A stretch of 29,188 nucleotides of DNA from a virus. Position 1 is the first letter of the stretch. The number at the start of each line of letters is the position of its first letter. Of the stretch, positions 1-29,188 are shown piece by piece. The stretch covers positions 1 through 29,188 of IMG/VR virus record IMGVR_UViG_3300030117_000199. The stretch is one strand, 5' to 3'. The position numbers were made by a program, and so were the translations under genes. Under the pieces are notes generated by a model. It worked only from the letters and a program-made list of their open reading frames with translations, searched no databases and was not told the origin of the DNA.

Positions 1-14
1 CCTTCAGATGACCC
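1..14. repeat. Left terminal imperfect repeat, possible cos region
   Basis: The first 14 bases read CCTTCAGATGACCC. The last 14 bases of the window read CCTTCGGATGACCT, so 12 of 14 match. If the molecule is circular the two copies abut in tandem. The position, just upstream of the small terminase gene across the junction, is where lambda-type phages carry cos. The remaining bases to 37 hold no gene. Confidence 0.35.
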
Positions 15-37
15 ACATTGATATGTCTAGAAAGAAC

Positions 38-745
38 CTACTTAGGCAGCTTTATATTGTTCTTTACGTTAGCTTCTAACCGCATACGTAAGTACTTACC
101 GAAGACTTGCTGCGCTCTTGCATATGCTTTACGATCTAAGCCTTGCAATGGTGCAGGGTAATTAGTAGAAGATTTCCCAACGAACAAGGCTGTAAGACTA
201 GACCCTTTCACCTGATATATACCAATAGGTCTTGTGGTATTTTCTGGCTTACCTATAAATGTTTTACCTGATGCAACATTAGATAAATGCCTTTTAACAA
301 ACGCTCTTTTAGGGTTGCCATATGTATCCCTTGGTGTGTTACGTGTAGGAACTAAATCAATATTACTTGGTAGACTGCTAAGTTTTCTTGCTTCTAACTC
401 TATCCATTTAGCAGGTCTGTCTCCACCTTTCATAAGACCTTTAACGTATGGGTTTCTATCCCAAGGTTTATCTTTAGGAACAATACGAGTTTGTAAAGTT
501 CTTTTATTAGCTGTAGTAGCAAACCAACCTGTAGTAGTTTGTTTCTTAGGTCTATCTAATTTCTGTTCTGCTAAACGTCTAAGGTCTGAAATGATTGATT
601 TATTTTTAGACTCAGGAATAGATGCAATACCTTTAGATGTAGCTGTTAACGCCTGAGCTATAGAGAATGGTAATTGTTTAGTATGTTGGTTAGTCCATTT
701 AATAGCAGTAGGTAGTTCTGATTTAATGTCTAACTTAATTGCCAT
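38..745 (-). CDS. Putative gpZ-like tail-completion/minor tail protein, displaced from the tail cluster
   Basis: A basic 235-residue protein. The N-terminus (KLDIKSELPTAIKWTN, then QLPFSIAQALTATSKGIASI) has the form seen in the gpZ/HK97-gp10-like tail-completion family: a short beta start, a helix, and an 'iPFa...ALn' stretch; this is family recognition by eye, not a search. No membrane segment or signal peptide is seen. It is the last gene of the leftward ERF-SSB operon and its ATG overlaps the SSB stop codon by one base (TAATG). Lambda Z normally lies between FII and U; in this genome FII-like and U genes are directly overlapping, with no Z between them, which supports the idea that this is the moved Z gene. 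It could instead be an unrelated basic DNA-binding protein of the recombination operon. Confidence 0.45.
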   Translation of the reverse strand: MAIKLDIKSELPTAIKWTNQHTKQLPFSIAQALTATSKGIASIPESKNKSIISDLRRLAEQKLDRPKKQTTTGWFATTANKRTLQTRIVPKDKPWDRNPYVKGLMKGGDRPAKWIELEARKLSSLPSNIDLVPTRNTPRDTYGNPKRAFVKRHLSNVASGKTFIGKPENTTRPIGIYQVKGSSLTALFVGKSSTNYPAPLQGLDRKAYARAQQVFGKYLRMRLEANVKNNIKLPK

Positions 746-1077
746 TAGAAGGGTATCGCTGTTTCTTCTACTGTAGCTGATTGTCTCTTTTCTGGAAATA
801 TAAACTTATCTACATTAAGTCTAAACTGCTTTCTTTTCTGTCCATCTTCTGTTTCATATTCTAAATATTCACCATTACCTGATACTGCTACAAGGCAACC
901 TTTTTTATATGTATCTAATATTGTTTGAAAACGCTTACCCCATAGCTGGCAATCAACATACGATGTTTTATCGTTGCCATGATCTACAGCGACTCTGAAT
1001 GTTGCCATGTCATAAGTTCCTGCCTGTTTGTATTCAGCGTCTTTAATTAAACGCCCTGCGATTGATACATTAAACAT
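745..1077 (-). CDS. ssb: Single-stranded DNA-binding protein (SSB)
   Basis: A 110-residue OB-fold SSB. It starts MFNVSIAGRLIKDAEYKQAG and contains the typical FRVAVD and TSYVDCQLWGKRF strands followed by the GCLVAVSGNGEYLEYETEDG region. The C-terminus ends in EETAIPF, a phage variant of the bacterial acidic DDDIPF tip that docks replication and recombination partners. It is shorter than bacterial SSB (about 170 residues) because the disordered linker is almost absent. The ATG overlaps the upstream 64-codon gene by 8 bases. Encoded next to an ERF annealing protein, it probably coats phage single strands during replication and annealing recombination. Confidence 0.9.
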   Translation of the reverse strand: MFNVSIAGRLIKDAEYKQAGTYDMATFRVAVDHGNDKTSYVDCQLWGKRFQTILDTYKKGCLVAVSGNGEYLEYETEDGQKRKQFRLNVDKFIFPEKRQSATVEETAIPF

Positions 1078-1264
1078 TGTGATTAGTTAAATAAGTGGCT
1101 ATCAGGTTGTTAATACCTGACGAGTAGGAAAAGTTGTTAGTTTTGCACCATTCTCTAAATGCTTTGTAGTTAAGAGGCGTAAGTTTTGAAGAAACAAGAT
1201 GTCTGTTTTTCCATGCTTGAACGTCAATGTCATCAGGTCTTATTTCAATTGAATCATTAGTCAT
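1070..1264 (-). CDS. Small ribbon-helix-helix-like protein, possible regulator
   Basis: A 64-residue protein whose central part (VSSKLTPLNYKAFREWCKTN, then NFSYSSGINNLIATYL) fits a ribbon-helix-helix pattern: one beta strand, a helix starting at 'LTP.nY', a turn, and a second helix ending the domain. Arc/CopG-type proteins of this size dimerise and bind short palindromic operators through the strand. The ATG overlaps the ERF stop codon (ATGA) and its end overlaps SSB by 8 bases, so it is co-translated with both. It is one candidate for binding the GGGTWWACCC palindromes of this genome. The assignment rests on the visual pattern alone; a structural or recombination accessory role is possible. 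Confidence 0.45.
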   Translation of the reverse strand: MTNDSIEIRPDDIDVQAWKNRHLVSSKLTPLNYKAFREWCKTNNFSYSSGINNLIATYLTNHNV

Positions 1265-1899
1265 TGGTTAACAGAAATCCATTGTTCTATAAAAGTAACG
1301 TGTTTAGGTAAGGTTATATTTTCAGATAATTTTTTATTTCTATCAAAATCAAATTCTATATATAAGGCATCTGCCAGTGTGTTGTAGAGTTTTTTATCTT
1401 TAACAAGTAATGTACCAACAAGTTTCAAGTAATATTGTTTAGTTTCATCATCTAATATTGTAGGCATTCCTACGGCTTTGTTTTTTGTTATTGGTGTTAC
1501 TTTGTTTTCTTGTATATCAGGGTTATATACCTGTCCGTCATGGTCTGGAATACCTGCTGTAAGATTTAATAATCCTAGTAATAGGTAGCGTTTAAAGTAT
1601 GTTAGTGCCTGACCTGTACTATATAGTTCATTTTTAGCAATTCCTTTTGGTAGGAGTATTTCACTAGGTGGTAATGATTCACCTGATATGTGTAGTAACT
1701 GCACAGTAAGTATGTTGTTATCTTCTACTATCTTTGTTGTATTAGTTACTATCAATCCGTTTTTTGCTAATACAGGATTTACAACAGAAAGAACACCAGA
1801 AAGATCAGCAAACTTACCATATTGTGCATTAGCTTCTTCTTTAATTGTGCCTACTTCCTGTATAAACTTACATAAGGCTGCTGTTATTTCTTTTGTCAA
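1261..1899 (-). CDS. erf: ERF-family single-strand annealing recombinase
   Basis: A 212-residue protein of the ERF superfamily (P22 Erf-like), which anneals complementary single strands in recombination and circularisation. Diagnostic stretches are YGKFADLSGVLSVVNPVLAK near residues 27-46 and GQALTYFKRYLLLGLLNLTA near 96-115, followed by an acidic PDHDGQ. The downstream half is a poorly conserved helical region. The only usable start in frame is TTG (1899-1897); no ATG occurs before the conserved core. The promoter at 1921-1949 would give a leader of only about 15 bases with no clear Shine-Dalgarno sequence. It heads the leftward operon with the RHH-like protein, SSB and the gpZ-like protein. 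Confidence 0.82.
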   Translation of the reverse strand: MTKEITAALCKFIQEVGTIKEEANAQYGKFADLSGVLSVVNPVLAKNGLIVTNTTKIVEDNNILTVQLLHISGESLPPSEILLPKGIAKNELYSTGQALTYFKRYLLLGLLNLTAGIPDHDGQVYNPDIQENKVTPITKNKAVGMPTILDDETKQYYLKLVGTLLVKDKKLYNTLADALYIEFDFDRNKKLSENITLPKHVTFIEQWISVNQ

Positions 1900-1918
1900 A
1901 GTGTTTTAAATATTTGCC

Positions 1919-2122
1919 TTAGTATATCGAGGGTTTACCCTTATGGCAATCATGGGTGTTAATAATTTGTCTTAATCGTTCATTATCAGCTAATGCTTCT
2001 GCCAACAGTTCAAAGGGGTCATTTATTCCTGCTAACTCTGCTCTTAGCATTTTTATACGCCTATTCTTACTAGCTAATGTGCGAGACATAGCATTATTAG
2101 ACTTATGAGCTAACAATAACAT
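1919..2122 (-). CDS. Small hypothetical helical protein
   Basis: An open frame of 67 codons, rich in alanine, leucine and charged residues; the part from the second methionine (MSRTLASKNRRIKMLRAELA) looks like an amphipathic or coiled-coil helix. No family is recognised. The first ATG is at 2122; a second in-frame ATG is at 2089 and would give 56 residues. A candidate promoter at 2124-2152 would start transcription close to 2117, which favours the 2089 start. The 3' end of the gene contains the ERF promoter and its operator, so transcription from the upstream promoter runs through that control site. Expression is likely but unproven. Confidence 0.5.
   Translation of the reverse strand: MLLLAHKSNNAMSRTLASKNRRIKMLRAELAGINDPFELLAEALADNERLRQIINTHDCHKGKPSIY
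1921..1949 (-). promoter_or_regulatory. Promoter for the ERF operon with palindromic operator in its spacer
   Basis: On the minus strand the sequence reads TTGCCA, 17 bases, TATACT, a near-consensus sigma-70 promoter. The spacer holds the palindrome GGGTAAACCC (1931-1940 on the plus strand as GGGTTTACCC). It lies inside the last codons of the 67-codon gene and fires into the ERF gene. A protein bound to the palindrome would cover the promoter. Confidence 0.65.
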
Positions 2123-2123
2123 A

Positions 2124-2162
2124 TATATAGTGTTTGTAAAGATTTAATACAATCCATATAGC
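2124..2162. promoter_or_regulatory. Divergent promoter region between early operons
   Basis: Minus strand: TTGTAT (2152-2147), 17 bases, TATATA (2129-2124). Plus strand: TTGTAA (2134-2139), 17 bases, TATAGC (2157-2162). The two overlap and are only fair matches. The gap between the divergent gene sets is under 80 bases, so promoters for both directions must lie here or further inside. No GGGTWWACCC palindrome is present. Confidence 0.4.
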
Positions 2163-2198
2163 GTTACGTTGATCTATTGGTTTTTAGATGGTCTATTA

Positions 2199-2804
2199 AT
2201 GTACAAATATTGTTTAATTATTGACCAATTTATGAACACTTTACGGCCAGTTTTGGACAAGGACTTAATTACTAAGATCCTAGAAATAAAGCCAAAATAC
2301 ATTACAACAACTGCTTTTTTAAATTTACTTTTAGAAGATGCGTACAATGCAAGATGCAAAAATGAAAAAAATATGGCACTATATATACATAAAGATAATA
2401 AGTTTGAAAGTAAGAAATTAGACAATAAGAGCTTAGATAAAGACTTAGAAAGAAAAGAACAAAAAGAAAAAATTAATAAAAAAGAAAAACAAGAAAAGAT
2501 AATACCAGATGATTTACAACACTTACAAACTCTTATAGATGACTTCTGGAAGGTTAAAAAAGGTAGTAAATCAATACAGGCATGGAAACAACAGTTAACA
2601 GAATATAGAAAGTTTATAGAAAAGTATGGTGAAAAGGTATTAAGAGATCAGTTAGAAGCAGGGATACTTGCAGGCACATGGAAGGGCTGCACAATAAAAA
2701 ATTATGAGTCAATCAGAAAAATAAATAATCCATTTGTTGAAGAAGAAAAAGTGCATCCAAATCAAAAGGTTGTACAGTTTGATGGAATGGGGAACTTAAT
2801 CTAA
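2199..2804 (+). CDS. Putative DNA-binding, replication-initiator-like protein
   Basis: A 201-residue protein in three parts. Residues about 12-50 (RPVLDKDLITKILEIKPKYI, then TTTAFLNLLLEDA) look like a ribbon-helix-helix or similar DNA-binding unit. Residues 65-105 form a highly charged Lys/Glu linker. Residues 107-175 (DDFWKVKKGSKSIQAWKQQL, later GTWKGCTIKNYES) follow the pattern 'fW..Kkgsk...aW...l.....kyG...l...l...i..gWkgiti.NYe' common at the C-terminal end of phage replisome-organiser or helicase-loader-like proteins. With no polymerase in the genome, such a protein could recruit host replication. ATG at 2199 is preferred; ATG at 2232 is an alternative and neither has a strong ribosome site. 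The function is an inference from architecture. Confidence 0.5.
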   Translation: MYKYCLIIDQFMNTLRPVLDKDLITKILEIKPKYITTTAFLNLLLEDAYNARCKNEKNMALYIHKDNKFESKKLDNKSLDKDLERKEQKEKINKKEKQEKIIPDDLQHLQTLIDDFWKVKKGSKSIQAWKQQLTEYRKFIEKYGEKVLRDQLEAGILAGTWKGCTIKNYESIRKINNPFVEEEKVHPNQKVVQFDGMGNLI

Positions 2805-3076
2805 TGGATAGTTTATTTGGTGGTGGTGCAAGAAAAACACTACGTATGATGGTAAAAAAAGGTCTTATTACAGTAGAAGATTTAAATACACCGCCTGATG
2901 GTTGGTTCTTAGCAATGGGTTATGAAAGAGAAACAGGTACAGGTAAATGGAAACGTATTTTACGTACAAAGGCAGGTGGTAGGCCGTCATTACCTTTACA
3001 TAAATTGCCAAAATATACGAATAGTCTTACAGGTAAAATAACCTTTGATCCTGTGGAATATGAAAAGCGAAATTAA
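2804..3076 (+). CDS. Small hypothetical early protein
   Basis: A 90-residue basic protein whose ATG overlaps the stop of the preceding gene (TAATG), implying translational coupling. Visible features are a short helix (TLRMMVKKGLITVEDL) and an aromatic stretch (DGWFLAMGYERETGTGKWKR) that could fold into strands. No known family is recognised and no membrane segment is present. Its last 17 bases overlap the start of the downstream nuclease. The context suggests a replication or recombination accessory role. Confidence 0.6.
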   Translation: MDSLFGGGARKTLRMMVKKGLITVEDLNTPPDGWFLAMGYERETGTGKWKRILRTKAGGRPSLPLHKLPKYTNSLTGKITFDPVEYEKRN

Positions 3077-3686
3077 AGATATTCTTGTACAAGATCCATT
3101 TGTAGAGTTTTACCCAGAACCCCATAAGTATTACGACTTAAAACGTAAATGTTATGTAGCCAGGTCTATTAGTGATGTTATTAGAACATCTGATTTTGTT
3201 AGTAAGAATATGGAACAGGCTGCAATACGTGGTACAGCTATACATGAGGCTGCACAGATATGGTGTGAAACAAAAGATAAAAATATGGCATTAGCTTATG
3301 CAAAAGAATATAGACAATGGGTAGAACATTTAATAAATTATCGTATGTGGAATACCTGGGATTGTATTGCTAATGAATTACGAATGGTTGATAGGAAAAG
3401 AGATATAGCAGGTAGTTTAGATGCAGTTTTACAACATAAAGAAACTGGTGCATTATGTTTAGCAGATTTTAAAACACAGGTTAAATACAAAAAGAAAAAC
3501 CATAGGTTACAGATGGGTGGTTATGTTTCTTTGTTATATCAAAACTATCCATCTATAACTTTATTTACTTGCAGAGTAATTTATATAACACCAGATGGAA
3601 TAAAAACACAGGAATACAACCCTGCTGAATGTATGTTTGATTATGAATCTGCTAGAACAATATATTTAGATAAACAACTAGAATAA
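3060..3686 (+). CDS. PD-(D/E)XK nuclease of the RecB/YqaJ/Cas4 type
   Basis: A 208-residue nuclease showing the RecB-family motif series: RGTAIHEA with His62, Glu106 in ANELR, Asp121 in AGSLDAV, the catalytic D-x-K in LADFKT (Asp136, Lys138), and QMGGY (Gln151, Tyr155). Such enzymes act as 5'-3' DNA exonucleases, like lambda Exo, or single-strand nucleases. Together with the ERF annealing protein and SSB encoded divergently it would make a complete two-component recombination system. ATG at 3060 is chosen: an upstream TTG at 3045 would add five residues and deepen the overlap with the previous gene, while ATG 3060 has a GTGGA just upstream. Confidence 0.8.
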   Translation: MKSEIKDILVQDPFVEFYPEPHKYYDLKRKCYVARSISDVIRTSDFVSKNMEQAAIRGTAIHEAAQIWCETKDKNMALAYAKEYRQWVEHLINYRMWNTWDCIANELRMVDRKRDIAGSLDAVLQHKETGALCLADFKTQVKYKKKNHRLQMGGYVSLLYQNYPSITLFTCRVIYITPDGIKTQEYNPAECMFDYESARTIYLDKQLE

Positions 3687-3695
3687 AAATATAGC

Positions 3696-3724
3696 TTGCA
3701 TAACTAAAGGGTATACCCCATACT
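3696..3724 (+). promoter_or_regulatory. Promoter with palindromic operator for the resolvase/Mom gene set
   Basis: TTGCAT (3696-3701), 17-base spacer, CATACT (3719-3724). The last ten spacer bases (3709-3718) are the perfect palindrome GGGTATACCC, touching the -10 box. It lies in the only sizeable gap of the rightward early cluster, after the nuclease stop, and would start transcription about 30 bases before the 52-codon gene at 3759. Confidence 0.6.
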
Positions 3725-3758
3725 GTGTAAAAGCTGTTATTCTTTACCAAGTAAAGCT

Positions 3759-3917
3759 ATGAGTTTTGAAGAAGAACTAGAAGCAATCGAAATGGCAGAA
3801 TGGCTATCTAAATTTGATGATAGTCAGGTTATAGAAACTGCAAGAATTTTTCTTGAATGGCTATATCATTTGCCTGATGATTGGAAACCACAAGAATATT
3901 CAGAATTTACATTTTAA
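3759..3917 (+). CDS. Small acidic hypothetical protein
   Basis: A 52-codon reading frame starting ATG at 3759 and ending TAA at 3917. The product begins MSFEEELEAIEMAEWLSKFD and is strongly acidic and helical with several tryptophans. No family is recognised. Support is contextual: it fills the gap between the promoter at 3696-3724 and the ATG at 3920, runs in the direction of the operon, and has base use like its neighbours. The ribosome site is weak (AAGTAAAG upstream). Confidence 0.55.
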   Translation: MSFEEELEAIEMAEWLSKFDDSQVIETARIFLEWLYHLPDDWKPQEYSEFTF

Positions 3918-3919
3918 TT

Positions 3920-4234
3920 ATGAACATACAACCTGAACAGTTATTAAGACAGTTAAGAGTTTTACAACTGCAAAAAAAAGAATTAGATACACAAATTACT
4001 GAAAAGAAAATGGTTTTAGAAAAGTATTTTCAAGAAAATCTTATAAAATCCACGTTTAGCATTGAAGGTGTAAAGGCTACACGTAAACGCAAACCAGAAA
4101 AGTGGAAATATAGTAAAGAGTTAGTAGGTTATAAAAAAGATATTGCTACAGCTATAGAAGATAGAGAACAACAAGAAAGAGAAGAAGGTATTGCTATTAA
4201 AATAGATACAGGCTTTACTTGGGCAATTAGATGA
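3920..4234 (+). CDS. Coiled-coil hypothetical protein
   Basis: A 104-residue protein. The first 45 residues (LLRQLRVLQLQKKELDTQIT and onward) form an obvious heptad-like coiled coil. A basic patch TRKRKPEKWKYSKELV follows, then an acidic helix EDREQQEREEG. The frame stays open upstream to 3881, but that would overlap the 52-codon gene; ATG at 3920, two bases after that gene's stop, is preferred. The stop overlaps the next ATG (ATGA). No family is recognised; a siphovirus recombination or replication accessory role is possible from context. Confidence 0.6.
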   Translation: MNIQPEQLLRQLRVLQLQKKELDTQITEKKMVLEKYFQENLIKSTFSIEGVKATRKRKPEKWKYSKELVGYKKDIATAIEDREQQEREEGIAIKIDTGFTWAIR

Positions 4235-4497
4235 AAACGACAGAACGTGTAGAACAGGCGTTTAAACGCATTAAAGAATTAATTACTTTAGTAGCTGAAT
4301 GGACTAAAAACCCTAAAGAAGATGAATTGACAAAAGAATTTAGAGAAAAGAAATTACAAATGATAGAAAATTTGTATAAACAATTAGGTCAACTTAATGA
4401 CAGGTTTATGTTTACCCATGAATCAGAATTTAAAACTAAGGAATATGTAGTTGAATATGAAAAGATAAAAACACAAATTAATGATTTAGAAAAATGA
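4231..4497 (+). CDS. Small helical hypothetical protein
   Basis: An 88-residue, highly charged, almost entirely helical protein (for example TERVEQAFKRIKELITLVAE and KLQMIENLYKQLGQLNDRFM). It overlaps its neighbours by four bases at both ends, so it is translated as part of the operon. No catalytic motif, cysteine or membrane segment is visible. It may pair with the coiled-coil protein encoded just upstream; that is a guess from shared composition and coupling. Confidence 0.6.
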   Translation: MKTTERVEQAFKRIKELITLVAEWTKNPKEDELTKEFREKKLQMIENLYKQLGQLNDRFMFTHESEFKTKEYVVEYEKIKTQINDLEK

Positions 4498-4835
4498 ACC
4501 CACAAAAAAACAAAGGTGATAGGGCAGAAAGAGAAGCCTGTATATATTTAACAGCAGCAACAGGACATATTGTAGAAAGACGTTTTGGTGCAGGTCAGGA
4601 TAAAGATAAAGGAGACCTTGTTGGTATTCCTGATACTGTTGTACAGGTGTGCGACTATAAAAACAAAAGTGAAGCAGTATTAAAAAAGCCTAGAGAAGCA
4701 GAACAACAAAGAATCAACGCTAATGCTAAACACGCTATTACTATGGTCAGGTTTAATAAAAGACCTGGTTGTGCAGAAGGGGATAATTGGCGTGTTGTTA
4801 TGACTATTGAGCAATTTGCAAAATTAATAAAATGA
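4494..4835 (+). CDS. Holliday-junction-resolvase-like PD-(D/E)XK nuclease
   Basis: A 113-residue protein with the minimal restriction-endonuclease-like fold used by Hjc-type and phage resolvases: KGDRAEREACIYL with an acidic residue in helix 1 (Glu12 or Glu14), RRFGAGQDKDKGDLVGIPD with Asp41, then VQVCDYKN giving Asp54-x-Lys56. The stretch around residues 64-80 (KKPREAEQQRINANAKHAIT) matches the second helix of such enzymes. It would resolve branched replication or recombination DNA before packaging. VRR-Nuc-type or other nicking endonucleases of this fold are the alternative. It overlaps both neighbours by four bases. Confidence 0.7.
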   Translation: MNPQKNKGDRAEREACIYLTAATGHIVERRFGAGQDKDKGDLVGIPDTVVQVCDYKNKSEAVLKKPREAEQQRINANAKHAITMVRFNKRPGCAEGDNWRVVMTIEQFAKLIK

Positions 4836-5578
4836 TTGCACATCAGAAGTTAATAAAAGATCAGATGGAAAAAGAAGATGCACATAACCTTTTTGGTAGG
4901 TGGTGGGAAAATGTAGATACAGATATAAAAAAAGCAGTTGTACAAGAAATAGACGTAAGAACAGCTACTAATTTAATAAAAAGATATGAATGGCTACAAT
5001 GTATGCCCGCTATGGTTCAGTATTGTTATGGCATATATTTTGAAGGTAATTTAGGTGGTGCGGTTGTATATAGCACAGAATATAGTGAAAACTTAGGACA
5101 TTGGGATAAATTTGATTATACAGGAAAAATTATTTTACTTAGTAGAGGTGCTTGTGTTCATTGGTCACACCCACATAGTGCTAGTAAGTTAATAACACAA
5201 AGTATGAAAATGTTACCTAGTAAATATAAAGTAGTAACTGCAACTGTTGATGAACTAGCAGGTGAAATAGGTACTATCTACCAAGCCTGTAATTTTACAT
5301 ACATAGGGTCTATGAGAGAAAACAACCCTAAAGTTAATGATAGAGATAATGACAGGTTTGGTGTAGAAATAAAAGGTAAATTGTATGGTGCAAGATCAAT
5401 AAGACAAAAACTAGGTACGCAAAAAAAAGAAGAAATACTAAAAATGTTTCCTGATGCAAAATTTATACCGCAAAAAAGTAAGCGTAGATATTTTTATTTT
5501 TTAGGAAATAAAACAGAAAAGAAATATTATAAATCTAAAATACAAGAATATATAAAAGAATATCCTAAAAGAAGTTGA
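4832..5578 (+). CDS. Mom-like DNA-modification enzyme (GNAT-type fold)
   Basis: A 248-residue protein resembling the Mom family, known from phage Mu to convert adenine to a methylcarbamoyl derivative that blocks host restriction. Conserved-looking stretches: EGNLGGAVVY (71-80), SRGACVHWSHPHSASKL (104-120), GEIGTIYQACNFTYIG (144-159), and DRFGVEIKGKLYGARSIRQ (174-192). The GNAT-like acyltransferase layout and the 'iYqAcNf.YiG' signature are the main evidence. The C-terminal 50 residues are lysine-rich and may contact DNA. Its ATG overlaps the resolvase stop; its stop overlaps the -35 box of the next promoter. Mu mom depends on the regulator Com; no Com-like zinc-finger gene is seen next to it. 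A plain acetyltransferase is the alternative. Confidence 0.62.
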   Translation: MIAHQKLIKDQMEKEDAHNLFGRWWENVDTDIKKAVVQEIDVRTATNLIKRYEWLQCMPAMVQYCYGIYFEGNLGGAVVYSTEYSENLGHWDKFDYTGKIILLSRGACVHWSHPHSASKLITQSMKMLPSKYKVVTATVDELAGEIGTIYQACNFTYIGSMRENNPKVNDRDNDRFGVEIKGKLYGARSIRQKLGTQKKEEILKMFPDAKFIPQKSKRRYFYFLGNKTEKKYYKSKIQEYIKEYPKRS

Positions 5579-5603
5579 CAGGGGTATACCCTTGATATAT
5601 ATT
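5575..5603 (+). promoter_or_regulatory. Strong promoter with palindromic operator upstream of the 139-aa gene
   Basis: TTGACA (5575-5580), exactly 17 bases, TATATT (5598-5603): the best sigma-70 match in the window. The spacer begins with the palindrome GGGTATACCC (5582-5591), one base after the -35 box. The -35 box overlaps the stop codon of the Mom-like gene. A leader of about 26 bases follows, containing GAGAGG eight bases before the ATG at 5636. Confidence 0.78.
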
Positions 5604-5635
5604 AAAAGAGTACACAACACCGAGAGGTTTTCCAA

Positions 5636-6055
5636 ATGACTCAAGCATTACCTGAGACACACCCAAATTTAGACAGAATTATTAATGGTACAGAATGGTG
5701 TACAGAAAAAAAACAAGTAGTACAAACTCAATTTACTTTTACAGATTTAGAAAAACAAGTAATGAATCTTTTTTCTATTAATTGTTATGTTAAAGGTTTG
5801 TACAGCGATACTGACCCTGCATTTACATTACTAGATTGGGAAGATGTACAACCACTTAAAGAATTACTAGGTTTAACTACTAATCAACTTAAAGGTATTG
5901 TAGGTTCACTTGCAAAAAAATCTGCTATAGAAATAGAAGTAAGAGGTGATACACCTGCTGAAAAGGCTATTTGGGGTCAAGATTTATACTGGATTTCAAA
6001 AGAATGTTTTGATTCAATAGCTGATGAAAAAGAGGAGGAAACAAAAAATGTCTAA
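5636..6055 (+). CDS. Hypothetical protein, possible winged-helix regulator
   Basis: A 139-residue acidic protein with its own strong, operator-bearing promoter and a good ribosome site (GAGAGG). Residues about 40-52 (FTDLEKQVMNLFS) and 82-105 (LKELLGLTTNQLKGIVGSL, then AKKSAIEIE) have the helix-turn-helix-wing rhythm of a winged-helix DNA-binding domain, but no family is recognised with confidence. The C-terminal tail DEKEEETKNV is disordered and acidic. A gene with a dedicated promoter carrying the same palindrome found before two other early operons is a natural candidate for an autoregulated phage regulator; this is inference. It overlaps the following 43-codon gene by 8 bases. Confidence 0.6.
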   Translation: MTQALPETHPNLDRIINGTEWCTEKKQVVQTQFTFTDLEKQVMNLFSINCYVKGLYSDTDPAFTLLDWEDVQPLKELLGLTTNQLKGIVGSLAKKSAIEIEVRGDTPAEKAIWGQDLYWISKECFDSIADEKEEETKNV

Positions 6056-6179
6056 TTTTTTAATGATACTTTCAGCTACAGGGTTGTTTTATACAGCCCT
6101 ATCATCAACTCTATATGACATGACAGTTACAGATTGTAATGCAGGTATAGAACTAGCTTGTAAGGAGGTAAATAAATAA
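6048..6179 (+). CDS. Small membrane or secreted peptide
   Basis: A 43-codon gene, ATG at 6048 to TAA at 6179, with the strongest ribosome site of the region (GAGGAGG at 6032-6038). The product begins MSNFLMILSATGLFYTALSS, a hydrophobic helix, followed by a polar tail with two cysteines (TDCNAG and LACKEVNK), so it could be a one-pass membrane peptide or a cleaved secreted peptide. It overlaps the upstream gene by 8 bases. The candidate structured RNA starts two bases after the stop, so both are probably on one transcript from the promoter at 5575. No family is recognised. Confidence 0.6.
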   Translation: MSNFLMILSATGLFYTALSSTLYDMTVTDCNAGIELACKEVNK

Positions 6180-6180
6180 A

Positions 6181-6297
6181 TATAGTCGGGAAGCCTGATA
6201 GTTGGGTTGCAAGATTTCCTAACTTGAAAGTTATACAACACCTACTCATCTAGGAAAAACAGGGCAAGTATTGGACTTGATCTATCTCCCGACTATA
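6181..6297 (+). ncRNA. Candidate structured RNA closed by an 11-bp stem, with possible pseudoknot
   Basis: The outer arms TATAGTCGGGA (6181-6191) and TCCCGACTATA (6287-6297) are perfectly complementary. Inside, GATAG (6197-6201) pairs with CTATC (6282-6286). Further possible helices are TAACT/AGTTA closing a TGAA loop (6220-6233), CAAGT/ACTTG (6265-6279), and GTTG/CAAC (6206-6209 with 6236-6239). TTTCCTA (6215-6221) can also pair with TAGGAAA (6251-6257), which would cross the GTTG helix as a pseudoknot. It contains no gene and lies between a small gene and a terminator, so it is either a free RNA or a 3' UTR element. It does not match tRNA, tmRNA or a riboswitch I can recognise. Confidence 0.5.
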
Positions 6298-6302
6298 ATA
6301 AA

Positions 6303-6364
6303 AAAAACAAGTCTGCGCCTTTAGGTTAGATAAGCCCCTTTAGATGGACGTCTTTCTTGTTTTT
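6303..6364 (+). other. Second stem-loop element upstream of the terminator
   Basis: AAAAACAAG (6303-6311) and CTTGTTTTT (6356-6364) are perfectly complementary over 9 bp and enclose 44 bases; GCGCC can continue the stem with GGACGT (one bulge). The loop contains GATAAGCCCC (6329-6338), whose parts can pair either with GCTTATC (6367-6373) or with GGGGCTT (6389-6395) of the terminator. This allows alternative folds around termination. No gene is seen in it. Confidence 0.35.
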
Positions 6365-6376
6365 CTGCTTATCATT

Positions 6377-6400
6377 AGCCCCTTAACAGGGGCTTTTAAT
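6377..6400 (+). terminator. Intrinsic terminator of the rightward early transcript
   Basis: AGCCCC (6377-6382), loop TTAACA, GGGGCT (6389-6394), then TTTTAAT. A six-pair GC-rich stem followed by a T tract is a standard intrinsic terminator on the plus strand. It also closely follows the stop of the minus-strand gene ending at 6404, but there is no T tract in that direction. Confidence 0.75.
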
Positions 6401-6403
6401 TGT

Positions 6404-6568
6404 CTAATTTAATTTAGGAAATAGTTTTTGCTCTAACAAATCAACAGCCCTGTCATCTAATGTGTTTGTAGTTTGTTTACAAATAGCTCTTAATAAATCA
6501 ATAATTAACCTTTTGCATCCTGTAGTAGAAAGAAAGCGTAATAGTATAGGCTTTAGAATTTTGTACAT
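6404..6568 (-). CDS. Small hypothetical phage protein
   Basis: A 54-codon gene on the minus strand, ATG at 6568 to TAG at 6404. The product begins MYKILKPILLRFLSTTGCKR and continues LIIDLLRAICKQTTNTLDDR, a mostly amphipathic helical protein. The 'T.NT.DD..V......L' end resembles small conserved proteins of aquatic phages that I know only as hypotheticals. A fair promoter (ATGACC, 17 bases, TACAAT, near 6590-6618 on the minus strand) lies upstream, or it is read from the promoter at 6919-6948 after the 76-codon gene. No Shine-Dalgarno sequence is seen. It fills what would otherwise be a gene-free stretch. Confidence 0.5.
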   Translation of the reverse strand: MYKILKPILLRFLSTTGCKRLIIDLLRAICKQTTNTLDDRAVDLLEQKLFPKLN

Positions 6569-6622
6569 AGTTTGTTTTGCTTTACAAACATATTGTAGAC
6601 GTTAAATTTAATATGGTCATCT

Positions 6623-6664
6623 AGGCTACCTGATCCCCATTGCCAAGCATAGGTGGCCTTTTAT
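6623..6664 (+). terminator. Possible terminator or hairpin between small minus-strand genes
   Basis: AGGCTACCT (6623-6631) and AGGTGGCCT (6651-6659) pair over 9 positions with one G-U wobble, loop of 19 bases, followed by TTTTATT on the plus strand. In the minus direction it immediately follows the stop of the gene ending at 6664 but lacks a T tract there. It may terminate plus-strand read-through or a short RNA. Confidence 0.4.
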
Positions 6665-6894
6665 TACCTTCTAGGCTTTATTTCTGCAACAGCCAGTTCA
6701 ACCTCTTTCAATCTATGAAAAACTTCTTTCATATCGTCGTGCATATTATCTATTTTGTCTGTTAATAATTCTATTGCTGTTGTATTCCTTACTAAGTCAT
6801 CCCTTGATTGTCTGCCTCGATAACTTATAGATCCGACCGAGACAAAGCAGGCCGTTAACATTGCCCCACCTACTGCTGCTACTACTTCTATCAC
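6664..6894 (-). CDS. Small membrane-anchored coiled-coil protein
   Basis: A 76-residue protein: one N-terminal membrane helix (VVAAVGGAMLTACFVSVGSI) followed by a charged coiled coil (LLTDKIDNMHDDMKEVFHRL and EVELAVAEI). The layout is like XhlA-type or other small phage lysis-associated proteins, but no specific family is claimed. The start is taken as GTG at 6894, not the upstream ATG at 6948: the GTG has AAGG nine bases ahead, sits about 18 bases after the predicted transcription start, and avoids overlap with the divergent gene starting at 6937. Confidence 0.6.
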   Translation of the reverse strand: MIEVVAAVGGAMLTACFVSVGSISYRGRQSRDDLVRNTTAIELLTDKIDNMHDDMKEVFHRLKEVELAVAEIKPRR

Positions 6895-6918
6895 TTTTCT
6901 TAACCTTGTTCTACAGCT

Positions 6919-6948
6919 ATTATAGATTAAAAACCTATGACAGAGCAA
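6919..6948 (-). promoter_or_regulatory. Promoter for the small minus-strand membrane gene
   Basis: On the minus strand TTGCTC (6948-6943), 18 bases, TATAAT (6924-6919). It lies in the start of the divergent plus-strand gene and would begin a transcript near 6912, just ahead of the GTG at 6894. A matching plus-strand promoter in the same 42-base gap is not clear. Confidence 0.55.
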
Positions 6949-7320
6949 AAATCTAAAAATCCTCTACAGAAAATTAAAGAAAAATTTGAAGATAAAGAAG
7001 AACAGCTAGAGATACTTGGAACGTTTATAAGGTTAGGTGTAATGGTCTGGGCTGGTTTTATTATTAGCCTTAATTACATAACAATTCCAGGCATAACAGA
7101 AGATAGAGAAGTTAAAGATATAACATTCATAGCTTCAGTATTTACAGGCTGTTTAGCAACTTTTAATATCACACCAGGCGGTAAAAAAAAGAAAGATGAA
7201 AAGATAGAAGAGGGTAAAGGTGTTGCAAACTCTAGCGAAAACGTGCAAACTATAAGAATAATACAAGAACCAATAAAAATTATTGGTGTAACAGAAATAG
7301 ATCCTAAAACAAAAGCATGA
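6937..7320 (+). CDS. Two-helix membrane protein, holin candidate
   Basis: A 127-residue protein with a charged N-terminus, a membrane helix at about 29-50 (TFIRLGVMVWAGFIISLNYI), a second at about 62-80 (ITFIASVFTGCLATFNI), and a lysine/glutamate-rich tail. Two helices with charged ends fit a holin or another phage inner-membrane protein. The ATG lacks a ribosome site (AAAAACCT precedes it), so the leader is very short or the gene is coupled in some other way. Its stop overlaps the ATG of the next, secreted, protein by four bases. No endolysin is found beside it, which weakens the holin call. Confidence 0.5.
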   Translation: MTEQKSKNPLQKIKEKFEDKEEQLEILGTFIRLGVMVWAGFIISLNYITIPGITEDREVKDITFIASVFTGCLATFNITPGGKKKKDEKIEEGKGVANSSENVQTIRIIQEPIKIIGVTEIDPKTKA

Positions 7321-7838
7321 AAAAATTAATCCCATTATTACTTCTGACTTTTAGCCCTGCGGCATACGCTGATATAACACAAAAGTTCACAACATCTGCA
7401 CAGATTTCGGTAGATATGCCTTACTCTGTTACCAATAAACTTGGTACGACTTATTCAATAACAGGTACAAACATCACTCCAAGCGTGACATCAGGAGGTT
7501 CTACAACATCTAATGCCATAGGTGGTTTAAATGTAGGCAGCTTGACCGCAGGTGTACCTGCCATGATTCAAACTGATAAAGCCGTAACAACAGCAGGGTC
7601 AAGTTTTGCTCTTACTGAATCGGTGACTATGGGAGATGCGACACCATCAGCAGTTACTCCATCATCAGGCATAGCAGCACTACCACACTTAGGAGGTCAG
7701 ACAACAATAGGTAGTGGAGGTACTCTTGGATCTGGAGCTATGACCTCTTTATCATCAGGTGTTCATACTTGTAGCGGTGCATTTGGATCAGGTTCTAGTT
7801 GCATTGGATCTACTACTGTACAAATAACAATTGATTAA
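7317..7838 (+). CDS. Secreted beta-rich protein, paralogue of the next gene
   Basis: A 173-residue protein with a clear signal peptide (MKKLIPLLLLTFSPAAYA, cut before Asp19) and a mature part very rich in Ser, Thr and Gly with no charged core, as in extracellular beta-structured proteins. Two stretches match the following protein: YSITGTNITPSVTSG with LSVSGTNIESADVNG, and SFALTESVTMGD with PFSLVESVMGSG. Two cysteines near the C-terminus (HTCSGAFGSGSSC) could form a disulfide. The ATG overlaps the preceding stop (ATGA). Signal peptides are unusual for phage virion proteins, so a periplasmic or outer-surface role during infection is likely; the exact role is unknown. Confidence 0.6.
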   Translation: MKKLIPLLLLTFSPAAYADITQKFTTSAQISVDMPYSVTNKLGTTYSITGTNITPSVTSGGSTTSNAIGGLNVGSLTAGVPAMIQTDKAVTTAGSSFALTESVTMGDATPSAVTPSSGIAALPHLGGQTTIGSGGTLGSGAMTSLSSGVHTCSGAFGSGSSCIGSTTVQITID

Positions 7839-8268
7839 ATTTTGGCTGCTATTAATAATATTATTTCCTGTCAAAACCTTTGCAAATCCAGTAGTTCCTA
7901 CCTTCCGAACAGGAAGTTCCTCGACAAACAGCACTTCTCAATCAGTAATAACCGAGAGCATAACCAGTTATCAATATCGGACAGGGTACACTTTAAGTGT
8001 TTCAGGCACAAATATAGAGAGTGCAGATGTTAATGGATATATTAATTCAATACCTACCGCAGAAGCTACACAGACAACTAGTGGCATTAACTTCTCATAT
8101 ACAAGTCCTACGTTGGAAGGTGTGCCTAGATGGAAAATAGTAAATTCTGGACAGCCATTTTCTCTCGTAGAGTCAGTCATGGGAAGTGGTTTAGACACTA
8201 TAACGAAAATAGATCGGGTTATAAATACCACAACAACAACCACAGTAGAAACTACCTTTGGTCAGTAA
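7831..8268 (+). CDS. Secreted beta-rich protein with TTG start
   Basis: A 145-residue protein with signal peptide MIKFWLLLIILFPVKTFA, cut before Asn19. The mature part is Ser/Thr/Asn-rich and shares the SGTNI and 'pFsLvESV' stretches with the protein just upstream, so the pair looks like a tandem duplication. No ATG lies in frame before the signal peptide; TTG at 7831 is the likely start and overlaps the end of the upstream gene by 8 bases, implying coupled translation. The function is unknown. Confidence 0.55.
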   Translation: MIKFWLLLIILFPVKTFANPVVPTFRTGSSSTNSTSQSVITESITSYQYRTGYTLSVSGTNIESADVNGYINSIPTAEATQTTSGINFSYTSPTLEGVPRWKIVNSGQPFSLVESVMGSGLDTITKIDRVINTTTTTTVETTFGQ

Positions 8269-8849
8269 TTCTTGTAATCCTTTGCCCTGTAAGGGTTTTG
8301 GCTAATACAACTGTAGCTTCTCCAAGCAGCCAAGCACAAGGAACAGTTAATAATAATGCAACTCAAATAATGCCGAATAGTAGTCCTCAATTTAGAATGT
8401 CGCAAGGTATTGTTTGTAGTTCTCCTAGCCTTACAATTACTCCTTATGTAACCGATTCTCATACATTTAATTTACCAAGACAAACAGTAACCAAACAAAA
8501 TATTTACGATGAAGATACTGGTGCTATAAAGTACGTCCAAGAAACCCCTAGATTTGAAAAAGATAATTTTAATATTAGTTATGGAATTTCTGCACAACTA
8601 AACATTCCATTAGGAACATCTCCAAAACTTTGTCATAAAGCAACTGAGATTAATATTAAAAATCAAGAGTTGTTATATAAGAAAACTTCGCTTGAGCTTG
8701 CACTTTTTAGACTTAAGGTTTGCTCAGAGCAAGCGAATCTTGGTGTTACATTTACAGGTAAGTACGCTTCAATATGTGAGGGCATAAAAGTTTCAGTTCC
8801 ACCTAATCAGGTGATTCCTCACACTCATTCTTTGACTTCCGAGAAGTAA
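8130..8849 (+). CDS. Secreted protein with unclear start, overlapping the upstream gene
   Basis: The convincing part begins near 8256 with a signal-like helix (LWSVILVILCPVRVLAN) that resembles the signal peptide of the upstream protein (FWLLLIILFPVKTFAN). The mature part has YGISAQLNIPLGTSPKLC, a helix rich in Lys/Glu (KNQELLYKKTSLELALFRLK), and paired cysteines (LKVCSEQ, ASICEGI), a layout I associate with secreted proteins of aquatic phages. The only in-frame NTG start before the helix is ATG at 8130, inside the upstream gene and giving a 43-residue leader of shadow-like composition. An ATT at 8268 overlapping the upstream stop (TAATT) or a frameshift are alternatives. The end overlaps the convergent gene by 47 bases. 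Confidence 0.5.
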   Translation: MENSKFWTAIFSRRVSHGKWFRHYNENRSGYKYHNNNHSRNYLWSVILVILCPVRVLANTTVASPSSQAQGTVNNNATQIMPNSSPQFRMSQGIVCSSPSLTITPYVTDSHTFNLPRQTVTKQNIYDEDTGAIKYVQETPRFEKDNFNISYGISAQLNIPLGTSPKLCHKATEINIKNQELLYKKTSLELALFRLKVCSEQANLGVTFTGKYASICEGIKVSVPPNQVIPHTHSLTSEK

Positions 8850-9447
8850 GTTTCTTTATTAAATTCTTTACTATAGGTTTTACTAAATTTAAAATAATAG
8901 GAGTAGTCGCAGCCACAGTAGCAATAGCAGCAGTAGAGACAACAGTACTAAATTCTGGGAGGTACTGATCTTTGAACGGAACGTCCTCATACAGCGTTGT
9001 GCATATAGTTCCATCTTCGCTTCTTTTATGATCTATAACACGTTCTAGCTTCTTTTCGTTACGAAAATCTCCAACCCTCTGATCTGATTTTCCAGGACAC
9101 TCTACAAATACATCTTCTTTTTTCTTGTTCTCTGGGATCTTAGCTTTAGGTGGTTTCCCTTCTGGCAAAGGCTTTTGTTCCTGTTCTACTGGTGCAGCTT
9201 CCTCAACAATAATTAATTGATCTGGTTGATAATTAAGAGGATAAAAACTTGGATAAGGGCAGTTACTACTTACTCCGTTTGGATCTTCTATTAATAGATT
9301 TCTATTACCTGTATTCTTGGTGTCTCTGTGATAGTAAGTACAACCTATAATCTCTACATTTGAATGTTCATAATTAGGTAAATATGTATAAGGTATATGA
9401 ATCTCAGGTATATGAATCTCTGGAATACTTATCTCAGGTATTTCCAA
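8803..9447 (-). CDS. IPEI-repeat, proline-rich protein with C-terminal membrane helix
   Basis: A 214-residue protein starting at TTG (9447), directly after the stop of the preceding gene; there is no internal methionine. The N-terminus is an approximate pentapeptide repeat (IPEIS, IPEIH, IPEIH, IPYTY). A conserved-looking stretch follows (GCTYYHRDTKNTGNRNLLIE), then a Pro/Glu/Lys-rich linker (EEAAPVEQEQKPLPEGKPP), then near the C-terminus a hydrophobic helix (TVVSTAAIATVAATTPIILN) with a basic tail (KNLIKKLTSRKSK). The layout suggests an envelope-attached protein. From memory the YHRD...NTGN part resembles proteins of marine cyanobacterial siphoviruses. The gene converges on the plus-strand secreted-protein gene and overlaps its last 47 bases. 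Confidence 0.6.
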   Translation of the reverse strand: MEIPEISIPEIHIPEIHIPYTYLPNYEHSNVEIIGCTYYHRDTKNTGNRNLLIEDPNGVSSNCPYPSFYPLNYQPDQLIIVEEAAPVEQEQKPLPEGKPPKAKIPENKKKEDVFVECPGKSDQRVGDFRNEKKLERVIDHKRSEDGTICTTLYEDVPFKDQYLPEFSTVVSTAAIATVAATTPIILNLVKPIVKNLIKKLTSRKSKNECEESPD

Positions 9448-9672
9448 TTATTTTTTTGGTGGTGTTGGTATAGATATACCTGTTGTTTTTGGTAAGGCAT
9501 TGTCCATCACATTTGGAAGCATACCTTTTACCTCAAAAAGTATAGAGTTCATAATTTTTGTTTTAAATTGCTCAGAGGTTACATACTTATAACCAAAATA
9601 CCCTCCACCGATAACAGAAGTTACCATTATGAATGAGACAATACTCAAAACATTAGCGATTTTTTGAAACAT
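9448..9672 (-). CDS. Small membrane protein
   Basis: A 74-residue protein with one N-terminal membrane helix (VLSIVSFIMVTSVIGGGYFG) and a polar, probably cytoplasmic or periplasmic part (KYVTSEQFKTKIMNSILFEV) ending in ISIPTPPKK. It lies immediately upstream of the IPEI-repeat gene, with stop and TTG start adjoining, so the two products are probably made together and may interact. No lysis-protein family can be assigned with confidence. Confidence 0.6.
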   Translation of the reverse strand: MFQKIANVLSIVSFIMVTSVIGGGYFGYKYVTSEQFKTKIMNSILFEVKGMLPNVMDNALPKTTGISIPTPPKK

Positions 9673-9709
9673 ATGATTAAAGAAGTAGTTAACAAAATGG
9701 TAGCACCAC

Positions 9710-9901
9710 TTACTCTGATGGTACTACTTCTTCTCGTGGGGTTGATGCCTCTGTATCTGATGGCTGGTTTGCTTCGGATGTCTCTTGAGTCTCAAGAATC
9801 TGCTGTTCCAAAATCTTCATCGCTCCATTAATTTCATGCAAAGCAATAGTTAGGTTCTGTCTTTCAACAGCTAGTTGCTGTAATCTTTCCTGTAAATTCA
9901 T
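9710..9901 (-). CDS. Small coiled-coil protein
   Basis: A 63-residue protein. Residues 1-40 form a clear coiled coil (LQERLQQLAVERQNLTIALH and GAMKILEQQILE); the rest is acidic and disordered (SDTEASTPREEVVPSE). It follows the 82-codon gene with three bases between. Downstream of a tail fibre, such short coiled-coil proteins may be fibre chaperones or virion accessories, but no family is recognised. Confidence 0.55.
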   Translation of the reverse strand: MNLQERLQQLAVERQNLTIALHEINGAMKILEQQILETQETSEANQPSDTEASTPREEVVPSE

Positions 9902-9904
9902 AAT

Positions 9905-10153
9905 TTAGTAGAGTTTTTTACCAGCAGTGATAGCAGCATCTATATCTGTAAACGACTCACTTCCCCAAATAGATGTTGTTCCATCAGTCTTTTTATAAGC
10001 CTTGATAATTTCAAGATGCTCTACATTACGCTTGATCTTGTCTTTGTAATCATCATCAGTTTCATCTGATGTTTTGGCGGTATTGATAACAGTTACGCTA
10101 TCACCAGCAGCAGAGAAGATTGCTGCAATTTCATCTGCGGTTCTTTCTTCCAT
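9905..10153 (-). CDS. Hypothetical protein next to the tail fibre, possible fibre accessory
   Basis: An 82-residue acidic protein. The N-terminal part (ADEIAAIFSAAGDSVTVINT) and C-terminal part (SIWGSESFTDIDAAITAGKK) look like a small alpha/beta domain. It lies 24 bases downstream of the fibre gene on the same strand, the usual place of fibre assembly or adhesin-like accessory genes. No known family can be named from the sequence. Confidence 0.55.
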   Translation of the reverse strand: MEERTADEIAAIFSAAGDSVTVINTAKTSDETDDDYKDKIKRNVEHLEIIKAYKKTDGTTSIWGSESFTDIDAAITAGKKLY

Positions 10154-10177
10154 GATAAAAAAGTAGTTGTTTACAGT

Positions 10178-12028
10178 TTACCCTGCTTCGAGGGCTGTAA
10201 CTTTTGCGGATAACTCTTTTATTGCGTTTACAAGTATTGGTACAAGTCTTTCATATTTCATTCCATAACTCATTCCATCTTCTGTTAGGTTCACAACCAA
10301 AGAATCTTCATTTGAAGAACCATAACCATTTGCTTTTTCAACAGCAAGTGCCTCTTGAGCTAAGAATCCTATATGAGTTTTTGATCTTTTCTTAGACCCA
10401 TCGGGTGTTCCATAAGGTTCTGCATCTGTTCCATACCAAGTTCTTCTATCCCATTTGTAAGTAACAGGTCTTAATGCTTCAATCCAAGCTAATCCAATAT
10501 TAAAACTCTCTACATCTGTTTTATCTCTTGAATCAGAACTTGATATTGAAGTATCTGCACAAAATAAATTACTAATACTATTATTTCCTAAACAAACATT
10601 ATTGCTTCCTGATGTTATTGTGCCTGACGGACTGTTAGACCTTCCAGAATCATCACCAAGACAAATATTATTATCTCCCCCAACAATATCATAACCTGCT
10701 GCATGACCTACACCAACATTACTAGCACCAGTCGTCAGACTTCCTAAAGCAAAAGCACCTGTAGCAGTGTTTTCAGAGCCAGTTGTGTTATTAAGTAAAG
10801 CATAATAACCAACAGCAGTATTATTATCAGCTGTAGTATTGTTTGCTAATGCAGCACCACCAAGAGCTGTATTATAAGCTCCAGTTGTATTGTCATACAT
10901 TGCGTCAATACCAACAGAAACATTATTATGTCCAGTTGTGTTTGTTAGTAGTGAACCTTTACCAGTAGCAGTGTTAGAATATCCAGTTGTGTTTGCTGAT
11001 AAAGCACCTTTACCGACAGCAGTGTTGTTAGAAGCTGTGGTATTAGCTAATAGAGTATCACTACCTAAAGCTACATTATCTTCACCTGTTGTATTACTTC
11101 CTAATGCATTATTACCAATACCAGTATTATTATTTGCTGTTGTGTTGGCGTCTAAAGCTAGTCTTCCTACAGCAGTATTAGAAGCTCCAGTTGTGTTTTC
11201 TTGTAACGCTGATATACCACAAGCAGTGTTATTAGAACCAGTAGTATTGTTTGTTAAAGCGTTTGTACCAATACCTGTTAGATTTGATCCTGTTGTATTT
11301 GCATCAGCACACCCAGAACCGACAGCAACATTATTACTTGCTGTAGTGTTTGCACCTAAAGCACCTTTACCTAATGCAGTGTTATCTCCTCCAGTTGTGT
11401 TTGCTTTTAAAGCAAAATATCCAATACCAGTATTACTATCTGCCGTTGTGTTAGCGCTTAAAGCATCCTTTCCAACAGCCACATTACTTGTTCCTGTTGA
11501 GTTGGAAAACATTGAATTATAGCCACAAGCAGTATTTTCATCAGCAGTTGTGTTTGCACTTAGGGATCCTTTACCAATGGCTGTATTTTTATCACCAGTA
11601 GTATTGGCATCTAAAGACTCTGCACCCACAGCCACATTATTTGTTCCAGAAGTTAGAGTTGTTAAAGCGGAATTACCAATAGCCGTATTATTTCCACCAG
11701 TAACAGAAGCATCTAAAGCACTTTCTCCAAGAACAGTGTTACCAGCAACAGAGTTTGCACCTTTACCTACAGTTATAGAATTTATTGTTGCATCAGCACT
11801 TGTTGTAACACCACCAGTAAGTGTTCTTAAATCAATCCAGCCATCATTTGCTGAATTTCTCATCTTCAATATATTATTACTTGTATCAGCCCACAACATA
11901 TAAGCTGCTGTAGTACTAGGGGCAGAACCAGAACTGTTATTGGTTAATATCGCTTGCAGTACATTATTTAAATCAGTTCGGACATTAGCTCCAGTGGAGT
12001 TATCTATTACATAATCGTGAGTAGCCAT
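10178..12028 (-). CDS. Tail fibre with YadA/Hep_Hag-like repeat shaft and C-terminal S74 chaperone
   Basis: A 616-residue receptor-binding fibre. Residues 1-72 (YVIDNSTGANVRTDLNNVLQ and MLWADTSNNILKMRNSANDG) form the virion-attachment end common in aquatic phage fibres. Residues 97-453 are 21 copies of a 17-residue unit of the form NtavGk.aL.aNTTg.n, as in trimeric adhesin heads. The C-terminal 120 residues are an intramolecular chaperone (peptidase S74): Ser498 and Lys503 in SDSRDK are the expected self-cleavage pair, followed by IEALRPVTYKWD, HIGFLAQE and the terminal LVPILVNAIKELSAKVTALE helix. The domain helps the trimer fold and is then cut off. The gene follows J, the normal place for a side or tip fibre. 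Confidence 0.88.
   Translation of the reverse strand: MATHDYVIDNSTGANVRTDLNNVLQAILTNNSSGSAPSTTAAYMLWADTSNNILKMRNSANDGWIDLRTLTGGVTTSADATINSITVGKGANSVAGNTVLGESALDASVTGGNNTAIGNSALTTLTSGTNNVAVGAESLDANTTGDKNTAIGKGSLSANTTADENTACGYNSMFSNSTGTSNVAVGKDALSANTTADSNTGIGYFALKANTTGGDNTALGKGALGANTTASNNVAVGSGCADANTTGSNLTGIGTNALTNNTTGSNNTACGISALQENTTGASNTAVGRLALDANTTANNNTGIGNNALGSNTTGEDNVALGSDTLLANTTASNNTAVGKGALSANTTGYSNTATGKGSLLTNTTGHNNVSVGIDAMYDNTTGAYNTALGGAALANNTTADNNTAVGYYALLNNTTGSENTATGAFALGSLTTGASNVGVGHAAGYDIVGGDNNICLGDDSGRSNSPSGTITSGSNNVCLGNNSISNLFCADTSISSSDSRDKTDVESFNIGLAWIEALRPVTYKWDRRTWYGTDAEPYGTPDGSKKRSKTHIGFLAQEALAVEKANGYGSSNEDSLVVNLTEDGMSYGMKYERLVPILVNAIKELSAKVTALEAG
10670..11740 (-). repeat. Coding repeat array, 21 units of 51 bp
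   Basis: The DNA coding fibre residues 97-453 consists of 21 consecutive 51-bp units, each giving 17 residues with the core N-T/V-A-x-G near the start and NTT near residue 12. The units differ at the DNA level, so copies are old or under diversifying exchange. Two long plus-strand frames across the array are a by-product of this periodicity. Confidence 0.85.
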
Positions 12029-12070
12029 TACCTAATCCAATTTTTTATTTAAGTATATCTTAATTCAATA

Positions 12071-15000
12071 CTAACTACCACGCCCAAATCCTGTTGCAGT
12101 ATAACTAAATGTTTTATCCTGTACAGCATTTCCAGCATTAAGAAACTTAATATTGAAACCAGTGCCAGAAATACTTGTAATTTCAAATCTGTCTGTACCA
12201 CCAAGATCATTTGCTGTAATACCAATACTTGGCAACTGTGTACCTGCCCCAACACTTGTTCCAGCCTGCCCTGTAAAGAATGTCTGATCGAATGTAATAT
12301 CAAGTCCTGATGCTGATGTACCAGAAGAAATATTAGACCTTTGTTCTGTTCTCCTATCAAGTTCTGCTGTATAACCTAGCTGATCTATTTCTATTGATTG
12401 TGCTGGATCATCAGAATCCATTTCACATCTGAATTTAAAACCACGCCCAACATAAGTACCATTTACAAAAGGATTAAATCTAGAAAAGTTTGCTCCATAA
12501 GTACAAGAAGTTCCACTTGAAATTGTTGCACTTGTAGCTGAAGTTACTGTAAAAGTGCTTGTGCTTGGAACTGTAACTATTTCATAATTTCCATCTGTGG
12601 CACTACCAGCAGTAAAGTCAATGACTACAAAATCACCAACGGAATATCCATGCGAACTCTTTGTAATTGTAATAGTTGTCCCACTTTGCCCATAAGTTGC
12701 TGAAGTAGACAAGTCAGGGTCAAGATCAGTTGTTGCAACTAATAAAGAAGCTCCAACATCAAAAGCAGTCGCACCATCGAAATCAGACCATGTATCAATA
12801 TTTGCTGTTCTTTTATCAATCAGATCATTTGGATAAAAACCTTGCGTTACAAAATGTCTGCGTAATCTCAAAGGCTGCTTGCCACCTAAATCCAAAGTAT
12901 TTGCAAATTCATATGAACCGCCAGTAATATCAACAGCACCAAGAAAATCAAAATCTGCAATAGCATCAAAATCTGTAACGCCATCTAATAAATCAAGAGA
13001 ACCAAGAACTAGACCATTTACATCATCTGAAAAGAAACAATCAACTTTTGTACCAGCAAAAGGGGTTGCATCAGTATCTTCTCTATCAACTAGAACAGAA
13101 AGTTTTGGCAAAGGGTCAGGGCTGTTTACAACTACTGAAGCCTCGCCAGAACTAAGTCTGCCTCCATCATCACGGAATTTTAAAATATATTCTCCTGTAA
13201 CAATATTAGGAACAATTGATTCGCTCACATTGCCTGGTAAAGCTGGAATTACATCAACTGCATTAGTAAAAGTACCAGTTCCATCACTTATATTTGTTGC
13301 CCTTACTACCACGTTCCCACCATGAACTACATCAATATCGGTTGCCTTATCGAATCTTAATCTTACAAATTGATCTGAAATTGGTTCAATTCTTAAATTG
13401 GTAACATCTTGTGGTACTGCTGTCTTACCAACAGCTTCAAAAGTAATATCAGTAGAGGTTGCAGATAACTGTTCAAGAACATTATATGAAAAGACTTGTA
13501 TTGTATAAGTTCCTAATCTGCTATTCATTATTTCAAAATCTGGTCTTGTTACTCTTTCAGTTATGACGTTATCATTACCAAATCTGTAGTTAATTTGATA
13601 TTGAGTTACACCGACAACAGTTTGCCAGCTAACAACAATTTTTGATACGGCCTGATTATTTATTGGAAATATTTTTTCAACAGCACTTAAACCAGCAGGT
13701 GGTTTTGCAAGTTCTCCTAATTCAGAAACTATTCTTGCTGGTAATTGCTCGCCATCTTCAATATATGCATATTTACCTTCTACATAGGATAAAGCTGTAA
13801 TTGCATAATTTATACCATCTTGTTCTTCTACTGTAATTACTCTGAATAATTGAGATTTAAGAGTGACATTCGATATAAGAAAATTTGCATTTACATTAGG
13901 TGTTTGAGAAAAAGCAGAACTTACAGTAACAGTCCCACCTGATACAGATGATATTGCCTTACTTTCAAAAGATCCATCAGGTAAAATTACAGCTAATGTT
14001 GCATCACCTACAGGATTACCACTGGCATCTACCGCTAAATCAGTTGCAGATGTATCATCAACAGTAACAACAGTTGTAGAAGCTACAGCAGATAATCTTC
14101 CACCTCTTCTTACACCTGCTCTTACTGGATCTTGTATTTCAATAATTGCACCTGGTCTAACAACCGCACCAGAATCAATAGATGTTGAAAATACAACTAT
14201 TTCCGATTCATTTTGTTCAGCAAATAATATTGCCTTACCTAACCTTTTGGCTTGACCTCTAGATGTACAGGCAAATGCTTTTACTTTTTTTACTACAGTA
14301 CCAATTTTTGATATTGCAGTTGCATCTTCTACCACTTCAAAATCAACTTCCTGACTATCCATGTTGAAGTAAGAAACAGATACAACACTGTGTCTTGTTT
14401 TTAAACTACTACCAGAATATGAAAAACCTTCTGAAGTTACATTCGATAGTGTAAATAAATAACTAGGATCAGTGGGTTTATCCTGAGTGATACTTATTGA
14501 ACCAGCAGACCATATCGGCATACATCTCATAACACCTGCTAATTCGTTTATTAAATTAAATGCTTCTACTGGACTTTGAATATTTACATTGCAACTAAAC
14601 CTTGCTTCCTGGCCACCTAAACCATCATCAACAAGAGTATTTGCATATTTACTGGCCGTTACAAAAGAAAATAAATCTAATGAACTATCTGTAATATGAT
14701 CTCCAAACCCATATCTTGAGGTCGTGAGCAAGTCCAGTAACACCATTGCAGGGCATGAACACCAAACGGCAGCACCCATGACTCCATTAAATATATAGCC
14801 ATCGGGATAAACTATTCTGCCTGTTTGTAAATCAACTGTTGGTGTACCCGATCCACTAGCACCAGCACCAGGTATTCTTATCTTTATTCCACGAATACGG
14901 AATTTTCTAGAAGGTGGGGCGTTAAATTGAACAGAATCTAAACGTAAAGAGCTATATGCACTATTTGGATATGTATTAGCTTCATCAATTATTTCACTAA

Positions 15001-15709
15001 AACTTGTCCATTGAAATTCATCTTGTAAAAAAGAATCAGTGCTATCTGCTGTTATCCTACTAACCCTTATATCTACAGGAAAATCACCAGTAAGATTTAT
15101 TCCATAATCTCTTTGGTACGCATCAGCAGTTCTACCTGAAATAGTGTCAGTAATTAAATCAGTAAAACCACCAGAATTATATTGAACAGAAATTTTATAT
15201 GAAATAGTAGAACCTAATATATCTCCTTTTTCTGTTGCTTTTTGTAGTTGCGGAACAGTAATCAAAACATTAATTCTATCTACATTTGTATTTGTTATCT
15301 GTCTTGTTACAGGGCTTGATGCTGTAACAGTTACACCTACAGTTGTTACAGAAGAACTACTTTCTATACCTTCAACTTTTGCTTGATCTGCCGTTCCAAA
15401 TCTAGGGTTAAATACGACATCTTGAAAATTAAAATCAGTAGATGTTGCATTTGCAGAATCAGCAGACGCTTCTAAAACAGGAGTTTCATTTAAAAATACA
15501 TCCTTTAATGCAGCATTATTATATGCGGTTGTACCCTGTGTTCTACCTTCTTTAGAAGCAGTTGCAAAACCTTCTATCTCTCCTTCAGATATAAGATCGA
15601 GAAAAGTAGCAAATTGTTTACTGTGTAAAGTATCAGGAGTTCTTGTTGGTGGTGGTGGTGTTCTTCTTTTACGTCTAGCACCAACAATTTTCTTTGAAAT
15701 ATCTGTCAT
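12071..15709 (-). CDS. J: Tail tip/central fibre protein, lambda gpJ-like host-specificity protein
   Basis: A 1212-residue protein, close to the length of lambda J (1132). The N-terminus has the family signature: basic lead (GARRKRRTPPPPTRTPDTLH) then KQFATFLDLISEGEIEGF. Residues up to about 640 form the tail-tip hub; fibronectin-type segments follow near 680-830 (IVVSWQTVVGVTQYQINYRF). Residues about 1000-1070 hold an Ig-like module (ATYGQSGTTITITKSSHGYS) that is also present in the gpM-like protein. J sits at the distal end of the tail and determines receptor recognition and injection. Its ATG overlaps the end of the I gene by four bases. The C-terminal end is short for receptor binding, so the neighbouring fibre may share that task. 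Confidence 0.9.
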   Translation of the reverse strand: MTDISKKIVGARRKRRTPPPPTRTPDTLHSKQFATFLDLISEGEIEGFATASKEGRTQGTTAYNNAALKDVFLNETPVLEASADSANATSTDFNFQDVVFNPRFGTADQAKVEGIESSSSVTTVGVTVTASSPVTRQITNTNVDRINVLITVPQLQKATEKGDILGSTISYKISVQYNSGGFTDLITDTISGRTADAYQRDYGINLTGDFPVDIRVSRITADSTDSFLQDEFQWTSFSEIIDEANTYPNSAYSSLRLDSVQFNAPPSRKFRIRGIKIRIPGAGASGSGTPTVDLQTGRIVYPDGYIFNGVMGAAVWCSCPAMVLLDLLTTSRYGFGDHITDSSLDLFSFVTASKYANTLVDDGLGGQEARFSCNVNIQSPVEAFNLINELAGVMRCMPIWSAGSISITQDKPTDPSYLFTLSNVTSEGFSYSGSSLKTRHSVVSVSYFNMDSQEVDFEVVEDATAISKIGTVVKKVKAFACTSRGQAKRLGKAILFAEQNESEIVVFSTSIDSGAVVRPGAIIEIQDPVRAGVRRGGRLSAVASTTVVTVDDTSATDLAVDASGNPVGDATLAVILPDGSFESKAISSVSGGTVTVSSAFSQTPNVNANFLISNVTLKSQLFRVITVEEQDGINYAITALSYVEGKYAYIEDGEQLPARIVSELGELAKPPAGLSAVEKIFPINNQAVSKIVVSWQTVVGVTQYQINYRFGNDNVITERVTRPDFEIMNSRLGTYTIQVFSYNVLEQLSATSTDITFEAVGKTAVPQDVTNLRIEPISDQFVRLRFDKATDIDVVHGGNVVVRATNISDGTGTFTNAVDVIPALPGNVSESIVPNIVTGEYILKFRDDGGRLSSGEASVVVNSPDPLPKLSVLVDREDTDATPFAGTKVDCFFSDDVNGLVLGSLDLLDGVTDFDAIADFDFLGAVDITGGSYEFANTLDLGGKQPLRLRRHFVTQGFYPNDLIDKRTANIDTWSDFDGATAFDVGASLLVATTDLDPDLSTSATYGQSGTTITITKSSHGYSVGDFVVIDFTAGSATDGNYEIVTVPSTSTFTVTSATSATISSGTSCTYGANFSRFNPFVNGTYVGRGFKFRCEMDSDDPAQSIEIDQLGYTAELDRRTEQRSNISSGTSASGLDITFDQTFFTGQAGTSVGAGTQLPSIGITANDLGGTDRFEITSISGTGFNIKFLNAGNAVQDKTFSYTATGFGRGS

Positions 15710-16326
15710 GCTCTTACCTGTTGTGTATCAAGTGATGTACTGACCACGACTGATCCTGTCATTATTTCGCCATAAACTATTGGTACAGGAGTACCTGCTC
15801 TTGCTGTATTTTGCGTTCCAGAAAAACTAAATGATAACCTTGGGTCTTCTTCTGAACTAAATTCTGGTGTTGGCGGTAACGGGAATAATAAATCACTTAC
15901 GCCTGATAAAACCAAAGATGCTCCAATACCTGCAATAGCTTTACCTAAAAAAGTACCAGTAATTCCTGTGATTGCACCTGCGTTAATTAAAGGAACTTGT
16001 GCAAAAGTCAAACTAATACCACCAGTAGCAAAAGCCAAACCAATTAATGCTGCACCAAACATTATTCTTCCAAATCCTCTTGAACCACTTATAACAGGTA
16101 CAAAATGTATATCCTCTTTACCTATAGGATGATATATTTCTGATTCATCTATCGCATAATTTCCTATTTTTACCTGATAATATTTTGGGTTCATATAACT
16201 TTCAACTTGCGGAAAATTATTAACAAGAAAACTTACCGCCTTTGGAAGGCTATCTACCTGCACTTCAAACTCTTTGTGACCTACAAATTCTGCAAGTTCA
16301 CCATATAGTTTTATTTTACGCATCAT
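15706..16326 (-). CDS. I: Tail assembly protein, lambda gpI-like
   Basis: A 206-residue protein with a ubiquitin-like N-terminal domain (MRKIKLYGELAEFVGHKEFE, PVISGSRGFGR near residue 86) and a hydrophobic glycine/alanine-rich middle (MFGAALIGLAFATGGISLTF, GKAIAGIGASLVLSGVSDLL). This is the gpI layout: beta-grasp domain, then hydrophobic segment thought to act in tail-tip assembly. Length is near lambda I (223). It lies between K and J and overlaps both, by 11 and 4 bases. Confidence 0.85.
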   Translation of the reverse strand: MMRKIKLYGELAEFVGHKEFEVQVDSLPKAVSFLVNNFPQVESYMNPKYYQVKIGNYAIDESEIYHPIGKEDIHFVPVISGSRGFGRIMFGAALIGLAFATGGISLTFAQVPLINAGAITGITGTFLGKAIAGIGASLVLSGVSDLLFPLPPTPEFSSEEDPRLSFSFSGTQNTARAGTPVPIVYGEIMTGSVVVSTSLDTQQVRA

Positions 16327-17017
16327 AACGATACCTCCCTCCTGTGCATTTTAATAACCAAGGATTATATGGCTCTCTACAAGATAGTCTATCTGCTGAA
16401 TGATGTAAAACATCACCATCTATAAAAATTCCAACATGATTTAAACCTTTACCTAAAATACTCATCGCCAAAACATCGCCATTCATTAAAGGCTCATCTG
16501 GTTTTAATAATTTAAAACCTCTACTTGGTAAATACCTCTCAAAAACTGGATCGTCTGTAAAATCTTCTATTCTTGTTGGTCTTTCATAATCTAATAATTC
16601 TATACCTCTTTGTTCTTTATACCAATCAACTATCAATGACCAACAATCTGTGACAGCCCAAACCCAAGGTCTACCAAGTAAAGGTGCTTTATATCCACAT
16701 GGCTCATAATATCCCCATGTTTCAGTTTTAGGATTAACAATATACCAAGGCAGTTTAGTATGTTCGCAACTCATTTTATCTGCCTGACTAGCAACAGGTG
16801 GTGTGTCAGGATGACTATGAATAATGGCTGTTATAGTTCCTAAGTTACTGCCCTTTATATAATCTTCTGGATCTAAAATAAAATATTCATCTGATTGTGC
16901 CGATAAGTTACGGCAAGGATGATACCTTTCTTTCCCTCTAATATTTAACAATAAACCACAAGATTCATTAGGATCTTGGTCTTTCGCATGAACAAGAGCA
17001 GCTTCTTTCCAATTCAT
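16316..17017 (-). CDS. K: Tail tip peptidase, lambda gpK-like (JAMM plus NlpC/P60)
   Basis: A 233-residue two-domain protein. The first 110 residues are a JAMM/Mov34 metalloprotease: Glu18 in ESCG, His67 and His69 in HSHPD, Ser77 and Asp80 in SQAD give the full zinc set. The second half is an NlpC/P60 cell-wall peptidase: Cys125 in TDCWSL, His194 in LNHVGIF, with HHSAD (205-209) nearby. The peptidase probably opens peptidoglycan during tail entry; the JAMM part may process tail components. Since no stand-alone endolysin is seen, this is the only clear wall-cutting domain in the window. It overlaps L by four bases and I by 11. Confidence 0.9.
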   Translation of the reverse strand: MNWKEAALVHAKDQDPNESCGLLLNIRGKERYHPCRNLSAQSDEYFILDPEDYIKGSNLGTITAIIHSHPDTPPVASQADKMSCEHTKLPWYIVNPKTETWGYYEPCGYKAPLLGRPWVWAVTDCWSLIVDWYKEQRGIELLDYERPTRIEDFTDDPVFERYLPSRGFKLLKPDEPLMNGDVLAMSILGKGLNHVGIFIDGDVLHHSADRLSCREPYNPWLLKCTGGRYRYDA

Positions 17018-17592
17018 CCGTTAAAAGTACCAATAGATGGAAAATCGGCTCTGGTACATTGCCTTTTAGGTGATCTAACACCAGCAAGATCAAATACAGA
17101 TGCTAATTCAAATTGAACTATTTCCCTATTTTCTGCGGATTTTCTATCAATTTTATATATTTCTTGCGGAAATTCTGCTGTGGCATCTGGTGTTCCATAA
17201 GGATTAACATTACTAGGAAAATTAACAGCATCTAAAAATCTTGCAAGTGTTCTTATGCGAGTGACAGTTGCACCTGTTAAATCATTTCCTGTAGTTGTCG
17301 TATTTACGCTTAATAAAATAGCTGTAATAGTTCCTAATGCATTACTAACAGTTAGTGTAGGTCTTGGTAATTGACCTTTTCCATATTGAAAACCCTCTGC
17401 TTTTATTGGGAATCTTTGGTAGCTATTGCCAGCCCAAACTATTTCTCCGTTATCCTTTAAAGATGAGCCATTGTGAAATCTATAAATAGTAGTAGCACCA
17501 TGCAAACTATTGTCTAATTGCAAAGTAAAAAGTTCAATTATTGCTGACGGGTTTGTATCCTGAAGATTACTAACAATAGCTGTACTACTCAT
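17014..17592 (-). CDS. L: Minor tail protein, lambda gpL-like, lacking the Fe-S C-terminal domain
   Basis: A 192-residue protein matching the N-terminal and middle part of gpL: IELFTLQLDNSL, YRFHNGSSLKDNGEIVWAGN, QYGKGQLPRPTLTVSN, and the end SPKRQCTRADFP. Lambda gpL is 232 residues and carries cysteines near the C-terminus that bind a 4Fe-4S cluster. Here the protein ends soon after a single cysteine (Cys180) in the PKRQC position, so the cluster domain is missing. It could be a naturally short form that works without iron or a truncation. It overlaps M and K by four bases each. Confidence 0.82.
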   Translation of the reverse strand: MSSTAIVSNLQDTNPSAIIELFTLQLDNSLHGATTIYRFHNGSSLKDNGEIVWAGNSYQRFPIKAEGFQYGKGQLPRPTLTVSNALGTITAILLSVNTTTTGNDLTGATVTRIRTLARFLDAVNFPSNVNPYGTPDATAEFPQEIYKIDRKSAENREIVQFELASVFDLAGVRSPKRQCTRADFPSIGTFNG

Positions 17593-18158
17593 GGTTCAAA
17601 CACCTGCCTAAATGTTGCTGTAATTGTTGCTCTATTAGGGTAATTAATTCTTTTATTCCATGTGTTACAAACAAACTTTTTAGCACCTGCTAATGTTATC
17701 GAGACATTACCGCTATTTGTAGCACTAGCAGCAGCCACCACTGTAAATACACTTGTAGTAGTTACAGAAGCAACAACAAAAGAGCCATCTACAGCAGAAC
17801 CAGATGTGTAATCAATAGTTAATAAATCATTTACTGCAACACCATGATCTGTAATTGTTATTGTTACTGTTGTACCTGATTGAGAATAAGTTCCTGTTTT
17901 TGTAAAACCTTCTGATGGTGGACTATATGTAAAACTTGCATTATCATTTGCTCTACTTCTTAAAAACCCTTCTATAACATCTGCATCTGATTCTGTAATA
18001 TTATTAAATGCAAGATTATATATTTCTGGGTTTTGATGACTAGCTAAACCAAATAATATTCTATGTTCATAACCATCAGCAAATTGTACAATACGTGTTT
18101 TAGGTTGTGATGTTTTTGTTAAACCATAACTAGGTTCTATAGATGGAAATGTTGCCAT
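17589..18158 (-). CDS. M: Minor tail protein, lambda gpM-like with an inserted Ig-like module
   Basis: A 189-residue protein; lambda M is 109. The gpM core is split: residues 1-88 (TFPSIEPSYGLTKTSQPKTR, VQFADGYEHRI, FLRSRANDNASFTY) and 160-189 (KKFVCNTWNKRINYPN, then ATITATFRQVFEP). Between them, residues about 90-156 (TYSQSGTTVTITITDHGVAV, then DYTSGSAVDGSF) are an extra beta module closely similar to one in J of this phage. M belongs to the tail-tip hub, and the extra domain is probably exposed on the outside of the tail. The ATG overlaps the H stop by one base. Confidence 0.82.
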   Translation of the reverse strand: MATFPSIEPSYGLTKTSQPKTRIVQFADGYEHRILFGLASHQNPEIYNLAFNNITESDADVIEGFLRSRANDNASFTYSPPSEGFTKTGTYSQSGTTVTITITDHGVAVNDLLTIDYTSGSAVDGSFVVASVTTTSVFTVVAAASATNSGNVSITLAGAKKFVCNTWNKRINYPNRATITATFRQVFEP

Positions 18159-19786
18159 TATGCTAATAAACCTCCTGGTCTTTTTTGTTTAATAAGTTCT
18201 GCTTCTATAGCTGATGATAACGCTAATCCTAATGCTTTACCTTCTGTTTCATCACCTTCTACAGAACTGCCAGAAGCATCTACATTAACAACAATATTAG
18301 TACCACCACCTTGTGATTTTACACCTAATTTACCATCACTACCCCTAGATAATGGAAGTATAGCTTCTGCCCCTGCTTCTCCCATAAGCCCCATTCCATT
18401 TGCCATTGGAAATAAAGTTGGTTTGTTTACTACACCGCCATAAGCATATTTTTGTACTTTCCCATCAATAAATGCATTACCATCTGCATTACCAAATAAA
18501 CCTTTAAACCAGCCTGTTAATGGTGCTGTTATTGTTTGCTGTATTGCAATACGTACCATATCTGAAATTATAGAATTTGCTAAGTTTCTAAAACTAATAG
18601 TACCTTTCATAACAAAATCTACTAATGCATCCTCCATACCTTTTATTCCTTTAACAACAACATCACCCATAGCATCACCAACACCTTTTATACTCTTTTT
18701 AAAGGCATCAAGTTTTGCAACCATAGCTTCACCAAAAGTTCTATTAAGCATATTGCCAGTTTTTTTACCATAATCTTCACCTGCTTCTGAAGATCCTTTC
18801 CAAATATTTCCAAATATTTCCATATCTTTTTCAAATTGCTGTCTAGTTGTAGTTAAACCATTTTGCAACTCTTCCATTGCACCACCAAAATCAAATTTAG
18901 CTGCTTTCCATGCTGCCTTTGCTACTTGTACTATAGTTGTGCCAAGAAATCTGAAACCTGCAACAACAGTAAATAAAGTACTGGCTGTTGTTTTTAATAC
19001 AACTGCAATACCTTCAAAAAGTAAAGTTAAATTAGCACCATCTTGAGTTATATTGCTAAACATTTCTGCAAGATTATTTAGAGTAGGCAATAAATGATCT
19101 GCCATTTGCATAGTAAAACCTTGCAATTTGATACCTAAAGCAGTCATTTGATCGTTAAAATATTCTGAGTTCTGTGCAAATCTATCTGATACTTCAAAAT
19201 TAAATTCTTCTAGTGACGCTTTACCATCATTAAGAAGATTAACCATTTGCGCCCCAGACCTACCGAATATTTCCATTGCAATAGCAGTTTTAGTAACGCC
19301 ATCTTCCATTTCGGCAAAAGCATCTGATATTTCACCTAATACTTGTTGGTTGGTTTTTAACGTGCCATCTGTATTTCTTACAGATATTCCTAAATCATCA
19401 TACGCATCTTTATATGTAGCAACTCCTTGATCTGCTTCTCGCATTGATTGAGCTAATCTTCTTAATCCTTTTTCTATAGTTGCCTGTTCAACACCTGCTA
19501 ATTTACCTGCATTTACATATGCCTGTAATGTATTAGCTGCTATTCCTGTTTGTGTCTCTAATTTACCGAAAGCATCTGCAGCATCTATAGAACCTTTGAC
19601 CATACGTACAAAAGCACCTGCAGATAAAATTAATCCTAATGTTGCAAATGTCTTATTAAGTCCAGACATTGCCATGCGTAGGTTTTTAACCCTTCCCTGT
19701 ACGCCTTGCATGGAATTACCAAGACGTTTTAGAGAAGCCCCACCTACAGTTTTTGCTGCTACTATTAAATCAAATTTTGCAGCCAT
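18158..19786 (-). CDS. H: Tail tape-measure protein, lambda gpH-like
   Basis: A 542-residue tape-measure protein, short for the family (lambda H 853). It has the typical helical N-terminus (LGNSMQGVQGRVKNLRMAMS), hydrophobic stretches near 15-60 and 250-290 (LLFEGIAVVLKTTASTLFTV), and the lambda-type end GLMGEAGAEAILPLSRGSDG with LGVKSQGGG. Using about 1.5 angstrom per residue the tail would be near 80 nm or less. A strong ribosome site (AAGGAG) precedes the ATG, which immediately follows the stop of the GT frameshift product. Tape-measure proteins set tail length and are released through the membrane at injection. Confidence 0.9.
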   Translation of the reverse strand: MAAKFDLIVAAKTVGGASLKRLGNSMQGVQGRVKNLRMAMSGLNKTFATLGLILSAGAFVRMVKGSIDAADAFGKLETQTGIAANTLQAYVNAGKLAGVEQATIEKGLRRLAQSMREADQGVATYKDAYDDLGISVRNTDGTLKTNQQVLGEISDAFAEMEDGVTKTAIAMEIFGRSGAQMVNLLNDGKASLEEFNFEVSDRFAQNSEYFNDQMTALGIKLQGFTMQMADHLLPTLNNLAEMFSNITQDGANLTLLFEGIAVVLKTTASTLFTVVAGFRFLGTTIVQVAKAAWKAAKFDFGGAMEELQNGLTTTRQQFEKDMEIFGNIWKGSSEAGEDYGKKTGNMLNRTFGEAMVAKLDAFKKSIKGVGDAMGDVVVKGIKGMEDALVDFVMKGTISFRNLANSIISDMVRIAIQQTITAPLTGWFKGLFGNADGNAFIDGKVQKYAYGGVVNKPTLFPMANGMGLMGEAGAEAILPLSRGSDGKLGVKSQGGGTNIVVNVDASGSSVEGDETEGKALGLALSSAIEAELIKQKRPGGLLA

Positions 19787-20451
19787 CTATTTATTCTCCT
19801 TATTCATTGTCTGTAATACTGCAGCTTCTATAACTTGTATGCTTTCCATTAATTCTGCAGGTTTATCTGTATACAGTTTAATCATTTCTAACACAGATGT
19901 ATAGTCTAAACCCATAATTCCACCCATTCCTACACGCCATTGCGTCTGTACCTTTAAAAACATATTTACAGCTTCCCAATTATCAGGATAAATATAAAAA
20001 TCTTTGTCTACTTCTTCTTTTTTTTCAACAGTAATACCTAATACTGCATCATCTTCTGCTGTTTTATCTATGACAGTTGAACCAGAAGCCCAATATTCAC
20101 CTGCCCCTATAAGTTTTTTATGTTCTTATTTTTACAAGATTCTACAAATGCATAAGAAATTGCAGTAGCAACACCCCTAACATCTAATAATTTATCTCTA
20201 TTAGATTTGTTAAAAGTTACTTCAGAACCATCTGACATTTCTAAACCTTCCCAACCCATTAATATTTCTTTTGCAACATCTACATCTAACATTTCTTGAT
20301 TTGCCACCTGGTTCATCATTTCTTGAAGCCTTGATTGTGAAATGTTTTTAAATTCTGCATAAAAATCCTGTGTCTCTGTTTTTTTACCAACAGGTACTTC
20401 TATTTCTACTTTGCATTTGTAGGTATCGCTTTGATCTAAAACAAAAGCCAT
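19787..20451 (-). CDS. GT: Tail assembly chaperone gpGT, made by -1 frameshift
   Basis: A fusion of the G frame with a downstream frame that has no start of its own. The G frame stops at TAG 20109-20107. Just before it the minus strand reads A-AAA-AAC (20119-20113), a classical slippery heptamer in the correct phase. After a -1 slip translation continues LIGAGEYWASGSTVIDKTAE and ends EAAVLQTMNKENK before TAG 19789-19787, giving about 221 residues. The T part includes WEAVNMFLKVQTQWRVGMGG, the pattern of siphovirus T extensions. As in lambda, a small fraction of GT would bind the tape measure and tail-tube protein and be absent from the finished tail. Confidence 0.88.
20107..20451 (-). CDS. 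G: Tail assembly chaperone gpG
   Basis: A 114-residue protein, the unshifted product of the G/GT gene. The N-terminal beta part (DTYKCKVEIEVPVGKKTETQ) and helical part (SRLQEMMNQVANQEMLDVDV, ILMGWEGLEM) fit tail assembly chaperones between tail-tube and tape-measure genes. It is the abundant partner that coats the tape measure with GT. The gene is separated from the V gene by 54 bases that contain one of the GGGTWWACCC palindromes. Confidence 0.85.
   Translation of the reverse strand: MAFVLDQSDTYKCKVEIEVPVGKKTETQDFYAEFKNISQSRLQEMMNQVANQEMLDVDVAKEILMGWEGLEMSDGSEVTFNKSNRDKLLDVRGVATAISYAFVESCKNKNIKNL
20113..20119 (-). promoter_or_regulatory. Programmed -1 frameshift slippery site A-AAA-AAC
   Basis: On the minus strand the G frame reads ATA AAA AAC TTA TAG; the heptamer A-AAA-AAC allows tandem slippage of both tRNAs by one base. 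The stop codon lies two codons later, and the -1 frame is open for 108 further codons up to the next gene. Confidence 0.88.
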
Positions 20452-20475
20452 TTAATTAAGAGTATTTACCAACTA

Positions 20476-20485
20476 GGGTAAACCC
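20476..20485. promoter_or_regulatory. Fourth palindromic operator copy, between tail genes V and G
   Basis: GGGTAAACCC, identical to the copy at the ERF promoter. It lies in the 54-base gap between tail-tube and G genes. On the minus strand a TTGCAT (20503-20498) lies upstream, but no good -10 box follows at standard spacing; on the plus strand TTACCA, 18 bases, TATAAT (20490-20495) is a fair promoter that would read antisense into the V gene. Confidence 0.5.
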
Positions 20486-20505
20486 TTTTTATAATCTATG
20501 CAACT

Positions 20506-21441
20506 TTAGGTATAAACTAAGCTAAATTCATTATTAGCTGCTGCTGTAGGTGTTGCCATAAATGGAAGATTTAGCATTGTTATACCATCTGATTCTTCAT
20601 AGGTTGGCTGTCCTAAATCAGATTGTGGGCAAGATACTGTGACCTTATTACCTGCAGTTGTTCCATGTAACCAAGTGTTTGTGCCAGTAGAGGTATTAGT
20701 ATAATCTGTGAAAAAGTTATGAGCAGATAAAGCAACAGCTTCTACAACAGCAGTACCAGAAGGCTTACGATCTGTAATTATTACTTCTTTTGTGCCACCT
20801 ACTAACTCTCTATAAATCACCTCATTATTAAAGTCTAAATTCCATGATTGTAATGCTGCACCATAACCAAATATAGAGAAAGCAGAAGTACTTCCATTCT
20901 TAAATATAAGTGGTGATGCCTGATTACTTACTGTTACAGTTGGTGAAGCATCATCAGTAGGCGCTGTAAATAATCCTGTCAAATTGAAAGAAATACGTGG
21001 AATATTATTCACCTCAGCGCTAATACTAAATGTACCTCTACAGCCTTTAACAATATGTCTAACACCATCATAGTTAACAAATAATGTAACGCTATCAGAT
21101 GGTGTTGCTACAGGTGCATAAGTAACTGTATTGCCACCGCTAACTGTTTCTGATAAACCACACGCTTTTAATACTGCTCCATACTTAGGTGCTGTACCTG
21201 CTGTTCCACTACCAGCCATTTCTACATCAAAGGTTACATTAACTCTTGTATTAGCAGGTATTACTTCATAATTACCCATATATGGCCTTATTAAATCTCT
21301 ACTAACTTCATCACTTTGTATAGGTTCTATATTTAGATCAATTACCTGTACATAGTTAGCACTACCTGTTGGGTTAGGGTCTGTACCATAACTTGATTCT
21401 GCTTTTGCTAATATGCTTCTTTTTCTGTGTAGCTTAGGCAT
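20506..21441 (-). CDS. V: Major tail-tube protein, gpV-like
   Basis: A 311-residue beta-rich protein in the V position. It begins MPKLHRKRSILAKAESSYGT and shows the tube-protein pattern: NTRVNVTFDVEMAGSGTAGT, PKYGAVLKACGLSETVSGG, SVTLFVNYDGVRHIVKGCRG, then a second half (LQSWNLDFNNEVIYRELVGG, EVIITDRKPSGTAVVEAVAL) that looks like a repeat of the first fold or an added Ig-like end. It polymerises around the tape measure to form the tail tube. The 55-base gap upstream contains AT-rich sequence with a possible weak promoter (TTTCTT, 17 bases, TATAAA on the minus strand). Confidence 0.82.
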   Translation of the reverse strand: MPKLHRKRSILAKAESSYGTDPNPTGSANYVQVIDLNIEPIQSDEVSRDLIRPYMGNYEVIPANTRVNVTFDVEMAGSGTAGTAPKYGAVLKACGLSETVSGGNTVTYAPVATPSDSVTLFVNYDGVRHIVKGCRGTFSISAEVNNIPRISFNLTGLFTAPTDDASPTVTVSNQASPLIFKNGSTSAFSIFGYGAALQSWNLDFNNEVIYRELVGGTKEVIITDRKPSGTAVVEAVALSAHNFFTDYTNTSTGTNTWLHGTTAGNKVTVSCPQSDLGQPTYEESDGITMLNLPFMATPTAAANNEFSLVYT

Positions 21442-21496
21442 CGTTACATTTAATCAGTATGTTTATATAATAAAGGTTTTTAGTAAGAAACACCAT

Positions 21497-21922
21497 CTAT
21501 TGCGTTAAATCGTCTACTTCTGTTCTATATCGCACTATATAATTACAATTAATAATTCCTGTAGGTTGGTCAGAATCTAATGTTTCTATAACAACAGCAC
21601 CAGGTTGTACATCTATCGCATAACCATTAACTGTTAAATCTGCCATTATTCTGCTATGCATATTTTCTACTACAGCATCAGCAGTTGTAACAGGTGTAGA
21701 TGATCTAACAATAACTGCACATCTAACAGTCATCGACCAATCTAATGTAGGTAAACTGGTATTTTGTTCTGGAGTATCGTCTACAGCTTCTATTAAAATA
21801 CTTGGTGTTTGAGTTCTTGTTAATGCAACTACTCTATCTCTATATGCTCTATTAGAAATACCTGTAGTTGGTGTGATAACAGTTAATAAGCGAGCTAATA
21901 TATTTTCACGTTTAGTAGTCAT
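21497..21922 (-). CDS. U: Tail terminator, gpU-like
   Basis: A 141-residue protein in the U position. The starting helix (KRENILARLLTVITPTTGIS), the strand with RTQTPSILIEAVDD, the long central strand DWSMTVRCAVIVRS, helix ADAVVENMHSRIMADLTVNG, and the ending strands AVVIETLDSD and NCNYIVRYRTEVDDLTQ fit gpU-type proteins (lambda U 131 residues). These form a hexameric ring that stops tail-tube growth and joins the head. The ATG overlaps the FII-like stop by four bases with no room for a Z gene. Confidence 0.75.
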   Translation of the reverse strand: MTTKRENILARLLTVITPTTGISNRAYRDRVVALTRTQTPSILIEAVDDTPEQNTSLPTLDWSMTVRCAVIVRSSTPVTTADAVVENMHSRIMADLTVNGYAIDVQPGAVVIETLDSDQPTGIINCNYIVRYRTEVDDLTQ

Positions 21923-22200
21923 GTTTTCTGTAAAGTAATTTCTCTTGTTAAACCATCTAAACCTGCTTCATTTGTTCTTACAGTATAAGCTGTACTATTT
22001 ACAGTAATAGAATCACCTGCAACTAAAGAACCAAAATCAGAATTTTTACAATGCAGAACATAACCAACAGAAATAACTTGATCGCCTGCTAAAACATCAG
22101 TTGGTTCATCAAGTATCCCATTAGCAGTAGTTCCCCCAGAAGTGCAAGATACACCAAAGGGAGAACCAAAAACTGTTGTTAAATCATCTGCAAATGACAT
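21919..22200 (-). CDS. Head-tail joining protein, gpFII-like
   Basis: A 93-residue beta protein placed between capsid-associated genes and U. It begins MSFADDLTTVFGSPFGVSCT and includes NGILDEPTDVLAGDQVISVG, GDSITVNSTAYTVRT and EITLQKT, the pattern of small beta-barrel head-completion or stopper proteins such as lambda FII (117 residues) that occupy the connector after DNA packaging. Assignment rests on size, fold pattern and gene order. It overlaps the U gene by four bases and abuts the upstream gene (one-base overlap). Confidence 0.68.
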   Translation of the reverse strand: MSFADDLTTVFGSPFGVSCTSGGTTANGILDEPTDVLAGDQVISVGYVLHCKNSDFGSLVAGDSITVNSTAYTVRTNEAGLDGLTREITLQKT

Positions 22201-22580
22201 TAGCCATACTTAGCGGATACTAAAGCTGTTACACATAAAGCACCTGCACCAGTTCCACCTGCAACTGTTGTAGAAACTTTTACAAAACGCTTCAAAGAAG
22301 AAACATTAAGATAAATTTTCTCAAATGCAGCAGTATTAGCAGAAGTAGTTGTAAATGCACCATCTGTTACGTCAGAATAAGTACCACCAGATGTAGCACA
22401 TTCTGTAATTTTTACAGCATAAGTAATACCTGATCCACCTGCTTCAGCAGAAAGTACAAAAGCAGCACTTCCTTCATATCCTTGTAAATCAATAGCAGAA
22501 CCAACACCAGTTGCAGCTACAACATCGTTAGCTAAAAGGTCTAAAGCAGTTGTTTTAGAGCCTAAATTTTGAATAGTCAT
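22200..22580 (-). CDS. Probable virion structural protein, head decoration or connector
   Basis: A 126-residue Ala/Ser/Thr-rich beta protein lying between the capsid gene set and the FII-like gene. Visible parts: DLLANDVVAATGVGSAIDLQ, GSGITYAVKITECATSGGTY, and YLNVSSLKRFVKVSTTVAGG. The last stretch (y.n...lkRyvkv..t..g) is common in small structural proteins of aquatic siphoviruses that lack an assigned role. A decoration protein or an extra joining protein fits the position. It overlaps its neighbours by one base at each end. Confidence 0.55.
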   Translation of the reverse strand: MTIQNLGSKTTALDLLANDVVAATGVGSAIDLQGYEGSAAFVLSAEAGGSGITYAVKITECATSGGTYSDVTDGAFTTTSANTAAFEKIYLNVSSLKRFVKVSTTVAGGTGAGALCVTALVSAKYG

Positions 22581-22789
22581 TATTCAGAAAGGGGTAAAGT
22601 TTTTTTACGTTTAGTAGTTTTTTTAGGTTTAATTTGAGGTTCTACTATTTCCTCAACAACTTCTAAAGTTTCTATGGCCTTTCCAGAACTAATTAACTCA
22701 GTAGCTTGAGCAGAATCTATTTCAAAAATTTCATCTACTTTTACAACCTCACCAGCCCATAGAAAAGACCGCAGAACTTTAAGTTTCAT
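22580..22789 (-). CDS. Small head-region protein
   Basis: A 69-residue protein beginning MKLKVLRSFLWAGEVVKVDE, with IFEIDSAQATELISSGKAIE, then an acidic/basic tail (PKKTTKRKKTLPLSE). The pattern 'vlr.F.w.GevvkvgeifEld...A.eLi..GkA' is frequent in small phage genes after the capsid gene; its role is not established, and a lambda FI-like packaging or head-completion role is only a positional suggestion. ATG at 22789 is chosen because AGGTG lies six bases upstream; a GTG at 22798 would add three residues. Confidence 0.6.
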   Translation of the reverse strand: MKLKVLRSFLWAGEVVKVDEIFEIDSAQATELISSGKAIETLEVVEEIVEPQIKPKKTTKRKKTLPLSE

Positions 22790-22790
22790 A

Positions 22791-24647
22791 TTATGCACCT
22801 AAACTAAATGATGCAGCGTGTCTAAATGCTACGTCTACATCTTGTAAGGCAGTAATACGGATAGTACCAGATGTTGAATGTGTATAAGGATCAACTAAAA
22901 GATCAAGTGATGACCAATAGCCAATAATACAATCAGACCAGTTACCAAACCATAAATCACCAGCTTCAACTTGATTAGACATATAAGCGTTATAGCCGTT
23001 AACTGTGTTGTTGCCATCCCAAAGGAATAAACCAGAACCAGAATCTTTAGCCTTAACCTTCATAGCACCTCTAATAGTTGCACCTGTGATATAAGCAAGG
23101 TTGCCCATTAAAGCATTTGCAGCAGCAACATCACTTTCCATATTTACTACTTGAGCAAATGTTGGGTTATTAGCTGTGATTGATTCTGTTCCAATACCGC
23201 TAGTGTTATGTAAACCCAATGGCTCATTTGAGGAACCAGTACCATAAAGTGCAGCCCTGTCAATTTCTAATGCAATTACTTTTGCTATGTCATTTCTAAC
23301 CATTGTTTCTACATCTAATGATGATTGAATTAATAGCTTTCTTGAAATGTCAGTAAATGCACCGCAAGTTCTAGGAACCATTGAAACCTGTTGAATTGCC
23401 TGCTGTGATTCTGTTGGTGCGCCACCTTCAGCTACCCAATATGCGCTTGCTGCACCTGACTGTCTAGGAATTGCAATGTTACCTTGTAAACCAGTTAAAG
23501 TTGTAGCACCTGCTTGATCTAATGCAGAACTATTTCTTAAAAGATCAATAAAATTAGCAGCGTCTAAATCTGTTTGTACTAAGTTACCGCCTTGTGTAGC
23601 TGGAGATGTTTTTAAATCTCTACGCATTACATCATAAGGAACTGTAATACCTCTAGAAACTCTACCTGCTTTTTTAGCTGCTGCGTTAGATGCCTCAATT
23701 TCAAAAGCTGCTGCTTCTCTTGCTGCTCTATCACCAGGATTTGCTAAATAGTTTAAAGCTCTGATAAAACTAAAACTTCTTGCCTCAGTTTCACTTAAAC
23801 CAATTTCTGCATCTTGTGGTTTTGGTGTAATCTTTTCTGGATTCCACTGATCCATTACAGCTTGATTAAATTCCTGTACAGAACGTCCATCCCTGATATA
23901 TTCATCAGCAAGATCATTCATGTCATATTTCTTACCAGTTTTTCTAATTTGATCAAATCTTGCACGATCAGATTTAAGAGCCTTATTAACGGCATCTTCT
24001 GAACGCACTAAATCGATTTCTTTTTCGTTAGTGGTCATGTTTTTTAAGGTTAATTTAGTGGGCAATGCATCAGAAGATGCAGAAACGTAAGCTTCTTCCA
24101 ATATGTTATCCTTTTTATCGTTATTTTGCATATGGTTTACTTCATTTTTATTATTTATTGAACGTGATATGCCAATTGAGTTATCTGCAGGGATCGAAAC
24201 CAAACTTACTTCAAACGCTTCCCAATCTCTAGCAACAATACTATTATCAATTTCCTCAGCTTTATTAATAACATAGCCAAAAGAAATATTACGTAGGATC
24301 TTGTTCTTTACATCCCTAAATTTACTATCAGCAAATTCTTCTTCACTAAAACGTACCTTGGCATAACCACGTTTCTTTTTTTCATCAATATATGCCCTTT
24401 CTACTACACCTAAAACCTGATCAGGGTTGTGATTCCATAAAAAAGGTGCGCCATCATTAAGCCTTTTTAAATTGGCGGCTTCTCTACTATGTTCTAAAAC
24501 TTCATTACCAAAATACCTTTCTACAGGTAATTCTGAACTAAAAGGGAACTCAATAGTTCTATCTTCTTTTTCAACTTGTTTTATTTCTAAAGTAAAATCA
24601 CGCTGTAATGATTTCTCTTCATAATCACGCTTGTTCATAATTTTCAT
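22791..24647 (-). CDS. Fused prohead protease and HK97-type major capsid protein
   Basis: A 618-residue fusion. Residues 1-165 are an S78-type prohead protease: RTIEFPFSSELPVERYFGNE, FLWNHNPDQVLGVV with His73, RNISFGYV with Ser122, and WEAFEVSLVSIPADNS completing the core. Residues about 200-290 are helical, like a scaffolding delta domain. Residues about 290-618 are an HK97-fold capsid: GNLVQTDLDAANFIDLLRNS, IAIPRQSGAASAYWVAEGGA, SRKLLIQSSLDVETMVRND, ALEIDRAALYGTGSSNEPLG, ending DVDVAFRHAASFSLGA. The protease part presumably removes the scaffold and itself after assembly. The start may be ATG at 24638 instead of 24647; both overlap the portal gene end. Confidence 0.9.
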   Translation of the reverse strand: MKIMNKRDYEEKSLQRDFTLEIKQVEKEDRTIEFPFSSELPVERYFGNEVLEHSREAANLKRLNDGAPFLWNHNPDQVLGVVERAYIDEKKKRGYAKVRFSEEEFADSKFRDVKNKILRNISFGYVINKAEEIDNSIVARDWEAFEVSLVSIPADNSIGISRSINNKNEVNHMQNNDKKDNILEEAYVSASSDALPTKLTLKNMTTNEKEIDLVRSEDAVNKALKSDRARFDQIRKTGKKYDMNDLADEYIRDGRSVQEFNQAVMDQWNPEKITPKPQDAEIGLSETEARSFSFIRALNYLANPGDRAAREAAAFEIEASNAAAKKAGRVSRGITVPYDVMRRDLKTSPATQGGNLVQTDLDAANFIDLLRNSSALDQAGATTLTGLQGNIAIPRQSGAASAYWVAEGGAPTESQQAIQQVSMVPRTCGAFTDISRKLLIQSSLDVETMVRNDIAKVIALEIDRAALYGTGSSNEPLGLHNTSGIGTESITANNPTFAQVVNMESDVAAANALMGNLAYITGATIRGAMKVKAKDSGSGLFLWDGNNTVNGYNAYMSNQVEAGDLWFGNWSDCIIGYWSSLDLLVDPYTHSTSGTIRITALQDVDVAFRHAASFSLGA

Positions 24648-26133
24648 TAGGTCTTGGTTCTATATTACTTGATTCTTGCGTATTAGCCTTAACTTCTGTA
24701 TCAAATTCTAAACCTAATCCAGCAGCCATGTCTATTTCATTTTTTCTTGCCATTAATAATTCTTCTAAATCACCACCCATTTCAGCTATACATTGAGATT
24801 GTGTTTTTAGTCCAGCCCTTATAGCTTCTTTTGCACTTTGTACTTCTTTCATAGGGTCTACCCATCCCCAACCTCTAAACAACCATTTAACCATTTTGTA
24901 TTTATCAGGTTCATCTAAATAAGTCGGCAGTTGTAAAGTTCCAGATAATACAGCAGCTTCTAACCATTCATCAAAGACAATAGATAAAAAGTTTTCTCTT
25001 AATTGAAACTGTAAGGCTTTAAATGCTTCCTGATCTTGAAGCAAACTTAAACGACTACTTGAATAATTAGTTTGTGAATAATCTCTACTAATACTTTCAT
25101 AACTGCAGCCTATACCAGCAGCCAAAGCCCTTAACATTGCACGTAGAAAAGGTTCAAATTGTCCATCTGGTGCATCAAATGTTGGCACATTCACACTTTC
25201 ACCTGGGGCTAAATATCTAATAGCACCTGGACTCATATCAAAAACCCTATCATCATCTACCACCTCATCACCTGCCAGTTCACCTTCTGGACTTTGTATA
25301 AATGCCATTAATGAACTACCAAGTCTAGCCCTTACAACTTCTGCTTCTTCATAACCTTCAATATGATGCATTCTATTTAAGCTGCTACTCATCCAAGGAA
25401 TACCCCTAGTTTGTCCTGGTCTTTCTACTCTATATAAATGAATTACATCTTTAGCATCTACTAATACGTGGGTATCTTTAGAAGTAGGACTTTGAATAAA
25501 CATAGTATCACCAGGATGCCTACTGAAAAATGCATATTTAATAGGTCTTTGCCATTCATTAACTAATACGCCCATCCTCCACTCTTGGTTTTTATTAGTG
25601 GATTTACCTGTATAATCTTCATCACACATATCTGCTTCTAAGATTTCTAACGCTAAAGGTACAGTTGACCTACCAAACTTTTTACCTCTGATAATTCTTA
25701 TAAAACATTCGCCATCTTGCACCATGCTATGAACAGCTAAACGTGTAATATCGTCAAAACATAATTTACCTGCAGTATTACAACTATCTTTATAACCCCA
25801 TTCTTTCCAAGCCCTTTCAACAACACTATTCATTTTAGTATCTAACTTTCCACCTCTTTGCATCCTTATTTGGGATTGCAATTTAACACCAGTACCAACA
25901 ATATTATCTACAACATTCCTTACTGCCTGTTTACAATAATCAACATCATTAACTAATTGCCTACTACCATTTCTTAATTTCTTAATGTCACCTTTTAATG
26001 CACTATCAGCACTATTAGTAGTACGCACCCAACCACTAGTTAATCTATCCAGTTTTGCACCTGCAAATGTTCTTTTTCTTATGGGGCGTGGGTTAGATTT
26101 CCAAAGTTCACGCCATGCTGTTTTAATTCCCAT
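24625..26133 (-). CDS. B: Portal protein, lambda gpB-like
   Basis: A 502-residue portal of the lambda family. Typical parts are RTTNSADSALKGDIKKLRNG and SRQLVNDVDYCKQAVRNVVD near the N-terminus, VGTGVKLQSQI, DGECFIRIIRGKK, LEILEADMCDED, the crown/wing region HLYRVERPGQTRGIPWMSSS, and the stem/clip region GIGCSYESISRDYSQTNYSS with SRLSLLQDQEAFKALQFQL. It forms the dodecameric ring through which DNA enters and leaves the head. The end overlaps the protease-capsid start by 23 bases and its ATG overlaps the W-like stop by one. Confidence 0.92.
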   Translation of the reverse strand: MGIKTAWRELWKSNPRPIRKRTFAGAKLDRLTSGWVRTTNSADSALKGDIKKLRNGSRQLVNDVDYCKQAVRNVVDNIVGTGVKLQSQIRMQRGGKLDTKMNSVVERAWKEWGYKDSCNTAGKLCFDDITRLAVHSMVQDGECFIRIIRGKKFGRSTVPLALEILEADMCDEDYTGKSTNKNQEWRMGVLVNEWQRPIKYAFFSRHPGDTMFIQSPTSKDTHVLVDAKDVIHLYRVERPGQTRGIPWMSSSLNRMHHIEGYEEAEVVRARLGSSLMAFIQSPEGELAGDEVVDDDRVFDMSPGAIRYLAPGESVNVPTFDAPDGQFEPFLRAMLRALAAGIGCSYESISRDYSQTNYSSSRLSLLQDQEAFKALQFQLRENFLSIVFDEWLEAAVLSGTLQLPTYLDEPDKYKMVKWLFRGWGWVDPMKEVQSAKEAIRAGLKTQSQCIAEMGGDLEELLMARKNEIDMAAGLGLEFDTEVKANTQESSNIEPRPNENYEQA

Positions 26134-26702
26134 TAGTTAAACCTCACTAACATTTGATGTGGATTGCCTTGACCATTACGTATTAATTCCGCTTTTTTTT
26201 CTAAATTCAACTGATATTTTAATTGACTTCTTAAAGCTGTTAGATCAGCTAAATCATATTTCTTAAGACTACGACCACCAATAGAGTATTCTTTAACAAC
26301 ACCATCTGAAATTAAAGTTCTTATTGCAGCTTCTACAGCATCTAAATCTTGCTCAACTTGTGATTTAGCCTGTATAGCACCAACATCACCTGTATAAACA
26401 AGGCTTTTTAATATCTCTACTGAACCATTACCTACATCATATTTTAATGCACCTTTTGTAGCTTCTGCTTGCCAAAAATAATCACCTGCTGCAATACCTG
26501 TACTACTAGCAGCTACATCAAATTGCCAACCTGTGCCATAAGTACTGCCTACAACAGTTACCCCACTAGCATTATTAGTACGTATATAAAATGTTAATAC
26601 CCATGAATCTGTACTTTGGATAGCATCACCATAAGGATCAACTAAACTATCTTCCCTCCATGTCCAAGTACTACCTGCACGTAAAGATTTAGGAATGTTC
26701 AT
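26133..26702 (-). CDS. W: gpW-like head-tail connector fused to an N-terminal beta domain
   Basis: A 189-residue protein between terminase and portal, the exact place of lambda W (68 residues). The C-terminal 85 residues (LDAVEAAIRTLISDGVVKEY, SIGGRSLKKYDLADLTALRS) carry the gpW-type pattern of two helices around a small hairpin with 'sI.GRs....l.dL..LR'. The first 110 residues (LRAGSTWTWREDSL, DSWVLTFYIRTNNASG) form a separate beta-sandwich-like domain. Such fused forms occur in other siphoviruses. It would close the portal after packaging or support head completion. Confidence 0.7.
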   Translation of the reverse strand: MNIPKSLRAGSTWTWREDSLVDPYGDAIQSTDSWVLTFYIRTNNASGVTVVGSTYGTGWQFDVAASSTGIAAGDYFWQAEATKGALKYDVGNGSVEILKSLVYTGDVGAIQAKSQVEQDLDAVEAAIRTLISDGVVKEYSIGGRSLKKYDLADLTALRSQLKYQLNLEKKAELIRNGQGNPHQMLVRFN

Positions 26703-26708
26703 AAATAA

Positions 26709-28595
26709 CTACCAATTTGTAACATAAGAAGATTTTTTTGCCTTCTGTCTTGATCTTAGCGTGTTTTTTGTATTTAAATTAGTGCTATTTAACAACTTTT
26801 TAGCGTAATTAGTGAAAAATAAGCCCTTTGGAACAGTTTTTAAGAGTAAATAGTACATACTAAAGGCATATACACAACAATCTAACTTTTCTACCGCTTG
26901 GTTTGGTTTTTTCTCGTATGTACTAACTGGATAACCTTTTTTATTTGTTTTTAAAGTTCTATATTCGCCTGTTAATTCTTTGAAGTATTCTTCTGTTGTT
27001 TTTGCATGGAAATGGATTTTTTCTTTAGATTTAATCTTACTAAAGATTTTATCCTTAATATCCTCTGTATTTATTATATACACTATACCAGATTTTTTCC
27101 TAACTCGACCACTATAATTAATATCTACTTTAGTTCCTTTACCTATTATCGGTACACCACTTCTGCTACTACCTTTAATAGCAATTACGCCCTGCCCTCT
27201 ACGTTTTGTACAGTAATCATAAACAGATTGAGTAGCTAAACCTCCTGAGTCCACTGCACAACCACTAATTTTTAATTTACCGCCGTCTGGATGATCAAAT
27301 GTTTGAGTTAACAATATATCCAAACCTTTCCATACTTCACCTTGATTAGGATCACCATAAATAATTGTATGGTCTATTAAATACATCTGTTCACCAATAC
27401 CAGAAGGATCAGCACCAAAGCCCCAACAACTAACCTCTAATCTTTGTGAAGCAGATCCCATTCCACCCTGTACATCAACACCAAGACATAAACAAACAAC
27501 ATCTTTAGGAATTTCACCAGGTAAGTAATTTTCTCTTATTTCTAATAATGATTCTGCATTTAATTTAGATTGATATTCATAAGAAAATGTTTCTGCTTTT
27601 CTTGTATTAGTCCAAGTACGCATTAAAGCAGGATCATCTTTAGCTTTTAAAAATTCATCTACCATTTCTGCCCAAGAGAACCAACCTAAAGGGCTATTTA
27701 ATCCATTTAGCCAAAAGCCAGCAGTTTTACCTGCATTTTCTGGTTTTGTTGCCCTCCATTCTCCTTTTCGCAACATTGTAGTCTTTGCAGTTTCATCAAA
27801 TTGCTTATTGCATACCTCACATTCATATTTAACAGTATTAGGGTCTTTATCTTTCCATCTAAGCTGATCAAACTTTAAAACTTGAAAAGCACCACAACAT
27901 GGGGCAGGTAAATAATATTTTCTTTGGTCACTATTTTCGTATTCAGCTTCTATTCTTGAAAAGTCTTTAATTGTAGGTGTAGATGTTAATAATATTTTCC
28001 GCTTGGTAAATGTAGAAGCACGTTTTTCTGCTAAGGCTACTGGATCACCCTCACCATCAACATCACCAGGATATGCGTCAACTTCATCTAATCCAATATA
28101 TTTAGCTGGCATTGATCTTAAAGAACTAGCACTATTAGCACCAGTTAAAATTAATACCCCACCAGGGAATATTTTTGCAAATTGACTATTACCACTATCT
28201 CTACTTCTAGGCGGTGGAATCTTTTCTGCTAAACAAGGTGTATCCTGTAACATACTTTCTAATCTCTGCTTACTTAATCTTTGTGCCATTTGCAAAGTTG
28301 GTTGACACATAAGCATAGGTGCAGGGGCATGATCTATACAATAGCCAATCCAATTGTTCATAGTCTCAGTTTTTCCAAGCTGTACAGCAAACATCATTAC
28401 AACCCTTTGTACAGAACTTCCAGCAGATAACTCTTCCATAGGTTCACGTAAAAAAGGTGTCCTATCTACTCTATATTTACCAGGTTCACTAGATCCACGA
28501 CTAGACAACACACGATATTTACAAGCCCATTCATCAACAGTTAATGATTCTTGTGGTGTTAGCCCTCTTAGAAATCCTTGTAGCCAAGCGTTCAT
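26709..28595 (-). CDS. A: Terminase large subunit, lambda gpA-like
   Basis: A 628-residue packaging motor and nuclease, close to lambda A (641). The N-terminus has LTVDEWACKYRVLSSRGSSE. The ATPase shows a Walker-A-like AVQLGKTET (residues 70-78), Walker B IGLDEVDAYP with Asp170-Glu171, and LLTSTPT as coupling motif. A zinc-type cluster follows (PAPCCGAF near 230, YECEVC near 260). The nuclease part has VCLCLGVDVQGG and CAVDSGG with YDYC. The gpA family cuts at cos, making cohesive ends, which agrees with the terminal repeats of the window. It overlaps the small subunit by four bases. Confidence 0.94.
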   Translation of the reverse strand: MNAWLQGFLRGLTPQESLTVDEWACKYRVLSSRGSSEPGKYRVDRTPFLREPMEELSAGSSVQRVVMMFAVQLGKTETMNNWIGYCIDHAPAPMLMCQPTLQMAQRLSKQRLESMLQDTPCLAEKIPPPRSRDSGNSQFAKIFPGGVLILTGANSASSLRSMPAKYIGLDEVDAYPGDVDGEGDPVALAEKRASTFTKRKILLTSTPTIKDFSRIEAEYENSDQRKYYLPAPCCGAFQVLKFDQLRWKDKDPNTVKYECEVCNKQFDETAKTTMLRKGEWRATKPENAGKTAGFWLNGLNSPLGWFSWAEMVDEFLKAKDDPALMRTWTNTRKAETFSYEYQSKLNAESLLEIRENYLPGEIPKDVVCLCLGVDVQGGMGSASQRLEVSCWGFGADPSGIGEQMYLIDHTIIYGDPNQGEVWKGLDILLTQTFDHPDGGKLKISGCAVDSGGLATQSVYDYCTKRRGQGVIAIKGSSRSGVPIIGKGTKVDINYSGRVRKKSGIVYIINTEDIKDKIFSKIKSKEKIHFHAKTTEEYFKELTGEYRTLKTNKKGYPVSTYEKKPNQAVEKLDCCVYAFSMYYLLLKTVPKGLFFTNYAKKLLNSTNLNTKNTLRSRQKAKKSSYVTNW

Positions 28596-29092
28596 ACTTT
28601 TACCAACTGTTCTAATGCAGCCCTATGTTCTTCTGTTAACAACTTATGTATTATTTGTGGATCAGTCTCACCTGCAACTTGACTAGCCAAACGATCAGCA
28701 AGATTAGATAAATTCTCTCTTATAGCTCTACCTATTTCAAAACTGCTTTTTTTTATATCAGAAACAGGAATTAAATCTTTTTTCTTTTGATCTACGTCTA
28801 ATCTTGCTAATTCTGCTAAGAAATGTTCCCTTTTTGCCTTACTTTCTGCATAACTAGGTATCTCATCATCTAATTTTGCATCTATTTCCTTTTTTAGTTG
28901 TTTTCTTACAGTTAAATTCTTACTAGGTGGTGCTTGTAAATCCCATAATCTAAACGCTTCTTCTTTGTTAACCAGCTTTTTGCCATTATGGTTAACAATC
29001 GCACCATCAAGTTTACCAGACTTAACTTTCTTTGTAACTGCAGCCCTAGACACGTTTTTTAAGGTTGCCAATTCTGCCATTGTTATAAGCAT
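28592..29092 (-). CDS. nu1: Terminase small subunit, Nu1-like
   Basis: A 166-residue protein with an N-terminal winged-helix/MerR-like DNA-binding domain (MAELATLKNVSRAAVTKKVK, SGKLDGAIVNHNGKKLVN), as in lambda Nu1, followed by a long helical part (KREHFLAELARLDVDQKKKD) and a C-terminal helix region likely to bind the large subunit. Nu1 recognises cosB sites close to cos and recruits gpA. The first ATG is 29092; an ATG four codons later (29080) is equally possible. It is the first gene of the leftward late operon. Confidence 0.85.
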   Translation of the reverse strand: MLITMAELATLKNVSRAAVTKKVKSGKLDGAIVNHNGKKLVNKEEAFRLWDLQAPPSKNLTVRKQLKKEIDAKLDDEIPSYAESKAKREHFLAELARLDVDQKKKDLIPVSDIKKSSFEIGRAIRENLSNLADRLASQVAGETDPQIIHKLLTEEHRAALEQLVKV

Positions 29093-29117
29093 AATCTAAA
29101 TTTGTAAACCTATCCCT

Positions 29118-29141
29118 ATTATAATAGTTAACCTGTTAACC
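29118..29141 (-). promoter_or_regulatory. Candidate late promoter and tandem GTTAAC site
   Basis: Two GTTAAC palindromes (29127-29132 and 29135-29140) form a tandem repeat 8 bases apart. On the minus strand they lie just upstream of TATAAT (29123-29118), about 26 bases before the small terminase ATG. No -35 box is seen at the correct spacing, so the repeats may bind an activator of late transcription, or be terminase-binding sites next to cos. Confidence 0.4.
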
Positions 29142-29174
29142 CCCTGCATTTTTTGACGCTAGATTTTTTCCGAG

Positions 29175-29188
29175 CCTTCGGATGACCT
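29175..29188. repeat. Right terminal imperfect repeat, possible cos region
   Basis: CCTTCGGATGACCT, matching the first 14 bases at 12 of 14 positions. On a circle the two copies would form a tandem pair with a 14-bp period. It lies about 80 bases upstream of the small terminase ATG. Confidence 0.35.

Follow-up and report, generated by a model that had tools for sequence, protein, structure and literature searches.

The window, the whole stretch of 29,188 nucleotides analysed here (IMG/VR record IMGVR_UViG_3300030117_000199), derives from a lambda-like siphophage with genes for tail fibre J, terminase, tape measure, Erf and an exonuclease, and its terminase is nearest, among cultured phages, to those of S-CBS3 and S-CBS1. 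The early operon ends with a small plus-strand ORF (MSNFLMIL...CKEVNK, 6049..6179). A GC-rich terminator-like hairpin, read from the sequence as AGCCCC...GGGGCT plus a T run, lies on the same strand at 6377..6397, followed by the convergent small gene phrog_2738 (6404..6568, minus strand). A first-pass annotation had placed a possible new structured phage RNA in the 117 bases at 6181-6297, directly after a small gene and before a terminator, and this placement agreed with the ORF stop at 6179 and the hairpin at 6377-6397. Further upstream, a Mom-like DNA modification gene (phrog_1384, E=2e-22) occupies 4832-5578, and a sigma-70-like promoter (TTGACA-17-TATATT, 5575-5603) carries the palindrome AGGGGTATACCCT within its spacer. 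The GGGGTATACCC block of this palindrome recurs 3' of the RNA in many related contigs, which suggests a putative phage operator.

The edges of the 117 bases, TATAGTCGGGA (6181-6191) and TCCCGACTATA (6287-6297), are perfect reverse complements over 11 bp, adjoined by a 5-bp helix (CAAGT 6265-6269/ACTTG 6275-6279), and two further hairpins lie inside. The predicted fold of the 117 nt had an energy of -34.2 kcal/mol (z = -3.3), which none of 200 shuffles equalled. The 109-nt core by itself gave a z of only -1.7; folding energy is therefore weak evidence, and it is covariation that puts the RNA beyond chance. On the sense strand no listed ORF of ≥40 aa covers the element, as expected for a region described as gene-free, and two short minus-strand ORFs (6089-6241 and 6127-6249) extend part-way into it. 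ARAGORN detected neither a tRNA nor a tmRNA in the element, as the annotation had also judged. Its failure to recognise a riboswitch or ribozyme core was matched by Rfam 15 (4227 families), in which the window had no match at the gathering threshold and the element none even at E<=10; nine divergent loci likewise hit no family at the gathering threshold. With two covariance models, the window element scored 114.7 bits (R1) and 103.3 bits (R2).

The conserved unit, delimited P1 to P1 at 6185..6293 (109 nt, plus strand) on the basis of the covariance-model scores, covariation and G.U bias, consists of P1 (7 bp), P2 (CCU/RGG), P3, P4a, an internal loop, P4b and P5, arranged around two three-way junctions, P1/P2/P5 and P2/P3/P4; all segments below are on the plus strand. 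P1 (6185..6191 with 6287..6293) is paired in 99.9% of cells. The inner seven pairs of the originally noted 11-bp closing stem are conserved, whereas the outer four A-T pairs (6181-6184/6294-6297), which extend P1 outward, are peculiar to the window phage. P2 joins CCU (6194..6196) to 6262..6264; it is near-invariant, with U-G/U-A as the only variation, and is compatible with the alignment, unproven by covariation. The J2/3 nucleotides GAU (6197..6199) and the J3/4 nucleotides UGAAA (6225..6229) are each invariant in 100% of 100 sequences. P3 (6200..6205 with 6219..6224) shows double changes at all six pairs and begins AG/CU, GA/UC or GC/GC, and the middle pair of P4a (6230..6232 with 6258..6260) changes from U-A to C-G in 43 sequences. 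The conserved internal loop AUACAANA (6233..6240) stands opposite RAA (6255-6257) and leads into P4b (CCUA 6241..6244 with UAGG 6251..6254), with double changes at all four pairs. P5 (CAAG 6265..6268 with CUUG 6276..6279) has the strongest covariation in the family, occurring as CAAG/CUUG, CAGA/UCUG, CAUG/CAUG and CACG/CGUG, and is followed by the conserved, single-stranded J5/1 (AUCNAUC, 6280..6286). The 5-bp helix and hairpins seen initially were confirmed, hairpins P3, P4 and P5 being kept across the family, with loops that vary in length and sequence. Large extra structured insertions of ~30-50 nt occur in the P4 hairpin of three clade-3 loci (L284, L290 and L327), and one copy (L085:6002-6101) retains P1-P4 and is without most of P5 and the J5/1 strand, a possible natural truncation judging from its sequence.

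Compensatory change in homologues, the check that the annotation had named for its own proposal, was evaluated in three alignments. In MAFFT alignments, which were not fitted to the model, 98.7% of cells paired among 33 clade-1 sequences (60 double changes vs. 12 after shuffling) and 96.8% among 39 sequences from all clades (211 vs. 65). For 97 distinct sequences aligned by the covariance model, 97.4% of cells paired, with 525 double-change cells vs. 173±11 in shuffled alignments (0/500), and slid controls all fell far below the real alignment. Moreover, the 15 top column pairs by APC-corrected mutual information were all modelled pairs. The proposal of a new structured phage RNA was thereby borne out decisively. 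G.U and U.G pairs outnumbered A.C and C.A by 97:13 (42:8 excluding two wobble-rich pairs); since G.U is kept and A.C is rare, the RNA corresponds to the gene-sense strand. P1 and P2 hardly vary, and P1 draws its support from changes at pairs 2 and 7, from GCCGGGG/CCCCGGC in one locus (L414) and from GUGGG/CCCAC in another (L047). Among the matches listed, 82 of 87 clade-3 copies read GUCGGG, and P1 had not been used in their selection, indicating that the P1 sequence matters beyond pairing.

One component of the original description was not upheld. TTTCCTA (6215-6221) and TAGGAAA (6251-6257) are complementary in the window copy and had been read as a 7-bp pseudoknot, but across 33 homologues 69.5% of cells paired vs. 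69.4% after shuffling, with no excess covariation. As a family feature the pseudoknot was rejected: 6215-6221 belongs to the loop of P3, which varies, and the partner of UAGG 6251-6254 is CCUA 6241-6244 (P4b). Judged from the alignment, the pairing is a chance complementarity of the window copy.

Homologues were collected from IMG/VR by pattern scans. An exact pattern comprising 19 bases of the element's 5' end matched 23 stretches, and core patterns without P1 matched many more; a pattern allowing G or T at P1 position 7 revealed two further clades among the matches listed, and a clade-3 pattern without P1 was also run, its figures likewise referring to the matches listed. The pattern TGAAAGTTATN{5,35}GACAAGG gave mostly chance matches in coding sequence. 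These scans yielded at least 214 distinct elements in at least 234 distinct contexts. Among cultured Prochlorococcus MED4 siphophages, covariance models detected the RNA in MED4-117 (55-75 bits) and P-HS2 (13799-13914, plus strand), and blastn detected it in MED4-184, which was counted with P-HS2 as one copy. Every element-bearing contig or genome examined has a single strong copy. No copy was present in KBS-S-2A, S-H1, S-CBS1-4, P-SCSP2, PSS2, P-SSP7, P-SSM2 or six other T4-like cyanophages; the RNA is lacking from six related cultured siphophages and from the T4-like cyanophages scanned. Genomes of 84,980 prokaryote species, scanned with the clade-1 pattern alone, gave two matches only, both chance. 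On these comparisons, the region encodes a genuine structured RNA that belongs to a large family of RNAs of ~100-130 nt from marine picocyanobacterial siphophages.

In nearly every context the RNA follows the stop codon of a gene on its own strand, and among the matches listed this upstream gene belongs to 51 unrelated sequence families. The spacing from stop codon to P1 is usually 0-8 nt, with 5 nt in the window. Among the matches listed, spacings of 4-8 nt were found in 81 of 92 clade-3 contexts (21 gene families) and 57 of 84 clade-1 contexts (28 gene families), compared with 114 of 1691 ordinary ORF gaps at the same loci, although spacers of related phages are partly inherited and the counts are not independent. 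Clade 2 has a spacing of 0 nt or a one-base stop overlap and essentially one upstream gene family; its convergent gene often starts 0 nt past P1, so that the RNA fills the entire convergent gap. In the AC clade, the spacing is 54-57 nt. An intrinsic terminator follows the RNA in 21 of 78 clade-1 and 0 of 80 clade-2/3 contexts among the matches listed; in the window, the terminator-like hairpin lies 84 nt past the RNA.

The downstream side is conserved in the clade of the window, with the convergent small gene (phrog_2738 in the window) lying near +216 and a DUF6450 gene near +752 (87 loci). Directly 5' of the RNA is an accessory-gene slot; in clade 1, its extra gene sits between a conserved 43-aa ORF and the RNA. 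MED4-117 (NC_020857) has the RNA (16349-16464, minus strand) in another genomic place than the window clade, between CPWG_00029 and rusA, where P1 (16349-16364) shares 16 bases with the 3' end of the rusA-like gene on the opposite strand (final codons and stop). Within the window group, the RNA was present at 27 of 28 loci with enough upstream sequence. A natural empty site was found in L498, between 1100 and 300 nt ahead of its DUF6450 gene. There the last early gene runs directly up to the convergent gene and the RNA is missing, which indicates that the RNA is common but dispensable. In three loci (L348:4699-4815, L363 and L366), an identical 12-nt sequence (TATTATTATTTT) directly adjoins each end of the RNA, and another locus (L308) has a flush 7-nt repeat.

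A module comprising DUF6450, phrog_564 (secreted, Gly/Ser/Thr-rich), DUF6322, phrog_848 and phrog_570 (window 6937-9447) was present in 13-15 of 15 element-bearing genomes, which span two capsid/tail lineages, and in 0 of 6 element-free siphophages. The module is also found in T4-like cyanophages, which lack the RNA, and in another phage group with the RNA in 0 of 20. Because the module occurs without the RNA, we do not claim a functional link, and the co-occurrence may reflect only host or lineage.

Taken together, the comparisons established a conserved fold on the sense strand, present in one copy at the operon end, independent of the upstream gene and dispensable. From this, we infer that the RNA is transcribed as the tail of the operon's mRNA and acts there. 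The reading we favour, tentatively and with less than even confidence, is that the RNA is a compact 3'-UTR element that protects or processes the 3' end of the upstream mRNA. P1 would fold at the front of the ribosome as it terminates, and the core formed by the junctions would turn the RNA into a fixed 3' boundary against 3'-to-5' decay and, at convergent genes that meet with no terminator between them, against read-through decay; a host or phage factor might be bound, and a stable small RNA might be left behind. As the upstream gene swaps among 51 families while the RNA stays, the RNA would serve the transcript end rather than one gene. Ribosome footprints place the closest helix that can stay folded during termination at about the observed distance from stop codon to P1, and such precise spacing would suit a 3'-boundary element. 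Furthermore, the conservation of the junctions suggests that a particular tertiary fold or a partner is involved. Against decay protection, a stable hairpin would suffice for that purpose, leaving the conservation of GAU, UGAAA, AUACAANA, AUCNAUC and P1 unexplained. In addition, the spacing is not universal, being 0 nt in clade 2 and 54-57 nt in the AC clade, and the RNA is missing from L498 and from six related cultured phages.

The independence of the RNA from its neighbour gene would also fit a small RNA that acts in trans during infection by binding a protein or RNA of host or phage, having been processed from the 3' part of the early mRNA or transcribed from a promoter of its own. The single copy per genome, the differing location in MED4-117 and the deeply conserved core agree with such a role, which we consider possible but rather doubtful: the P3, P4 and P5 loops are all variable, so that no conserved exposed pairing seed is offered, and the tight distance from the stop codon would be needless. 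A broader form of the 3'-UTR reading, in which a general module, folding behind the terminating ribosome, caps or releases the end of any accessory gene that lies last in an operon, through a new ribozyme or by protein recruitment, would amount to a new functional class of phage RNA and appears unlikely. Self-cleavage by a ribozyme of a new class, freeing the mRNA 3' end, seems still less probable. The size, junction-centred conservation and intergenic phage setting do resemble those of small ribozymes, and a three-way junction bearing CUGAU...UGAAA is reminiscent of the hammerhead, which is present in phage intergenic regions (PMC3088659), but the RNA is not a hammerhead and no Rfam ribozyme matches it. 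There is little to favour a 3'-UTR regulator that tunes the upstream gene by sensing a ligand or protein: two three-way junctions and conserved internal-loop nucleotides resemble an aptamer, and sensing elements have been proposed in 3'-UTRs before, e.g. the L17 downstream element (PMC2864571), but the 51 unrelated upstream families and often convergent downstream genes present no consistent target. Least credible is a DNA-level recombination or insertion site marking the accessory-gene slot, with incidental folding, as the sharp GTCGGG...CCCGAC edges, gene swaps directly upstream, loop mosaicism, the L498 empty site and the 12-nt repeats of the L348 group are countered by the 97 vs. 13 G.U bias marking one RNA strand, by flanking repeats that are not enriched overall and by one copy per genome with no linked recombinase seen.

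Several other candidates were rejected. A mobile element with target-site duplications was discarded, the 12-nt flush repeat being found in the L348 group only, without general enrichment. By inspection, a riboswitch-like exchange between P3 and the AAGUUAUA strand is contradicted by the invariance of AAGUUAUA when P3 becomes GUAAG/CUUAC. Stop-codon readthrough or frameshifting was rejected because the lengths of the elements, among the matches listed, are spread over all three phases (95/74/65), and the RNA itself is not an intrinsic terminator, with P1 strands ~95 nt apart and no T run after. For the hammerhead, the equivalents of G8/A9 (columns 16-17: AG, GA, GC, AC, CU), which its CUGANGA motif leaves unpaired between stems I and II, pair with columns 67-68 by covariation. 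Where an A15.1-U16.1 pair and the cleavage nucleotide H17 would be expected, all 100 sequences have A at the U16.1 position (column 152, directly behind the 3' strand of P4), then R (153); a loose hammerhead DNA pattern matches everywhere and has no discrimination.

Set against Rfam and the open-access literature, the RNA class appears new in sequence and fold, which does not imply a new activity. The open-access literature contained no cyanophage RNA motif like this one; some published motifs have no Rfam number, e.g. Ocean-VI (PMC2864571), and motifs never in Rfam lie outside the comparison. Many sampled siphophages of Prochlorococcus, and probably of Synechococcus, the ocean's most abundant photosynthesisers, carry this one strictly conserved, apparently uncatalogued RNA. 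Its constancy behind a slot of ever-changing genes suggests that a step in phage mRNA handling or host takeover has gone unrecognised, and the cultured carriers P-HS2 and MED4-117 make it directly testable in the laboratory.

Among known systems, manA, wcaG and PhotoRC-II (RF01745, RF01761) are likewise structured RNA motifs of marine metagenomes and cyanophages (PMC2864571); they are 5'-UTR elements or tied to metabolic or photosynthesis genes in T4-like cyanophages, whereas the present RNA, which does not match them, lies 3' of unrelated siphophage genes. The L17 downstream element (RF01708) is also a structured RNA directly 3' of a coding sequence, often with no following gene (PMC2864571), but it is bound to rplQ in Lactobacillales/Listeria and differs in sequence and fold. 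The hammerhead likewise has a three-way junction in which CUGAU precedes a hairpin and (U)GAAA follows it, and likewise occurs between phage genes, and clade-2 copies read CUGAUGA...GAAA; here, however, an extra P1/P5 junction surrounds the core, and cmscan returned no match. In position, the RNA resembles sib of phage lambda, an early-operon 3'-UTR element that determines what becomes of the mRNA upstream of it. The sib element is a simple hairpin next to int that RNase III processes, whereas the new RNA has six helical segments and is attached to no fixed gene.
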